Shown here: positions 1 to 64,000 of the stretch, one piece after another
How positions within the stretch are numbered: position 1 is the first letter of the stretch
Layout of the letters: every line of letters starts with the position of its first letter
From: Acidobacteriota bacterium
Lineage (GTDB): Bacteria > Acidobacteriota > Blastocatellia > RBC074
NCBI GenBank assembly: GCA_016196035.1
Contig: JACPYM010000091.1
Span: forward strand, 2,501-66,500
Length of the DNA: 64,000 nucleotides
Reading direction: 5' to 3'
Made by a program: the position numbers and the translations under genes
The notes under the pieces: model-generated
Databases searched by the model: none
What the model saw: only the letters and a program-made list of their open reading frames with translations
Told to the model about the DNA's origin: nothing

Positions 1-155
1 ACGATCCCTGGCGGCAAGGCGGCATAAAAGGCGCACACGACAGCGTGCGCCTGCTGCCACGACGTCGCACTCTTGAGTTCGCCCGTCGCTGGCTCACACC
101 ACACGGCGGTTTGTTGGCGTAGATGAAAACCCACTCCGAGGTAGAAAGCCTCCAT
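1..155 (-). CDS. IS110-like transposase, N-terminal fragment cut by window edge
   Basis: Reading the minus strand from an ATG at 155 gives 51 residues open to the window edge, beginning MEAFYLGVGFHLRQQTAVWC and containing GELKSATSW and FYAALPPGI. This resembles the start of IS110-family (DEDD) transposases, which usually open with a G[IV]D[FVW]H block followed by a strand ending WC and an FY..FP segment. Here the first catalytic Asp of that block appears to be Gly (GVGFH), which would suggest a degenerate copy. No clear ribosome site is visible. The family call rests on pattern memory and the rest of the gene lies outside the window. Confidence 0.42.
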   Translation of the reverse strand, partial: MEAFYLGVGFHLRQQTAVWCEPATGELKSATSWQQAHAVVCAFYAALPPGI

Positions 156-266
156 TTGGTCAACTCAGATTCTAGTCGCTTAGAGGAGAAACCGTCTTTA
201 TGACATCAGGGTTACTTTCCCCGTGTTCCACGCTTCTCCCATACTTGTTCTCCCCGAAATGTTTTC

Positions 267-294
267 TTGCAATCATTGCGAACAAAGCTATACT
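267..294 (+). promoter_or_regulatory. Candidate sigma-70 promoter for the symporter gene
   Basis: TTGCAA at 267-272 and TATACT at 289-294 are separated by 16 nt. The start point would fall about 75 nt before the ATG at 377. This supports 377 over an earlier in-frame ATG at 200, which would lie upstream of the promoter. Confidence 0.42.
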
Positions 295-376
295 GCCCGC
301 CGTCCGTACTGCTCTTGTCCCGCGTATTCCCAGCGGGCATCCCAACAACAGCGATCCAAACGAGGACAGAAAATTC

Positions 377-2038
377 ATGCAAGTGCCCCTCTTGCTTTTG
401 CAGTCTTTGCAAACTGGCGGCGTGGCGCGGCTGGTGACGATTGATTACATCGTACTGGCGCTCTACTTCGCCGTGATCTTTGCCATCGGCTGGTATTTCT
501 CGCGTCGTGAACGCAACACGTCGGATTACTTTCTGGCCGGACGCGATGTGGCGTGGTGGGCGATTGCCGCCTCGCTGTTTTCGTCCAATATCGGCAGCGA
601 GCATTTCATCGGGCTGGCCGGGACGGGCGCTTCGTCGGGGCTGGCGGTGGGCCATTTTGAATGGCTGGCGGCGATGATCGTGTTGCTGTTGGGCTGGGTC
701 TTCGTGCCGTTTTACCTGCGCTCGAACGTGTACACGATGCCGGAGTTTTTGGAGCGGCGCTACAACGGCGCGTGCCGGACGTATCTGGCGACGGTTTCGC
801 TGATCGCGTATGTCTTCACCAAAATCGCCGTGGCGCTGTTTGCCGGCGCGATTGTGTTGAAGGCGGTACTGGGCTGGGGCATGTGGCAAAGCACGCTGGC
901 GCTGGTGGTGGCGACGGGGATTTATACAGTGGTCGGCGGGATGGCGGCGGTGATTTACACCGAAGTCATCCAAACGGTGATTCTGGTGGCCGGTGCGCTG
1001 GTGCTGATGTTCATCGGCTTGGATAAGGTAGGTGGTTGGCATGGGTTGCAGGCGAGCGTGCCGCCAGAGTTCTTTCACATGATGAAGCCATCTGCCGATA
1101 AGGAATTCCCGTGGACGGGCATTTTCTTTGGCGCGCCGATCTTGGGCATCTGGTACTGGTGCACCGATCAGGTCATCGTGCAGCGCACGCTGGCGGCCAA
1201 GAATATCGAACACGCGCGCGGCGGCACGATTGGCGCGGGCTTTTTGAAAATCCTGCCGGTCTTTATGCTGGTCGTGCCGGGGATGATCGCGCGGGCGCTC
1301 TACCCGCAAGAGATGGCGGCGGATTCCAACGCGGCCTTTCCGATTCTGGTGGTGCGGCTGATGCCCGTGGGTTTGCAGGGCGTGATGATCGCCGCGATGC
1401 TGGCGGCGCTGATGTCGAGTTTGAGCGCGGTGTTCAATTCCAGTTCGACCATCTTCACGATGGATTTTTATAAGGAGCTGCGGCCCGGCGCTTCGGAAAA
1501 GCAGTTGGTGAATGTCGGGCGGCTGGCAACGGTTGTGATGGTGGGGCTGGCGCTGTTGTGGATTCCGCTAATGGGGCGCATCAGCTCGCAGCTTTGGATT
1601 TATTTGCAGAGCGTGCAGGCTTATGTTTCGCCGCCGATTGCGGCGGTCTTCCTGTTCGGCATTGCGTGGCGGCGGGTGAATAGCCAGGGCGCGTTGGCTT
1701 CGTTGCTGGTCGGTTTCGCGCTGGGCGCGCTGCGATTCATACTGGAAGTCATTTACGCCGGTCAAACGCTGAGCGGGTTTCTAGGCTGGTTCGTAGGCAT
1801 GAATTTCCTGCATTTTGCGGTGCTGATGTTCGTCATCTGCGTCGCGGTGTTGATCGTGGTCAGTTTATTAACGCCCGCACCGACTGACGCACAACTAGCC
1901 GGGTTGACCTTTGCGACGGCGCATTCGGTGGTGGCGATTGAGAGTGAAGCGGCCACGCCGGGACTGCGGCGCTGGAATCTGGCGTTTACAGCGGTGTTGG
2001 TGGCAATGGTCGTTGGATTGTGGCTTTATTTTGCTTGA
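377..2038 (+). CDS. Sodium/solute symporter (SSS, SLC5-like)
   Basis: A polytopic inner-membrane protein of 553 aa that should couple sodium entry to uptake of a small solute, probably a sugar. The family signature SDYFLAGRDVAWW lies at about residues 49-61, followed by SNIGSEHFIGLAG, typical of the SGLT-like branch. About 13 hydrophobic segments are spread along the protein, matching the family's usual length of 500-600 aa. The start at 377 has GAGGA at 362-366. The frame is open back to 200, but those residues look like untranslated leader. A sugar substrate would fit galK 1.6 kb downstream, but the lipoprotein pair lies between them and the substrate cannot be read from sequence. Confidence 0.88.
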   Translation: MQVPLLLLQSLQTGGVARLVTIDYIVLALYFAVIFAIGWYFSRRERNTSDYFLAGRDVAWWAIAASLFSSNIGSEHFIGLAGTGASSGLAVGHFEWLAAMIVLLLGWVFVPFYLRSNVYTMPEFLERRYNGACRTYLATVSLIAYVFTKIAVALFAGAIVLKAVLGWGMWQSTLALVVATGIYTVVGGMAAVIYTEVIQTVILVAGALVLMFIGLDKVGGWHGLQASVPPEFFHMMKPSADKEFPWTGIFFGAPILGIWYWCTDQVIVQRTLAAKNIEHARGGTIGAGFLKILPVFMLVVPGMIARALYPQEMAADSNAAFPILVVRLMPVGLQGVMIAAMLAALMSSLSAVFNSSSTIFTMDFYKELRPGASEKQLVNVGRLATVVMVGLALLWIPLMGRISSQLWIYLQSVQAYVSPPIAAVFLFGIAWRRVNSQGALASLLVGFALGALRFILEVIYAGQTLSGFLGWFVGMNFLHFAVLMFVICVAVLIVVSLLTPAPTDAQLAGLTFATAHSVVAIESEAATPGLRRWNLAFTAVLVAMVVGLWLYFA

Positions 2039-2048
2039 GAGGTGGCGC

Positions 2049-2804
2049 GTGGTGAGCGGTGTTTGGGTTCGCAACTGTTTTTTGATAGTGGTGTTGTGCG
2101 GCAGTCTGTTGGCGGCCAGTGGTTGCAGCGATGCCGCAGCGGGCCAATCCGTTGCGCAGGTCAGCGCGCAGGCAACGGTCACGCCAACGCCTGCGCCAGA
2201 GACAAAGCCAATGCCAACCGGTGCATTGCCAAAAGCAGGTGTTGGCGTAGTGGATGAATTATTCACGCTGATGCACGCGGCCCACACGCGCCCGTCGTTT
2301 CGCGCGCGCATGGAAGCCGAAGTGAACGGCGAACCGAGCGGCTTTGATTTGGAATTCGTCGCGCCGGATCGTTACCGCATGGTCGGCAAAGGTTTCGAGT
2401 TCATCGTCATCGGCCATGAGGGTTACGTGAAGATGGAAAACCTCTGGCAAAAGGCCATGCGCGATGAGGCCGATGATTCGCACACCTTCAACGTCGGCAA
2501 TGCGCCGGTCTTCTGGGGCACGACGGCGGCGGCCAAACTCAAACCACTCACGACGATCAAAAATGTCAGCGAAGTCGCGGGCGAAGGCCAGCCGCAAAAG
2601 CTGTTTGAATACGAGATGACAGGCGCGCTGGGTCACAAAGGCCACAACTTTTCACGCACCTGGGTGAGTCTCGCGGACGGCTTGCCACGCAAGACCGAAG
2701 TCATGGGCGATTACGACGGCGTAAAATCGCATGCGGTGCTGACCTGGCTGGAATATGATGCGCACCTGAAAATTGAACCGCCGGTCGTACAGACCGCGCA
2801 TTGA
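2049..2804 (+). CDS. Lipoprotein, LolA-like fold possible (paralogue 1)
   Basis: The protein has a hydrophobic leader ending in the lipobox LAASGC, so it should be lipid-anchored, then a Pro/Thr-rich linker and a globular domain with FDLEFVAPDRYRMVGKG. Alternating strands such as YRMV, EFIVIGHEGYVKM and a closing KTEVMGDYDGVKSHAVLTW segment resemble LolA/LppX-like lipoprotein carriers, but I cannot name the family with certainty. The start is GTG at 2049 or 2052 behind GAGGTGG, overlapping the end region of the symporter. The frame remains open further upstream without a signal peptide. It is followed by a tandem paralogue. Confidence 0.68.
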   Translation: MVSGVWVRNCFLIVVLCGSLLAASGCSDAAAGQSVAQVSAQATVTPTPAPETKPMPTGALPKAGVGVVDELFTLMHAAHTRPSFRARMEAEVNGEPSGFDLEFVAPDRYRMVGKGFEFIVIGHEGYVKMENLWQKAMRDEADDSHTFNVGNAPVFWGTTAAAKLKPLTTIKNVSEVAGEGQPQKLFEYEMTGALGHKGHNFSRTWVSLADGLPRKTEVMGDYDGVKSHAVLTWLEYDAHLKIEPPVVQTAH

Positions 2805-2882
2805 ATTGAGATTGGTAAATCGGCGCACGGGGCGGGCCGCCAAGGGACGCCGCGCGCCAGTAAGTGCTAAAGGAGATACAGG

Positions 2883-3557
2883 ATGAATTGGTTAAAGGTG
2901 CTGGTGTTGGTCGGGATGACGGGTTTAGCCAATGGTTGCGGTTCCAAGCCGCCCCAAGCGGAACAGCCGGTGGCGGCGGCGGCAAAAGCGCCCGAACCGG
3001 AAAACGAAGCGGCCATTGCCGCCGCGCGCGCGAACCCGCTGGATGGCCTCGCTAAGGCCTATCAGAAAGCCTTTGAAACAAATTCCTACCGCGTCCGGCT
3101 GGAAGCCACGCGCGAAGACATCACCGCCACCACAACCTATGAGTTCGTCGCGCCTGACCGGTTTCGGATGATTACCGGGCCGACCGAATTGATTGTGATC
3201 GGCGATGCGCCGTTCTTGAAAACACTCGGCTCCTGGCAAAAAGCCACGACTGGCTTGCAAACCCAGATGAAATCCATCCGCGATCCGCAGATGGTCGAAA
3301 AGCTGCGCAAATCCACCGACGCCAAGTTCGCCCAACCCGACACGCTCGCGGGCAAACCGATGCTCGTCTTTGAATGCAGCGCGAAGGATTTACTGGGCGC
3401 CGAGGGCGCAACCTATGCCAAGACCTGGATCGGCGTCCTGGATGGGTTGCCGCACAAAGCTGAGTTTGAAGGCATGACCGGCAGCGTCAAAACCAAAGGC
3501 GTGATGACGTGGTACGATTACAACGCCGAGATCAAAATCGAACCGCCCATTAAGTAG
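2883..3557 (+). CDS. Lipoprotein paralogous to the preceding gene (paralogue 2)
   Basis: This 224-aa protein begins MNWLKVLVLVGMTGLANGC, a lipoprotein signal with the lipidated Cys at residue 19. The core repeats the pattern of the gene before it: YEFVAPDRFRMITG, a strand ending LIVIGDAPF, then W-Q-K-A and a C-terminal KTWIGVLDGLPHKAEFEG block. The two genes therefore look like a tandem duplication that has diverged strongly. AAGGAG lies about 9 nt before the ATG. Function is unknown; a LolA-like, hydrophobic-cargo-binding fold is possible. Transcription probably ends at the 21-bp inverted repeat that follows. Confidence 0.68.
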   Translation: MNWLKVLVLVGMTGLANGCGSKPPQAEQPVAAAAKAPEPENEAAIAAARANPLDGLAKAYQKAFETNSYRVRLEATREDITATTTYEFVAPDRFRMITGPTELIVIGDAPFLKTLGSWQKATTGLQTQMKSIRDPQMVEKLRKSTDAKFAQPDTLAGKPMLVFECSAKDLLGAEGATYAKTWIGVLDGLPHKAEFEGMTGSVKTKGVMTWYDYNAEIKIEPPIK

Positions 3558-3585
3558 CAGTTCATTACCAGACCTTTCTCAACCG

Positions 3586-3640
3586 CAAGGGACAAAGGAG
3601 CCCAAGTACTGACGACAGTCTTGGGCTCCTTTGTCCCTTG
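3586..3640. terminator. Perfect 21-bp inverted repeat, terminator-like
   Basis: Arms 3586-3606 and 3620-3640 are exact reverse complements around a 13-nt loop. The site separates the lipoprotein pair from galK. There is no long T-run, so it could be an mRNA-stabilising hairpin or a protein site instead of a classical terminator. Confidence 0.55.
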
Positions 3641-3681
3641 CTTATTTTGCAGTTCAAATTCTTCTTTGCCCCCGAAACATA

Positions 3682-4851
<1,170 letters not shown>

Positions 4852-4889
4852 ACAACCAAAATCCCCTGCAAAATCGGCTAAGTTTTTGT

Positions 4890-4919
4890 TTGCCATATAC
4901 GAAAGCATGCCCCTATAAT
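4890..4919 (+). promoter_or_regulatory. Candidate sigma-70 promoter for the PEP-CTERM gene
   Basis: TTGCCA at 4890-4895 and a perfect TATAAT at 4914-4919 are 18 nt apart. The predicted 5' leader of roughly 155 nt before the ATG at 5080 is long enough to hold a control element, but I recognise no known riboswitch in it. Confidence 0.5.
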
Positions 4920-5079
4920 CCGCCATCCCCTCCCGTCAGCGGAGCAAGCCCCAAACCTTGCAATCATCTTCGGGCATTCGCAGTGCGGTTTTGGTGCTAG
5001 GGAATTCAATTCGTGGCGTCGAGCGTCCCCAGAAACAGATTTATTTACCCGCTCAAAAATCGGTAAGCTGAGGTTCAGA

Positions 5080-5676
5080 ATGGTTCGCCGTATTCTCACA
5101 TCCGTGCTGCTCAGCACATTATTTGTTCAAATAGCTTTCGCCGACCCGGTCACGTACCGGCAATTGCGCCCTGAAGGGGCTGCTGCGGGCGCGGCTTTCT
5201 CGCGTCTGCCGCAACCGGCCAGCGCCGACAACACGCCGACGAAACCACCGCAAAGCCAAACGCAAAATCCGGCCACGCCACAGGGGCAAGGCGGGCGCGT
5301 GCAGGAAAGCCCGAATCACCCGGAATTTGTGCGCCTGCCGGATGGCCGCATCGTCAAATATGGCCCGGGCATTATTTGCGACGAAAACTGTATCGAAGCG
5401 GTGCCGCTGGCGCGCGCGCGCGTTTCGCGGAATTGGTATGTGCTGCCGCCCTTACTGGCCGCCGGGATTCTGTGCGCCGTGTTATGCCGGGGCGGCGCGG
5501 ATGCCCCGCCTGCCCAGCCGCCAATTGTGCTGCAACCCAGCCCTTCGCCGACGTTGCAACCAACGCCGGTGCCGCCCAACCAAGTGCCGGAACCGGGTAC
5601 CTTGATCTTGCTGGGCACGGGTCTGGCGACGCTGCTGGCGCGGCGCAAGCTGAAGCATAAGCCGGTCGAAGAGTAA
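5080..5676 (+). CDS. PEP-CTERM sorting-signal protein
   Basis: A 198-aa exported protein. It has an N-terminal signal peptide (residues 1-21, ending FADPV), a Pro/Gln-rich stretch, a short conserved-looking segment with two Cys (GIICDENCIEAV, about residues 97-108), an internal hydrophobic helix (WYVLPPLLAAGILCAVLC), a Pro-rich spacer and a C-terminal VPEPGTLILLGTGLATLLA followed by RRKLK. That tail is the PEP-CTERM tripartite signal: PEP motif, membrane helix and basic end. Proteins with this tail are normally cleaved by an exosortase (EpsH/XrtA) and delivered to the surface or matrix. No exosortase is in this window. The protein's own function is unknown. Confidence 0.8.
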   Translation: MVRRILTSVLLSTLFVQIAFADPVTYRQLRPEGAAAGAAFSRLPQPASADNTPTKPPQSQTQNPATPQGQGGRVQESPNHPEFVRLPDGRIVKYGPGIICDENCIEAVPLARARVSRNWYVLPPLLAAGILCAVLCRGGADAPPAQPPIVLQPSPSPTLQPTPVPPNQVPEPGTLILLGTGLATLLARRKLKHKPVEE

Positions 5677-5709
5677 CCGATGTTTGCCCGACAAAGCGTT
5701 GTTTGCAAT

Positions 5710-5740
5710 CAAAGCCCCGCCCAACATTGGCGGGGCTTTG
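5710..5740. terminator. Terminator hairpin after the PEP-CTERM gene
   Basis: A 12-bp perfect GC-rich stem (arms 5710-5721 and 5729-5740) with a 7-nt loop lies 33 nt after the stop codon. The T-run is weak (TTTG). Confidence 0.62.
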
Positions 5741-5812
5741 TGCTGTAGTCTGATTTAGCCAAAGGCATACGACTGGGAAAGATTGCAAAAGGCGCACGCT
5801 CCCGCACCTGCC

Positions 5813-5937
5813 TAAACCGGTTTGCAATTGCGTTTATGGGAGCGCGTTGGGCCGAACCGCCCAAGCCCCGCTTGCTCACGCGCGCGGTACCGTCCCGGCC
5901 CAACGCGCTCTCATACACCGATATGAAAACCGGTCTA
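5813..5937. repeat. Dispersed palindromic element P1, copy a (half core)
   Basis: The outer ends run from TAAACCGGTTTGCAATTGCG to ATGAAAACCGGTCTA and are complementary. The inner arms around GAGCGCGTTGGGCC and GGCCCAACGCGCTC pair perfectly. Between them is one half of the core shared by the other P1 copies (CCGCTTGCTCACGCGCGCGG). Confidence 0.75.
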
Positions 5938-6585
5938 AGTACAAGCTAGATGCAAATTCGTCACAGACGTCTGAAAAGCTGGCCGCCGCTTGTCGGTTCT
6001 TGCCACACTGGCGTGTCCTTGGCGCTTCCCTGCTTGCTTCGTGGGATTTGTACGCATAACAATTTCTAGCACTCTCCAACTGGCGCGGCGGTAGTCCAGT
6101 AGATCAGACGAATACCTGGAAACGCCTATTCATCTCATATTTGCCGGTGTGTGCGCCACCCTTCGAACGGCGCACACACCGGCTGCTGACGGCAAGCCTA
6201 CAACGGGCCTGCGCACACAACCGGCATACCCTTTGCTCTGCTCTCCCACACAGCCTGACTTGACCGTAAGAGCAGGCCGCGCGTACTCACGCCCCAGCAA
6301 AATTGCCCTTCGTTGATTGCCCTCGCGCTCCCGCCAGGTGACACAAGTTGACTGGCTTGCGCGCAACCCGTATGCGCAAAGTGGCGGCGTATAACAACGC
6401 CAGTCACACGCGTTCTGCCTCTGCAAGTAAAACCCGCTGCCGCCCCTTTGGCAGCCTCTGGCCGCGCCCCTGGCCTGACGACGAACTGCACACACGTCAC
6501 TTCTCTCCCGTTTCATCAATCTAGTTAGAGTTCGGGCTGGCCTTAGTGTGCCCGCCCAACACCGAATAAAAAAAGGAGTCTCCCT
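5938..6585. other. Intergenic region without a recognisable gene
   Basis: About 650 nt with no supported coding sequence on either strand; the open frames here have biased Arg/Cys composition and no start signals. The clearest structure is a perfect 15-bp inverted repeat at 6143-6157/6169-6183. The last bases carry AAAAAGGAG, the ribosome site of the next gene. Confidence 0.5.
6143..6183. repeat. Perfect 15-bp inverted repeat
   Basis: GCCGGTGTGTGCGCC and its exact complement flank an 11-nt loop. It is far from any stop codon, so a terminator role is not obvious. Confidence 0.55.
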
Positions 6586-7827
6586 ATGCAATATCTGAAA
6601 CTTTTCGTATTCGCGCTGTGCGCAACGTTCTTGAGCTTGCTGACGCTCAGCAGCCCGCCGGTCGCCAGTCAAACCATCGAAGCGCCCGCCGGTTTCGACA
6701 ATCAAACCAACGGTCTCATCACGCAGGCGGCCTTTGAGGCCGACCTCGAAGATTTCGCCGCCCGCGAAGAAATCGCCGACGGGTTAGGCCCTATTTACAA
6801 CGCGCAAGGCTGCGCCGAATGTCATCAGAACCCGGTGGTCGGCGGCATCAGCCAAATCACCGAATTGCGTGTCGGGTGGCGCGACCGGCAAGGCAGTTTC
6901 ATCAACCCGCCCGGCGGTTCGCTCATCAACGACCGCGCCATTCATCCGTCGTTGCAGGAATACGTCACCGGCGCACGGCGCGAGATGTTTGCGCGCAACG
7001 ACACAGTGCGCACCTTCCGCACTTCGCTCAACGTGCTCGGCGACGGCTTTGTCGAAGCCCTCGACGACAACACGTTGATCGAAATCGCGCGCAACCAGCC
7101 GCAACTTTCGGGCGGGTTGATTGCGGGTCAGGTGATTCGCGTGCCTGTGCTCGAAGCCCCCGGCGTCACCCGTGTGGCGCGGTTTGGTTGGAAGAATCAA
7201 CACGCCAGCTTGCTCTCGTTTTCCGCCGACGCCTATCTCAACGAGATGGGCATCACCACCCGCTTGCTGCCGACGGAAAACACTTCGCTGGGTAATTCCG
7301 TGGCGGCCTTCGACACCGTCGCCGACCCGGAAGACACCGCCAATGAATTTGAAGGCTTCACCCGTTTTATGCGCGCGACCAAAGCGCCGCCCCGCGATCT
7401 GATGTTGGCCGCAACACCTAACGCCCTGGCGGGCGCGCAAGTGTTCAATCAGATCGGCTGCGCCATCTGTCACGTGCCGAATCTGGTCACCGCACCGGCT
7501 GGCATGGCGGTCAACGGCGGCACGTTCACGCTGCCCGCCGCGCTGGGCAACAAGGTGTTTCATCCTTACAGCGATTTCCTGCTGCACGATGTCGGCACGG
7601 GTGACGGCATCGTGCAAAACGGCGATCAATCCACCGCGAACAAATTGCGCACGCCGCCGCTCTGGGGCGTGCGCACGCGCACCCGACTGATGCACGACGG
7701 CCTGGCGCTGACCTATGAAGAGGCCATCGCACGCCATCGCAATGAAGCCCGCGGCGTGCTCACCCGCTACAACGCGCTGAGCAACGCGCAACGCACGCAG
7801 TTGCTCAGCTTCCTGCGTTCGCTGTGA
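6586..7827 (+). CDS. Dihaem c-type oxidoreductase (DUF1111, thiol oxidoreductase-like)
   Basis: A secreted 413-aa protein with a signal peptide ending near residue 28 (VASQT). It has two c-type haem sites, CAECH at about residue 76 and CAICH at about 292, the spacing seen in DUF1111 dihaem proteins related to bacterial cytochrome c peroxidases. Further family features are DNQTNGL near the N-terminus, RFGWKNQHASLLSFSADAY in the middle, and TPPLWGVRTRTRLMHDG before the C-terminus. It should act in the periplasm in electron transfer or peroxide/thiol chemistry; the substrate is not known for most of the family. AAGGAG precedes the ATG. The vanadium-type haloperoxidase downstream is another redox enzyme and may share its setting. 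Confidence 0.85.
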   Translation: MQYLKLFVFALCATFLSLLTLSSPPVASQTIEAPAGFDNQTNGLITQAAFEADLEDFAAREEIADGLGPIYNAQGCAECHQNPVVGGISQITELRVGWRDRQGSFINPPGGSLINDRAIHPSLQEYVTGARREMFARNDTVRTFRTSLNVLGDGFVEALDDNTLIEIARNQPQLSGGLIAGQVIRVPVLEAPGVTRVARFGWKNQHASLLSFSADAYLNEMGITTRLLPTENTSLGNSVAAFDTVADPEDTANEFEGFTRFMRATKAPPRDLMLAATPNALAGAQVFNQIGCAICHVPNLVTAPAGMAVNGGTFTLPAALGNKVFHPYSDFLLHDVGTGDGIVQNGDQSTANKLRTPPLWGVRTRTRLMHDGLALTYEEAIARHRNEARGVLTRYNALSNAQRTQLLSFLRSL

Positions 7828-7901
7828 GCAAACCAGTTGGCGGTTGGCGGTTAGCGGTTGGCAGTTGACGGTTTGAAAAGTTGGCGATGATCTTAGCTCA
7901 G

Positions 7902-8031
7902 TAGGAGCGCGATGTTTATAGCCACGGTCAGCGACAATTCTTCCAGCCCCAGAGGGGGCGACATGTGCCACATTTCGCTCCTCTGGAGCTGGAATTCACA
8001 TTCCGCGCTGACTATAAACATCCCGCTCCTA
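7902..8031. repeat. Nested palindromic repeat, about 130 nt
   Basis: Outer arms TAGGAGCGCGATGTTTATAG and CTATAAACATCCCGCTCCTA pair with one mismatch. Inner arms starting GTCAGCG and ending CGCTGAC, around CCAGCCCCAGAGG / CCTCTGGAGCTGG, also pair. It abuts P1 copy b by a shared TA. Confidence 0.65.
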
Positions 8032-8208
8032 GAGCGGTTTGCAGTTGCGTTTACGGGTGTCAGTTGAGGCCAGGACAGTACCGCGGGCGTGAGCAAGCGG
8101 CGCGTCAAGCTTGCCCCCTTGGCTGAATTGCCAAAGCACCGCTTGCTCACGCCCGCGGTACTGTCCCGCTGCGCGGTTTTCCCGTACACCGTAGTGAAAA
8201 CCGATCTA
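8030..8208. repeat. Dispersed palindromic element P1, copy b
   Basis: Begins TAGAGCGGTTTGCAGTTGCG and ends GTGAAAACCGATCTA. The core arms 8073-8100 and 8139-8166 are 28-nt exact reverse complements. Against the other copies this core carries CGGGCG on the left and CGCCCG on the right, a matched change on both arms. Confidence 0.82.
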
Positions 8209-8298
8209 ACGGAGCTAAGTTTTCAACCAGCCTCTAACTGCTAATCGCTAACCGCTAACCGCCAACTGCCAACCACTAACCATTTCCAAGGAGAAGTT

Positions 8299-9828
8299 AT
8301 GAGACGAAAGGTGATTTTCCCAATGCTGGCCCTGCTCGCCTTGAGCCTGGCCGTCGCGGTCTGGCCGCAAGGCGGCGGACGCAACAACAATGACGCCTGG
8401 GGGCCGCGTTACAAGCCCGCGCCACAAACGCGCGCGCCGCAACGCCACGGGCCGCCGTTGGGCGCCGACACACTGGCGCGGCTCAAACACTGGAACGAGT
8501 TGGCGATTAATGCCAGCGGGCTTGACCATACGCCGGTGGCCGTGGGCGAAACCCGCGTCTTTGGCGAACAACTTGGTCCCGGGCGTTCGAGCCGGGCGCT
8601 GGCGATTGTGCACATCGCGGTCTTCGATGCGCTCAACGCGCTGGTGGGCAGCTATCGCAGCTACACTGGCGTCATTGCGCCGCGCGGGCCTGTTTCGCCG
8701 GACGCAGCGATTGCCAAAGCGGCCTGTGATACGCTGGCGGCGTTGTTCCCTTCGCAAGCGGCGAGCTTCAATACGGCGTTGGCCGCAGACCTGGCGCAAC
8801 TCGCAGACAGTCCCGCCAAAGTCAATGGCGTTGAATTGGGACGCCGTGCCGCGACCGCCATTCTCACCTTGCGCGCCAACGACGGCTCGCAATACACGGA
8901 GTTGCGCGTCGGCACCGATTTCATCACCAGCAACGAACCGGGCAAATGGCGGCAAGACCCGATCAGCCAGATTCCGCTCGCCCTGGGCGCAAAATGGGGC
9001 GCGGTCAAACCCTTCGTATTGCGGTCGGGCGAACAGTTCCGTGCGCCCGCGCCGCCAGCGTTGAATAGCGCGGAATACACTGCCGCGTTCAACGAAGCGA
9101 AACGGCTGGGCGGCGATGGCGTCACCACGCCGACGCAACGCACCGCCGACCAGACCGAGATCGGCATTTATTGGGCCTATGACGGCACGCCGAGCCTGTG
9201 CGCGCCGCCGCGCCTTTACAACCAAATCGCCGTGCAGATTGCCGAGCAGATGGGCACGAACGCCGTCGAACTGGCGCGGCTGTTGGCGCTGATCAACGTG
9301 GCGCTGGCCGACGCGGGTGTGGCGGCGTGGGAGTCGAAGTATTACTACCAACTCTGGCGGCCTGTCACCGGTATCCGTGAAGCCGACGCGGGCACCGGCC
9401 CGACGGGTTTGGGCGACGGTAATGCGGCGACGCTGGGCGATCCGGCGTTCTCACCGCTGGGCGCGCCTGCCAGCAATCTGACCGGGCCGAATTTCACGCC
9501 GCCTTTCCCGGCGTATCCGTCCGGGCACGCCGTCTTTGGCGGCGCGCTGTTCGAGACGCTGCGCGACTTTTACCGGACGGACAACATCGCTTTCACCTTT
9601 GTCTCGGACGAACTCAACGGCGTGACGCGGGACAATCAGGGCAACCTCCGTCCGCTCATTCCGCGCAGTTTCACCACGCTTTCGCAGGCGGAAGAAGAGA
9701 ACGGCCAGAGCCGCATTTATCTCGGCATTCACTGGTCATTCGACAAGACGGCGGGCATTGCGCAGGGGCGCAAGGTGGCCAATTACGTGGCGGAGAATGC
9801 CTTCGTGCCGCTGCGGCGTGGGCGGTGA
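8299..9828 (+). CDS. Vanadium-dependent haloperoxidase-type PAP2 protein
   Basis: A secreted 509-aa protein of the vanadium haloperoxidase/acid phosphatase superfamily. Bacterial members carry vanadate and oxidise halides with hydrogen peroxide, or act as phosphatases. The oxyanion-binding residues are visible: K..(6)..RP in KYYYQLWRPVTG (about residue 346), PSGHA (about 407) and R..LGIHWSFD (about 475). The order and spacing match the family, including the His of PSGH and the apical His in GIHW. A hydrophobic leader (residues 1-23) precedes a Gly/Asn-rich linker. AAGGAG sits 9 nt before the ATG. Halide specificity cannot be read from sequence. Confidence 0.87.
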   Translation: MRRKVIFPMLALLALSLAVAVWPQGGGRNNNDAWGPRYKPAPQTRAPQRHGPPLGADTLARLKHWNELAINASGLDHTPVAVGETRVFGEQLGPGRSSRALAIVHIAVFDALNALVGSYRSYTGVIAPRGPVSPDAAIAKAACDTLAALFPSQAASFNTALAADLAQLADSPAKVNGVELGRRAATAILTLRANDGSQYTELRVGTDFITSNEPGKWRQDPISQIPLALGAKWGAVKPFVLRSGEQFRAPAPPALNSAEYTAAFNEAKRLGGDGVTTPTQRTADQTEIGIYWAYDGTPSLCAPPRLYNQIAVQIAEQMGTNAVELARLLALINVALADAGVAAWESKYYYQLWRPVTGIREADAGTGPTGLGDGNAATLGDPAFSPLGAPASNLTGPNFTPPFPAYPSGHAVFGGALFETLRDFYRTDNIAFTFVSDELNGVTRDNQGNLRPLIPRSFTTLSQAEEENGQSRIYLGIHWSFDKTAGIAQGRKVANYVAENAFVPLRRGR

Positions 9829-9850
9829 GCGGTGAACCGGGCAGCCAGAC

Positions 9851-9895
9851 GAGGTGTTCGATGAGGTGTTCGATGAGGTGTTCGATGAGGTGTTG
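9851..9895. repeat. Tandem 12-nt repeat after the haloperoxidase gene
   Basis: Three exact copies and one partial copy of GAGGTGTTCGAT lie 22 nt after the stop codon and just before the terminator. No gene covers them on either strand. Confidence 0.7.
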
Positions 9896-9915
9896 CTGAA
9901 ATACCTCTTTCACCG

Positions 9916-9954
9916 AAAAGCGGCGGGCAGATTCGCAACCTGCCCGCCGCTTTT
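9916..9954. terminator. Bidirectional terminator between convergent genes
   Basis: A perfect 15-bp stem (arms 9916-9930 and 9940-9954) with a 9-nt loop is flanked by AAAA and TTTTTT. It serves the plus-strand haloperoxidase gene and the minus-strand DUF3500 gene that ends at 9984. Confidence 0.87.
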
Positions 9955-9983
9955 TTGCCGCTTCAACGTGACCCGAATAACTC

Positions 9984-12008
9984 TTACTTGATGTTGATCG
10001 TCACCGTGTTGGCGGCAGTGCCATCCACACTTAACGCCACCTCCACACTGCCGCGTCCGGCCAGGCTGCGCGGAATGAGGAGATTGGCTTGATCGAGTCC
10101 GGTGAGACTCCCTTGCGCGCCGGCGTATGAAACCGTGGCGCTGGCGCCGCCAATGGTAGCAGTGGCCGCCGCCAATGAGCTGCGATTACGGAAGCCCGTG
10201 CCATAGCCAATTAGGAAGACCTGCTCGGTGGTTGCGCCAAGGTCAATCGGGACGGCCTCATAACGATTGGTCGTGGTGTTGAATTGGGTGGCCGCTTCAA
10301 ACGTTTGCGTGCCGTCGGCTTTGACACGCAGGACGAGGGCGGCGGCGACTCCGCTGCCATTGGCGTTGGCGGCAAACACACCCGGCGCAACCGCCGCCAC
10401 GGTGAGCGTGCCGGCGCCGACCGTTGTGCTATTGAGCACGACATTGACCGTCGCGCTGCCGGTCGCCGTGCCCGCCGGAATCTGAAAGTTGAGTTGTGCC
10501 GGTGAGACGAAAAAGAGCGGCGCGTTGCGGGTGCTTCCGGCGGAGTCTTTCACCTGCACCTGGACGTTGCCGAGCGTGGTGGGCAAGGGCGTAGTGGAAG
10601 CGGAAACAGTGCCGGACGCCAGCCCAGTGCCAAACAGCGCGCCAATCGCTTCGGGGGCGAGTGCCCCGGAAACATAACTCGCTGCCGAAGTGATCGCGAC
10701 TGCGGCCACAGCGCTGGTGTCGAGCGGCGTGGTCAGGCTTAAATCCTTGCCGTAATCGCGCACGTGATCGCGCCAGACCGTGTGGTAATGAATCTGATTG
10801 CGAAAGACGACGCCGCTCTGGCAAGCGAATTCAATCCAAACGCTCGGCCCGTCAATGCGCGCGTAATTCGTGTTGGCATTGAGAAAGGAACTCGTATCAC
10901 CCGCCGTGCCGCTGCCCGTAAACGCGATGTACGTGCCGTCCAATTCGCTCTGATAAATGCTCAGCAAATTGGCGGCGACGGTGTCATCCATGTCCTGCAC
11001 CCAGGGTTTCATGGCCGCCAGCACCAGCAGTTTTTGCGCGGCGCTCAAGGTGCTGACGGCAATGCCCACCTTCGTGGTCGGAAACGTCCCGTTGCCGCCA
11101 TTGCTTTCGCCGGGAGTCATCGTGGTATCGCTGAAGGTGGTCGAGAGTTTGGCGCTCGCCAATTGCGTCGCGTTGAGCGCAGCCAGCATAGCCGCCAGCG
11201 CGTCGCGTTCCTGTGTGAGCGGCGCATACGTGGTTCCGCTCGTAGTAAACGTGAGCGGCTCCAGCGCTTCAAACTGCGGCGTCGTGCCGACGACGTGACC
11301 TTGGTTGTAGGCGACGTTCGCGCCGTAATGATGCCCGCCGAATTGCAGCATCCACGCGCCGGTGGCGCTGGGCGTGTTGAGAAACGACAGGAAATAGATC
11401 CCTTCGCTGTAACCGCTGCCGCCGCCATTCGCGCCAAGATACGTATCCGCCAAGCGAATTTGATTGAACTCGTCGGAGCCTTCATTGGCGACAGTGCCCA
11501 TCGCGGCCTTCACGACTTCCACGGCGGCGGCCAATTGCGTCGCGGTCAGCGTGCTGAACTGGATACCGTTGCGGCAAGAGCTACCGCACGGCAGATTCGA
11601 CCAGCGGCGCGCCAGTGTTGTCGTGTAAGTCTGTTCGAGCGTCGCTTGTTGCGTCGTGGTCAGCAGAGCTTTGAATGCCAGCGCTTTCGTTACGACTTCG
11701 GAAACGCCGGCGGGCGCAAGCGCTGAATCGGCTGGCGCGCCCTTGGCTGCCATCACTGACTGGGGCACTGACTGGGGCACTGACTGGGGCACTGACTGGG
11801 GCACTGACTGGGGCACTGACCGGGGCGCTGACGGCGGCACGGCGGAATTGTTTGCTGAAGCCTGAACCGGTTTGAGCGTGACCAGAAAATAGGCCGCGCA
11901 GGCCAACGAGAACAGGCAGAAAAATACCAGCAGAAGTTTCTCTCCTGCGGCGCGCGCCACGGCTGTGAACATAGCGCGTGAACCGTGAATGGAGCGGTTG
12001 TCTTGCAT
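9984..12008 (-). CDS. DUF3500 protein with C-terminal TIGR03437-type domain
   Basis: A 674-aa exported protein. In order: an N-terminal membrane segment (about residues 24-46), a low-complexity SVPQ repeat (about 66-86), a DUF3500 domain with GYSEGIYFLSFLNTP and WMLQFGGHHYGANV, and from about residue 440 a beta-rich domain ending SVEVALSVDGTAANTVTINI, with ITSAASYVSGALAPEAIGAL at its start. That last unit is the TIGR03437 domain, first named from Solibacter and very common in Acidobacteria. The role is unknown; an extracellular location is likely. The ATG is directly joined to the stop of the HupE-like gene (TAAATG), so the two are translated as a pair. Confidence 0.85.
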   Translation of the reverse strand: MQDNRSIHGSRAMFTAVARAAGEKLLLVFFCLFSLACAAYFLVTLKPVQASANNSAVPPSAPRSVPQSVPQSVPQSVPQSVPQSVMAAKGAPADSALAPAGVSEVVTKALAFKALLTTTQQATLEQTYTTTLARRWSNLPCGSSCRNGIQFSTLTATQLAAAVEVVKAAMGTVANEGSDEFNQIRLADTYLGANGGGSGYSEGIYFLSFLNTPSATGAWMLQFGGHHYGANVAYNQGHVVGTTPQFEALEPLTFTTSGTTYAPLTQERDALAAMLAALNATQLASAKLSTTFSDTTMTPGESNGGNGTFPTTKVGIAVSTLSAAQKLLVLAAMKPWVQDMDDTVAANLLSIYQSELDGTYIAFTGSGTAGDTSSFLNANTNYARIDGPSVWIEFACQSGVVFRNQIHYHTVWRDHVRDYGKDLSLTTPLDTSAVAAVAITSAASYVSGALAPEAIGALFGTGLASGTVSASTTPLPTTLGNVQVQVKDSAGSTRNAPLFFVSPAQLNFQIPAGTATGSATVNVVLNSTTVGAGTLTVAAVAPGVFAANANGSGVAAALVLRVKADGTQTFEAATQFNTTTNRYEAVPIDLGATTEQVFLIGYGTGFRNRSSLAAATATIGGASATVSYAGAQGSLTGLDQANLLIPRSLAGRGSVEVALSVDGTAANTVTINIK
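11755..11838. repeat. In-frame 12-nt tandem repeat inside the DUF3500 gene
   Basis: Five exact copies of ACTGACTGGGGC (11755-11814) and two degenerate ones encode a run of Ser-Val-Pro-Gln on the minus strand. Because the unit is 12 nt, copy-number change would not alter the reading frame. Confidence 0.85.
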
Positions 12009-13349
12009 TTATGTTTTCTCCTCTAATGACGAAATGCTTCGTTGTTTGATTGAATGATGGACGTAAGCAGGCAGCGCCAGCAGTGCCAGCAACAAAATGC
12101 CCAGCGGCGCATACTGCGTGACCGTTTGCATCGAACGGTCAATAACGTTTGAGGCGCCGGACACACGGCTCGCGATCCAGCCGAGCGCGGCGAGGGCGGC
12201 CAGCACGGCGCTGCTGACTCTGACCCGCGTGTAAAACGGTGTGAGGCCGAGCAGAATCAACCAAGGCACGGTGACGGCAATGACAAAGACTTGCATCAAC
12301 TCGATGCCGAGGTTGAAGCCGAAAATGCTCAAGGCCAGCGGGCCGGCGCTCAGTTTCAAATCAACCAAGACCGTGGCGAACGCCAAGCCATGTACCAAGC
12401 CGAAGCCCGCCGCGACGTAAGTTTCTTTGCCGGGAAACAGCGGACGTATGGCGTGAACCGCCGAAACGAGAATTGAAAACGCGATCAACACTTCGACGGG
12501 TTGTGGCGGCAGTCGCAGCCAGCCCAACGCCCCGGCGAGCAACGTGACGGAATGCCCGGCGGTAAAGGCCGTCACGATCTTCAGCAAACGGGCCAGGCTG
12601 TAACGGCTGCCGCCGAACGCGCCCCAGCGACGTCCATCAGTGAGCAACGTGGCGGGCAGCAACAGCGCCAGCAGAAACAACAAATGATCCGTGCCTGCTT
12701 TGATGTGCTGCATCCCAAGGCCGACCATGCCTTTGAAACCGTCCCACGAACTGCCTTTTTCCAGGTTGATTTCCAGCGGCTCGACGCGCGTGGTTTCGGT
12801 ATTCACCTTGATGACGCCGACTTGCTCTTCGGCGGTCTGGCCGCGCTCCCAATCGTTTCTGATAGACACCAAGGCTCTGTGCGTGACGACCTGATGCAGA
12901 ATGACATCGTAGTTCAGCGTGAATTTTCGCGTGTTGGCACCCGCCGGCGGCGTCAGAATCAGATGAACCGTGACCTCCTGAAAAGGGCCGCTTTGTGTTT
13001 GCTCGGCCTGTTCCACTTTCATCTCCATGACCTCGACCGCCCAGGCCTGGCCTTGATCGGTCAGCGGCTGAATGTGGGCGCGCAGATAAGCGCTGAATGG
13101 CGCCCGCCAGCTTGCCAGCGCTGTTTCGGGGTCTTTGGTGACAGCATTTCCAAAGGCCAGCTCCAATTCGCTGAGCGGCACGTGCAAATTCATCGCAACC
13201 CTATCCGGGCCGACATCCAGCACGACCAGCGTGGCCGGTTGTTGGTGCGCAAACGCGCGCTGTGACGCCGCGCCAAGTACCAATAACAATAAGAGAATTG
13301 GCAGCGGCCAGTGGTGCGAAAAAAGTTTGCTAAAGATTGTTTTGTTCAT
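12009..13349 (-). CDS. HupE/UreJ_2 family membrane protein
   Basis: A 446-aa protein with a signal peptide (residues 1-34, ending AFAHQQ), an extracytoplasmic beta-rich N-terminal half, and a C-terminal membrane domain of about seven helices. Family hallmarks are GMQHIKAGTDHLLFLLALLL, FTAGHSVTLLAG, and VHGLAFATVL followed by FNLGIELMQ, whose His/Asp/Glu residues suggest metal transport, as proposed for HupE/UreJ nickel permeases. Its partner is the DUF3500 gene, a pairing that suggests a joint envelope function. No hydrogenase or urease genes are nearby, so nickel is not supported by context. Confidence 0.8.
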   Translation of the reverse strand: MNKTIFSKLFSHHWPLPILLLLLVLGAASQRAFAHQQPATLVVLDVGPDRVAMNLHVPLSELELAFGNAVTKDPETALASWRAPFSAYLRAHIQPLTDQGQAWAVEVMEMKVEQAEQTQSGPFQEVTVHLILTPPAGANTRKFTLNYDVILHQVVTHRALVSIRNDWERGQTAEEQVGVIKVNTETTRVEPLEINLEKGSSWDGFKGMVGLGMQHIKAGTDHLLFLLALLLPATLLTDGRRWGAFGGSRYSLARLLKIVTAFTAGHSVTLLAGALGWLRLPPQPVEVLIAFSILVSAVHAIRPLFPGKETYVAAGFGLVHGLAFATVLVDLKLSAGPLALSIFGFNLGIELMQVFVIAVTVPWLILLGLTPFYTRVRVSSAVLAALAALGWIASRVSGASNVIDRSMQTVTQYAPLGILLLALLALPAYVHHSIKQRSISSLEEKT

Positions 13350-13392
13350 CGTGTCCTATAGAAAGGCTACACCAAGATGCACGAAATGAGTT

Positions 13393-13481
13393 GGTACGGA
13401 ACCGGGAGCGATAGCGACCGGGTGCCTTCGCGTTAGATTTGTTGAGGAGCACCCGGTCGCTATCGCTCCCGGTTCCGTACC
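13393..13481. repeat. Perfect 32-bp inverted repeat element
   Basis: Arms 13393-13424 and 13450-13481 are exact complements over 32 bp (GGTACGGAACCGGGAGCGAT... outward) with a 25-nt loop. It lies 43 nt upstream of the HupE gene start. A sequence very like its right arm occurs inside rnr at 42895-42927. Confidence 0.85.
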
Positions 13482-14039
13482 GCTAGACCCGCACTCCAAA
13501 ACTCAACCTCGCGAGGAGTTGAATTATGAGTTCGTGTGGCGGGCGGAATCGAGCAGCGGAGATGGAAAACATACATCCGCACGAACGCAAGGCTCGCGGC
13601 AGCCGATCGCGCTGTTCATCTTTGCCACATTATTCTTTAAGCTCAATGCCGTGGTTGTCGGTTCTCGCCACGCCCTGCGACTGCTTTCCTCAAAAAACCG
13701 GCCCGCATTACCCGCAGCCGGTCAGGCATTGCAAGCGGGGTGCCAATTTATCCGGTGGTGCAAAAAATGAAGCGGCCTTGCCCGCAAGACGCGACGGCTA
13801 TTCCCGCGCTGGCTTCCGCTCCGCCGGGGATGGCAACTCGCGCCCGCATCCGCTACCATACGCCCACCCTTTACTAACCAAACATTGGCAAACGACGGCG
13901 GACGCTGATATTCACCCACGACTTGACAGGCTGACACTGCAACTTGTCCACCTCCGCCGCGTTCAATGCCTGTCGCAGCACGTTGCCCCCGCACGCTGCG
14001 CGACAAAATCCGAACTCAGAACTCGCTGGGAGATTCGTT
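13482..14039. other. Intergenic region without a supported gene
   Basis: About 560 nt between the inverted repeat and the TPR gene. Several frames are open on both strands, but none has a signal peptide, a recognisable motif or a ribosome site. Some may be remnants. The promoter of the TPR gene should lie near the right end. Confidence 0.4.
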
Positions 14040-15140
14040 ATGAAGAAGTCCATCGTCATGCTCTCCACCTTCACGGCGGCGCTGTTGCTGTTCTGTCAGC
14101 CGGCCCTGGCCCTGCGTTTCGACTGGGAAAAAGCGGTCTCGCTTTATAAACAAGGCCAGTTCCGCGCCGCGATTACCGAATTTCAAAGCGTCCTGACCGA
14201 ATTCCCCGAGCACGCCGATAGCTGGAAATTCATCGGGCTGGCCTATTATCAACTCAAAGAATACGACCCGGCCGTCGCGCCTTTGGAAAAAGCCCTGACC
14301 CTCAAGCGCGGCGAAGGCAAACAGGATGTGGATATTTTGCAGGCGCTGGGCCGCATTCACGTCGCGCTGCAACAATACGACCGCGCGTTGCCTTACTTTG
14401 AAGCGCTGAGCAAACAGCAACCCAACGTGGCGGCGAATTTTTATATGCTCGGCGTGATCCAGGCCAATCTGAATCGCCCGGCGGATTCGGATGCCGCCTT
14501 TCGCGCGGCGCTCAAACTCGACCCGAAGGACGGCGACACCTGGTATTACCTCGGCGTGCAGCAATTCCGCGCGGGCAAATTCAGCGACGCCGCCAGTTCG
14601 CTGCGCAATGGGCTAAACGCCACGCCCAAAAATACCGAGATGATGGGCTTGCTGGTCGAGAGCCTCCTGCGGTTGGGCGCGAATGAACCGGACGAGCGCA
14701 AGGCACAGACGCTGCTCGACGAAGCCATTCGCGTTGCCACGAATCTCAAGACCGCGCGCCCCGATAAAGAGGATGCCGCTTCACTCGAATTGCTGGGGCG
14801 CGCCTTCCTGGCCGCCAAGAAATACACTAATGCCGAAATGACGCTGGAGCGCGCCTTGGCGGCTTCCAAGCAGCCGAGCGCCTCGCTCTTCTTCGCCGCG
14901 GGCTTTGCTCACGCGCAAAACCACGCCTGGGTGCGCGCGGCGGAGATGCTGGCCAACGCCGATCGTCTGCAACCCGGCGATTTTAATACGCTGTATTACC
15001 TGGGATACGTCTTTGAGAACCAACGCAAGTTCGCGCAGGCGCTCGATGCTTACAACCGCGCGTTTGAAGCCAGCGGGCGCGCCAACGCCGATGTCAAAGC
15101 CAGCATTGACCGCGTCGCGCCTTTGGTGCGGATGCAGTGA
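14040..15140 (+). CDS. Secreted tetratricopeptide-repeat protein
   Basis: A 366-aa protein with a signal peptide (MKKSIVMLSTF...PALA, about residues 1-24) followed by about eight TPR units, for example WKFIGLAYYQLKEYDPAVAP, FYMLGVIQANLNRPADSDAA and LYYLGYVFENQRKFAQALDA. TPR domains form a curved protein-binding surface, so this is probably a periplasmic scaffold; no partner is evident. The start at 14040 has GGGAGA 8-13 nt upstream and puts the signal peptide first. The frame is open from 13944, but that part is not signal-like. A heptad hairpin follows the stop directly. Confidence 0.82.
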   Translation: MKKSIVMLSTFTAALLLFCQPALALRFDWEKAVSLYKQGQFRAAITEFQSVLTEFPEHADSWKFIGLAYYQLKEYDPAVAPLEKALTLKRGEGKQDVDILQALGRIHVALQQYDRALPYFEALSKQQPNVAANFYMLGVIQANLNRPADSDAAFRAALKLDPKDGDTWYYLGVQQFRAGKFSDAASSLRNGLNATPKNTEMMGLLVESLLRLGANEPDERKAQTLLDEAIRVATNLKTARPDKEDAASLELLGRAFLAAKKYTNAEMTLERALAASKQPSASLFFAAGFAHAQNHAWVRAAEMLANADRLQPGDFNTLYYLGYVFENQRKFAQALDAYNRAFEASGRANADVKASIDRVAPLVRMQ

Positions 15141-15300
15141 GCGGTTGGCGATTGGCGGTTGGCGGTTGGCAATTGATGGTTGATGGTCTGTCGCAATCGT
15201 AGAGAACTCAATGCCTACCATTCGCCATCCGCTTCCTACGGCATCCGATAAACAGTAACCGCAAACCGCCAACCGCCAACCGCCAACCGCCAACCGCCAG
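15141..15300. repeat. Inverted heptad-tract hairpin H2
   Basis: Left arm 15141-15187 repeats GCGGTTG units; right arm 15257-15300 repeats AACCGCC six times. The arms are complementary and start at the base after the TPR stop codon. Confidence 0.82.
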
Positions 15301-15346
15301 TTTTCTTACAACATCTCCACGAACCAATCATCTACGGTACAAAGCT

Positions 15347-16405
15347 ATGAAAAGCGCTCTGGTTAAGAGCTGGAAGCAATTTCCGGCGTATTTGCTTTGC
15401 TTGGGATGCGGCCTGTTGACCGTAGGGTTAACGGCATGCTCATCGGCGAAAGGCGTGCTGAATAATGAAACGGCGTTCGTCGCTCCCGAAAAAATCCGGC
15501 TGCGCAGTTCGACGGCGGAGGCGGCGCGCACGGTCGGCGAACTCAAAAGCGGTGATCAGGTCACGATCACCGAGCGCAAAAGCGAGGGCAATACGGCTTG
15601 GGCCAACATCAATGGCCCCGGCGGCGTGAGTGGCTGGGTCGAGAGCAAAACGCTGGTCAAACAGGCGATTGTGGATGCCGCGCAAAAGATCGCCAGCGAA
15701 ATTCAGGATATTCCCACCCAGGCCGTCGGCAAATCGAAAGCGCGGCTCAAGCTGCGGCTGACGCCAGATCGCAACAATGATGACAACGTGGCCTTTGAAC
15801 TTTCGGCCGGCGCCGTCCTCGACATCGTGGCGCGCGAACGCCAGCCACGCCCTGAGAAACTCAGCGCGCAACAGACCGCCCCGGCGAACACTGCTGGCAA
15901 CAATGCCGCCGCCGCCGGGCCGAAATTCGATGACTGGTACAAGGTGCGCATCAAAAATCTGGCGATTGCCCCGGCGGGCTGGATTTATGGCGGTTCCGTC
16001 GAACTTGACGTGCCGGGCGACATCGCCTTCTTCACTTCCACCGGACAGCGCATCACGGGCTGGCAAAAGATCGGTTCGACGCAGGACGAACAAAACCAAA
16101 CCAAAGAACATTATTTGGTGGCCGAGAAACAGCTCTTTGGCGGTGATGAACGGCTCGATTTCAACCGGCTAAAAGTGCTGGCCTTCGATCCCAAGCGGCG
16201 CGAGTATTACACCCCCTTTCGCGAAGATGTCTCAGGCCGCTTTCCCATCCGCGTCAAGCTCGACGACAAACGCGGCTCCTTTCAAGTCACGGCCCTCGAC
16301 AAAGCCAATCAGTCTCATCCCATTGATTACACCTTTGAATTCGTCGAGAACGGCCGCCCCAAAGTCACCCGTGTGACGCCCAAAGAAAGCGGCAAGAAGC
16401 GCTGA
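15347..16405 (+). CDS. SH3-domain lipoprotein
   Basis: A 352-aa envelope protein. The leader ends with the lipobox VGLTAC (Cys about residue 31). Residues about 48-104 form a bacterial SH3 domain (LRSSTAEAARTVGELKSGDQ, later WANINGPGGVSGWVES), and a second SH3-like segment appears around residues 130-225 (LKLRLTPDRNNDDN ... WYKVRIKN ... GWIYGG). The C-terminal third is beta-rich (FPIRVKLDDKRGSFQVTALD) and unassigned. Such proteins often bind peptidoglycan or other envelope ligands. Function is not known. Confidence 0.72.
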   Translation: MKSALVKSWKQFPAYLLCLGCGLLTVGLTACSSAKGVLNNETAFVAPEKIRLRSSTAEAARTVGELKSGDQVTITERKSEGNTAWANINGPGGVSGWVESKTLVKQAIVDAAQKIASEIQDIPTQAVGKSKARLKLRLTPDRNNDDNVAFELSAGAVLDIVARERQPRPEKLSAQQTAPANTAGNNAAAAGPKFDDWYKVRIKNLAIAPAGWIYGGSVELDVPGDIAFFTSTGQRITGWQKIGSTQDEQNQTKEHYLVAEKQLFGGDERLDFNRLKVLAFDPKRREYYTPFREDVSGRFPIRVKLDDKRGSFQVTALDKANQSHPIDYTFEFVENGRPKVTRVTPKESGKKR

Positions 16406-16759
16406 CCGGGACGTACAGCAACCTGGAAAGATTCCTGTACAGAAGCCAAACGGTAGTGGCGAAGTCCGGTGGGATGTGTCAGCAGCCCGCGCTCCTTCAG
16501 GGCTTGTGCATTTCTTGGCGCCAGTTCCAGGGGCGTCGCTCCGCTTTGCCCCTGGCTATTGGATGTCGCCCTTTCAGGGCTTTACGCCGCAATGGAATTC
16601 CCTGCGCCGTTCTTTCTCGCAGCGGTCTCCGCTGGGTGTCCGCTGTATAGCTTGACCTCCTTCTGCTTCTTGGCTAGTTTGCCGTGGCGTTTGGCGTGCG
16701 CCGCGCAAGCCGCCCGCGCCACCGTGCCCCAAGCCGTTCACCCACGAGGAAACAAGCTC
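16406..16759. other. Repeat-rich leader upstream of the STAND gene
   Basis: No gene is supported. The region contains a hairpin from CCAGGGGC (16527-16534) and GCCCCTGG (16548-16555), then GCCCTTTCAGGGC (16568-16580), and looks like dispersed intergenic repeat. The frame of the STAND gene is open through it, but the translated product is not protein-like. CGAGGA at 16745-16750 is the ribosome site for the ATG at 16760. Confidence 0.5.
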
Positions 16760-19700
16760 ATGCCTGCACGACCCGGACAACTGACCGCGATGATCAGCAG
16801 CACTGCGCGCGACCTGCCCGAACACCGCCAAGAGGCGCTGGACGCCTGTCTGCGCCAAAGCATCTTCCCGGTGATGATGGAGCACCTGCCCGCCAGCGAC
16901 GACGAAGCCATCGGCGCATCGTTGCAGATGGTGGATGACGCCGACATTTACCTCGGCGTGTTCGCGCATCGCTACGGCTACGTGCCTGCGGGTCACCAGA
17001 TTTCCGTCACCGAGATGGAATACGACCGCGCCGTTGAACGCAAAATCCCGCGTCTGATTTTCGAGATGGGCAAAGACCATCCGATCAAGTTTGAAGACGT
17101 GGAAGTTGAGGCCGCTGCTCAACTCAAAGCCTTCAAAGACCGCGTCGGCACAGAGAACATCGTCAACTTCTTCAACTCGCCCGCCGATTTGCGCGCAAAC
17201 GCCATCAACAGCCTGTCGCAAGTGCGTGCCAAGTTGGAGGAGACCAAAGGCACTTCGCAAAAATTCAACTTCCATCCGCCCAACCTCATTCCCACCGCGC
17301 CCGCGCCTTACATCGCGCACCCGTACTCGCTGCTGCAAACCGGCCAGGTCATCGGGCGGCGCGAGGAATTGAAGCTGCTGACCGATTGGGTGACGCGCAA
17401 CGCGAGCGACCCGGCCAGCATTCGCCTGTTCAACGTCGTCGCCATCGGCGGGATGGGCAAGAGCGCGCTGACGTGGAAGTGGTTCAACGAGATCGCGCCC
17501 AACGAATTGCCGCAGTTGGCCGGGCGGATGTGGTGGAGCTTTTACGAGAGCGATGCCTATTTTGAAAACTTCGTCATCCGCGCGCTGGCTTATACGAGCG
17601 GGATGCCCGAAACGGAAGTGCGTCAGCTTGCGCCCGACGTGCGCGAAGACCGGTTGTTTCACCTGCTCGATACGCAACCGTTCCTGCTCGTGCTCGACGG
17701 GCTGGAACGCATCCTGCTGGCGTATGCGCGGATGGATGACCTGGATGCAGACCTGGGTACGCATCGCTTCCAGCGTGCGGACTCGGCAGCGGACGGAATG
17801 AAGGCCGAGGAAATCCCCTCCGGCATCCGTGGCTCTCAAGCCGAGACTGCTGGCAAGGATGCCAGCGTACCCAGGGAAAAGCATCGCTTGCGGATGTGCA
17901 GCGACCCGCGCGCCGGACGCTTTTTGCGGCGGCTGGCGCAGGTGCGGGCCGCGCGCGTGCTGGTTTCGACGCGGCTCTATCCGGCGGAATTGCAAACGAC
18001 GACGGCCCAGCCGAGGCCCGGTTGTTATGCGCTCTTTCTGGAAGGCTTGAGCGACGATGATGCGCTGGCGCTCTGGCGCGCCTTCATCGGCGGCGAACGC
18101 AGCGGCGCGCGCGCGCGGTTGCTGCCGTGCTTCCGCGCCTTTGGCAATTATCCGCTGCTGTTGCGCGCGCTGGCCGGTGAGGTAGCCGAATACAAACCCG
18201 CGCCCGGCGATTTTGACCGCTGGCTGCAAGACCATCCTGATTTCAACCCTGCCGAGCTTGATCTGCGCAACGCCCGGACGCACGTGCTCGGTTACGCGCT
18301 CGAAGGCTTGCGCGACACGCACACCCGCACGCTGCAAACGCTGGCGGCCTTCCGCATGCCCGCGACGTGGGAAACGTTGTGCGCTGTACTGGTTGGCAAA
18401 GGGAAGAAGCCTTGCCGTGACCAGAGCGCGTTGGTGGCGGTGCTAACGGAGCTGGAAGATCGTGGGCTGGTCGGCTGGGACAAAGCAGCGAACCGCTACG
18501 ACCTGCATCCGATTGTGCGCAGCGTGGTGTGGAGCAAAATGAGCAACAAAATGAGGCGTGTTGTGTGTAAGAGCTCGCTCAAGTACTTCGACTCGTTGCC
18601 AAAAATTGGCAATCCGCTTAAGGTCAATAACCTTAGTGACCTAACACTTGCCATCGAACGTTACATTACGCTTGTTCATCTTGGACGATATAACGCTGCT
18701 TTGTGGGTCTTCTTCAAACAATTAAATAGCGCCACGCTTTATCGTCTTGGTGCCAGCCGACAAGCTATTGAACTTCTAGAGATGCTCTTTCCTGCTGGGC
18801 TAGACCAGTTACCGACATTCGGCTTTCGCTTGTTTCAATTTTGGGTGTTTAATCAATTGGCTTTGGGGTACATAGGCATCGGACAGCCCGAACGTGCAAT
18901 AACGCTATTTCGCCGCGCCAACATACTTCAATCACTGAGTACTTCCAGGGGCAATTTATCAGAAGCATTGCTAAGAAAAGGCAAAATCTATCAGGCTGAA
19001 GTTGCGGCACGTCGTTCTTTCATAATCGGGCGTGATAGGTTCCCCTTTCTAAAAGGCAGGAGCCCGGTCTTGTCTGAATGGGGTGCCAAAGTATTTGGAG
19101 TTAAGTCGATATTCCCGCTTTTGACCTACGGGCTTATCTTAGCGTTACGCGGAATTACAAGTAAGTCTGAATCCATCCTAAAACAATCGTTGCGAGTATT
19201 GGCTAATCAATCTGAAGTCCAAGCAGAAGGTCGCGCCAATTCCCGTTTAGCGCAAAGAGCGTTATGGCTGAAGGAATTTGCCAAAGCAAAAGTGTTCGCG
19301 ACTCACGCTTGGGAATTATCCAGTAAAGCGAATTTTGAAGGAGACTTTATTCTTGCTGCGCGACTGCAAGGCGAAGCTGCTTTAGGGCGTAATCATTTCG
19401 CTACTGCCAACGAACACTTGCACCACGCGCTAACCCGCGCACGGGCGGTGAACCTTGAACTCCCCGCCCTGATTGCCCTCGCCGAATTGCGCCGCCAGCA
19501 ATCGTCGCCGGACGAGGCGCGCGAACTGCTCGACGCCGTGTGGGACAGTGCCGCGCGGGGGCCGTATCCGCTCTTCCACGCCGATGCGCTGAACGTGCTC
19601 GCCGCCCTCGAACGCGACGCGGGCCAGACCGAGGCCGCCATCGCAGCCGCCACCGCCGCCTACCGCCACGCCTGGTGCGACGGGCCGCCGTATGCCTACC

Positions 19701-19861
19701 ACTGGGGCCTGACCGCCGCGCGCCGCCACTTGCAGGAACTCGGTAGCCTTGAACCCCAGCTTCCGCCCTTCGACCCCACGCGACACGAACCCATGCCGGC
19801 GGTGGACATCAATCCGCGCGATGAGTTTTATGTGGAGGTGGGGGAGGAAGAAGCAGAATGA
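16760..19861 (+). CDS. DUF4062-STAND NTPase with TPR-like sensor
   Basis: A 1,033-aa cytoplasmic protein. Residues 1 to about 90 are DUF4062 (AMISSTARDLPEHRQEALDA, then DDADIYLGVFAHRYGYVP). A STAND-type NTPase follows, with Walker A GGMGKS near residue 231 and Walker B LLVLDG near 307, a sensor-like STRLYPAEL and the FGNYPLLLRALAGEV segment. The C-terminal half is helical repeats (TPR-like). STAND proteins bind a ligand through the repeats and switch on an effector; several serve in anti-phage defence or signalling. Two features stand out. A 124-nt palindromic insertion sits in the NTPase (17752-17875), and the segment from about 18,540 to 19,390 is visibly richer in A/T than the rest, consistent with replacement of the sensor region. 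The start at 16760 is set by the ribosome site and the DUF4062 N-terminus. Confidence 0.82.
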   Translation: MPARPGQLTAMISSTARDLPEHRQEALDACLRQSIFPVMMEHLPASDDEAIGASLQMVDDADIYLGVFAHRYGYVPAGHQISVTEMEYDRAVERKIPRLIFEMGKDHPIKFEDVEVEAAAQLKAFKDRVGTENIVNFFNSPADLRANAINSLSQVRAKLEETKGTSQKFNFHPPNLIPTAPAPYIAHPYSLLQTGQVIGRREELKLLTDWVTRNASDPASIRLFNVVAIGGMGKSALTWKWFNEIAPNELPQLAGRMWWSFYESDAYFENFVIRALAYTSGMPETEVRQLAPDVREDRLFHLLDTQPFLLVLDGLERILLAYARMDDLDADLGTHRFQRADSAADGMKAEEIPSGIRGSQAETAGKDASVPREKHRLRMCSDPRAGRFLRRLAQVRAARVLVSTRLYPAELQTTTAQPRPGCYALFLEGLSDDDALALWRAFIGGERSGARARLLPCFRAFGNYPLLLRALAGEVAEYKPAPGDFDRWLQDHPDFNPAELDLRNARTHVLGYALEGLRDTHTRTLQTLAAFRMPATWETLCAVLVGKGKKPCRDQSALVAVLTELEDRGLVGWDKAANRYDLHPIVRSVVWSKMSNKMRRVVCKSSLKYFDSLPKIGNPLKVNNLSDLTLAIERYITLVHLGRYNAALWVFFKQLNSATLYRLGASRQAIELLEMLFPAGLDQLPTFGFRLFQFWVFNQLALGYIGIGQPERAITLFRRANILQSLSTSRGNLSEALLRKGKIYQAEVAARRSFIIGRDRFPFLKGRSPVLSEWGAKVFGVKSIFPLLTYGLILALRGITSKSESILKQSLRVLANQSEVQAEGRANSRLAQRALWLKEFAKAKVFATHAWELSSKANFEGDFILAARLQGEAALGRNHFATANEHLHHALTRARAVNLELPALIALAELRRQQSSPDEARELLDAVWDSAARGPYPLFHADALNVLAALERDAGQTEAAIAAATAAYRHAWCDGPPYAYHWGLTAARRHLQELGSLEPQLPPFDPTRHEPMPAVDINPRDEFYVEVGEEEAE
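17752..17875. repeat. Palindromic element inserted in frame in the STAND gene
   Basis: Termini CCTGGGTACGC (17752-17762) and GCGTACCCAGG (17865-17875) are perfect 11-bp inverted repeats, and GCATCGCTT recurs at 17761 and 17881. The translated segment (HRFQRADSAADG...ASVPREK) interrupts an otherwise typical NTPase sequence. The element at 42155-42265 shares GGGTACGC and AGCGTGC. Confidence 0.62.
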
Positions 19862-19868
19862 GATTTCG

Positions 19869-19980
19869 CCCGCGCAGCCGGGCGGCAGCATAAAGCCCAG
19901 GGTGGAGCACGCTTCGTGCGGAACCCTGGGACAGCGCCGTGAATGACACGTTAGCCCACGGAGTGGGCGGCAGACATTGG
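19869..19980. repeat. Left 112-nt inverted repeat of the transposase unit
   Basis: It matches the reverse complement of 20700-20811 over 112 nt with about seven differences. Two of these are compensatory in a small internal stem (GCACGAAGCGTGC here, GCGCGAAGCGCGC on the right). A further degenerate partial copy follows at about 20012-20102. Confidence 0.85.
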
Positions 19981-20130
19981 CCCATCCGCCATGTCTACCG
20001 CCCATCAACAATCACCTATTCCCCAGGGTTCCGCACTAGCGCGTACCGCTGGGACAGCGCCGTGAAATCACTTATTCCCCGGGGTTCCGCATAAACTCTG
20101 GGAACAACACCAAACCCTCGGAGGAATGCC

Positions 20131-20583
20131 ATGCCTCAATCTTATGTCAACCTGCTTTACCACCTCGTCTTTTCCACCAAAGAACGCCAGCCGCTGATCA
20201 CCGAGGCCTATCAGCCGCGTTTATATGAATACCTCGGCGGCACCATTCGCGGGCTGGGCGGCGTGGCGTTGGAGATCAATGGCGTCGAAGACCATGTGCA
20301 CGTGCTGGCAAAATTGCGGCAGGACAAAGCCGTGTCTGAGGTCTTGCGCGATCTGAAAGCGAATGCGTCTGGCTGGTTGCACGCCGTCTTCCCAGAGTTA
20401 CAGCAGTTCGCGTGGCAAAACGGCTACGGCGCGTTTACGGTGAGCACGTCGCAAGTTGCCGCCGTGCGCCGTTACATCGCCAATCAGAAAGCGCATCACC
20501 AACAGCAATCGTTTGAAGAGGAGTTCGTGCAGTTGCTGAAATTGCACGACGTTGAATATGACGAACGTTATTTGTGGAAATGA
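20131..20583 (+). CDS. Y1 (IS200-like) transposase, RAYT-like
   Basis: A 150-aa single-strand transposase of the HUH/Y1 family. The metal-binding HUH triad is DHVHVL (about residues 52-57) and the nucleophile is probably Tyr in VRRYIANQ (about residue 114). This length and the presence of a single gene fit IS200/IS605 TnpA or the REP-associated tyrosine transposases (RAYTs). RAYTs are typically single-copy and flanked by inverted REP units, which is what is seen here: 112-nt inverted units on both sides. There is no tnpB or IscB. GGAGGA precedes the ATG. The protein is complete and its motifs are intact. Confidence 0.86.
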   Translation: MPQSYVNLLYHLVFSTKERQPLITEAYQPRLYEYLGGTIRGLGGVALEINGVEDHVHVLAKLRQDKAVSEVLRDLKANASGWLHAVFPELQQFAWQNGYGAFTVSTSQVAAVRRYIANQKAHHQQQSFEEEFVQLLKLHDVEYDERYLWK

Positions 20584-20595
20584 ATTGCGGAGATC

Positions 20596-20657
20596 GTTCG
20601 CGGGCTAGGCATATTTAGCGCCGCATTCCCAAGTGATTGCGGCGCCAGCCCGCGAAC
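20596..20657. repeat. Two-tier hairpin just after the transposase stop
   Basis: GTTCGCGGGCT (20596-20606) pairs with AGCCCGCGAAC (20647-20657), and inside it GCGCCGCA (20618-20625) pairs with TGCGGCGC (20638-20645). It may be a terminator or a transposase recognition hairpin. Confidence 0.65.
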
Positions 20658-20699
20658 ATGGATGGCGGATGTGCGCTCATTCGCCCATTCGCCCATTTG

Positions 20700-20811
20700 C
20701 CAAGGTCTGCCGCCCACTCCGTGGGCTAATGTGTTCTTCACGGCGCTGTCCCAGGGTTCCGCGCGAAGCGCGCTCCACCCTGGGCTTTATGCTTCCGCCC
20801 GGCTGCGCGGG
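20700..20811. repeat. Right 112-nt inverted repeat of the transposase unit
   Basis: The inverted partner of 19869-19980, about 94% identical. The two units bracket about 720 nt holding only the transposase gene and its hairpin. Confidence 0.85.
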
Positions 20812-20868
20812 CTGGGCGTATTGAACTGTCGTGCCAAGCTCAAATGCTGCGCCGTGGCTGAGAAGTCG

Positions 20869-21660
20869 TCACAGCGCCCCGGCTTTTTCAAAATACGGCT
20901 CCATCAACCGGATGCCTGCCAGGCCCGGCAGCGTGCCCATTTTGGCGTCAATCTCCTGCACCACTTTGCGGCGCGCGGCGGCGGGAAAGACGGTGGTGAA
21001 GAGGCGTTTGACTTCCGCCGTAGTCTTGACGCCCGCGCCGACCGGCACCCAATTGGACTCCAGCAAGCGCCGCGTCAACCAGCGTGCGCCGGGCGTTTGT
21101 TCGAGTTGCTGGCGGGCGTGATTGAAATACCAGGCGAAGTGGCGGCGCTCCTGTTTGGCAATGCGGTCGCACAGGGTTTTGAGCACGGGATTGCGCGTGA
21201 ATTGTTTGAGGTGTTCATAGCCACGCAACGTCGTCATTTCTTGAATCGCGCCGAACGAGAGATACACCGCCGGGAACTGATGATAAAAGACGCGCGAGAA
21301 CAGCGGCGTCAGCACCAGTTCGAGCCATTCTTTGAGCGTGCCGCGCTTTTGGACTTGTTCAACGCGATTTTCTTCCAACGGATGGCCGCAGGCCGCCAGC
21401 AGGCGCGCCAGTTCGTAGCCGTGGAAAAACTCTTCATAGTTCCAGGTCGCCAGAAAGGCCGTGACGGCGGGTTCGAGGGCGATTTTCATGCCGAGCAGGC
21501 TGCGCAGGTAACGGATCGTCTGGCTTTCAATGTCAGAAAAGTAGGTGATGACAAAGCGTTCGTCCTCGGTCAGGCCGACGCGGCTGGCTTCGTCCCAATC
21601 AAGGTCAGTGGTGGCAATGCGGGTTGAAGCGCCGATATAACGTTCAATGTCTGCGGTCAT
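20869..21660 (-). CDS. Ferritin-like di-iron protein, acyl-ACP desaturase type
   Basis: A soluble 263-aa helical protein. Two E-x-x-H motifs, EFFH (E77, H80) and ERRH (E171, H174), together with E45 and E141, give the six-ligand pattern of the di-iron centre of acyl-ACP desaturases (fatty acid desaturase type 2). These enzymes insert a double bond into ACP-bound fatty acids using oxygen and ferredoxin. The start at 21660 is supported by AAGGAG and by the motif spacing; the frame is open to 22095 through a hairpin repeat and should not be translated there. Another ferritin-like activity is possible. Confidence 0.8.
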   Translation of the reverse strand: MTADIERYIGASTRIATTDLDWDEASRVGLTEDERFVITYFSDIESQTIRYLRSLLGMKIALEPAVTAFLATWNYEEFFHGYELARLLAACGHPLEENRVEQVQKRGTLKEWLELVLTPLFSRVFYHQFPAVYLSFGAIQEMTTLRGYEHLKQFTRNPVLKTLCDRIAKQERRHFAWYFNHARQQLEQTPGARWLTRRLLESNWVPVGAGVKTTAEVKRLFTTVFPAAARRKVVQEIDAKMGTLPGLAGIRLMEPYFEKAGAL

Positions 21661-21756
21661 AGGTGAAGTCTCCTTTTCACCAGCGATTACGGGGAGAATG
21701 GCGCAATGGATTTCTTTGACCGATGGCTTTGAAACAAGATGTTTGCAAATAGGAAT

Positions 21757-22008
21757 GAACCACGGGGCACACGGGGGAAGAGGGGGGAAACACAAACTGC
21801 GCCCGCAGATCGCAACTTTACCCTCACATATATAGCTTTCAAGAAAAAGAAATTCTCCCACGAAGCTACACGAAGAAAACACGAAGCAGGATTGATGGGT
21901 ATTTCTTTCTTCGTGGAATCTTCGTGTGGCTTCGTGGGGAAAATCATTATCTTGAAATCTATATTTGCTTGGTCTCCCTGTGCGCCCCGTGTGCCCCGTG
22001 GTTGGTTC
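21757..22008. repeat. Nested 252-nt hairpin upstream of the desaturase gene
   Basis: Outer arms (GAACCACGGGGCACACGGGG and its complement ending at 22008), middle arms around ATATATAGCTTTCAAGA / TCTTGAAATCTATATTT, and inner arms of CACGAAG-type units (about 21853-21887 against 21909-21941) all pair in register. The arms are built of short repeated words. Confidence 0.78.
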
Positions 22009-22020
22009 AATACGAGCGCT

Positions 22021-22127
22021 CCCAAGTGGCATCCTTTGCCTGTAAACTAGGCGCACTCGTTGCCAGTGAAAGAAGCAGTGCCGGGCAAGGCCCAAGTGGC
22101 ATCCTTTGCCTGTAAACTAGGCGCACT
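22021..22127. repeat. Two exact 37-nt direct repeats with a 33-nt spacer
   Basis: Copies at 22021-22057 and 22091-22127 are identical and contain a small internal stem GCCT...AGGC. They lie upstream of the sigma factor gene. Two copies alone are not enough to call a CRISPR array. Confidence 0.85.
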
Positions 22128-22215
22128 GCAAAATTTACGGCAGGTTGAAACCAACCGCCCCGGCTCGTCACTTACCCCACGGAACACGCAAGAGAAGTTT
22201 TGAGGGAAACACAGT

Positions 22216-22836
22216 GTGAATGTGATGAGCAGTTGGGCGATAGCGAGCGAGAAGCGAGGGACAATGGCCTTTTCCGAAATCGCGCCCGGCGTGGTTACGC
22301 GAGCGAAGAACGGAGACGAAGATGCGTTTCATCTCATCTTCAACCGTTATGGCCGACCTGTCCTTAGCTTCATCAACAACCTGGTGCAAAGCCACGAGTT
22401 GGCCGAAGAATTGGCCCAGGAAACCTTTGTGCGCGCCTACCGCAACCTGCGCGGCTTGCAGGATGAAGCGCGCCTCTCGACCTGGCTTTTCGGCATCGCC
22501 CGCAACGTTGTACGTGAGGCGATTCGGCAAAAGATCAAAGCCGAAAAGAAGGTAGACCTAGACGCCCCGGAAACGCTCCAATTGCCCGCGCCAGGCGTGT
22601 TGCCGGAGGGAGCGATGCTCGACCGCGAATTGACCGTGAAAATCAGCCGCGCGCTGGCTGACCTGGACGAAGACAAACGCGTCGTGTTCAGTCTGAAGAT
22701 TTTTCATGAGAAAAGTTACGAAGAGATCAGCGCGCTGACCGGCCATTCCGTCGGCAAGCTGAAGACGGATTTACACCGGGCGCGGCTGGAAATCCGCAAA
22801 CGGCTGGGGACGTATTTAGAAAGCGCGGCGTGTTGA
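22216..22836 (+). CDS. ECF-type RNA polymerase sigma factor
   Basis: A 206-aa sigma-70 family protein with only regions 2 and 4. Region 2 includes [20 protein letters not shown] and [11 protein letters not shown]; region 4 is [20 protein letters not shown], then [12 protein letters not shown], a helix-turn-helix for the -35 element. It should direct polymerase to a small regulon, held by the anti-sigma factor encoded next. The start is uncertain: GTG at 22216 with GAGGGA 9 nt upstream, ATG at 22225, or ATG at 22264 behind GCGAGGGA. The 37-nt direct repeats upstream may belong to its control region. Confidence 0.9.
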
Positions 22837-22850
22837 AAGGCAATGATATT

Positions 22851-22960
22851 TTGACAGGATGAACAGGATTGGTGGGAAGGATTGACAGGATTCAAAGCTT
22901 TGGGACAAACCGTTCCAGTAACCTCATGCTCATCCTGTTGGTAATCCTGTAAATCCTGTC
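22851..22960. repeat. Intra-operon hairpin H4 of ACAGGAT words
   Basis: The left tract (22851-22892) repeats GACAGGAT/GAACAGGATT; the right tract (22931-22960) repeats ATCCTGT. It starts 14 nt after the sigma gene stop and ends 29 nt before the anti-sigma start. Confidence 0.78.
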
Positions 22961-22989
22961 TAGCTCTGATGAGCTTTGCCGGAGAAGTT

Positions 22990-23841
22990 ATGAATTGCGA
23001 ACGTTGTCAGACAGAACTCGAAGATTTCTTGTACGGCGAATTGGCCGAGAGCCAGACCGCCGCTGTGCGGGCGCATTTGGCGGATTGTGCCGACTGTGTG
23101 CAGGCGCGGGCGACGCTCGAGCGCGAGCATGAAATCTTCGCGCAATACTACGAACAGACCGCGCTCGAACCGGCGCCGGAAATGTGGCAGACGATTCAGG
23201 CGCGCATTCATACTGAAGCGACTGCACCTGCCGCTGCGCCAGAGAAAGCCGGCTTCATTGCTGGGATACTGGCTTGGCTTTCCGGCGCAGCAGTGGTGCG
23301 GCAAGTGGCGTTGGCGCTGGTGCTGGTTGTGGTTTCGGTCATGGCGACGACCTACTATCTCAAATCGCAGCAGAGCAATGATCCGCGACTGGCAAGGCTC
23401 AAGCCGTCACCGACTGTCACCGTTGCGCCCACGCCTGGCGTAACGCCGGAGCAGTCGCAGGTCGCTCCGCCCACGCCACTCGCAAAAGATTTGGCGAAAC
23501 ACAACGCGCCGGTTCAGAATGCGCCACGCACGCCGCTCAAACCGCAACCGAAATTCAGTGAAACGCAGTTGATTCAAAATCAGATCGCGCGCGCCGAACG
23601 CGAATATCAGGGCGCGCTCAAATTGCTTGACCGCGTGATTGCGCGCCACCGCGACAACTTTGCGCCCGGGTTGTTGAAACGGTATGAGAGCAGTTTGGCA
23701 TTGATTGATAACTCAATTGCCGAGAGCCGCCGCGCCTTGCGCGAACGCCCGGAAGACGCGGCGAGCGGCCAATTCCTGTTGGCTGCGTATGCGAAGAAGC
23801 TGGAATTGATGCAGGAGATTGCGACGCAGGCGGGGCAATAG
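22990..23841 (+). CDS. Anti-sigma factor with zf-HC2 (ZAS) domain
   Basis: A 283-aa membrane protein. The cytoplasmic N-terminus has the zinc anti-sigma pattern C3, C6, H29, C33, C36 (H-x3-C-x2-C). A membrane helix lies near residues 100-120 (VRQVALALVLVVVSVMATTY), followed by a Pro-rich linker and a helical C-terminal domain. It should bind and silence the upstream ECF sigma factor until a signal arrives. The start at 22990 has GGAGAAG and places the zinc motif at the very N-terminus; an earlier ATG at 22969 is less likely. The extracytoplasmic half is long for this family and may sense envelope signals. Confidence 0.88.
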   Translation: MNCERCQTELEDFLYGELAESQTAAVRAHLADCADCVQARATLEREHEIFAQYYEQTALEPAPEMWQTIQARIHTEATAPAAAPEKAGFIAGILAWLSGAAVVRQVALALVLVVVSVMATTYYLKSQQSNDPRLARLKPSPTVTVAPTPGVTPEQSQVAPPTPLAKDLAKHNAPVQNAPRTPLKPQPKFSETQLIQNQIARAEREYQGALKLLDRVIARHRDNFAPGLLKRYESSLALIDNSIAESRRALRERPEDAASGQFLLAAYAKKLELMQEIATQAGQ

Positions 23842-23864
23842 ATTAGGTGAAAGAAGCATGAAGA

Positions 23865-23968
23865 GAGATTACGGAACAGACGGAAATAGCAGAACAGACG
23901 GAAGCAGAACTAAACCAGCCCAGACGCGTTCTGTCTGTTCCGTTATTTCCGTCTGTTCCGTCATCTCC
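23865..23968. repeat. Intra-operon hairpin H5 of ACGGAACAG words
   Basis: The left arm (23865-23910) and right arm (23928-23968) pair over about 40 nt with few mismatches, sharing ACGGAACAGACGGAAATA. It starts 24 nt after the anti-sigma stop and ends 18 nt before the DUF4097 start. Confidence 0.85.
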
Positions 23969-23986
23969 TCTTCTTTTGAGATAAAG

Positions 23987-25243
23987 ATGCGAAACGTTCT
24001 GTTCAACTTGGCAACTTTGCTGACGCTGCTGACGGCATTCACCGCCGCCGCACCCGCGCAATCGTTCCCGCGCGAGTTGCACGAAGTTTACAACCTCAAC
24101 TCCGACGGCACGATCAGCGTCACCAACAGCAGCGGCTACATTCGCATCACGACCTGGAACGAGAATCGTGTGCAGGTGGACGCCGTCAAAAACGCGCGCC
24201 GCGATGAGGATTGGCCGTTGATCGAAATCCGTGTCACGAGCCGTCCTGAACGTTTGGAAATCACGACCGTTTATCCGCGGGGCCGTTCGAATACGGCCAG
24301 CGTGAATTACGATTTGAAAGTGCCGCGTTCCGTCGTGCTCAACAACATTGCTTCGACCAGCGGTGATGTGACGATCACCGGCCCGCTGGCCAGCGTCAGT
24401 GCGCGTTCGACCAGCGGCAACGTCACGGCGACAGAGGTGACCGGCAATGCGAATGTTTCCAGCACCAGCGGCAATGCGACCGCCCAGCACATCGGCGGCA
24501 GCCTTTCGATCAGTTCCACCAGCGGCAATGTGAGCGCTTCGGATGTGGCCGCACGAGCAACGGCGCGCAGTTCGAGCGGCGACATTACCCTGAGCAAAGT
24601 GCGCGACGATGCCAGCGCGCATTGTGCCAGCGGTTCGATTCGGCTGGAACAGATCGGCGGACGCGTCGCGGCGCAAAGCTCCAGCGGCAGCGTCACCATT
24701 CGCACGGTCAGCGGCGATGTCGAAGCCGCCTCGAACAGCGACAACGTGCTGATCGAAGACGTGCGGGGCCGTGTCGTGGCGACCTCTTTCACCGGCAACG
24801 TCATTGTGCGCAAGGCGGATGAAGGCGTGCGCGCCACCGCGACCAGTTCCAACATCGAAATCACCAATGTCAAAGGGCGCATCGAGGCCGAAACCATCAG
24901 CGGTTCGGTTACGTTGCGCGAAGTGGATTCGCATGATTTGCGGATAAAAAGTCTGAGCAGCAGCGTGCGCTATCAGGGCAAGCTATATGCCGATGGCCGT
25001 TACGAATTTTCCAGCTTCAGCGGTGATGTCGTCGTGACCTTGCCCGCCGACAGCGAATTCAATCTGACCGCGCAATCGTTTAGCGGCACGATCAACACCG
25101 ACTTTCCCATTCAACTAACCACCGGCAAACTCAGCAGCCGTGGCCCCGTGCAAGGCGTTGCGGGCAAAGGTGGCGCGCAACTCAAAGCCGAATCCTTTAG
25201 CGGCAGCGTGCATATCAAAAAGCTCGTGGCGCAAAACCGCTAG
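23987..25243 (+). CDS. DUF4097 (putative adhesin-type) beta-repeat protein
   Basis: A secreted 418-aa protein with a signal peptide (residues 1-25, ending APAQS). The rest is a beta-solenoid of about 20-residue repeats built on S-T-S-G-N/D-V-T, for example ARSTSGNVTATEVTGNANVS and SSTSGNVSASDVAARATARS. This is the DUF4097 family, often encoded beside ECF sigma/anti-sigma pairs, as here, and probably a cell-envelope product controlled by that pair. The ATG at 23987 is the only start giving a signal peptide; the frame is open upstream across the hairpin. The TAG stop lies inside the first bases of P1 copy c. Confidence 0.83.
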   Translation: MRNVLFNLATLLTLLTAFTAAAPAQSFPRELHEVYNLNSDGTISVTNSSGYIRITTWNENRVQVDAVKNARRDEDWPLIEIRVTSRPERLEITTVYPRGRSNTASVNYDLKVPRSVVLNNIASTSGDVTITGPLASVSARSTSGNVTATEVTGNANVSSTSGNATAQHIGGSLSISSTSGNVSASDVAARATARSSSGDITLSKVRDDASAHCASGSIRLEQIGGRVAAQSSSGSVTIRTVSGDVEAASNSDNVLIEDVRGRVVATSFTGNVIVRKADEGVRATATSSNIEITNVKGRIEAETISGSVTLREVDSHDLRIKSLSSSVRYQGKLYADGRYEFSSFSGDVVVTLPADSEFNLTAQSFSGTINTDFPIQLTTGKLSSRGPVQGVAGKGGAQLKAESFSGSVHIKKLVAQNR

Positions 25244-25380
25244 ATCAGTTTGCAATTGCGTGTACGGGCAGCGTGTGGGGGCGGTACCGCGCGCGTGAGC
25301 AAGCGGAGGCGCTGCCCTGCTGCCAATTCGCCTCACTTGACGCGCTGCTTGCTCACGCGCGCGGTACCGTTTTCCCGTAC
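25241..25380. repeat. Dispersed palindromic element P1, copy c
   Basis: Begins TAGATCAGTTTGCAATTGCG, whose TAG is the DUF4097 stop codon. The core arms GGTACCGCGCGCGTGAGCAA (25282-25301) and TTGCTCACGCGCGCGGTACC (25349-25368) are exact complements. The usual right end (GAAAACCGATCTA) is missing, so this copy looks truncated next to the following gene. Confidence 0.78.
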
Positions 25381-25406
25381 AGCGCGCTCCTTCGTAGACG
25401 CGCTCC

Positions 25407-26618
25407 TCAAATCCGAATGAAAATCTTTTTGCGATACAGCCAGAACAACATCAACCAATAAATCGCCAGCACTCCAACACCCAGCAAAAACGGTTCGTAG
25501 GCTTCGCCGAACAGCTTGAAAGTATTCTGGCCGAAATGGCGTTTGAGCATGGCGGTCATAAAGCCGCCCCACAATTCGGCGATGCAATACGCGGCAATTG
25601 AATTCATGCCGATCACCAGCAACGGAAAGGCCCAACGCCGCTGGCCGTGCCAATCCAGCACACTGTAAAACCCGGCCAGCAACAGGCAACACCAGCCGCC
25701 GCTAAACAGCACCCAACTCGGCGTCCAGATGCGTTTGACGACCGGGCAAATTCCCAGCCAGCCGAGCAGCCAACCTGAAGCCAAGCCAACCAGCCCAGCG
25801 ATCACAAACCATTTGGCTTTCTCGCGCTGGCTACGGTCGGAACGCAAGATGCCGCCCGCCAGCAAACCCAAAATCATCGTGCCCAGCGTCGGAATGAAGC
25901 TCAGCGTCAGATAGCCACCGCCGTTAAATACGAACGGCTTTTCGCGTGGGAACAGATTCAGGAACCATTGATCGAACCAAGCGGCAAAATTCGTATTCTT
26001 GTTCCAATGCGCGGCAAAACCCGTCAGCAGGTGCGGCCAGTCTTTCGCCACACCCACCCAGGTCAGATCGAAATCGGCAGGCGGCAACGGGTACAACGCA
26101 AACGCCAGCCAATAACCGACTAGAATTACGCCCAGCGCCAGCCATTGCACGCGCATCGTTTGCCAGCCGAGCAAGAACAGAAACACGTAGCCCAAGCCGA
26201 TCTGCGTCAGCGTGTCTTCAAAGGTGAAATAAGTCATGGGCCGATTGACCGAACGCAGGAAGATGCCCAGGAAGATCAGAATCAACGCGCGCTGGCAGGC
26301 GTGGCGTAACATCCGCGCTTTCGTCTGGCCCTGCTGTTGGCGGCTGATGAGCGAGAACGGCAAGGCCGCGCCAACCAAAAATGAAAACGACGGTTGAATC
26401 AGATCGTGCAGCGAACAGCCAATCCATTCGACGTGCGATTGATGCCAGGCCAGGAAGCGCCAGAAACCGCTCTCCGGTAAAGCCGTTGAAACGCGGCGTA
26501 GGTGCAACACCTCGGCCATCATCAGCAGCATAACGAAACCGCGATAGGCGTCGAGCGAGGTGAGTCGGTTGGGCAAGGGCGCTTTGTTGGAAGTGCTTTC
26601 GACAACTGCTTCGGCCAT
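25407..26618 (-). CDS. Membrane acyltransferase-like protein (DUF5009/HGSNAT type)
   Basis: A 403-aa protein with 10-11 membrane helices. [20 protein letters not shown] at the start is the hallmark of the DUF5009/heparan-alpha-glucosaminide N-acetyltransferase-like group, followed by [20 protein letters not shown] and later [13 protein letters not shown]. These proteins are predicted to move acyl groups from acetyl-CoA across the membrane to a sugar, but few have a known substrate. The start at 26618 was chosen because upstream residues are not membrane-protein-like. It lies last in the minus-strand pyr run, 49 nt after pyrC, perhaps by read-through. Confidence 0.75.
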
Positions 26619-26667
26619 ACAGAGAACGTCCTTTCGTGAACCCTTGATACAGCAGTTGTGGTTGGCG

Positions 26668-27954
26668 TCAGCGAGCCGTCCAGACCAGGCGGCCGGCAAC
26701 GACGGTTGCGACCGGCGCACCACGTAATTCCCAGCCATCAAACGGCGTGTTGCGGCTCTTGGATTGAAACTGCCCGGCCTCCACCTTGATCTGTTTAACC
26801 GGATCGAAGATTGTCACATCGGCCAGCGCGCCAGCTTTCAACGTGCCGCGCGCCAGCCCGAACAAACGCGCCGGATTACAGGACAGTAATTCCACCATCC
26901 GGCTCAACGAAATCACGCCTCGGTGCACCAGCCGATCCAGGGCTAAAGAGACCGCCGTTTCCAGCCCGATGATGCCGTTGGGCGAGCGGTCGAATTCGAG
27001 CATCTTTTCGTTGGCGTGATGCGGCGCGTGGTCGGTCGCAATCGCGTCAATCGTGCCGTCGCGCAAGCCTTCGATGATCGCATCCACATCGCTTTGGGCG
27101 CGTAACGGCGGGGCCATTTTGAAATTGGTATTGTAACGACTCTCAAATACATCGCGGTCGGTCAGCGTGAAATGGTGCGGCGCGACTTCGCAACTGACGG
27201 CCAGGCCCTTGGCTTTAGCTTCGCGCACCAGTTCAACCGAACGCGCCGTCGAGATGTGCGCGATATGCACGCGCGCGCCGGTGATTTCGGCCAGCATGAT
27301 GTCGCGCGAAACGTGCAGGTCTTCGGCCAAGCCGGGCAAGCCTTTTAACCCCATCAGCGCGGAGTATTGGCCCTCGTGCATCGCCCAGCCCGTCGCGCCA
27401 CAACAATCTTCGCAATGATCCACCACCGGCAGATCGAAATCGCGGGCGTATTCCAATGCGCGGCGCATCATGCCCGAATCCACCACTGGCTTGCCGTCAT
27501 CGCTGATCGCCACGATCCCGGCGGCCTTCATCTCGCCAATCTCGGCCAGATGCTCGCCTTTGGAACCTTGCGTGATCGCGCCAATCGGAAAGACGTTCGC
27601 CAAGCCAGCCTTGCGCGCCTGTTCGATGATGAAGTTAGTGACCGACGAATTGTCATTGACCGGCTTCGTGTTGGGCATGCAGCAGACCGACGTGAAGCCA
27701 CCCGCCACCGCCGCCCGCGCGCCTGTTTCGATAGTCTCTTTGTATTCAAAGCCCGGTTCGCGCAGATGTACGTGCAGGTCAATGAAGCCGGGCGCGACGA
27801 TCAAGCCGGTGGCGTCAACGGTTTTGACACCCTCTGCATTGATTGTCTCATCAATGGTTTCGACTTTGCCGTCGCGAATGAGCAGATCGCGGCGCGCTTC
27901 GAGTTGTTGCGTGGGGTCAATGAGGGTGCCGTTTTTGATGAGCAAGGAAGACAT
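26668..27954 (-). CDS. pyrC: Dihydroorotase
   Basis: Closes N-carbamoyl-L-aspartate to dihydroorotate, step 3 of de novo pyrimidine synthesis. The 428-aa sequence is of the bacterial class I type: HxH in [15 protein letters not shown] near residue 180, HISTARS near 235 and DHAPH near 305, which supply the metal ligands and catalytic Asp. PNTKPVNDN and the C-terminal [20 protein letters not shown] are also typical. The start codon follows a long nested hairpin that separates it from pyrB. Confidence 0.95.
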
Positions 27955-28190
27955 AATTTCAAATTTGAAATTGGAGACTCAGGAGTTCCAAATTTCCGCT
28001 TGTCGCGAAGTGTCGTACCAGAGAACTGACTCCTGACTCCTGGTTCCTGATTCCTGACCAACGAAAAATGCTGGCTGATTTTCTGCCTGGCAGGAATCAG
28101 GAATCAGGAATCAGGAATCAGTTGAGTCTCCAAGTCTATGTTTCACCCCAATTTTTGGAACTACTGCGACTCGAAATTGGAGATGAGGGC
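27955..28190. repeat. Nested heptad hairpin H6 between pyrB and pyrC
   Basis: The inner arms are five heptads each: AACTGAC TCCTGAC and so on (28024-28059) against CAGGAAT x4 plus CAGTT (28089-28123). The outer arms pair AATTTGAAATTGGAGACTC (from about 27960) with GAGTCTCC and TCGAAATTGGAGA-type words up to 28188. It fills the entire pyrB-pyrC gap. Confidence 0.85.
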
Positions 28191-28194
28191 ACAG

Positions 28195-29133
28195 CTATTC
28201 ACCGCCTGCCAGCAAATACAGCACCGCCATCCGCACCGACACGCCATTGTTCACCTGATCCAAAATCAGCGAGAAGGGCCCATCGGCTACGTCGGAATCA
28301 ATCTCGACGCCGCGATTGATCGGGCCGGGGTGCATGACGATGGCGCCAGGTTTGGCTAGCGCCAAGCGGCGGCGGTTCAGGCCGTAATAGGTCGAGTATT
28401 CGCGCAACGAAGGGAAAAAGCCGCCCGACTGCCGCTCCAATTGGATGCGCAACATCATCACGACATCGGCGTCAGCAATCGCATCGTTGACGTGCGGGGC
28501 GAAGGTCACGGAGCCTTCCGACGGCGCGAGCAGTTTTTCAAAACCGAAAGGCAGCAGCGTGCGCGGCCCGGCGAAGACTACGTGCGCGCCAAGCTTGGAA
28601 AGCAGGTGCGCGTTGGAGCGCGCGACGCGGCTGTGCAGCACATCGCCGATGATGGCGACTTTTAAGCCTGCGAGCCGGTGCTTGTTCTGGCGGATGGTCA
28701 GCGCGTCGAGCAGCGCCTGCGTCGGGTGTTCGTGCGCGCCATCGCCCGCGTTGATGACACCGGCTTGTACGTGTTGCGCCAGCGCGTGCGGCGCGCCCGA
28801 TGACGGATGGCGGATGACAATCGCGTCGGGCGACATGGCCTGCAGATTGAGCGCGGTGTCAATCAGCGTCTCGCCTTTGACGACGCTCGATGTCGAAGCC
28901 GAAATGTTGATCGCATCGGCGGAGAGGCGCTTGGCCGCGATTTCAAAGCTGGTGCGCGTGCGCGTCGAGGCTTCAAAGAAAAGATTGATGATGGTTTTGC
29001 CGCGCAGCGTGGGGACTTTTTTGATGCGGCGCGTGTTGATGTCGCGAAACGTCTCGGCGGTGTCGAGGATCAAATTGATCTCTTCGACGCTCAGGTCGGC
29101 GATGCCCAGCAGGTCTTTGCGTTTAAGAGGCAT
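28195..29133 (-). CDS. pyrB: Aspartate carbamoyltransferase catalytic subunit
   Basis: Joins carbamoyl phosphate and L-aspartate to carbamoyl aspartate, step 2 of pyrimidine synthesis. The 312-aa protein has the carbamoyl-phosphate motif [12 protein letters not shown] (about residues 53-64), [12 protein letters not shown], and RIQLERQ near residue 230. [10 protein letters not shown] near the C-terminus is conserved. No pyrI regulatory gene is present in the window. Upstream lies the four-helix-bundle gene inserted between it and pyrR; downstream is pyrC. Confidence 0.95.
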
Positions 29134-29140
29134 TCGGAAA

Positions 29141-29628
29141 GTTCGAGGTTCTGAGTTCTACGTTCTGGGTTTTGAGTGCCGCGTTTGTAAATCACCCGCT
29201 CTATGTATTAGCGGGTTTGATTTGCACGCAGATAGCTGGAAAAGCCGATGATCAGGGAAGACGTTTCTTCAGCGAGCTTATACAAGCTGTCAAAGGCGGC
29301 TTGGTTGATATAACCAATGTCCAGCGCCACGTAAAGCAGCGATTGCGTTTCCATCGTCGAGCCGCGCGCCATATCGAGAAAGTGGGCGAAGTCCTTGTTG
29401 CTGCTATGCCCAAAACCTTCAGCAATGTTGCTCATTGACGAAACGGCGGCACGGCAGATTTGATTGCGCAAGCCATAATCCTGGCTAATCGCACCGCTGC
29501 CGCAAGTCTTGTAAATCTCGTGGGCCAGCTCGCGGGCCTTTTGCCAGGCTTTGATCTCCTCAAACTTTCTGATCGCCGCCATTGCGACCTCCTCCAACAT
29601 AGAACTCAGAACCCAGAACTTAGAACAC
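29141..29628. repeat. Inverted heptad arms H7 bracketing the four-helix-bundle gene
   Basis: The arm 29141-29177 repeats GTTCTGA/GTTCTAC/GTTCTGG. The arm 29601-29628 repeats AGAACTC/AGAACCC/AGAACTT/AGAACAC. They are complementary. The second arm touches the pyrR stop codon and the first lies 8 nt from the pyrB start. Confidence 0.85.
29208..29582 (-). CDS. Four-helix-bundle protein (23S rRNA-IVS/S23 family)
   Basis: A 124-aa all-helical protein beginning [20 protein letters not shown], the standard opening of the family known from intervening sequences of 23S rRNA and related to the Avd accessory proteins of diversity-generating retroelements. [21 protein letters not shown] is its second hallmark. 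The ATG at 29582 has GGAGGAGG upstream; the frame continues to 29642, but that part is heptad repeat. It may bind nucleic acid. It sits inside the pyr operon between two complementary heptad arms, which looks like an insertion. No reverse transcriptase is nearby. Confidence 0.85.
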
Positions 29629-30174
29629 TTAGGGGTGTTCAACCACGATGACTTTTTCCGTCTCGTCGAATTCGGGCAGCATTACCTTGATGATTTCGGT
29701 TTCGGTGGTCGTGACGGTCTTGCCGACGTAATCGGCCTGGATTGGCAATTCGCGCCAGCCGCGATCAATCAACACGGCCAGTTGCACGCGGCGCGGGCGG
29801 CCAAAATCAATCAGTTCATCCAGCGCGGCGCGGATCGTGCGGCCCGTGTAAAGCACGTCATCCACCAGAATGATCGTCTTGCCGGTGATGTCGGCAGGCA
29901 ATTCGGTTTTATTGACGACGGGGCGTTCGCCGACGGTGCTTAGGTCGTCACGATAGAGCGTGATGTCGAGCGCGCCGGTGGCGACGGTAACGCCGTCCAT
30001 TTCGTTGATCTTGGCGGCGATGCGTTCGGCCAGCGGGACGCCGCGCCGCCGTATGCCGACGAGCAGCACGTTGCCGAGGTCGGGGTTGTTTTCGACGACT
30101 TGCGAAGCCATGCGCGCCAGCACGCGGCTCATATCGGCGGCGGTCATCACCACGGATTTTTCAATAAAGTCCAT
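29629..30174 (-). CDS. pyrR: Bifunctional pyr operon regulator / uracil phosphoribosyltransferase
   Basis: A 181-aa PRTase-fold protein. The PRPP-binding motif [20 protein letters not shown] is at about residues 96-115. [17 protein letters not shown] and ITLYRDDL are also typical of PyrR, which binds pyr mRNA in a UMP-dependent way to attenuate the operon and has weak UPRT activity. It overlaps the end of the zinc-finger gene by 14 nt, implying coupled translation. I did not find a clear PyrR-binding RNA hairpin; the heptad hairpin right after its stop is a different type of structure. Confidence 0.9.
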
Positions 30175-30433
30175 AGGCTCTCTCTTCCGTTTCGTCCTGT
30201 TCGATCATCTGGGCAGTGATGCCCGTCAAGCTGGGCAACAACTCTTGCAACGGCAGGTCGCGCCGGGGCGCTTCTTGCGCCAGCATCTGCACACAGACGT
30301 TGACGCATTCGTTGCAAATGGCGACGTGCGCGCCAGTCAGCAGCAATTGCACCTGTGTGCGGGGTTTGCCGCAGAAATTGCAGCGTAATTCTTCTTCTCG
30401 CTTCGGGAGCGTGGCGTTTTCCATTGGGTTCAT
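30161..30433 (-). CDS. Small ClpX-type C4 zinc-finger protein
   Basis: A 90-aa protein with one CX2C-X18-CX2C zinc site (C18, C21, C40, C43: LRCNFCGK ... HVAICNECV), the zf-C4_ClpX pattern that in ClpX binds substrates and adaptors. No AAA+ domain follows, so this is a stand-alone zinc finger. The remaining 45 residues are acidic and unassigned. Its 3' end overlaps pyrR by 14 nt, so the two are probably co-regulated. The function is unknown; a partner or adaptor role is only a guess. A start at the ATG at 30424 is also possible. Confidence 0.72.
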
Positions 30434-30482
30434 CTGGTTTGAAGAGGTAGCGCTGATTTGCGCCGCGCCGAATATACAACGC

Positions 30483-30908
30483 CTACAACCGTTTCGCCAA
30501 TTCCATCTGAAAGGCGCGGATGCGGCGCGCGTTGGTGCCCAGATCGCCTTTGCCGATGCGCGATTTTGAGCGGACGTTGACGATGGTTGCGCCGTCCCCG
30601 CTCGTCACCGTGATGGTCACATCATCTTTGAATTTCAGCAGCCGCGTCGTCGCGGTCGCATCAATCGTGCCTTGGGCCGGTTCAGTCAAGCGGATTTCCC
30701 AACCACTGGCTTGCGCAACGGCCAGGGCGGCGGCAAAGACTTTGTCTGCCGGTTGGTTGAACCGTTGTGGTTTAATGTCGGCGTATTGCGGCGTCTCGCC
30801 CGTGCGCACGTCGTTGATGCGCGGCCAGATTAGTCCGAGGATGAAGGGGCTGCTGGCGAGTAAAACAATGCCGACAATGACGTAGACGTAAATTTTATTG
30901 GCTTTCAT
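30483..30908 (-). CDS. DUF1499-like membrane-anchored protein
   Basis: A 141-aa protein with one N-terminal membrane helix (KIYVYVIVGIVLLASSPFIL) and a small domain with VFAAALAVAQASGWEI and TIDATATTRLLKFKDDVTIT, followed by VNVRSKSRIGKGDLGTNARR, the pattern of DUF1499. The frame is open to 31124, but a start at 30908 places the helix first and avoids overlap with the divergent pyrK start. It is the first gene of the minus-strand run leading to pyrR-pyrB-pyrC. Its function is unknown. Confidence 0.74.
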   Translation of the reverse strand: MKANKIYVYVIVGIVLLASSPFILGLIWPRINDVRTGETPQYADIKPQRFNQPADKVFAAALAVAQASGWEIRLTEPAQGTIDATATTRLLKFKDDVTITVTSGDGATIVNVRSKSRIGKGDLGTNARRIRAFQMELAKRL

Positions 30909-31080
30909 GCTTGTGCCTGTAGATTGAAGTATTGGAACCAATCGGCACGATACACGAATTCGCGTTGGTGCGACAATCCACGCCGGCAACGCCCAGCTTG
31001 TTCGTTTTGAAAAGCATCTGCTAGACTGCGCGCCTGTTTCCTCAAATCTGCCCTGCACGGAGAACTTCCCGAATCCACGG

Positions 31081-31911
31081 ATGCCGAATCTCATGAAAGA
31101 CACCATCGCCACGGTCGAACGCAACGAGTTGAGCCAAGCGCTGTCCGGACGCCGCTACGGGCGGTTGTGGTTAAGCCTGCCGGACTCGTTCCCGATTCTG
31201 CCCGGCCAGTTCGCCATGCTCAAAGCCGCTGGCATTTACGAACCGCTGCTGCGCCGGGCGATGGCTTTTTACCGCAGCCAACGCACGAGCAAGGAACTCA
31301 GGTTCGAGTTTATCTATCAAATTTTGGGACGCGGCACCCAGGCGCTGGCCGCAGTGCAACCGGGCGCGGGCGTTGAGTTTCTAGGCCCGCTCGGCAACAC
31401 CTACGATCTGGATGCGGCGCGCGGGCGTGAGGCCGTGTTGGTGGCGGGGGGCGTGGGCGCTCCGGCGTTGTATATGCTGGCCGAAAAGCTGATCGCCTGG
31501 CAGATTCCGACGCGGCTCTTTATCGGCGGCGCGAGCCAGGGCGATCTGTGCGGGCTGGCAGATTTTGAAGCGCTGATTGCCAAAGGCAACGTGCACGGCG
31601 CGACGATGGATGGCAGTTATGGCGTGACGGGGTTTGTAACCGTGCCGCTGGAAAGTTATCTACAAGAAACGCCGAAGTTGCCGAAGATCATCTTTGCCTG
31701 CGGTCCCGATCCGATGTTGCAGCGCGTGGCGCAAATCGCGGCGAGTTACGACGTGCCCGCGCAGCTTTCGCTGGAAGCGCCGATGGGCTGCGGCTTCGGC
31801 GTGTGCGTCGGCTGCGCCGTGGCGGTTAAACACGAATGCGCCGAAGGTTTCGTGTACAAAAAAGTCTGCACCGATGGGCCGGTCTTTTGGGGTGACGAAT
31901 TGCACTTTTGA
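31081..31911 (+). CDS. pyrK: Dihydroorotate dehydrogenase electron-transfer subunit
   Basis: A 276-aa iron-sulfur flavoprotein that passes electrons from PyrD's FMN to NAD+ in type 1B dihydroorotate dehydrogenase. An FAD-binding barrel with [10 protein letters not shown] is followed by an NAD-binding part ([19 protein letters not shown], then FACGPDPML), and the C-terminal [2Fe-2S] cysteines are in [20 protein letters not shown] and KKVC. The start may be ATG 31081 or ATG 31093. Its partner pyrD lies one gene downstream, separated by a Nudix gene. Confidence 0.92.
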
Positions 31912-32032
31912 ATGCGGAATTCGGATGGCGGAATTTAGGAGCTAGGTATGGTCAATAAAAAGACAGTGAAAAAAAAGCAAAGCACGAAACAACAAACCAA
32001 TCCGCCATCCGCCATCCGTAATCCGCAATCCC
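31910..32032. repeat. Heptad hairpin H8 enclosing the Nudix start codon
   Basis: The left arm (31910-31936) begins inside the pyrK stop codon and reads GAATGCG GAATTCG GATGGCG. The right arm (31998-32032) is five heptads, CAATCCG to CAATCCC, inside the Nudix coding sequence. The arms pair over about 22 nt with three mismatches, and the Nudix ATG (31948) is in the loop. Confidence 0.8.
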
Positions 32033-32430
32033 CGAAGATCACCTATGCGGCGGGCGGCATTCTGTGGCGCACCTCAAAACGCGGGCGGCAGGTGTTGTTG
32101 ATCATGCGGCCCAAATACCACGACTGGACGCTGCCGAAAGGCCACATCGAAAAGACCGATGACGGCTGGGAGGCGGCAGCGCAACGCGAGGTCAAGGAAG
32201 AAACCGGTTATGACACGATGATCACCAGCTTCGCCGGTCACACCGCTTACGAAGTGAAAGGCCGTCCGAAAGTCGTGCTCTTCTGGCACATGACCCCGGT
32301 GGGCAATGCCAACTTCGAGCCGTCGGACGAAGTCACCGGCATCGCCTGGTTTCCGCTGGCCGAAGCGGTCGAGAAACTCACCTATGAAAAGGACAAAGCG
32401 TTGCTGCGGCAGTTTCTGAAGCATGAATAA
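31948..32430 (+). CDS. Nudix hydrolase
   Basis: A 160-aa enzyme expected to hydrolyse a nucleoside diphosphate linked to another group. The Nudix box is [20 protein letters not shown], continuing EETGY, one residue longer than the canonical G-x5-E-x7-REUxEExGU, so the first Glu of the box is shifted; the metal-binding REVKEE core is intact. [12 protein letters not shown] before it is typical of the Ap4A-hydrolase-like branch. The first about 30 residues are Lys-rich and then encoded by heptad repeats ([11 protein letters not shown]); the conserved fold starts at [10 protein letters not shown]. It overlaps pyrD by 8 nt. Confidence 0.88.
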
Positions 32431-33364
32431 CCACCAAGCTCTAAATCCAAAACTGGCCATCGAGGTCGCCGGCATCGCGTTCAACAATCCCGTGCTGACG
32501 GCGAGCGGAACGTGTGGCTACGGGCTGGACATGGCCGAGTTGATTGATCTGAACCAACTCGGCGGCATTTGCACCAAAGGCCTGTCGGCCAAACCGATGC
32601 GCGGCAATGCCCCCTGGCGCATCGTCGAAACGCACGGCGGCATGCTTAACGCCATCGGCTTGCAAAACATCGGCGCGCGCGCCTTCGTCACGGAGAAGCT
32701 GCCGGAGTTGCGCAAGTACGACACGCGCATCATTCCGAATGTGTTCGGCTACACGGTTGATGAATACATCGAGGCAATTGAATTGCTGGAAGAGGGCGCG
32801 GGCATTCACGGCTACGAGCTAAACATCTCGTGCCCGAACGTGAAGGCGGGCGGCGAGTCGTTTGCCAATGACCCGCGCCAGGCTGCCGCTGTGACCGAGG
32901 CGGTGAAGAAAGTCGCCACGCGCCCGGTGATCGTCAAGCTCTCGCCGAATGTCACCGATGTTGCGGCGGTGGCGCGCGCGGTCGAAGCAGCGGGCGCGGA
33001 TGCGCTGTCGCTGATTAACACGGCGGTCGGGATGGCGATTGACATTCATACGCGCCAGCCGCGCCTGGCCAATGTGACGGGCGGGCTTTCTGGCCCGGCA
33101 ATCAAACCGATTGCCGTGCGCTGCGTGTTCCAGGCTTTCCGCGCGGTCAAAATTCCACTGCTCGGCATTGGTGGTATTGCGACCGTCGAGGACGCGCTCG
33201 AATTCATCATCGCGGGTGCCAGCGCGGTGCAGGTGGGCACGGCGAACTTTTATGATCCCAGCGCGTCTCTCAAAATCGCCGCCGGATTGGCCGCATATTG
33301 CGAACAGCACCGTCTGGCGAACATCGGGCAACTCGTCGGCACGGTGAGGCTGGCCCAGGAGTAA
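32423..33364 (+). CDS. pyrD: Dihydroorotate dehydrogenase B, catalytic subunit
   Basis: A 313-aa FMN enzyme oxidising dihydroorotate to orotate, step 4 of pyrimidine synthesis. [20 protein letters not shown] at the N-terminus, [11 protein letters not shown] with the catalytic Cys of class 1B (about residue 134), [15 protein letters not shown], and [20 protein letters not shown] near the C-terminus for phosphate binding are all present. It works with PyrK. The start overlaps the Nudix stop. Confidence 0.95.
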
Positions 33365-33373
33365 GATGAATTG

Positions 33374-34273
33374 ATGCTCAAGGCGCAGTGCATCAAGTGG
33401 GCGTTTTTGCAATTGGCCTTTTTGGCGAGCTTCGCGTTGGCAAGCCAAGCGACGGCGCAAACATTGCCGTCCTTTGTCGTCACGCTGGAACCGGAACGCC
33501 TTGTGAATGGCTCACCCTGCGTGTTTCGAGTGACGGCGCCAACCGGGACGATCAACCGCGTGACTGGCACCTGGATGTGGCGGCGGCTGTTGTTTAACTT
33601 CGACGCCAAAGCGCGCGCGTGGTATGCGGTGGCGGGCGTTGGCCCGGAAGCCGCGCAGGCCAGTTATCCGCTGGTTGTTGAAGCCACACTGGCCAGCGGC
33701 GAGATCGTGACTTCGACCTATAACGTGCCGGTTGGACAGGTCAAGTTTCCGTTGTCACGGCTGAGCGTTGACCCAGACTTTCTTGATCCGAATCCGCAGA
33801 TACGGGCGCGCATTGCGCGGGAACGTGGGTTGAAAAATGAAACCTTCAGCCGTGTGTCGGCACAACCTCTGTGGGAAGGCCCGTTTCGCCTGCCGCTCCA
33901 GTCTGTGATGACAGAGGCTTTCGGCACACGCCGGACATTCAACGGCAAGCGGCGCGGTTCGCATCACGGGGTGGATTACGACGCGAACCTGGGCACGCCC
34001 ATCGCCGCCATGAACAGCGGCAAGGTCGTGCTGGCGCGCAATCTGTTTTTTGAAGGCAACTGCGTCGTGCTCGATCACGGCCTGGGGTTGTTGACGCTGT
34101 ATCTGCATTTGTCCGCGTTCAAGGTGCAAGAAGGCGCGACCGTCAAACGCGGCCAGGTGCTTGGACTCAGCGGTGACACAGGGCGCGTGACCGGCCCGCA
34201 CTTGCACGCCGCCGTGCGCTGGCAAGGGATTTATGTTGATCCGGTCAAACTGTATGGACTGGCGCTGCCCTAA
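33374..34273 (+). CDS. M23 (LytM-type) metallopeptidase, secreted
   Basis: A 299-aa exported protein with a signal peptide (about residues 1-27, ending ASQATAQ), a beta-rich middle domain and a C-terminal M23 zinc peptidase domain. The zinc ligands are in HHGVDYD (HxxxD) and HLH of GPHLHAAVRW, so the enzyme should be active, cutting peptidoglycan cross-links in the periplasm. YLHLSAFKVQEGATVKRGQV lies between them, as usual. It sits between pyrD and pyrF without an obvious metabolic link. A TTG lies just before the chosen ATG. Confidence 0.87.
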   Translation: MLKAQCIKWAFLQLAFLASFALASQATAQTLPSFVVTLEPERLVNGSPCVFRVTAPTGTINRVTGTWMWRRLLFNFDAKARAWYAVAGVGPEAAQASYPLVVEATLASGEIVTSTYNVPVGQVKFPLSRLSVDPDFLDPNPQIRARIARERGLKNETFSRVSAQPLWEGPFRLPLQSVMTEAFGTRRTFNGKRRGSHHGVDYDANLGTPIAAMNSGKVVLARNLFFEGNCVVLDHGLGLLTLYLHLSAFKVQEGATVKRGQVLGLSGDTGRVTGPHLHAAVRWQGIYVDPVKLYGLALP

Positions 34274-34298
34274 GAATTTGAGATTCGAGATTTGAAAG

Positions 34299-35117
34299 TT
34301 GGTAAATACCGTGACCCATAACTCGCAATCCGCAATCCACAATCCGCCACCCGTGACCCGCAATCCGCAATCCGCAATCCGTAACCTGCAATCCACAATC
34401 CGTAATCCATTGGTCGTGGCGCTTGATGTGGATTCCGCCGCACAAGCCTTGGACGTGGTCGAACAACTGCGCGGAATCGCCGGCATGTTCAAAATCGGCA
34501 AGCAGCTTTTCACCGCCGCCGGGCCGGACATCGTGCGCCGTATTGTGGGCCTGGGCGAAGACGTGTTTCTCGATCTGAAATACCACGACATTCCGAACAC
34601 CGTGGCCAAGGCGGGCATCGAAGCCGCGCGGCTGGGCGTGCGGATTTTCAATGTGCACGCGCTGGGCGGTGCGGCGATGTTGCGCGCGACTACTGAGGCG
34701 GTCGGGGAATTTGCCGCACGTGAAGGGGTGGCCCGTCCATTGATTTTGGGCGTGACGATTCTGACCAGCCACACGCCGGAAAGCTTGCGCGAGTTGGGCA
34801 TCGAACGGGAACTGGCTGCGCAGGTTGTGCATTTGGCAAAACTTTGCGACGAGGCGGGCCTTGATGGCGTGGTCGCTTCGCCCCAAGAGATTGCGCCAAT
34901 CCGCGCGGCAGTGCACAATCCGTCATTCGTGCTGCTGACCCCGGGTGTGCGTCCGGCTGGGGCGGCGTTGAATGATCAGGCGCGGGTGATGACACCCGGT
35001 GAAGCGATACGCGCGGGCGCCAGTTTGTTAGTCGTTGGCCGCCCGATTCTGGCGGCCTCTGACCCGGCGGCGGCGGCCCGGAAAATTATTGAAGAAATCG
35101 AACAAGCCTCGACGTAG
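34299..35117 (+). CDS. pyrF: Orotidine 5'-phosphate decarboxylase
   Basis: Decarboxylates OMP to UMP, the last step of de novo pyrimidine synthesis. The conserved core begins LVVALDVDSAAQAL. The active-site block is FLDLKYHDIPNTV, and the phosphate-binding end is TPGVRPAG ... GEAIRAGASLLVVGRPI. The first about 38 residues, THNSQSAIHN to AIRNLQSTIRNP, come from a heptad tract (34319-34409) and no good ribosome site is visible. The real start is therefore unclear: TTG 34299, GTG 34311, or a GTG/TTG near 34353-34413. The product from the last option would match the family's usual N-terminus. Confidence 0.9.
   Translation: MVNTVTHNSQSAIHNPPPVTRNPQSAIRNLQSTIRNPLVVALDVDSAAQALDVVEQLRGIAGMFKIGKQLFTAAGPDIVRRIVGLGEDVFLDLKYHDIPNTVAKAGIEAARLGVRIFNVHALGGAAMLRATTEAVGEFAAREGVARPLILGVTILTSHTPESLRELGIERELAAQVVHLAKLCDEAGLDGVVASPQEIAPIRAAVHNPSFVLLTPGVRPAGAALNDQARVMTPGEAIRAGASLLVVGRPILAASDPAAAARKIIEEIEQAST
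34319..34409. repeat. CAATCCG heptad tract at the pyrF start
   Basis: Thirteen consecutive 7-nt units, mostly CAATCCG/CAATCCA with variants TAACTCG, CCACCCG, TGACCCG, TAACCTG and TAATCCA, run into the first codons of the PyrF core (LVVALDVD). Confidence 0.88.
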
Positions 35118-35340
35118 TTCGTGAAAGCATGCGGCCTTTGACTCAGGCCCCGTTCAATAAATTAACGACAGCGCTGATAGACCAACGTTGAAAACATCGC
35201 TCGCAACGTATGCTGACGACGCTTCCATTCAATCGGCTCTGATTCCGGCAGCTTCCAATTTTTATAGGCCGTTTTCGTAGACCGTTAATAGGCCCCTCAT
35301 TGGCGCATTCATTCTCTGTAGTAAGGCGGATTTGCTTTTA
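35118..35340. other. Intergenic region before the DUF3108 gene
   Basis: About 220 nt with no gene and, unusually for this window, no heptad hairpin. It should hold the promoter of the DUF3108 gene; TTGAAA at about 35189 has no well-spaced -10 partner. Confidence 0.35.
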
Positions 35341-36951
35341 ATGCTTCGTACTCTTTCACGTAAGGTCATCATGGCGGCGCTGTTGGTCGGCGGGCTGGGC
35401 TTATGCGGCTGGCGTTTGCTGGCGCAGCCCGGCGGGCAGGCCACGCAAACCACGCCGGGATTCACGCAACCGCCCAAACCAGCCACCCCAAAAACGGAAA
35501 AAGCCGCCGCCTTGGCCAGTGAGGGAATGCCTTTTGTGGCGGGTGAACGGCTCGTTTACAACGTGACCTGGTCGCGTTTTGCCTCCGCCGCACGGCTCGA
35601 AACCGAGGTCGTCGAACGCGGCGCCTTCTTTGGCCAGGAAGGTTATCAACTGCGCACAAAAGTTGAGACGGCGGGTGATGTCAAAGCGATCTTTTTTGAG
35701 ATGTACAACCAGTACACGACCTACGCCAGTCCGCGGTCGCTGCTGCCGTACCGCTTGGAAAACACCATCCGGCAAGGGGTGAACCAGATGGATGAAACCA
35801 TCTTCTTCGATCAAGCGCACCGCGAAGCCCGCTTTAACGACGACAGTACGTTGCCACTGTCACCCAACACCTACGATTTCACTTCCCTGCTCTACGCCGT
35901 GCGCCAGCAGCCGTTGGCGGAAGGCTGGAAGCAAAGCTTCAGTGTGCTGTATGGCAAACAACCGCTGGAAATCGAAGTCGAGGTGAAAAAGCGTGAGGCC
36001 GTGATTTCCCAACTGGGCCGGTACAACGCTGTGCGCGTGGATTTCACGCCCAAAGAAAAGCAATTCAGCAAATTCCGCGCGCGCGTCTGGTTCTCTGACG
36101 ATGCCCAACGGCTGCCCATCGCCATTTCAGCGCAACTGCCCTTTGGCGAGGTGCGCGCCGAATTGACGAATGCCACGCAAACTTCGCGCGGCACGCAGCC
36201 GCGCATTCAAAACACGCCGCTGGCCGAGGCGCCCGAAGGCGGTGCGCCCGCGACGAACGGTCATCCGCCGGGAGGCGCGCGCGGCGAAGCCAAGCTCCCT
36301 TTTGACTTGGGCGAACGCCTCAATTACGACATCGCTTGGGGCAATTTCACTTCGGTCGGGCGCGCCAGTTTTGAAGTCCGGCAAAAGGGTTATGTCGGCG
36401 ACCGCCGCGTGTTTGAATTTGCGGCGGAAGCGGCTTCGATAGGCGCCGCGCGCACACTCGTCAACGTCAACGATCAGTTGATTAGCTTCGCCGACGCCGA
36501 TTCGCTCGAACCGATCAAAACCGACACCCGCTTGCGCGAAGGCCGCCGCGTCAAACAGGTCGCCGCCGATTACGATTGGAGCAGCAAACAAGCCAAACTG
36601 CCCAATGGCACAGTCATCGCGATTGCGCCGGGTACGCTCGATCTGCTGACGCTTTTTTATTCCGTGCGCGCGGCGGAATTGAAAGTGGGCGCGCTCTATC
36701 AATTTTCCTTCCTGGATGCCAATCATCGCGTGCGCGGCGTGGCCGTCCGCGTCAACAAAACCGAACCCATCGGCAGCGCCTTGGGTGCACGCGACGCCTT
36801 GCAACTCGACATTCTGACGACGGACAAAACACAGCTTTTGGCCCAGGCCTGGATATCCAACGATGCACGCCGCCTGCCGTTGTATATCGCCACGCGCACG
36901 CGCTTTGGCGAACTGCGCTTTCAAATCGCCACCGTCGTCAACCCGCGCTAA
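35341..36951 (+). CDS. Tandem DUF3108 protein, exported
   Basis: A 536-aa protein made of two related DUF3108 domains. Repeat 1 starts at GERLVYNVTWSRFASAARLE (about residue 65) and repeat 2 at GERLNYDIAWGNFTSVGRAS (about 325). Each later has a YDFTSLLYAVRQ / LDLLTLFYSVRA helix and a strand ARVWFSDDAQRLPI / AWISNDARRLPLY. A hydrophobic leader is at residues 5-26. The two halves are joined by a Gly/Pro-rich linker. DUF3108 proteins are beta-rich envelope proteins of unknown function. AAGGCGG lies upstream; TTG at 35332 is an alternative start. Confidence 0.8.
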   Translation: MLRTLSRKVIMAALLVGGLGLCGWRLLAQPGGQATQTTPGFTQPPKPATPKTEKAAALASEGMPFVAGERLVYNVTWSRFASAARLETEVVERGAFFGQEGYQLRTKVETAGDVKAIFFEMYNQYTTYASPRSLLPYRLENTIRQGVNQMDETIFFDQAHREARFNDDSTLPLSPNTYDFTSLLYAVRQQPLAEGWKQSFSVLYGKQPLEIEVEVKKREAVISQLGRYNAVRVDFTPKEKQFSKFRARVWFSDDAQRLPIAISAQLPFGEVRAELTNATQTSRGTQPRIQNTPLAEAPEGGAPATNGHPPGGARGEAKLPFDLGERLNYDIAWGNFTSVGRASFEVRQKGYVGDRRVFEFAAEAASIGAARTLVNVNDQLISFADADSLEPIKTDTRLREGRRVKQVAADYDWSSKQAKLPNGTVIAIAPGTLDLLTLFYSVRAAELKVGALYQFSFLDANHRVRGVAVRVNKTEPIGSALGARDALQLDILTTDKTQLLAQAWISNDARRLPLYIATRTRFGELRFQIATVVNPR

Positions 36952-36969
36952 GGCTGGCGAAAAAACACC

Positions 36970-37149
36970 TAGATCGGTTTTCACTTCGGTGTAGGGCAAA
37001 AGCTGCGCAGCGGGACAGTACCGCGCGCGTGAGCAAGCGGAGCTTACGTCGTTGCGCCAGTCAGCCGTACTTGACGCGCCGCTTGCTCACGCGCGCTGTA
37101 CTGTCCCAGCGCGGCGTGCCTACCGTACACGCAAATGAAAACCGATCTA
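36970..37149. repeat. Dispersed palindromic element P1, copy d
   Basis: The full-length copy: TAGATCGGTTTTCACTTCGG at the left and ATGAAAACCGATCTA at the right. The core arms 37012-37040 and 37079-37107 are complementary with one mismatch (GGGACAGTACCGCGCGCGTG outward). Confidence 0.87.
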
Positions 37150-37153
37150 AGCA

Positions 37154-37191
37154 AAAAGCGCCCGGCTTGTTGAATCAAGCCGGGCGCTTTT
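37154..37191. terminator. Bidirectional terminator
   Basis: A perfect 16-bp stem AAAAGCGCCCGGCTTG / CAAGCCGGGCGCTTTT with a 6-nt loop, flanked by A and T runs, lies between the convergent DUF3108 and DnaJ-like genes. Confidence 0.88.
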
Positions 37192-37224
37192 AGCTAACCA
37201 TTTGGCTAAATCAGAATGGCGTTT

Positions 37225-37298
37225 GGGACAGTACCGCGCGCGTCAGCAAGCGATAATTCGCCGCGGCAGCCGCTTGCTGACGCGCGCGGTACTGTCCC
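37225..37298. repeat. P1 core-only copy e, with matched arm changes
   Basis: Arms 37225-37252 (GGGACAGTACCGCGCGCGTC...) and 37271-37298 pair perfectly over 28 nt. Compared with copies b-d, GTGAGC is GTCAGC on the left and GCTCAC is GCTGAC on the right. Confidence 0.85.
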
Positions 37299-37305
37299 AG
37301 CACAC

Positions 37306-38097
37306 CTATGCCCCTTCAAACCGCACGTTGATGCGATAAAGCGTATCCACAATCAGCACGGCGATGGGCGGAAAGAGAATCACGCCCAACAGCGCATCAT
37401 TGAGCGTCGTATTCAAAAACAACTCGGTTGAGATATTCGTCAGGCTATCAATCAGGATGCCGGCCCCCAGCGAAGCCATGTAACCGCCGATCACAAACGC
37501 CCAGGCTACACCCCGTTTGAAGCGTTGCCGTGGCGGTTTCCCTTTTTGGCTCTCGCGGCGTGTGGGGCGATAGGTGTAATAATCAAAATGCTGCTGCAAG
37601 CTCGTCACCAAATGCCAGACGCCCACGGTGAACAGCACCAGCAACGCGGCGCGCCAAAACAGGTTGGCGGTTTCCAGCAAGTTGGGCTTCGTCATGGCGA
37701 TGATGAAGGTGGAAAGAAACAGCGTCACCGTGGTGTAAACCGCTTTGCCGCGCGCGCGCGTTTCGACGCGTTCACGTTCCAGCCATTCATTGACGATGCG
37801 GTCGGCGCGCGCCTGGTAATAGGCCCGCCGCGCCGCGCGCATCGAGGCCACGCTCATCTGCTGTGTATTCGAGACGAGATTGACGCCTTGCAGACTGCCG
37901 GTGCGGTCATACCAGGTGCGCCGCGTTGGATCGCTCAAGACGTGATAGGCCTCGTTGAGCACGGCGAATTTTTTCGCCGCCAAAGGATCCGGGTTGACGT
38001 CAGGATGATACTGGCGCGCCATGCGGCGGTACGCGGATTTGATCTCGGTGGCATCGGCGGAGCGTTTGACGCCCAACACCGCATACAGATCGGACAT
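37306..38097 (-). CDS. J-domain membrane protein
   Basis: A 263-aa protein. Residues 1-65 are a J domain (MSDLYAVLGVKRSADATEIK, then YHPDVNP with HPD at 31-33), which stimulates the ATPase of an Hsp70 such as DnaK. There is no Gly/Phe region or zinc finger, so it is not DnaJ itself. The rest has about four membrane helices (VYTTVTLFLSTFIIAM, FWRAALLVLFTVGVWHLV, WAFVIGGYMASLGAGILIDS and a C-terminal helix). It probably recruits Hsp70 to the membrane. It follows thiG, separated by a decamer hairpin. Confidence 0.84.
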   Translation of the reverse strand: MSDLYAVLGVKRSADATEIKSAYRRMARQYHPDVNPDPLAAKKFAVLNEAYHVLSDPTRRTWYDRTGSLQGVNLVSNTQQMSVASMRAARRAYYQARADRIVNEWLERERVETRARGKAVYTTVTLFLSTFIIAMTKPNLLETANLFWRAALLVLFTVGVWHLVTSLQQHFDYYTYRPTRRESQKGKPPRQRFKRGVAWAFVIGGYMASLGAGILIDSLTNISTELFLNTTLNDALLGVILFPPIAVLIVDTLYRINVRFEGA

Positions 38098-38113
38098 AGC
38101 GATTCCCAGCAGG

Positions 38114-38211
38114 AAGTCTGGGAAAGTCTGGGAAAGTCTGGGAAAGTCCGGCGGTCATTCGTTGCCAGAATTCTCCAGGCTTTTCGAGACTTTTCGAGAC
38201 TTTTCCAGACT
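38114..38211. repeat. Inverted decamer hairpin H9
   Basis: The left arm repeats AGTCTGGGAA (38114-38151) and the right arm repeats TTTTCGAGAC (38175-38211), each with a 10-nt period, and they are complementary over 37 nt with several mismatches. It starts 5 nt after the thiG stop on the minus strand. Confidence 0.8.
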
Positions 38212-38216
38212 AACTA

Positions 38217-38993
38217 CTAACGCACCAGGCCCGTTAGCGGGCTGCTCGCGCTTGCATACAAGCGTTTCGGCATGCGCCCGGCTTGATAAGCTCCGCGCCC
38301 GGCTTGCACCGCCAGCTTCATCGCCTCGGCCATCGCGCCCGGCTGTTCGGCTTCGGCAATCGCTGTGTTCATCAAGAGGCCGTCAATGCCCAACTCCATC
38401 GCAAAGCAGGCGTCGCTCGCCGTGCCTACGCCGGCGTCAACGATGAGCGGCACCTCGGTAATTTGCTCGCGCAAAATCCGCAGGTTGTTCGGGTTCTGAA
38501 TCCCCAACCCCGAACCAATCGGCGCAGCCAACGGCATCACCGCCGCGGCCCCTGCGTCAATCAGCTTCTTGGCCATGATCAAATCGTCGCTGAAATAGGG
38601 CAGCACGGTGAACCCCTCTTTGACCAGAATTTTGGTCGCCGCCAGTGTCGCTTCGTTGTCGGGAAACAACGTCTTTTGATCGCCGATCACCTCGACTTTG
38701 ACCCAATCCGACAAGCCGACCTCGCGGGCCAATCGTGCCGTGCGCACGGCCTCTTCCGCCGTGTAGCAGGCCGCCGTGTTCGGCAAGATCGAAAACTTTT
38801 TGAGATCAATAAAGTCCAGCAGCGACGGTTGCGAACGGTCGGTGATGTTCACGCGGCGCACCGCGACGGTGATCATCTCAGCCCCGCTGCGTTCAAAGGC
38901 CTCGACCATTTGTTCATTCGTGCGGTACTTGCCCGTGCCGATAATCAACCGCGATTTGAATTCTTTCCCAGCAATAATCAGTTTTGTATCCAT
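38217..38993 (-). CDS. thiG: Thiazole synthase
   Basis: A 258-aa TIM-barrel enzyme that builds the thiazole phosphate part of thiamine from DXP, dehydroglycine and the ThiS thiocarboxylate. [19 protein letters not shown] at the N-terminus, [35 protein letters not shown] with the Schiff-base Lys region, [15 protein letters not shown] and [11 protein letters not shown] are all characteristic. ATG at 38993 matches the usual N-terminus; the frame extends 12 codons upstream. ThiS, ThiF and ThiH are not in the window, and no TPP riboswitch is seen. Confidence 0.93.
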
Positions 38994-39025
38994 AAGTGCA
39001 TTATGCCTCGCTTTCTCGAAAGCGC

Positions 39026-40174
39026 TCAACTGCGATACTCCAACCGCAAATCAAAGCCCAGCGGCGAATGCAACTGCGCGCTCAATTCGTCACTCTTCGC
39101 CTGCCACGCCTGCCCTTCCAATTTGCTCGCCAACTGAAAAATCTCTTCTGCTGGCGTTTGGCTTTGCGTCAAGCGTTCATAGAGCGCCAGCGGGCAACTC
39201 ATCTGAAAGCGCATCCGACGCGCCCGCGTGCGTTCGTCGGGAAACAGGCTCTCTTGCGCACTCAGCGTCGCCTGCAAGGGCAGCGGATATTCGATCTCGA
39301 ATTGCAGTTTCTCCCTGCCCTTCTTGACTGGGAAGGCCAACTGCTTGCGCGTCTCAACCAGCGCGCGTTGCTGTTCGGTCAAATCCGCGACGGCCAGCAC
39401 ATTCGCCAGCGCGTGGCAGCCGAGCAGCGCGAAATGCTTGGCCAGCGCCAACTGCACGACCGCGATCAGCAAATCGCGAAACGGAATCTCGGTGAAAAGC
39501 GGAATCATCTCTTCCCACGTCGGGTCGCTCAGTTGCAGCGTCGCCGTTTCTTTGCTGCGCGTTTGTGGAATGAACAGGCCCGCGACCAGCGAATGTTTGA
39601 TCCGGCTGCCTTCGCCCGGACTGAGATTTTGCTTCTGCTCAATGCCCGTCTTGATTGCCCGTTGCAACTCTTTGAGCGAACTCTGATTGCCTTTGCATTC
39701 CAGCGCGCTGAAACCCAACTCGCGATCCAGCGCGATGTAATCGGGTGCCTTCTTCGGCCCCTTTTTGGTCGTGCGCCCCAGCTTGAGCAGCTTCGTCCCC
39801 AGCAACTTTACCAGCGCCTTGGTGTCTACAAACAACAGGAAGCCCAACTTTTCGGTAAGCACTTGCGTAGCGACGCCGACGCTCATCTCTTCGCTCAACA
39901 CAGCTTTTTGCTGACTGCTAATCTCGTCCCACTCGCGCCGCAACCGCAGATCATACGCCGGGGCGAACGCCCGCTGATAGCGCAGCCACGCCCAGCAATC
40001 GCTCAGATCGCAGCCGGTAAAACGCGGTGGGCGCGTCCACAACGCCGTTTGCAACAGCGCGAGGTCTAGGCTGACTGCCGCGCTGCCGCTAAGATCGGTG
40101 ATTTCCTTCGGCGGCTTGCTCTTGGGCCAGCTTGGTTTGTCAATGAGGATGGTTAGGTGTTTGTTGTTCGACAT
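39026..40174 (-). CDS. Unknown protein with possible PD-(D/E)XK nuclease core
   Basis: I do not recognise this 382-aa protein. The central segment [20 protein letters not shown] (about residues 142-162) has the D-x(n)-E-x-K arrangement of PD-(D/E)XK nucleases, followed by a helix [16 protein letters not shown] that could carry an accessory Gln. The C-terminal half is helical with no known motif. No signal peptide or membrane helix is seen, so it should be cytoplasmic. Neighbours are thiG (32 nt downstream) and the interrupted HNH gene upstream; no methylase or defence partner is present. The nuclease reading is inference from one motif. Confidence 0.55.
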
Positions 40175-40194
40175 TCAAGTAAGCCGGTCTTCGC

Positions 40195-40620
40195 TCAAAT
40201 TTCGGTCAATTCAGGAGGATGCCAGCCCGCGCGCACCCAATTTTTGCGTACTGTCACCGCTAGCGAATTGCTCATCTTCAGAGTCTCAACGGTGGCGCGT
40301 CCGCAGACGGTCAGGCCACTTAGCAGCGTGCCGTCTTCACTCCAAGCGAAATGCTCTGTCCACAATTGGCGGCGCGGATGAAATAGCCCAATCTACTCAT
40401 TCGTCAACGGGTCTAGGCCAATCGTTTTCTTCCATTTGTATTGATTGCAAAGCTCGCATGCCAGACACAGATTTTCGACTTCATCCACGCCATCCGCAGC
40501 CCGTGGCGTGATGTGGTCAACCTGCAACCGCCCCAGCACATAGTCCTGATGGCTCAGGCAATACTCACAACAATTGCCTGCACGGCGGCGGACGAATTCA
40601 CGTGTTTCTTCCGAAACCAT
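40195..40620 (-). pseudogene. HNH endonuclease interrupted by an in-frame TAG
   Basis: The first 75 codons encode an HNH domain: CCEYC, RLQVDHITPRAADG, ENLCLACELCNQYK. Translation then meets TAG at 40393-40395. In the same frame the sequence continues without another stop to TGA at 40195-40197, reading IGLFHPRRQLWTEHF, AWSEDGTLLSGL, TVCGRATVETL, VRAGWHPP. This continuation is the normal second half of this HNH subfamily, in which a Tyr codon is expected at the TAG. It is therefore a one-codon nonsense mutation in a recently intact gene, unless TAG is read through. The ATG lies 3 nt after the stop of the small upstream gene. Confidence 0.82.
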
Positions 40621-40623
40621 CTC

Positions 40624-41019
40624 TTAAGCGTGTAAAGGTTCGCGCAAGCCGCGTTGGACGGCTTCAGCTAGGGCTTCTGACTTACGCAAATGTCCGATTT
40701 GATAAATGCGTAGCAACGTCAACAATTCGTACCGCTCCGCGGCACTCAACGATTCGGCTTTGCCTTTGGCTTGTAAATCACCCAACCGCCGATTCTGCGT
40801 CTCATCCATCTTGGCTTCGGCCAGTCGTAAAACTTCGGCATCGGTCAGCGCAGCAACTGGCGGATAGCCGAGCAATTCCGGGGCGTCGTCAACCATCGGG
40901 AATAATAATTCCAACGCATCCGTCAGCACCCCTTCAACGGCCTGCTGTGTCGCACCGCCAAACAGCCTGGCGTTTTGGATTACTGGTTCAGAAACTGTAA
41001 GCGTGATTTCAACTGACAT
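40624..41019 (-). CDS. Small protein paired with the HNH gene
   Basis: A 131-aa protein with an N-terminal strand MSVEITLTVSEPVIQNARLF and a long helical C-terminus, LAEAKMDETQNRRLGDLQAK to GLREPLHA. In my knowledge of such genomes, homologues often stand directly before an HNH gene of the kind found here, as a two-gene module; the function is not established. Its stop is 3 nt from the HNH start (TAAGAGATG), so the pair was translationally coupled. It starts 12 nt after DUF4380 ends, in the same direction. A DNA-binding or immunity role is possible but unproven. Confidence 0.68.
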   Translation of the reverse strand: MSVEITLTVSEPVIQNARLFGGATQQAVEGVLTDALELLFPMVDDAPELLGYPPVAALTDAEVLRLAEAKMDETQNRRLGDLQAKGKAESLSAAERYELLTLLRIYQIGHLRKSEALAEAVQRGLREPLHA

Positions 41020-41031
41020 TTCAATACCTCT

Positions 41032-42069
41032 TCATCGTAAAAGTGCTTCCACCTGCCCCCGCACATTCGCCTCAATCACACTCTCGCTCAAATCCGCTTT
41101 CACATCCTTCACCAACCACCAACGCTCCACATGCTCTACGCTCTTGCCCGGCGCAATGCGTGCCATCGGTCCCAGCGATTCGACTTCCAAAAAGTCCTGA
41201 TTGGTGAAGGTCTCGAAGTTGCAGCCGTTGTCGGGATAGCGCCGCCCTTGGGTGTACGGCAAGGCTTTGACGAAGAGCACGCCGCCATTCAGATAGCCGA
41301 CCCAGCCCAGTTTGTGCGCCAAGCCGATCTTGGTCGGGCCTTTTTTCCCGTCATAGCGCAACACGATATAGCGCTTGCCCCACGTCCAGCGTTTGTCGCT
41401 GAGGTCTGTGTACGGCCAGATGATCATTTGCTGATTGGGCGCGAGGCCCTGCGGATGCGGTGTTTTGGGCGGCAGTGGAATGATTTCGGCTCCACCGGAC
41501 GCCATTACCGACAAGGCCCAGGGCGCGAGTTCGATGTCCCAGAGGTTGGTGTTGCGCAAACGATGTACGACGCGCACAGCGGTGTTGGCGGCATCGAGCG
41601 TGATGTCCATTTCCTTTTGGATGCCGGTCAACGGCTCGACCTTTTGCGTGATGCGCACGCTGCCGTCTTTGAGTTGTTTCCATTCAACCGGCGAGTTGTC
41701 CAGATCGTAGGTGCGCTTCAAATCTTCCGGCGCGTGCCACAGCCGGTGGCCGCCGCGCATCTGCCAATCCTTTTCGCCCGCCTTGCCAAGCTGCTCGCTG
41801 AACTCTTTGAACACATTCGCGCCACCCGTGAAACCGTAGCGAATAATGCGCGGGCCAACTTCGAGCGTGATGATCAATTCGGCGGCGCCGTTGGAAAGTT
41901 TCAGGTTGTTTTGCCAGCCTTTGTATTCGACGGTTTCGATGTTGACGGCGGCGGGCGTGGCCGCGGCGAATTTCTTCTTTGCCATAGTTGATGTATGCGG
42001 GATAAGAGCAAAACCCAGCGTCAAGCAAGCCACCACTCCAATGCGCTGTGAGTTATGTCTGAACGACAT
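41032..42069 (-). CDS. DUF4380-like secreted protein
   Basis: A 345-aa exported protein with a signal peptide (about residues 1-27) and a beta-sandwich domain: LKLSNGAAELIITLEVGPRI and FVKALPYTQGRRYPDNGCNF, with WHAPEDLKRTYDLDNSPVEW between them. The fold resembles galactose mutarotase-like sugar-binding proteins, and the family is annotated as DUF4380. It probably binds or processes a carbohydrate outside the cytoplasm. I chose ATG 42069, which gives the signal peptide; the frame is open to 42165. Confidence 0.75.
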   Translation of the reverse strand: MSFRHNSQRIGVVACLTLGFALIPHTSTMAKKKFAAATPAAVNIETVEYKGWQNNLKLSNGAAELIITLEVGPRIIRYGFTGGANVFKEFSEQLGKAGEKDWQMRGGHRLWHAPEDLKRTYDLDNSPVEWKQLKDGSVRITQKVEPLTGIQKEMDITLDAANTAVRVVHRLRNTNLWDIELAPWALSVMASGGAEIIPLPPKTPHPQGLAPNQQMIIWPYTDLSDKRWTWGKRYIVLRYDGKKGPTKIGLAHKLGWVGYLNGGVLFVKALPYTQGRRYPDNGCNFETFTNQDFLEVESLGPMARIAPGKSVEHVERWWLVKDVKADLSESVIEANVRGQVEALLR

Positions 42070-42154
42070 TGCGGGTGTCTCCAGTTGACGGGATGAACTG
42101 CCGTGAACGCGAGCAACTATAACGGCAATGTCCGGATGCGGCAATTCTAGCTGA

Positions 42155-42265
42155 GTACGCAGCACGGCCAGCGGGCTGCCGTGGCGTAAGACGTGCTTGT
42201 GCCGACTGGTTTCCCTTCAGCATCGGCCCATCTCACGCGAAGAGCACGCTGGCCGCGCTGCGTAC
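42155..42265. repeat. Palindromic element related to the insertion in the STAND gene
   Basis: GTACGCAGCACGGCCAGCG (42155-42173) pairs with CGCTGGCCGCGCTGCGTAC (42247-42265) with one mismatch. The outer words GGGTACGC and AGCGTGC are shared with the element at 17752-17875. Confidence 0.68.
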
Positions 42266-42280
42266 CCGGATGAAGTTGTC

Positions 42281-42439
42281 AGGACTTGCGCAAAAATTTG
42301 CCACAGAGGCACGGAGACACTGAGCAGAGACACAGAGCAGAGATACGGAGCAAGCCAGAAAACCTCGCCAGAGATGTATCAAAACTCTGTGGCTCTGTGC
42401 CTCTGTGGCAATCTCACTCGCGTTTTGCGCAAGCCCTGG
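42281..42439. repeat. Hairpin H10 of CACAGAG words after rnr
   Basis: Outer arms CTTGCGCAAAA / TTTTGCGCAAG and inner arms TTGCCACAGAGGCAC... / CTCTGTGCCTCTGTGGCAA pair. The right end touches the rnr stop codon at 42440. Confidence 0.84.
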
Positions 42440-44722
42440 TTATTTTTTCTTCCGGCTGCGGGAGCCAGATTCCTTGCCCGCATTGAGCATTGAAAAATCC
42501 ACCAAGTGGCGGTCTACGTTCACGCGATCAACGCGCACGCGCACGCGGTCGCCTAAACGAAAGCGCCGTCCGGCCCGCCCGACCAGCGCGTGAATGCGTT
42601 CATCATAACGATAGAAATCATCATGTAGCGATGAGACTGCGACCAGCCCTTCGATAAAAATCTCGTCCAGTTCGACATAAAAGCCGAAATCGCGCACGTT
42701 GATGATCGTGCCATCGTATTCCTCGCCAATGCGTTCGGCCATGAATTTGGCTTTGCGCCAATCGTCAAGCTCGTGCTCGGCGGCATCGGCGGCGCGCTCG
42801 CGTTCGCTGGACTCTTCGGCCAGCGCGTCGAGTTGGGCAAACGGAATCGGAATGGGTGGGTGTTTGTGCTTTGAATGCTCGACGCCAAAAGTCGGCCCGG
42901 TCGCTACCGCTAACAGTACCGTACCGCGAGCCGTGCTTTCGCCAAGTTTTGGATTGGTGTGCAACAACGCGCGCAAGATGCGATGCACCAGCAAGTCAGG
43001 ATAGCGGCGAATCGGCGAGGTGAAATGGGTGTAAGTCTTCGCGGCCAAGCCGAAATGGCCCGCCGGTTTGTCTATTGCGGCGGCATAGCGCGCCCGCATC
43101 AACGAACGCAGCATCGCATAGGCCAGCACTTTCTCTTCCGGCTTCCCTTCCAGTTGTTGCGATAGCCGCTGGTAATCGTGCGAGCTAACGCCTTCGTAAG
43201 GGAAGCCGTAGCCGTAAGCGTGCGCCAGTTCGGCGAATTCGATGACACGCTGCGGGTCGGGGTCTTCGTGGATGCGATAGACAGAGGGCACGCTCAAGGC
43301 TTGCAGATGCGCGGCGACGGTTTCATTGGCGAGCAGCATGAACTCTTCGATGATACGGTGCGCGATGTTGCGGTCGGCTTTGAGCACGCCGGCAACACGG
43401 CCTTCGTCATCGAATTCAAAGATGGCTTCGGGCAGGTTGAAATCAATCGCGCCGCGTTGTTGCCGCATTTGGATGAGGATGTGCGCCAGTTCCTCCATCG
43501 TTTTGAACAAGTCGAGCACCGAGGCGTAGCGCGTCTCCAATTCCGGCTCTGCGTGTTTGAGCAGCTTGTTGACGTTGGTGTAAGTCATCCGCTCGGCACT
43601 GCGAATCACCGTTTCGCACAGCCGGTAATTGACCACGCGCCCGTTGCGGTCAACCTCCATCAACGCCGACATTGCCAGCCGGTCAACCTGTGGATTGAGC
43701 GAACAGATGCCATTCGACAAATGTTCGGGCAACATCGGGATGGCGCGTTCGGGAAAATAAACCGAGGTGCCGCGCAAGCGCGCCTCGTGATCGAGCGCCG
43801 TGCCTTCGCGCACATAGAAACTCACGTCGGCGATATGCACGCCTAGGTGAAAATTGCCGTTGTCGAGTTTTTTGAGGCTGATGGCGTCGTCAAAATCGCG
43901 CGCCGTCTCGCCGTCAATCGTCACCGTCGGCACGGCGCGCCAATCCACCCGTCCCGCGCGCTGTTCGTCAGTCACGTCGGAGGAATACGCTTCCGCTTCG
44001 GCTAGCACTTCGTCGGGGAATACGTGCGGCAGGTCGTGTTTGTGGATGACGATGTTGATGTCCATGCCCGGCTCATCGCTGTTCGCGCCGAGCGTATCAA
44101 CGATACGGCCCTGTGGATTGACGCGAAACGCGGGGTAACGTGTGATCTCAACGATCACAATCCAACCATCGGCCAGGTCTTTGCCGTCAGCATCTGCTAG
44201 GTCAATCTCGTGCAGGAACTTTTCATCCAGCGATTCGACCCAAGCTTGCCGGAACCCATGATGCAAGCGGCCAACGATTTTGAGTTGCCCGCGTTGCACC
44301 AGCATCTCGACGCGTGCCTCGCGTTCGCCCCGCGCGTTCGGACGCGACAGACTGACCAGCACGCGGTCGCCATCAAACGCCCCATGCAACTCTTCGGGTT
44401 CGACACGCAGGCGGCCCAGCTTGCGGGCTTCCAGGTCGTCGGGGATGAAGTGGATCACCTTGCGGCGGCGCTGGCGAATCGTGCCGAGCATGGCGCGCTG
44501 CTGATTCGACCGGCGGAACTCTTGCCCATAGCGCCGCACCAGGCCGAGGCTTTGCAACCGATTGAGCAACGGCGTCAGGGCTTTCTGCTGCGCGCGATTG
44601 AGTTCGAGCAGGTCAGCGAGGTCGCGGGCGGATAAACCCTCTTCGGCTTGACCCAATTCGGTCAGCACGGCGTTGAGGTCGAGCAGCGACTGCGTTTCAT
44701 TGATCTGATGTTTGCGGCTCAT
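42440..44722 (-). CDS. rnr: Ribonuclease R (VacB/RNase II family)
   Basis: A 760-aa 3'-5' exoribonuclease that degrades structured RNA. In order: an N-terminal winged helix (LSARDLADLLELNRAQQKAL), cold-shock domains, the RNB catalytic domain with TIDGETARDFDDAISLKKL (metal-binding Asp residues) and RRYPDLLVHRILRALL, and an S1 domain near the C-terminus (YDGTIINVRDFGFYVELDEI), ending in a basic RSRKKK tail. A non-family segment after RALLHTN (TARGTVLLAVATGPTFGVEH) is encoded in part by a half copy of the inverted repeat at 13393. The start may be ATG 44722 or ATG 44734. Confidence 0.93.
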   Translation of the reverse strand: MSRKHQINETQSLLDLNAVLTELGQAEEGLSARDLADLLELNRAQQKALTPLLNRLQSLGLVRRYGQEFRRSNQQRAMLGTIRQRRRKVIHFIPDDLEARKLGRLRVEPEELHGAFDGDRVLVSLSRPNARGEREARVEMLVQRGQLKIVGRLHHGFRQAWVESLDEKFLHEIDLADADGKDLADGWIVIVEITRYPAFRVNPQGRIVDTLGANSDEPGMDINIVIHKHDLPHVFPDEVLAEAEAYSSDVTDEQRAGRVDWRAVPTVTIDGETARDFDDAISLKKLDNGNFHLGVHIADVSFYVREGTALDHEARLRGTSVYFPERAIPMLPEHLSNGICSLNPQVDRLAMSALMEVDRNGRVVNYRLCETVIRSAERMTYTNVNKLLKHAEPELETRYASVLDLFKTMEELAHILIQMRQQRGAIDFNLPEAIFEFDDEGRVAGVLKADRNIAHRIIEEFMLLANETVAAHLQALSVPSVYRIHEDPDPQRVIEFAELAHAYGYGFPYEGVSSHDYQRLSQQLEGKPEEKVLAYAMLRSLMRARYAAAIDKPAGHFGLAAKTYTHFTSPIRRYPDLLVHRILRALLHTNPKLGESTARGTVLLAVATGPTFGVEHSKHKHPPIPIPFAQLDALAEESSERERAADAAEHELDDWRKAKFMAERIGEEYDGTIINVRDFGFYVELDEIFIEGLVAVSSLHDDFYRYDERIHALVGRAGRRFRLGDRVRVRVDRVNVDRHLVDFSMLNAGKESGSRSRKKK
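42895..42927. repeat. Half copy of the 13393-type repeat inside rnr
   Basis: GCCCGGTCGCTACCGCTAAC...CCGTACCGC closely follows ACCCGGTCGCTATCGCTCCC...CCGTACCGC at 13451-13483. It codes part of a non-conserved loop of RNase R and keeps the frame. Confidence 0.58.
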
Positions 44723-44786
44723 AGCGGTCAGCATACGCAAGCTGCGCGCGGAACGAAACCGCCTTGCGTGTTTGTCCGTTCCCTGC

Positions 44787-44815
44787 TTTCCGCATTGGTC
44801 AAACCACTCTATAAT
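44787..44815 (+). promoter_or_regulatory. Candidate promoter of the first PSD1 gene
   Basis: A perfect TATAAT at 44810-44815 lies 46 nt before the ATG, in the divergent gap between rnr and PSD1. The -35 at 17-nt spacing (TTTCCG) is poor. Confidence 0.4.
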
Positions 44816-44861
44816 CGCGGCAACTTACTTGCTGCGCTAGGCAGCTTCCCGCGCGAACGAA

Positions 44862-47800
44862 ATGATTATGGCTAAGAAATTCAAACTCGCCCTCTGTAGT
44901 GCCGTCTGCTTGTCGGCGTTTGTCTGGCTGTGTGAACGTGGCTTGCCCCAATTTGCCAGCGCACAAACGCGCCCGCTTGATTTCAAACGCGACATCGAGC
45001 CGATTCTGGCGGCGAACTGCTATGGCTGTCACGGCGCACAAAAAGCGTCAGGCCAGTTGCGGCTGGATTTGCAAGCGACGGCTATACGCGGCGGTCTCAG
45101 CGGCGTGGTCATCCTGCCCGGCAAAGGCAAAGATTCGCGCCTCGTGCAGCGTTTGCGCGGCCTGGGTGGCGAGCAACGCATGCCGTTGGGCAAATCAGCG
45201 CTGTCTGCTCAGCAAATCAACCTGATTGAACTATGGATTGATCAAGGTGCGACTTGGCCTGCTGACCAATCCGCAATCCGCAATCCGCAATCCGCAATCC
45301 CGCAGCATTGGGCGTTTGTGACGCCGGTGCGGCCAGCGTTGCCGATGGTGAAAGACAAGACTTGGGGAAAGACGCCGGTGGATACGTTCGTTTTAGCGCG
45401 GCTCGAAAAGGAAGGGCTGACGCCTTCACCACAAGCCGACAAGACGACACTGGCGCGACGCTTGTACCTGGACTTGCTGGGCTTGCCGCCAACATTGCAA
45501 GAGCTGGATGCGTTTATGGCCGACACCTCGCCGGATGCGTATGAAAAACTGGTCGAGCGGTTGCTGGCGTCGCCGCATTATGGCGAACGTTGGGGCCGCT
45601 GGTGGCTGGACGCGGCGCGTTATGCCGATTCGAATGGGTTTGAAAAAGACCGCCCGCGTTCAATCTGGCCGTATCGCGATTGGGTCATCAAGGCGTTTAA
45701 CGAAGACAAGCGCTTCGATCAATTCACGATTGAGCAACTGGCCGGCGATCTGTTGCCAAAGGCGACGCTCGAACAACGCATTGCCACCGGCTTTCTGCGC
45801 AATTCGATGCGCAATGAAGAGGGCGGCGTAGACCCCGAACAGTTCCGCGTCGAAGAGATCATTGACCGCGTGGATGCGACGGGCAAAGCCTTCCTAGGTT
45901 TAACGGTCAACTGCGCGCAATGCCACACGCACAAATTCGATCCGATCAAACACGAAGAGTATTACCGGTTTTACGCCTTCCTCAACAGCGACATTGAGGC
46001 CGAACTCGACGTGCCCGATGCCAAGGTCACAGCCAAACGCGCCGAAATCAACCAAGCCGTCGCCAAGCTGGAAGACGAGCTAAGCGCCAAGACGCCCGAT
46101 CTGACGGCGCGGCTGGCCGCGTGGGAAGAGCAGATGAAGCCGCTGGCGGGCGCTTGGCAGGTGCTTGAAGATTCCACCGTCACGGCTTCGTTCGGCGTGA
46201 AATTCGAGCGGTTGCCGGATGGTTCGTATGCGGCGCGCGGCGATGCTTCGACGAACAACAGTTACGTCATCAAGGCGAAGACAGCGCAATCGAACATCAC
46301 CGGCATCCGTTTGGAAGTGCTCAGCGATGTCAGCCTGCCGCGCGGCGGCCCTGGTCGCCGCAACGATGGCGTGGCGGCGGTCAATGAATTCACTATCGAG
46401 ACGGTGCCTTATGACAACAAAGAGGAGCGGCCTAGCGGCGCGAAAGTCGCCTTTGGTCAAGTGAGCAGCGATTTCGAGACGCCGAAAAACCTGGCGAAGT
46501 TTGCCGCCGATGGCGATGGGAAAACAGCCTGGAGCACCGACACGCTCGTGGCCGAACGCCATCAGGATCGCAAGCTGGTCTTCGCCTTGCAGCAACCGCT
46601 GACGCTGGGCGCCGAAAAGCAATTCGTCTTTCAACTCATTCAAAAATACCCCGACAACAATGCGATTGATTGGGGCGTGCATTCGACGGTTGGGCGCTTC
46701 CGCGTTTCGGTCACGAGCGCGCCCAATCCACAAGCCGATCCGTTGCCTGCGCGCGTGCGCCAATTGCTGGCGACGCCTGTGGCGCAGCGCACCAAAGAAC
46801 AGCAACGCGAAGTTTTCAGCTTCTACCGCACGACGGTGAAAGAGTGGAGCGAGACCAATCAAAAGATCGAAGAGTTGCTGAGAGCGTGGCCCTATGGCGA
46901 CGTGACGTTGGCGCTGGCTGAACGCAGCGTCCCGCGCCCGACGCACATCTTCCGGCGCGGCGATTGGAAGCGGCCCGAAGCCGAAACCATCACGCCCGGC
47001 ACGCCCGCGTTTCTGCATCCGTTCCCGGCGAATGCGCCGCGCAATCGGCTGGGCCTGGCGCAATGGATCGTAGCAAAAGACAACCCGCTGACGCCGCGCG
47101 TAATTGTGAATCGCCTCTGGCAAAGTTACTTCGGCGCGGGGCTGGTCACGACACCCGAAGATTTGGGCACGCGCTGCGAACCGGCTTCGTACCCGGAACT
47201 GCTGGATTGGCTAGCGCGCGAATTTTGGGACAACGGCAAGAGTTTCAAGAACGTTCACCGCTTGATCGTCAATTCGGCAACCTATCGCCAAGCATCGCGC
47301 ATTACACCCAAGCTGCAAGAGGCCGATCCAACCAATCGCTGGCTGGCGCGCGCGCCGCGCTTTCGCGTCGAAGCGGAAACCGTTCGCGACATTGCGCTGG
47401 CGGCGTCGGGTTTGCTCAGTCGCAAGATCGGCGGGCCGAGCGTGTATCCGCCGATTCCCGAGGGCGTGCTGAGTTTGAGTTTTGGCCGCGCGATGGATTG
47501 GAAGACGGTGCCGGGCGAAGACCGATACCGGCGCGGGATGTATACGTTCTGGAAACGCAACGTGCCTTACCCGGCCTTGCAGGTTTTCGATATGCCGAAC
47601 GGCGATTTCGCCTGCACGCGGCGCACGCGCTCGAATACGCCGTTGCAAGCATTGACGACGCTCAATGACGCAACGTTTATGGAAATGGCGCAGGTCTTTG
47701 CCTTGCGCATCTGGAAAGAAGGCGGCGCTGACGAACACGTGCGGATGCAGTATGCCTTTCGTTTGTGCACGAGCCGCGTGCCCGATGCGTTTGAATTGGA

Positions 47801-47984
47801 ACGCTTGTTGAAGCTGCTGCACGAAGAGCAGCAGCAATTCGCGGGCAAGACGGCGGCGGCGGTTTACGTGTCGTCGGCGGATTTGAACAAGCTGCCTGAA
47901 GATGTTGATCTGCATCAACTGGCGCCGTGGACGATGGTGGCGCGGGCCTTGCTGAATCTGGACGAAACGATCACCAAGCAGTAA
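44862..47984 (+). CDS. PSD1/DUF1549-DUF1553 protein with N-terminal cytochrome c motif
   Basis: A 1,040-aa secreted protein. A signal peptide (about residues 1-35) is followed by a planctomycete-type cytochrome c domain with CYGCH (53-57), then DUF1549 ([20 protein letters not shown] and [20 protein letters not shown]), a variable middle, and DUF1553 near the C-terminus ([33 protein letters not shown]). Such proteins are usually paired with DUF1501 and are thought to act on polysaccharides or in surface respiration, but the chemistry is unknown. A linker after WPAD is encoded by five CAATCCG heptads. It is the intact relative of the broken gene at 49891. Confidence 0.9.
45267..45301. repeat. 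Five-heptad CAATCCG tract in PSD1 copy 1
   Basis: Four CAATCCG units and a final CAATCCC, exactly 35 nt, translated in the linker between GATWPAD and QHWAFV. Confidence 0.92.
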
Positions 47985-48262
47985 GGCGCGCGCTGTTGAC
48001 ACCTGCCACGAAGCCACCAGGATGTCCGACAAGCTGCCAGCTTGTCGCGGCTTGGGAGGCGAACCGCTACCGAGGTTGCTACGAAATTGGCCAGGGACAC
48101 GGTGGCCTCAATGGGTCACAGGCCAAAAGTTCGACAAGCTGGCAGCTTATCGAACATACAAGCCACACGAAGTGATACCAAGAAAGAACCCCAGACTGCC
48201 GCCTGCTCTTTGTGTTCCTTCGCGTGGTTTCGTGGGAGAAATGTTCTTTTGAATTCGCGGGC
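47985..48262. other. Gap between PSD1 copy 1 and the HDOD gene, with palindromes
   Basis: No gene. Two near-identical 21-nt palindromes built on GACAAGCTG/CAGCTTGTC lie at 48027-48047 and 48131-48151; the second lengthens to GTTCGACAAG/CTTATCGAAC. A loose CACGAAG-type inverted pair follows (about 48170-48240). This is the convergent end of two genes, so termination signals are expected here. Confidence 0.58.
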
Positions 48263-49591
48263 TTAACTCAGCACGAATTCGCGTGACTGCCGCAGGTTGT
48301 GGGGCAATTCGGCCAGCACTTCCGCCGCTTGTTCCAGCGTCAGCTTGAGCAAGGTTCCCGCCGGATGGTTGACCAGCAAGGTGGGCGAAAAGCGTTCGAG
48401 GGCGGGCGCCAAATCTATGCGCGGCGTATTGATGGCGAGTGTCGCCAGATAATCGGCGAGGGCCGTGACCGCCACATAAGGCAGGTCGTAATAGTTCTTT
48501 TCCAGACCGTGATGAAAGGCCATGGCTTCGATAACCGCGCCGGGCAAGCGCCATTGTTCGCCGACAACGCGGCCAATGCGCGGGTGATATTCCCAGATGA
48601 GCGTTTCGACGACCTGGGGCGGCAACCCGCGCGCGAGGTTTTGGCGTTCGAGCAAGTCCTGAAAAATGGTGTAAAGCACCGTGATGCCCAAATCCATCAG
48701 CAGGCTGCACAAAAAGGCCAGGCTGCTTTTTAGCTCGACTTTTTGGGCAATCGTTTTGGCAATAAAGGCCGCCGCCGAAGAGAGCTTCCACATCTGTTCT
48801 TTTTCGGCGGCAAAGCGGTCACGCTTGGTGCGCTGGGTTTGGATGGCTGCGGCAATGACGATGTTGACGACTTCGCCCGCGCCGATGCGCTTGACGGCGG
48901 CTTCGAGCGAATCCACGCGATAGGAATAGCCGTACAAAGGCGAATTGGCATAGCGCAGGATTTGGGCGGCGACGGCTTGATCTTTGATGACCAAATCGCC
49001 GAGCGAACGCAGCGAGAAGTTTTCGTCGCTCGTCAGTTCCAGCACGCGCACGGCCAAATCCGGCAAGGCGGGAATCTTGAAATCCTTCTCCTGAATGCGG
49101 CTGACGGCATAGAGGCGCAGGTGTTCGGCCAAGGTGAAATTTTCGGAGTCCGAGGGAGCGCCATCGAATTGGAGCAGCGTGTCTGAAGGCTTGGCAGAAG
49201 CCTGATCGGCCAGAGCTGCTTGCAACAACCGTTCAGCCGCGAAGGTTTGCGTGACTTTGGCGGCCCAGGCGGGCAGACGATCCAGGCTGAAGGTGAAGCG
49301 GCCTGTCTGCCAATTCAGGGTGTTCGCCAGCAGCGCGCGCATGGAATTGGTATTGGTCACCGCGCCGCGACCGGCGACGGCGGCCCCGGCAATGCCGCCT
49401 TCGACAAAATAAACTTCAACACGCGGGCGCGGTTTGTTGCCGGGCAAAGCGTCCAGTTTGCCCGCGCGCAAGGCATCGAGTTGGGCGCGGTCTGGCCCCT
49501 GCGCCAGGTTGAGTTGGCCTGTGCGGCGCGTAAACGCCAGCCATTGAATCAGGTCAGGGAGTGGGAAGGTGTAAATGTCGCCTTGCAGCAT
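48263..49591 (-). CDS. HDOD-domain protein with N-terminal DUF4388-like region
   Basis: A 442-aa cytoplasmic signalling protein. The N-terminal MLQGDIYTFPLPDLIQWLAF and RTGQLNLAQG are typical of DUF4388/PATAN-like domains of two-component systems. The HDOD domain follows from about residue 185 (KIPALPDLAVRVLELTSDEN, then AAQILRYANSPLYGYSYRVD, EYHPRIGRVVGEQWRLPGAV), with HHGLEKNYYDLP later. HDOD proteins take part in c-di-GMP and motility control without HD phosphohydrolase activity. The start at 49591 places DUF4388 first; the frame extends 12 codons. Confidence 0.85.
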   Translation of the reverse strand: MLQGDIYTFPLPDLIQWLAFTRRTGQLNLAQGPDRAQLDALRAGKLDALPGNKPRPRVEVYFVEGGIAGAAVAGRGAVTNTNSMRALLANTLNWQTGRFTFSLDRLPAWAAKVTQTFAAERLLQAALADQASAKPSDTLLQFDGAPSDSENFTLAEHLRLYAVSRIQEKDFKIPALPDLAVRVLELTSDENFSLRSLGDLVIKDQAVAAQILRYANSPLYGYSYRVDSLEAAVKRIGAGEVVNIVIAAAIQTQRTKRDRFAAEKEQMWKLSSAAAFIAKTIAQKVELKSSLAFLCSLLMDLGITVLYTIFQDLLERQNLARGLPPQVVETLIWEYHPRIGRVVGEQWRLPGAVIEAMAFHHGLEKNYYDLPYVAVTALADYLATLAINTPRIDLAPALERFSPTLLVNHPAGTLLKLTLEQAAEVLAELPHNLRQSREFVLS

Positions 49592-50253
49592 GGTTGGATC
49601 ACCTAAGCAGGCGCTTTGCTTGCACAAAACGCTGGCGGGTTAATAGGTTCCGCCCCAGGCCGGAACTCGCTTTACGAGCAAATTGGCTGGCCCGCAGCCA
49701 AAGTTCGCGGTCAATTAAAACGTGGCGGTCACCTTGCATTTATTGAGACTGCCGAAGTTTCAATCGGCAGATGGGCGTAAATACTTGAGCGCGCCGCAGG
49801 AATTTTGGCGCGGCGTTGTTTCAGTTGCCGGCAAACGGCCTAACTCTTAGGCTCGTTTCAGCACTCCGAAAACGATTTCGTTTAATCACCATGATAAATC
49901 GGTCGCTTAAATTGTTTGTCGTCTTGGCGCTGTGCGTGGGTTGCTTGCCGCTGTCTTGGCTCGCCACCGCGCAGCGCGCGCCCATAGATTTCGTCCGCGA
50001 CATCCAACCGATCTTTCAGACACATTGCACCGGTTGCCACAGCGCACAAAAAGCCCTCGCGCAATTGCGGCTCGACAGCAAACCAAGCGCCGCGCGCGTG
50101 CTGAAACCGGGCGACAGCAAAGCTTCGCGTCTGTTGCAACGAGTACTCGGCGCCGGCGGCGAACCGCGTATGCCCAAAGGCGGCGTGCCGCTCGAACCCG
50201 AACAGATCGAATTGCTGCGCCGCTGGATTGACGAAGGGGCGAGCTGGCCTGAA

Positions 50254-50288
50254 CAGACCGCAGACCGCAGATCGCAGACCTCAGACCC
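50254..50288. repeat. Five-heptad CAGACCG tract in PSD1 copy 2
   Basis: CAGACCG CAGACCG CAGATCG CAGACCT CAGACCC, exactly 35 nt, is translated between GASWPEQ and QHWAFV: the same slot and the same unit number as in copy 1, with a related but distinct unit. Confidence 0.92.
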
Positions 50289-52269
50289 GCTGCAACATTG
50301 GGCGTTCGTTGCGCCGTTACGCGCGGCCTTGCCTAGGGTGAGGAACAAGACTTGGGCGCGCAATCCAATTGACGCCTTTGTGCTGGCGCGGCTGGAAAAG
50401 GAAGGGCTGACGCCTTCGCCTGAAGCGGACAAGGTGCAATTACTGCGGCGGCTGAGTCTGGATTTGATCGGCTTGCCCCCGACGCCGGAAGAGGTGGACG
50501 CGTTTCTGCAAGACAAGTCGCCGCGCGCCTATGAAAGGCAGGTCGAGCGTTTGCTGGCGAGTCCGCATTATGGCGAGCGCTGGGGGCGCTTATGGCTGGA
50601 TGGCGCGCGTTACGCCGATTCGGATGGCTTTGAGAAAGACAAGCCGCGCAATGTTTGGTTTTATCGTGACTGGGTCATCAATGCGCTGAACCACGACCTG
50701 CCCTACGATCAATTCGTCATCGAACAAATCGCGGGCGACCTGCTGCCTAATCCAACCCAAGACCAGCTTGTCGCCACAGGCTTTCTGCGCAATTCGATGA
50801 TTAACGAGGAGGGCGGCGTTGATCCAGAACAGTTCCGCATGGAAGCGATGTTCGACCGGATGGATGCGTTGGGCAAAAGCGTGTTGGGTTTCACGGTCAA
50901 TTGCGCGCAATGCCACAACCACAAATTCGATCCGCTCAAGCAAGAAGAGTATTACCGACTGTTCGCCTTCTTGAACAATTCGCACGAAGGCGCGCTGGTT
51001 GTTTACACGCCAGAAGAACAAATGAAACGCGCCAACATCCTGGCGCAAACGCGCGAGATCGAAGCCAAGTTGCAAGAGTTGAAACCGGACTGGCAAACCG
51101 CAATGGATGTCTGGGAAGCGCGCGTCAAAAACGATCCTCAAGTCATGGCGGACTGGCAGATCGTTCAGCCCGAAGTGAACGACATCTCGACAGAGGGCGC
51201 GCGCTATTTGCCGCAAAAGGACGGCTCGTTTTTGGTCGGCGGTTACGCACCCGCCAAGCATCGTGTAAAGCTGGCACTCAAAACGAACGTCAAGAACATC
51301 TCGGCCTTTCGCCTGGAACTACTGACTGATCCGAACCTGCCGCTGAACGGGCCGGGGCGTTCATACAAAGGCTCCTGCACGCTGACTGAATTTGAAGTCG
51401 AAGCGGCGGCTTCGGAAAAAGACAAACCCGCCAGACTGAAACTCGCCCGCGCCACGGCGGATGTAAATCCGCCCGAACAGGAACTCGAAGCCAAATTCAA
51501 TGACAAGAGCGGCAAGCGGCGTGTGAGCGGCCCAGTTGAATTGGCGATTGACGGCAAAGAAGAAACCGGTTGGAGCATTGATGCCGGGCCAGGCTCGCGC
51601 AATCAATCGCGCAAGGCTGTTTTCAATCTCGCGCAACCGCTCGCCAATGAAAGCGGCACGACGCTGTCGTTTTACCTGAGCCAAAAGCATGGCGGTTGGA
51701 ACAACAACGACAACGAGCAACAAGGCATCGGACGTTTGCGCTTGTCGCTGACGACCGCGCCGGATGCCGTCGCCGATCCGTTGCCCGCTGGTGTGCGCGA
51801 CATTCTGAGCATCCCGCGCGCGCAGTGCGGCAAGGCGCAGCTTGAAACGGTGTTTAGTTACTGGCGCACGACGGTGCCGGAATGGGCGAGCTACAACCAA
51901 CAGATCGCCGAACTCTGGCAGCAATATCCTGAAGGCAATTCGCAACTGGTCATGAACGAGCGCGCCGAATTGCGCGACACCTTCACGCTCAAACGCGGCG
52001 ATTTCCTGCGACCCGACAAACAGATCGAACCCGGCGTACCCGCGTTCCTGCATCCGCTGCCTGCGAATGCGCCGAAGAACCGGTTGACGTTTGCGAAATG
52101 GCTGGTGGATCGGCGTTCGCCCACGACGGCGCGCGCGCTCGTCAATCGCGTCTGGCAAGCCTATTTCGGCACGGGCCTCTATGCGACAACCGAAGATTTG
52201 GGGCGGCAGGGCGAACGGCCATCGCATCCGGAGTTGCTGGACTGGCTGGCGGTGGAGTTGATGGAGCCT

Positions 52270-52325
52270 CAACCAGTTGGCAGTTGGCAGTTGGCAGTAG
52301 CAGAAATTCAAATTCGCAATCGCCC
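52270..52325. repeat. 56-nt heptad insertion that breaks PSD1 copy 2
   Basis: It reads as eight heptads: CAACCAG, TTGGCAG three times, TAGCAGA, AATTCAA, ATTCGCA, ATCGCCC. Its unit TTGGCAG also occurs in tract H1 at 7832. ATGGAGC occurs just before (52261-52267) and just after (52328-52334). Confidence 0.88.
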
Positions 52326-53090
52326 AAATGGAGCTTGAAACACATTCATCGGTTGATTGTGACGAGCGCGACGTATCGGCAATCGTCGAAGCTGACGCCG
52401 CAACTTTTGGAGAAAGACCCAGACAATCGTTTGCTGGCGCGTGGCGCACGGTTGCGCGTGGAGGGCGAGATCGTGCGCGACATTGCGCTGGCGGCGAGCG
52501 GCTTACTCAATCCGGCAATCGGCGGGCGCAGCGTCTATCCGCCTTCGCCGGAGTTTTTGTATCTGCCGCCGGTGAGTTACGGCACGAAGGCTTGGAAGGA
52601 AGAAAAAGGCGCGGAGCGGTACCGGCGCGCGCTCTACACCTTCCGCTTCCGTTCGGTGCCCTATCCGGTCTTGCAGGCCTTTGATACGCCAACCGGCGAT
52701 GTCTCGTGCGTGCGGCGCGCCAAATCGAATACGCCGTTGCAGGCGTTGACGACGCTCAACGAGACGCTGTTTCTGGAAGCGGCGCGCGCCCTGGCATTGA
52801 AGACGTTGAATGAAGGTGGCACGACCAATGCGCAACGAATTGAATTCGCTTTCCGCCGTCTGCTGGCGCGCAAGCCTTCGGCGCAGGAAACGGCGGCGTT
52901 GCTAGCGTTGCTCAACGAACAACACGCGCGGTTTGCGAGCGGTGCGTTGAATCCGCAAGCGTTCGCGCTGAATGAGCCGGAACAATCCGTGACGTTGCCG
53001 CAAGGCGTCACGCTGGCGCAATTGGCGGCGTGGACGGCGGTGGCGCGGGCGCTGCTGAATTTGGATGAGACGATTACGAAAGGCTGATGC

Positions 53091-53489
53091 TCAAGTGAGC
53101 CAAAGGCGCTTGACGCCGTAAGGATCAAAGGCCGCGTCAACGCTGACAACGGTCAGGTTTTCGGCTTGGGCTTGGGCGATTAACAGCCGGTCAAATGGGT
53201 CTTTGTGGTGAAATGGCAAAGTCTCGATCAAAGCCAGATGGTTGAGCTGGATGTTCAGCAAACTAACATCGCCGCGGCTGATCTCCGTATTGACGATTTG
53301 CTGGACTGGTTGTGGCAAGCGCAACTTGCCGGTTGAGACCTTGATAGCTGTTTCCCAAACGCTGGCGATGCTGAGATACAGCGTGTTGGCAGGGTCTTCG
53401 AGCAACTCCCTAGTGGCCTGTGGCAACCCCGGTCCGAAGCTGGCGATCACTGACCACAGAAAAGTATGCGTGTCGAGTAGTAGTTTCAT
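53091..53489 (-). CDS. PIN-domain toxin (VapC-like)
   Basis: A 132-aa PIN nuclease. Acidic active-site residues are visible in LLLDTHTFLW (D6), SIASVWETAIK (Glu), HHKDPFDRLLIAQA (Asp) and SVDAAFDPYGVKRLW (Asp). PIN toxins cut tRNA or other RNA in the cytoplasm and are held by the cognate antitoxin, here encoded just upstream with a 4-nt ATGA overlap. The pair is oriented against the flanking PSD1/DUF1501 genes and may have been inserted between them. Confidence 0.88.
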   Translation of the reverse strand: MKLLLDTHTFLWSVIASFGPGLPQATRELLEDPANTLYLSIASVWETAIKVSTGKLRLPQPVQQIVNTEISRGDVSLLNIQLNHLALIETLPFHHKDPFDRLLIAQAQAENLTVVSVDAAFDPYGVKRLWLT

Positions 53490-53740
53490 GGCATGTATTC
53501 TGCAAAGTCTTCGAGTGGTTCGTTAAAGTCGGGGCTCATCCAGGCAGGGCCTTCGATCAAACCAAGCTGGCGGCGTTTCGGTTTGGCTTCTGCTACGACT
53601 GGCTCATTGGCAGGAACCAGTTTGGCTACGACCTGATTCTGGTCGCCGGTCAAAATCAATTCTTCATCGCGTTTGAGATTGGCAATGACTTCTTCCACTT
53701 TTGTGGCAAACTCTGCGACGTTCATGGTGATTGCTGACAT
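53486..53740 (-). CDS. Antitoxin of the Phd/YefM-like type
   Basis: An 84-aa protein: MSAITMNVAEFATKVEEVIA then ELILTGDQNQVVAKLVP, the strand-helix-strand DNA-binding half of Phd-like antitoxins, and an acidic C-terminal part (WMSPDFNEPLEDFAEYM) that should wrap the PIN toxin. ATG 53740 has AAAGGAA upstream; the frame is open to 54064 across the opposite gene and is not coding there. It probably represses its own promoter in the 72-nt divergent gap. Confidence 0.83.
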   Translation of the reverse strand: MSAITMNVAEFATKVEEVIANLKRDEELILTGDQNQVVAKLVPANEPVVAEAKPKRRQLGLIEGPAWMSPDFNEPLEDFAEYMP

Positions 53741-53812
53741 AATCAATTCCTTTCGCAAACCAATCGTAATCTGGCGAAAGTATAGCGCAACCGAGCGCAG
53801 AAACAGGAACTT

Positions 53813-55267
53813 ATGAAAACACCGGAATCCATTCAACCGCCAGACAGCAGCCGCCGCTGGTTCATCGAACAATGCGGCGTCGGCTTGGGCGCCATTGCTG
53901 CGAACTCGCTGCTCACGCAAGCGGGTTACGCACAGGCACAAAACAATCCGCAATCCGCAATCCACAATCCACAATCCAGTAATCCGCTCGCCCCCAAACA
54001 GCCGCACTTCAAACCCAAGGCCAAGAACATCATTTACCTGTTTATGGCGGGCGGGCCGAGCCACATCGAACTCTTCGACAACAAACCCGCGCTGGCGAAA
54101 TTTGACGGCACGCTGCCGCCGCCGGAATTGCTGAAAGGCTACCGCGCGGCGTTCATCAATCCGAACTCGACGCTGCTGGGGCCGAAATTCAAGTTCGCCA
54201 AATATGGCAAAAGTGGCGCGGAGCTTTCCGAACTGTTGCCGTATACCGCCAAAATCGCGGATGACATCTGCATCGTCAAATCAATGGTCACGGATGCGTT
54301 CAACCATGCGCCCGGCCAATTGCTGATGAATACGGGCGCGATGATTTTCGGGCGTCCGAGCTTTGGCGCGTGGACGGTTTACGGGCTGGGCAGCGAATCG
54401 CAGGACTTGCCCGCCTTCGTCGCGTTCAGCACGGGCAGCAAGGGGCCGAGCGGCGGCAACGCGTGTTGGGGCAGCGGCTTTTTGCCGACGGTTTATCAGG
54501 GCGTGCAATTCCGCACGGTGGGCGATCCGGTGCTGTATCTTTCCAACCCGCGCGGCGTAGATGATGAGCTGCAACGCGCCACGCTCGACACCATCAACCG
54601 GCTGAACCGCATGCAACTCGCAGCGACGGGCGATCCGGAAATCGCCACCCGCATCAATTCGTTCGAGACAGCCTTCAAGATGCAAAAGGTCGCGCCCGAA
54701 GCCACTGACATCAGCAAGGAGCCGAAACACATTTTGGATTTATACGGCGCGGAACCGGGCAAACCTTCGTTCGCCAATTCGGTGTTGATGGCGCGGCGGC
54801 TGGTCGAAAAGGGCGTGCGCTTCGTCCAAATCATGCACGAAGCCTGGGATCAGCACGGTTCGCTGGTGCGCGACCTGACCAAGAATTGCAAGGACACCGA
54901 ACAGGCGTGCGCAGCCTTGGTGCAGGATTTGAAACAGCGCGGCATGCTCGACGATACGCTGGTCATCTGGGGTGGCGAATTTGGCCGCACGCCGATGGTG
55001 CAGGGCGGCAACGACGGACGCGATCGTCATCCGAATGCGTTTACGATGTGGTTCGCGGGCGGCGGTATCAAACCGGGCGTGACGATTGGGACGACCGATG
55101 ATTTGGGCTTCAACGTCGCCGAAGACCGCGTCCACGTGCATGATTTGCACGCGACGCTGCTGCACCTGCTGGGCTTCGATCACGAGAAGCTGACCTATCG
55201 TTTTCAGGGGCGCGATTTCCGGCTGACGGATGTGCATGGCGTGGTGCAAGAAAAGCTTTTGGCATAG
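53813..55267 (+). CDS. DUF1501 protein, copy 1
   Basis: A 484-aa exported protein of the DUF1501 (sulfatase-like, alkaline-phosphatase-fold) family. The N-terminus has [20 protein letters not shown], a Tat-type signal with RR. Then [19 protein letters not shown] and, near the C-terminus, [20 protein letters not shown] and [20 protein letters not shown]. Members normally accompany PSD1 genes, as here. The region after the signal peptide ([15 protein letters not shown]) comes from a six-heptad CAATCC(G/A) tract. It is followed after 13 nt by copy 2. Confidence 0.9.
53944..53985. repeat. Six-heptad tract in DUF1501 copy 1
   Basis: CAATCCG x2, CAATCCA x3, GTAATCC: 42 nt, fourteen codons, in frame between the Tat signal and [10 protein letters not shown]. 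Confidence 0.9.
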
Positions 55268-55280
55268 CAAGGAACAACCA

Positions 55281-56723
55281 ATGAATTACCAAGACGAAAT
55301 CAAACTCGAATTCAAAAAGCTGCTCACCCGGCGGCACTTCTTTCGGGAATGCGGCGTCGGGCTGGGTTCCATCGCGCTGACTTCCCTGTTGGGCCAAACC
55401 ATGCTTGCGCAATCCGCAATCCGCAATCCGCTTGCGCCCAAACAGCCGCATTTCAAAGCCAAAGCCAAGCGCGTCATTTACCTGTTCCAAGCGGGCGCGC
55501 CCTCGCAATTCGAGACCTTTGATTACAAGCCGGGCCTGGCGAAATACAACGGCAAGCCCTGCCCGCCCGAGTTGCTCAAAGGCCAGACCCTCGCCTTTAT
55601 CAAACCGGATGCCGCGCTTTATGCCACCGAATTGAAGTTCAGCAAGCACGGCCAGTCGGGCGCGGAAATTTCTGAAGCGATGCCGCATCTCGCCAAGGTC
55701 GCCGATGACATCACGATCATCCGTTCGATGATGACGGATGCGGTCAATCACGCGCCGGGCCAGATCATGATGAATACCGGCTCGGTGCAATTCGGGCGTC
55801 CGAGCATGGGCGCGTGGGTGACTTACGGGCTGGGCAGCGAATCGCAGGATTTGCCGGCGTTTGTGGTGCTGACTTCGGCGGGCGGGACGAGCGGCGGCGC
55901 GGGCAATTGGGGCAGCGGCTTTTTGCCGACGGTTTATCAGGGCGTGCCCTTCCGCCGCACGGGCGAACCGATTTTGTCGCTCACCAATCCGCGCGGCATC
56001 ACACGCGCGATGCAGCGGCAGACGCTGGATGCGCTGAAAGACCTGAACGAGCATCATCTGGACGCGACGGGTGACTCTGAAATTGCGACGCGCATCAATT
56101 CGTTCGAGATGGCTTATCGTATGCAGGAAAGCGGGCCGGAGTTGATAGATTTGTCCAAGGAATCGCCAGAGACGCTGGCGCTGTACGGCGCGGAGCCGGG
56201 CAAAAACACCTACCAAAACAACTGCCTGCTGGCGCGGCGGATGATCGAACGCGGCGTGCGCTTCGTGCAGCTTTTCCACGAAGCTTGGGATCACCACAGC
56301 GAGGTGCGCAAGGGCGTGCTCAGCCAGTGCAAGAACACCGATCAAGCAACGGCGGCGCTGATCCATGACCTGAAACAGCGGGGGTTGCTGGAAGACACCA
56401 TCGTCATCTGGGGCGGCGAATTTGGCCGCACGCCGATGGTCGAGAGCGACCCCGAAGCCGGGCGCGCACTGGGCCGCGATCATCACAACAAAGCGTTCTC
56501 AATGTTCGTGGCGGGCGGCGGTTTCAAGCCGGGCGTCACACTGGGCCAGACGGATGAATTGGGCTTCAACGTCGCCGAAGACCCGGTGCATGTGCACGAT
56601 TTGCACGCGACGATCATGCAGTTGCTAGGCTTCGATCACACCAAACTGACGTTTCGTTTTCAGGGCCGCGATTACCGGCTGACGGATGTGCACGGGTTGG
56701 TGATTGATAAGTTGTTGGCGTAG
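55281..56723 (+). CDS. DUF1501 protein, copy 2
   Basis: A 480-aa paralogue of the gene before it. The twin-arginine signal is [70 protein letters not shown] and [20 protein letters not shown] are the family blocks. The ATG at 55281 lies 13 nt after the stop of copy 1, so the pair forms an operon. Three CAATCCG heptads encode QSAIRNP at the end of the signal peptide. A bidirectional terminator follows. Confidence 0.9.
55410..55430. repeat. Three-heptad tract in DUF1501 copy 2
   Basis: CAATCCG x3, 21 nt, seven codons, in the same slot as the six-heptad tract of copy 1. Confidence 0.9.
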
Positions 56724-56763
56724 GGCGCGGCGGCTGGCGTTAAACAAAAAGGGCAAGCGAAGC

Positions 56764-56800
56764 AAGGAGGGCAAAACCGTATCCGGGGTTTGCCCTCCTT
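56764..56800. terminator. Bidirectional terminator
   Basis: AAGGAGGGCAAAAC pairs with GGTTTGCCCTCCTT (one mismatch), followed by CTTTTTT and preceded by A-rich sequence. It lies between the DUF1501 genes and the convergent secreted-protein gene. Confidence 0.82.
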
Positions 56801-56825
56801 CTTTTTTGTCTTTTAGCGCCGCGCC

Positions 56826-57467
56826 TTACTTGTTGACGCGCGCTGCGCCGGTGACCGCCAGTGGCAAACGTTTGGTCTGTGGCGCGTTCGGATCGGGCGC
56901 GAGAAAGTAGAGGCGCGGTTCGAGGCGCAACTGCTGGTCGCGCGACGTGGCGCTGTTAAGTAGCTGAAGGGTGATGCGTCCGCTTTGCCCTGTCCGTAAA
57001 AAATCGGCGGACAAATTGTTTCTGGTATCGAGCAATTCCTGCAACCGGCGAAAGACGGCCGGTTTTGCGGCAAACGTGCTGGTGCCTGTCCCCGCTGTCG
57101 GCGCGGCGCTGTCAACCGGCCCTAACCACTCGGCTCCATCCGGATATTCGCTGAACGAAGCTTCCAGGCGCGTTTGATTGATCTGCTTGAACGACAAGCC
57201 GAGATCAAGCGCATACAACACGGCATTGGCTTGCCCCGCCGCCGTGTTTTGCAGCGTGATGGTCAGGATGGTGCCCGTGGCGTCCAGCGCAAAACTGGCT
57301 TGCGCGCTGATGTTTTGGAAGGCGGCAGGCGGCGGGCCTTTTTCCAACGGGCGCACATTGTCGAAACGTATAGTTTCGGATTGACCGGCTTTGAGCGGAA
57401 TGACTTGTGCACGTGCCGCGCCCGTCAGCCAGAGTAATGCAAATAAAAGTGCGGTTTTGTGTTTCAT
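56826..57467 (-). CDS. Secreted protein of unknown function
   Basis: A 213-aa protein with a signal peptide (residues 1-20, ending AARAQ), then beta-rich sequence: AQASFALDATGTILTITLQN and ANAVLYALDLGLSFKQINQT, with FLRTGQSGRITLQLLNSATS later. I do not recognise the family. It follows the large secreted gene at 57588 in the same direction across a heptad hairpin and may be co-expressed with it. Confidence 0.6.
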   Translation of the reverse strand: MKHKTALLFALLWLTGAARAQVIPLKAGQSETIRFDNVRPLEKGPPPAAFQNISAQASFALDATGTILTITLQNTAAGQANAVLYALDLGLSFKQINQTRLEASFSEYPDGAEWLGPVDSAAPTAGTGTSTFAAKPAVFRRLQELLDTRNNLSADFLRTGQSGRITLQLLNSATSRDQQLRLEPRLYFLAPDPNAPQTKRLPLAVTGAARVNK

Positions 57468-57491
57468 AGAATCCCTCTTGAACTACGATTC

Positions 57492-57561
57492 AACCACGGG
57501 GGTCACGGGGATCGCGGAGAGGCTGATAGGTAGTGGGTTTCCCCGTGTTCCCCGTGGTTGC
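57492..57561. repeat. Hairpin H12 of CACGGGG words
   Basis: AACCACGGGGGTCACGGGGA (from 57492) pairs with TCCCCGTGTTCCCCGTGGTT (to 57560). It fills most of the gap between two minus-strand genes. Confidence 0.82.
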
Positions 57562-57587
57562 TCTGTCCCAATGTTTGTTGCCCTGAT

Positions 57588-59861
57588 TTAGCGCGGCAAG
57601 ATCGCCCACTTCGGATTGTCATTGAGTGTCGCAGCCGGGGTGACGACTTGTTGTTGAATGAACGTCCAGGCCTGTGCGCCATTGGGTTCTGCCGCCGCCA
57701 TTGCCGCCGCCGCCATGCATATCGCCGGGTAGCCGTGATTGGCATCGGCCAACTGGCTGACGAAATCGGCTTGGGCATTGGCGGCATAGCTGGCGACAAA
57801 GGCGCTGCGCGTGTCCGCCCAATTGCTGAAATACTGATCGCCCGGCGTGAGCTTTTGCAGCGTCGGCATCATAAACGACGCCGCCAGATAAGGGTTGTAA
57901 GCCGGATTGGTCAGTTCGTTGGTCAAGACCGGGGCGACCCACGAAAGCAAAGGGCCGGTGGCGAAACCCAATTCCTTGGCGCGCCCCAACGAATAGATCA
58001 TAAAGTGAATCTGCCAGGGTTGCGTGCGCCGCGAGGCCTTGGCGGGGTCAATGTCGGTGCTATCCGCAAAGACCACCGGCCCGCGATCCCAAACCCGCTG
58101 CGGAGGCAGAACGGGGTTGTAGGGGAAATAGTTCGGCCATTGCTCGTCGTAATACTTCTTCACCGCGACGGTGTTGCCCCAGTTCCAATTGGCGGTGTTT
58201 TGATTAGGCGTGCCGGTCAAGCTGAGCGTGCCTTCCCAAATGCCGATGGCGTCGTTGACCAGGCGCGTGAAGTACGTTTTTTCAGGCGTGCCATCCGGCG
58301 CAAACCAGGCCGTTTGCGCGCGCGTGCGCAAGGCCCAGGCATCGCCGCGCACTTCGTCTTGAATCCCGCCGGTATCGCCCGCCGGGCCGCGCCCCCAAAA
58401 ATAGGTGTCGGTAAAATTGGTGCCCGCCGCGCTCCAGGCTGTCCAGAAATACATTTCTTCCAGGAAAAAGTAATCGCCCGTAACTGCATAAAGCGGCGAA
58501 AAGTAATCCGGCTGATGCGCACTATCGGGCCGCCAGCCACCATTCGTCATCGTTCCCACCGGCACGATTTTGTCCGCCGAGACAGTTTCTGAGTAGTTAA
58601 TGTAATCGTTCCCGGCGTAAAGAAAGACGGTCGGGCGCGCGGTCAACGACAAGACTTTGCCCAACGCGGGCGTGCTGCTGTTGCGGTCAAAATTGCGGCC
58701 ATTCAACCCTTCGCGGAAGTGCACCGGGAACGCGGCGGCGAGTTCGGCATTGCCAAAAGTCTTTTCCTGCATGCGCGTGTCGCCGGTAAACAGCCACAAC
58801 ACGAGCCAAGTCGGATACGGGCCAATTTCATCGCGCCCACCGGCGGTCGGCATCAGCTTGGTCAGATTACCGCGGTCGAACAAATCTTTGGGCGCGGCCG
58901 CCCAGCCGTTATACGGATCGTTATAAGCGGCGCTCAACGCCGCTTCGGGCACGAGCCGCCCGGTGTCGTAATTCGGCAGTGCGCGCGTTTGTTTGAGATA
59001 GGCCAGGTTGTGATTGATCTCGATGGCCGGCGGTGCGCCACCTAGCCAGAATTCCTTTGTCCAGCGGCTGGCGACGTGTTGCGTGAGATTGGCCTTGCTG
59101 TAAACGGTTTGTGGGGCGGTGCGGCCCAGCTTTAATTTCAGTGAATAGCTTTGGTCTTGCAGCGCGATGGTGTTAGCGACTTCGCCGATGAAACGGATTC
59201 GGACTTTGCGGATGTCGGGCCAGAACGTCGCGTGAAAGAGCGGGCGCACCGAGCGATTGGCGTCGAAGCCCAAATCGAAGGCGCGCGCCAAACTGTGATC
59301 GGCCAGAATGATCGAGGTCGAGACGGAACCCTTGTTCCAATACTCAAACTTGTCGGCGTCGAGCATGTCACGCGCCGAGGCGCTCACGCTGCCGCCTTGT
59401 GTCAATTCTGTCAGGGCGTCGAAATTGAGTTTGGACGCCTGCATCTCGCGTTTGGACATGAAGCCGGTATTGTTGCCCGACGTTTGATTGATGAAGGTGA
59501 TGGTGACGCTGCTGCGCGCGCTGAGCGTCGGCAGATAAAACGTCAGCACCGCGTGTTTGACCGAGCCGTCAGGCCAGCGGCTTTTGACATCGGCTTGCGT
59601 CGTCAGACCTGTGCCATTGAGCACAGCGCGTGGGAAATTCGGGATTTCACCTTGTACGAACACACGCCCCAGTTGAATTGGATACTGTTTGGTCGTCACG
59701 CCAGCCTTTTCGCGGATGGTGACGAAATTGGCTGGATTGCTTTGCGCCCAGGCAGCGGAGGCCAAGCCGCACAACAACGCCAGCAGCATGGCCGTCGCGT
59801 TGACTATTTGGATGATCGTCTTCCGCACAGACTGCTTCCCTGTCGGATGGTTCATTTTCAT
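57588..59861 (-). CDS. Large secreted protein, RIFT-barrel/lyase-like N-terminus possible
   Basis: A 757-aa protein with a signal peptide (about residues 15-39, ending AAWAQ). The N-terminal part has EIPNFPRAVLNGTGLTTQAD and VKSRWPDGSVKHAVLTFYLP, which reminds me of the N-terminal barrel of PcRGLX/YetA-like exo-rhamnogalacturonan lyases. The C-terminal half is helical, with Trp-rich segments (MYFWTAWSAAGTNFTDTYFW, QIHFMIYSLGRAKELGFATG), like an alpha/alpha toroid. An extracellular polysaccharide-acting enzyme is plausible, but the family assignment is weak. No catalytic residues can be named. Confidence 0.55.
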   Translation of the reverse strand: MKMNHPTGKQSVRKTIIQIVNATAMLLALLCGLASAAWAQSNPANFVTIREKAGVTTKQYPIQLGRVFVQGEIPNFPRAVLNGTGLTTQADVKSRWPDGSVKHAVLTFYLPTLSARSSVTITFINQTSGNNTGFMSKREMQASKLNFDALTELTQGGSVSASARDMLDADKFEYWNKGSVSTSIILADHSLARAFDLGFDANRSVRPLFHATFWPDIRKVRIRFIGEVANTIALQDQSYSLKLKLGRTAPQTVYSKANLTQHVASRWTKEFWLGGAPPAIEINHNLAYLKQTRALPNYDTGRLVPEAALSAAYNDPYNGWAAAPKDLFDRGNLTKLMPTAGGRDEIGPYPTWLVLWLFTGDTRMQEKTFGNAELAAAFPVHFREGLNGRNFDRNSSTPALGKVLSLTARPTVFLYAGNDYINYSETVSADKIVPVGTMTNGGWRPDSAHQPDYFSPLYAVTGDYFFLEEMYFWTAWSAAGTNFTDTYFWGRGPAGDTGGIQDEVRGDAWALRTRAQTAWFAPDGTPEKTYFTRLVNDAIGIWEGTLSLTGTPNQNTANWNWGNTVAVKKYYDEQWPNYFPYNPVLPPQRVWDRGPVVFADSTDIDPAKASRRTQPWQIHFMIYSLGRAKELGFATGPLLSWVAPVLTNELTNPAYNPYLAASFMMPTLQKLTPGDQYFSNWADTRSAFVASYAANAQADFVSQLADANHGYPAICMAAAAMAAAEPNGAQAWTFIQQQVVTPAATLNDNPKWAILPR

Positions 59862-60050
59862 GCTCCGTTAAAAGAGATGGTTCGGGGCCGATTAAAAGGA
59901 ACGGGATGACACGGGGCGGTGTGTTTGTGGGGATGTGGGGACGTCTTCAGCTTAAGCTGCCACAGGCATGATGTGGATGCGCGCTAAAATTGCAAGCACA
60001 TTTTGCCCGCCGCTCAAGTCGTGTGGCCAGCCGCAGCCTTGAGAACTACA

Positions 60051-60146
60051 CCCTGAATCCCGATTCCTGAACCCTGTTCCCTGAACCGCAAAAGTTCTTG
60101 GCCTTTTCCGGATCAGGAATCAGGAACCGTGATTCAGGATTCAGGG
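60051..60146. repeat. Heptad hairpin H13 overlapping the aminotransferase stop
   Basis: The left arm (60051-60087) reads CCCTGAA TCCCGAT TCCTGAA CCCTGTT CCCTGAA. The right arm (60110-60146) reads GATCAG / GATTCAG units. They pair over 37 nt with mismatches. The right arm contains the stop codon at 60141-60143. Confidence 0.85.
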
Positions 60147-61358
60147 CGCTTTTTTTTCACTTTGGTGCGTGACGCGCTGTTCAACCATTTGGCGAATGCG
60201 CTGCACAGCTTCCTGCAAGGCTGCGAGCGAATTTGCGTAGGACATCCGCAGGTACCCTTCCGCGCCGAACGCGCCGCCATCAGTCGTCACGACGCCGTGC
60301 TTCCACAGTAATTCGTCGGCGACTTCTTTGGACGTAGCGAAGCCACAGGCGCTCATCAGTCCTTTGACGTTCGGGAAAGCATAGAACGCGCCTTCGGGCC
60401 GCCCGCACACGATGCCGGGGATTGCGTTGAGCGCGGGGATAAACCATTCGGCGCGGCGCTGGTATTCGGCCAGCATTGCGTTGACTGGTTCCTGCGTTTC
60501 GGTCAGCGCCGTGATAGCCGCGCGTTGCGCAATCGAAGCCGCGTGTGTGGCCGACTGGCTTTGCACCTTGATGATCTCGTTGATCCACGCGCGCGGGCCT
60601 AGCGTGTAACCCACGCGCCAGCCCGTCATCGCATACGTTTTGGAAAGCGAACCGGCAATCAGCACGCGCTCGCGCAATTCAGCGGGCAAGGCGGCGGCGG
60701 AAAACGGCTGTTGCGGCGGATAAACAAATTGCAGATAGCATTCGTCTGAGATGACCCACAGGCCCTGCGCGACCGCGACTTCGATGATTTGCTTGAACTC
60801 CGCTGGATCAATGACGCGCCCGGTCGGATTGGAAGGGGAATTGATGATGAGCAGTTTGGCTTGCGGCGTGAGGGCCGCTTCAACAGCGGCAGCGGTCAGG
60901 TGAAAGTCGGTTGGCTCGGTCTCGACCCACACAACATTGCCCTCGGCCATGTGGACGATTTCAGGAAAGGAAACCCAGCAGGGCTTTTCGACCAGCACAT
61001 CGTCGCCCGAATTGATCAGTGCCAACACGCCATTGAAGATGCCCTGCTTACCGCCCACTACGATGCAGCAATCTTCGGGCGCGTAATCCGAACCGAAGTG
61101 GCCGTTGATATAGCCGCACACGGCCTGCCGCAACGGCAAGATGCCGCTCGTCGCGGTGTACTTGGTGAAGTTCTCATCGAGCGCGCGTTTGGCGGCGTCT
61201 TTGATATGCGCGGGTGTGGGGAAATCGGGTTCGCCCGCACCCAGGTCTACCAGATTGACGCCCTGTTCGCGCAACTTGGCGGCGGCGTTGACGACGGCGG
61301 CGGTGGCGGACAGGCGCGTGAGGTTGGCGCGGTTGGAAGCGGGGAAAGCAGTAGTCAT
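60141..61358 (-). CDS. PLP-dependent aspartate-type aminotransferase
   Basis: A 405-aa class I aminotransferase, probably moving the amino group between aspartate (or a related amino acid) and 2-oxoglutarate. [20 protein letters not shown] at the N-terminus, [32 protein letters not shown], and the PLP lysine in [16 protein letters not shown] (about residue 240) are present; the final Arg is in YLRMSYANS. The AspB/AAT type fits, but the exact substrate is open. The last codon and stop lie within a heptad arm. Confidence 0.9.
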
Positions 61359-61379
61359 GGGTACTCTCGTCTGTCTGAA

Positions 61380-61865
61380 TTATTTGGGCAGCTTCTCTTT
61401 CATTCGACGGCTCACCGCGTCCGGCACCAGCGCGTCAATGTCGCCGCCCAGTCTGAACACTTCTTTCACCAGGCTCGAACTGATGTGCGCGTATTCTTGT
61501 GCGGCGGTCAGAAAGACAGTTTCGACGCCGGGATGCAAGTGACGGTTCATCAGCACCATCGGCAATTCGTAATCGTAATCCGCCGCCGAACGCAGACCGC
61601 GAATGACGGCACAGGCTTGGCGTTGCCGCGCATATTCGACCAACAAACCGGAGAAGGTCTCGATCTGTACGTTGGCAAAGCGCGGTGGCAAAACTTCCTG
61701 CAACAAAGCCACGCGCTCTTCGACAGTGAAGAGCGGCTGTTTGTTGGGATTGACGAGCAGCGCGACGATGACTTCGTCAAACAGCCTGCTGGCGCGTCCG
61801 ATCAGATCGAGATGTCCGTTGGTCAGCGGATCGAAGGAGCCGGGATAAATGGCGCGGCGCGGCAC
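61380..61865 (-). CDS. coaD: Phosphopantetheine adenylyltransferase
   Basis: Transfers AMP to 4'-phosphopantetheine, the penultimate step of coenzyme A synthesis. [20 protein letters not shown] with the nucleotidyltransferase GH motif, [20 protein letters not shown], and SSSLVKEV near the C-terminus are diagnostic. I prefer the GTG at 61865: AAGGAG lies 8 nt before it, it gives 161 aa (the usual CoaD length) and avoids a 26-nt overlap. The longer frame from 61907 would add [13 protein letters not shown], which is not conserved. It follows rsmD in an operon, a common pairing. Confidence 0.94.
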
Positions 61866-61881
61866 GATGTCGGCTCCTTGG

Positions 61882-62451
61882 TTATGAAACTGTTTCGTTG
61901 TGTTCATGACGGTAAAACGTCAACTGCGTCTCGCCTTGCGTCAAAGTGCGATAGGCGCGCAGCGTTTCAAAACTTTCCGCCAGCGGTGCTTGGCGGCGGT
62001 GTTCGACCACGACAAGGCCATTTTCCGCCAGCAGCGGCTGTTTCGCCAACAGCCACAGGATGGGCGAATAGAGTTGCGCGTCATAGGGCGGATCGAGATA
62101 ACAAAGATCGAATTGCACCGGCTTTTCGCCCAGGTATTTCAACGCCGTCAACGCATCGCGATTGATGACGCGCACGCCCGCTTCGATACCGCAATGCTGC
62201 AAGTTCTCGCTGATGATTTGCGCCGCGCGGCGATTGTTTTCGATAAAGACGACCTCACGCGCCCCGCGCGACAGGGCTTCAATTCCCAGCGCGCCGGAAC
62301 CGGCGCAGATGTCGGCGAAGCGCGCGCCTGCGATGCGCGGCGCGAGAATGTTAAAGACCGTCTCGCGCAAACGATCTGAAGTCGGGCGCACGCGCAAGCC
62401 GTCGAGCGTTTTCAAGCGGCGGCCTTTGTATTGTCCGGCGATGATGCGCAT
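61882..62451 (-). CDS. rsmD: 16S rRNA (guanine966-N2)-methyltransferase
   Basis: A 189-aa SAM enzyme. [20 protein letters not shown] at the start, [15 protein letters not shown], the SAM loop [20 protein letters not shown] and the catalytic LDPPYD (about residue 129) are standard for RsmD, which methylates G966 of 16S rRNA. The C-terminal part has VVVEHRR. It starts just after a heptad hairpin that separates it from galE and runs into coaD. Confidence 0.94.
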
Positions 62452-62453
62452 GG

Positions 62454-62540
62454 GTGGTAGTCGGTAGTCGGTAGTCGGTAGTCAACAGTTGGTCTTTGAA
62501 CACAAAGAACCGACTACCGACTACTGGCTACCGACTACTC
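62454..62540. repeat. Heptad hairpin H14 carrying the galE stop codon
   Basis: The left arm repeats TAGTCGG (62454-62497) and the right arm repeats CCGACTA (62503-62540); the loop is only about 5 nt. The galE stop (62521-62523) and its last codons (VVGSQ) are in the right arm. Confidence 0.88.
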
Positions 62541-63477
62541 TTCGCCAAGCAGATTCAAGAATCACATCCAACTCGCTCTGGCGTGGCTGCCAGCCCAGTT
62601 CGAGCATGAGCTTGTCGGGGCTGGCGATCAGCACGGCAGGCTCGCCGGGGCGGCGCGGAGCAGCTTCCGTCGAAATCCAAGTGCCGGTGATTTGACGGGC
62701 CATCTCGACGACTTCGGCGACAGAGTAACCGTTGCCGTGACCAACGTTGTAGACACAACTAGCTTTTTCCAGTGCAGGCACCACGAGCACAATCGCCTCG
62801 GCCACGTCCAATACGTGCACATAGTCGCGCACACAGGTGCCGTCCGGCGTCGGGTAGTTTTCGCCAAACACATCCACGTTGGTGACTTGCCCGGCAGCCG
62901 CGTGCAAGACGGTCGGGATCAGGTGCGTGGGCGTATCGGGGCGGCTCGTGGCGGTGGCGCCCGCGACGTTGAAACAGCGCAAACAGGCATAACGCAACTC
63001 GTGCGCTTCTTCGTACCAGCGCAGCGCGCGCTCAAAGGCCAAGACGCTTTCGCCGTAAGGATTGAGCGGTTGCAAGGGCGCGTCTTCTTTGATGGGGATG
63101 CTGGCAGGCTCACCATAAACGGCGGCGCTGGAAGCAAAGACCAACTTTTTCACACCAGTTTGCCGCATGGTTTCGAGCAGCGCGAGGCCGTTGATCAGAT
63201 TGTTTTGGTAACTGGCGTGCGGATCGTTAAACGCGGCGCTGGGTTGTTGCACAGCGGTCAGATGAATGACGGCTTCGATTTGGTGTTGTTCAAAAGCGGC
63301 GGCGAGGGTTGTTTGATCGGTCAGCGCGCCTGACACGAAGGGCGCGTCAGGATTGAAGCTTGCACCCGGGCCGGTGCCGGGGTCGTCATAAATCACGGCG
63401 CGCTGGCCGTGTTGGAGCAGTTGTTCGACTACGACGCTGCCGATGTAGCCAGCGCCGCCGGTCACCAATACATTCAT
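62521..63477 (-). CDS. galE: UDP-glucose 4-epimerase-like SDR protein lacking the YxxxK Lys
   Basis: A 318-aa extended SDR protein. The NAD loop is VTGGAGYIGSVVVEQLL. VFASSAAVYGEP supplies the usual Ser, and RDYVHVLDVAEA and YNVGHGNGYSVAEV near the C-terminus are typical of GalE. The catalytic motif, however, reads YGESV (Y141, V145) where Y-x-x-x-K is expected; the codon is GTC at 63043-63045. Without this Lys the normal hydride transfer would be weakened. The product could be an altered epimerase, another SDR activity or a dead enzyme. ATG 63477 gives the normal start. The last residues come from a heptad arm. Confidence 0.85.
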   Translation of the reverse strand: MNVLVTGGAGYIGSVVVEQLLQHGQRAVIYDDPGTGPGASFNPDAPFVSGALTDQTTLAAAFEQHQIEAVIHLTAVQQPSAAFNDPHASYQNNLINGLALLETMRQTGVKKLVFASSAAVYGEPASIPIKEDAPLQPLNPYGESVLAFERALRWYEEAHELRYACLRCFNVAGATATSRPDTPTHLIPTVLHAAAGQVTNVDVFGENYPTPDGTCVRDYVHVLDVAEAIVLVVPALEKASCVYNVGHGNGYSVAEVVEMARQITGTWISTEAAPRRPGEPAVLIASPDKLMLELGWQPRQSELDVILESAWRRVVGSQ

Positions 63478-63528
63478 CGGGGGGCAATACTCCCTCAATT
63501 TTTTGGCAAAGGGTCTTCGGTGAATCGG

Positions 63529-63999
63529 CTACTGGCAAACACCATTGACCATCTTTTTCGGCGGCGGGCATTGGCCATCAAACAATCCGCCAAAACAACG
63601 CGACTTTCCATTTTCGTCTGGCAGGTAAAATCCGCCGTTCGGACACGGATTGACCTGTGGAGTTTGCGGGCCAGCCGTGCCTGCAAAGTAAGGCGTATAA
63701 AAACCGCCCGCGATCACAATGCCACCCGCATAAAAAAGTTCCTGGTCGTATTGCTCGAGATCCAGAATCTGGCGCACCGTGCGATCTTTGCTGCGGCTGA
63801 CGATCCCGACAATCGGTTTCTGGTCAGATTGCAACCCGCCCAGCAGCGAACGGCCCGGTTCGGTTTGAGCAGTGGGATTCGTCGGATTTTGAGGGTTCTG
63901 CCCATCTTGGGAGGTGCCCCCCAAACCTTCCGCTTGTCCCGGCAACTGTATGCGCGGCGCATAGCGTTGCAAAATAACAATCGCCTGATTGATTTGGTT
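63529..63999 (-). CDS. C-terminal part of an unknown Cys-containing protein
   Basis: The frame is open to the window edge (NQINQAIVILQRYAPRIQLP upstream of an internal ATG at 63972), so the start lies outside. The visible 156 residues hold a Gln/Asn/Pro-rich linker, a segment KPIVGIVSRSKDRTVRQILD, a Gly/Tyr-rich hydrophobic stretch (YAGGIVIAGGFYTPYFAGTA) and a C-terminal cysteine-rich end (NPCPNGGFY ... SRCFGG ... GQCPPPKKMVNGVCQ). Four Cys suggest disulphides and export. I do not recognise the family. Confidence 0.5.
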   Translation of the reverse strand, partial: NQINQAIVILQRYAPRIQLPGQAEGLGGTSQDGQNPQNPTNPTAQTEPGRSLLGGLQSDQKPIVGIVSRSKDRTVRQILDLEQYDQELFYAGGIVIAGGFYTPYFAGTAGPQTPQVNPCPNGGFYLPDENGKSRCFGGLFDGQCPPPKKMVNGVCQ

Positions 64000-64000
64000 G

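Follow-up and report, generated by a model that had tools for sequence, protein, structure and literature searches.

The S23 gene located between pyrR and pyrB and the two inverted heptad arrays on either side of it very probably constitute a single mobile element, which is related to the intervening sequences (IVSs) of 23S rRNA but intergenic. The element lies in a 64,000-nt stretch of contig JACPYM010000091.1 (assembly GCA_016196035.1, Acidobacteriota bacterium), hereafter called the window. On the minus strand the pyrR stop (29629) is followed by a 7-nt array, the S23 ORF, a complementary array and the pyrB start (29133), the same order as in the preliminary description of this DNA. The features of the locus are the following:

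28195..29133, minus strand: pyrB, host gene downstream
29134..29628, minus strand: entire S23 hairpin element, from the pyrR stop to the pyrB start
29139..29177, minus strand: 3' arm, inverted array complementary to the 5' arm
29208..29582, minus strand: S23 / TIGR02436 / PF05635 four-helix-bundle gene, 124 aa
29596..29626, minus strand: 5' arm, array of the 7-nt unit GTTCTRR (coding-strand reading)
29629..30174, minus strand: pyrR, host gene upstream

The outer limits of the element were set as the intercistronic gap, since a base-level limit would need a close empty relative and none exists. The S23 ORF starts with an ATG at 29582, with GGAGGAGG upstream of it, and ends with a stop at 29208. 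The arms are complementary at 88% over 26 nt, or 77% over 31 nt, and their score of 20 was equalled at 4 of 1943 random same-span positions within the window, which has one other long-loop heptad hairpin (7836-8273). The predicted fold of the transcript pairs the arms (z = -4.9).

The 124-aa product belongs to PF05635/TIGR02436 (S23, "23S rRNA intervening sequence protein"), PF05635 being its sole Pfam match (E 5e-34). Eleven matches to this family are present in the window genome, and the family was found in 30 of the 38 genomes searched. The predicted structure (pLDDT 94.6) matches Xcc0516 (2gsc, TM 0.87) and BT_0352 (2rld) and, less closely, Avd (4dwl, TM 0.73, 9% identity), as well as the DGR RT complex 8ub7; thus the relation to Avd that had been proposed from the sequence holds at the fold level. 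Avd is a pentamer, and we know of no catalytic site in S23. Xcc0516, which shares the fold, is likewise described as a pentamer (Lin 2006, cited in PMC4990558). DGRs have an RT, a template and a variable repeat, whereas none of these was found accompanying S23.

That the family is known from 23S rRNA IVSs, as had also been stated, is borne out by the IVS of Coxiella burnetii, which is ~430 nt long, has termini that pair into a 28-bp stem, and carries an S23p ORF preceded by tandem heptamers, GACAGAT (PMC4990558; see also Ralph and McClelland 1993, as cited there). Both kinds of element therefore have a loop that holds an S23 ORF, inverted repeats at the termini that pair into a long stem, and tandem heptamers, so the intergenic elements are of the IVS kind and not categorically new. 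The IVS sits within an rRNA gene and is described as excised by RNase III, whereas the pyrR-pyrB element is intergenic, and the intergenic elements add lineage-specific units, gene-less derivatives and target duplications. No conserved 23S motif was detected by a simple motif match near any of 142 loci. Beyond the Coxiella IVS, we found in the open-access literature no link of S23 or GxxExxY genes (a second family, see below) to inverted heptads.

Bracketing of the gene family by inverted heptads, which the preliminary description had proposed to look for genome-wide, proved to be near-universal. Within the class, the 250-nt flanks of 62 PF05635 copies from eight genomes were compared as inverted repeats; their scores had a median of 22, as compared with 9 at random positions of equal span (95th percentile 12, maximum 15), and 54 of the 62 copies were bracketed (score of at least 15). 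A scan of species genomes across phyla gave 65 bracketed loci out of 80, versus 5 of 229 control positions; these loci came from Acidobacteriota, Pseudomonadota, Planctomycetota, Cyanobacteriota, Bacteroidota, Bacillota, Chloroflexota, CPR, others and one archaeal bin. Chance inverted repeats were ruled out by random same-span, swapped-flank and cross-phylum nulls. The unit varies between loci, and among the 129 scored in the class and other phyla its length was 7 nt in 108, 8 nt in 16, 9 nt in four and 6 nt in one. In the 7-nt arrays the median number of units per arm is 4.4 (mode 4), which does not support the idea of exactly five units matching a pentamer. When 678 kb around S23 loci were scanned de novo, hairpins with loops of 11-125 nt were gene-less and those holding S23 had loops mostly of 350-610 nt; other long loops contained one S23 pseudogene, one GxxExxY gene and, in one window hairpin, neither, while two loops of ~1 kb enclose ordinary genes and look like chance pairing of separate arrays.

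Comparison among loci further shows that each S23 protein lineage is paired with a unit of its own, always in one polarity. For 113 loci, unit similarity was 0.52-0.56 below 60% protein identity and rose to 0.70 at 60-70% and 0.73 at 70-80%, whereas with the polarity reversed it stayed flat (0.43-0.48); the Mantel test gave p = 0.003 for the same polarity versus 0.44 for the reversed one. The upstream arm is richer in G than in C on the coding strand in 103 of the 113 scorable loci, with a rotation consensus GTAGTCA. Unit length also clusters on the protein tree, with 13 changes versus 18.2 when shuffled (0 of 200 shuffles as low), on a tree that has few columns and leaves many forks unresolved. 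A cyanobacterium and an acidobacterium whose proteins are 68% identical share the units CGGGAGT/AGGGAGT.

Mobility is likewise shown by comparison of related sequences. Two copies in G031 are 95% identical over 447 nt, the identity ending at the arms with no similarity outside, and show a dN/dS of 0.07. At the fabI junction, studied in 30 loci of one genus (two of them lacking one flank), precise empty sites were seen together with the S23 element in two loci, an unrelated ORF in one, and gene-less hairpins of at least eight different units. One hairpin at this junction (L275, unit GGATTTT) holds an ORF of ~140 aa that by eye is neither S23 nor GxxExxY, possibly a third type of cargo. Plasmids of Trichormus and Scytonema carry an element that is missing from plasmids 96% identical to them in Aulosira, Nostoc and Tolypothrix, with GTAAT (5 bp) duplicated at the insertion, and the Aulosira and Nostoc plasmids carry the same element at other sites. 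A second cyanobacterial target duplication, TTCTA, is clean and a third, TAATG/TTATG, has one mismatch; some insertions show no visible duplication. Precise empty sites and target-site duplication, generally asked of DNA transposable elements, were thus both found, the duplication being of 5 bp in the two clean cases. Since arms and gene duplicate jointly, empty sites are precise and two 5-bp duplications are clean, we regard the element as a mobile cassette and not as a gene dropped into a hairpin. The preliminary description had left open whether the gene was a cargo carried by the hairpin or inserted into it; "carried" fits better, the arms travelling with the gene and the unit tracking the protein lineage.

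In Picosynechococcus PCC 7003 an element is located between cmr2 and cmr3, and the same junction in PCC 7002 is without it. Genes named 23S_rRNA_IVP, belonging to the same family, have been reported in cas loci among functions associated with CRISPR-Cas, including a Pleurocapsa gene between cmr3 and cmr2 (PMC3936711), a position like that in PCC 7003; given that the PCC 7002 junction lacks the gene, such cas-locus genes, at least, are more simply read as insertions.

According to one alternative, the heptad hairpins would be independent, host-driven repeats (slippage arrays or terminator-like structures) and the S23 genes passengers that land or survive in their loops. Gene-less hairpins are indeed more numerous than gene-bearing ones (26 in a 795-kb sample, about 30 per Mb), and one junction, as seen at fabI, hosts hairpins of many units. 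However, the unit and its period track the protein lineage, the arms are copied along with the gene, and gene-less hairpins match the S23 units of their own genome: for 40 such hairpins (one of which, L041, belongs to an array beside an S23 gene and is to be discounted) similarity was 0.75 to own-genome units versus 0.62 to those of other genomes (permutation p 0.001), and 0.56 in reversed polarity. Moreover, no short-loop gene-less hairpin was found in 387 kb of S23-negative genomes, where 12.7 were expected at the rate of the positive ones, a contrast that is not phylogenetically independent, the negative genomes coming from few families; one of them has a single hairpin with a 236-nt loop. 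On these points we consider the passenger reading very unlikely.

In the window genome itself, the GTTCTRR unit occurs at nine sites (control patterns gave 1-2 hits), of which the window element is the only one with an S23 gene; the rest are six gene-less hairpins of the same polarity, one mixed and one single array. These six were identified by reading the sequences, a strict detector calling one of them. In the 795-kb sample, selected without regard to S23, a single long-loop hairpin reached a score of 16, and it held GxxExxY; the 372-nt loop of the window (7836-8273) falls outside this sample. In the Nostoc ATCC 53789 plasmid pNsp_c a gene-less hairpin (L311) occupies the place where L293 and L305, with shared flanks, carry the S23 element, a form that may be an internal deletion.

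The mobile cassette might instead spread by retrotransposition through its hairpin RNA, with S23 acting as an Avd-like partner of a reverse transcriptase, as the fold matches to Avd and 8ub7, the orientation along host transcription and the report of PF05635 as Avd-like and common near DGRs (PMC10053308) would suggest. This is very unlikely, since near-complete genomes with 5-10 S23 copies (G012, G023, G028, G032 and G035) have no match to PF00078. A reverse transcriptase was accordingly rejected as a general requirement, RVT_1 being missing from these five genomes by an HMM search that a divergent RT could escape. The window genome does have RT genes, none of them near the pyrR-pyrB locus.

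It is highly improbable that the element is a host-useful regulatory module in which S23 binds its own mRNA hairpin and sets operon stability or coupling, a role consistent with co-orientation, the stable RNA fold and purifying selection, as it is not conserved at the junctions examined, including pyrR-pyrB, and pseudogenes and remnants of S23 elements exist. Relatives lacking the gene, which the preliminary description had proposed to look for, are the rule there: among 30 readable junctions of the class the gene is present in the window genome and missing from all 29 others, instead of being conserved at this site across the phylum without flanking repeats, and a conserved host function at pyrR-pyrB was thereby ruled out. 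About seven of the junctions are bare or nearly so, ten have gene-less hairpins of other units, and further ones have other inserts. One junction (G004) contains a 337-nt insert with other, non-heptad nested inverted repeats (L157); in another (L155, G007) the gap is taken up by another gene, judged by eye to encode an isoprenylcysteine methyltransferase-like membrane protein.

A second family, unrelated to S23, is of like architecture: GxxExxY (PF13366, TIGR04256; PDDEXK_3), present in 26 of the 38 genomes. Bracketing scores of at least 16 were obtained for 27 of its 30 copies, against a null maximum of 14, and the units of its arms are roughly 8-10 nt. The units become more alike with rising protein identity in just one of the two polarities (Spearman 0.40 vs -0.04; related loci are not independent, making the p-value optimistic). 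At one junction of genus g12, seven species have a GxxExxY-sized insert with CACAGAG arms, and others have gene-less hairpins of like unit or are near-empty; the gene itself was checked in G016, and the other inserts align along the whole query. Given such gene-bearing and gene-less hairpins of like unit in sister species, internal deletion is another way in which gene-less forms could arise. Tentatively, at least two unrelated families of small proteins, the S23 pentamer and the PDDEXK-like GxxExxY, may each move hairpins ended by tandem arrays, reading the unit, paired with it by lineage and serving gene-less hairpins in trans, which would make them a new class of bacterial mobile element, with many unexplained inverted 7-9-nt repeat hairpins in bacterial genomes among its products.

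As to mechanism, we infer that S23 binds the repeats or drives their movement. An S23 pentamer, forming an Avd-like ring, would recognise its own tandem units in a strand-specific manner on the single-stranded or cruciform hairpin, and would bring in or shield the machinery for copying the hairpin into fresh staggered cuts; hairpins without a gene would then be non-autonomous copies moved by S23 in trans. Having no known catalytic site, S23 may also be a passenger or a regulator, with a host enzyme as the mover. S23 points the same way as the upstream gene in 81 of 94 loci and as the downstream gene in 73 of 90 (ORF heuristic), which is consistent with expression from the host transcript; the operon transcript is probably what is translated, and RNase III may cut its stem as in rRNA IVSs. 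RAYTs are Y1 HUH transposases, whereas S23 is a four-helix bundle (2gsc/2rld/Avd fold) with no chemistry known to us, and REP is a single short palindrome, whereas the S23 arms are arrays of 7-9-nt units. The likeness is in organisation, RAYT/REPIN likewise having a gene flanked by repeats and dispersed gene-less inverted pairs of that repeat (PMC3116915), and it provides a model of how the S23 element may work.

S23/TIGR02436 is commonly annotated and has had structures solved but has no function assigned, and the heptamer repeats of bacteria have no agreed origin; the present finding joins both. Intergenic tandem 7-mers are described as GGGAATC in Xanthomonas, often as inverted pairs (PMC4692102), as TAACTGA in Beggiatoaceae (PMC4679880) and as the STRRs of cyanobacteria. 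In the portions of the first two reports drawn on here the heptamers are tied to no gene family, whereas the S23 heptads are the ends of an element; PMC4679880 does speculate that a repeat-binding protein might itself be the mobile element. If our reading is true, rRNA IVSs would extend into a genome-wide mobile family, IVP genes in cas operons and recurrent intercistronic hairpins would have a simpler account, and many naturally matched protein-repeat pairs would be available for direct tests of recognition.

The window contains five other hairpins, listed here with no strand assigned:

7836..8273: GTTGGCG heptads around a 372-nt loop in which no gene was recognised
15141..15299: GTTGGCG heptads, gene-less, 86-nt loop
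28026..28121: CTGATTC / CAGGAAT heptads, gene-less, 33-nt loop, lying between pyrB and pyrC
38114..38211: gene-less hairpin, 10-nt unit AAGTCTGGGA, loop 31
62456..62538: gene-less heptad hairpin GGTAGTC, loop 25

Their loops had been described as short and empty, which stands for four of the five (25-86 nt) and fails for 7836-8273 as regards length, its 372-nt loop having no recognisable gene; this loop holds a nested inverted repeat (GACAGTACCGCGGGCGTGAGCAAGCGG...). Rfam returned for the 28026-28121 hairpin sub-threshold microRNA matches only, taken as chance. This hairpin is a second insertion into the same pyr operon. Its unit resembles that of the S23 element at L047; counting against the mobile-element reading, its polarity is the opposite one.
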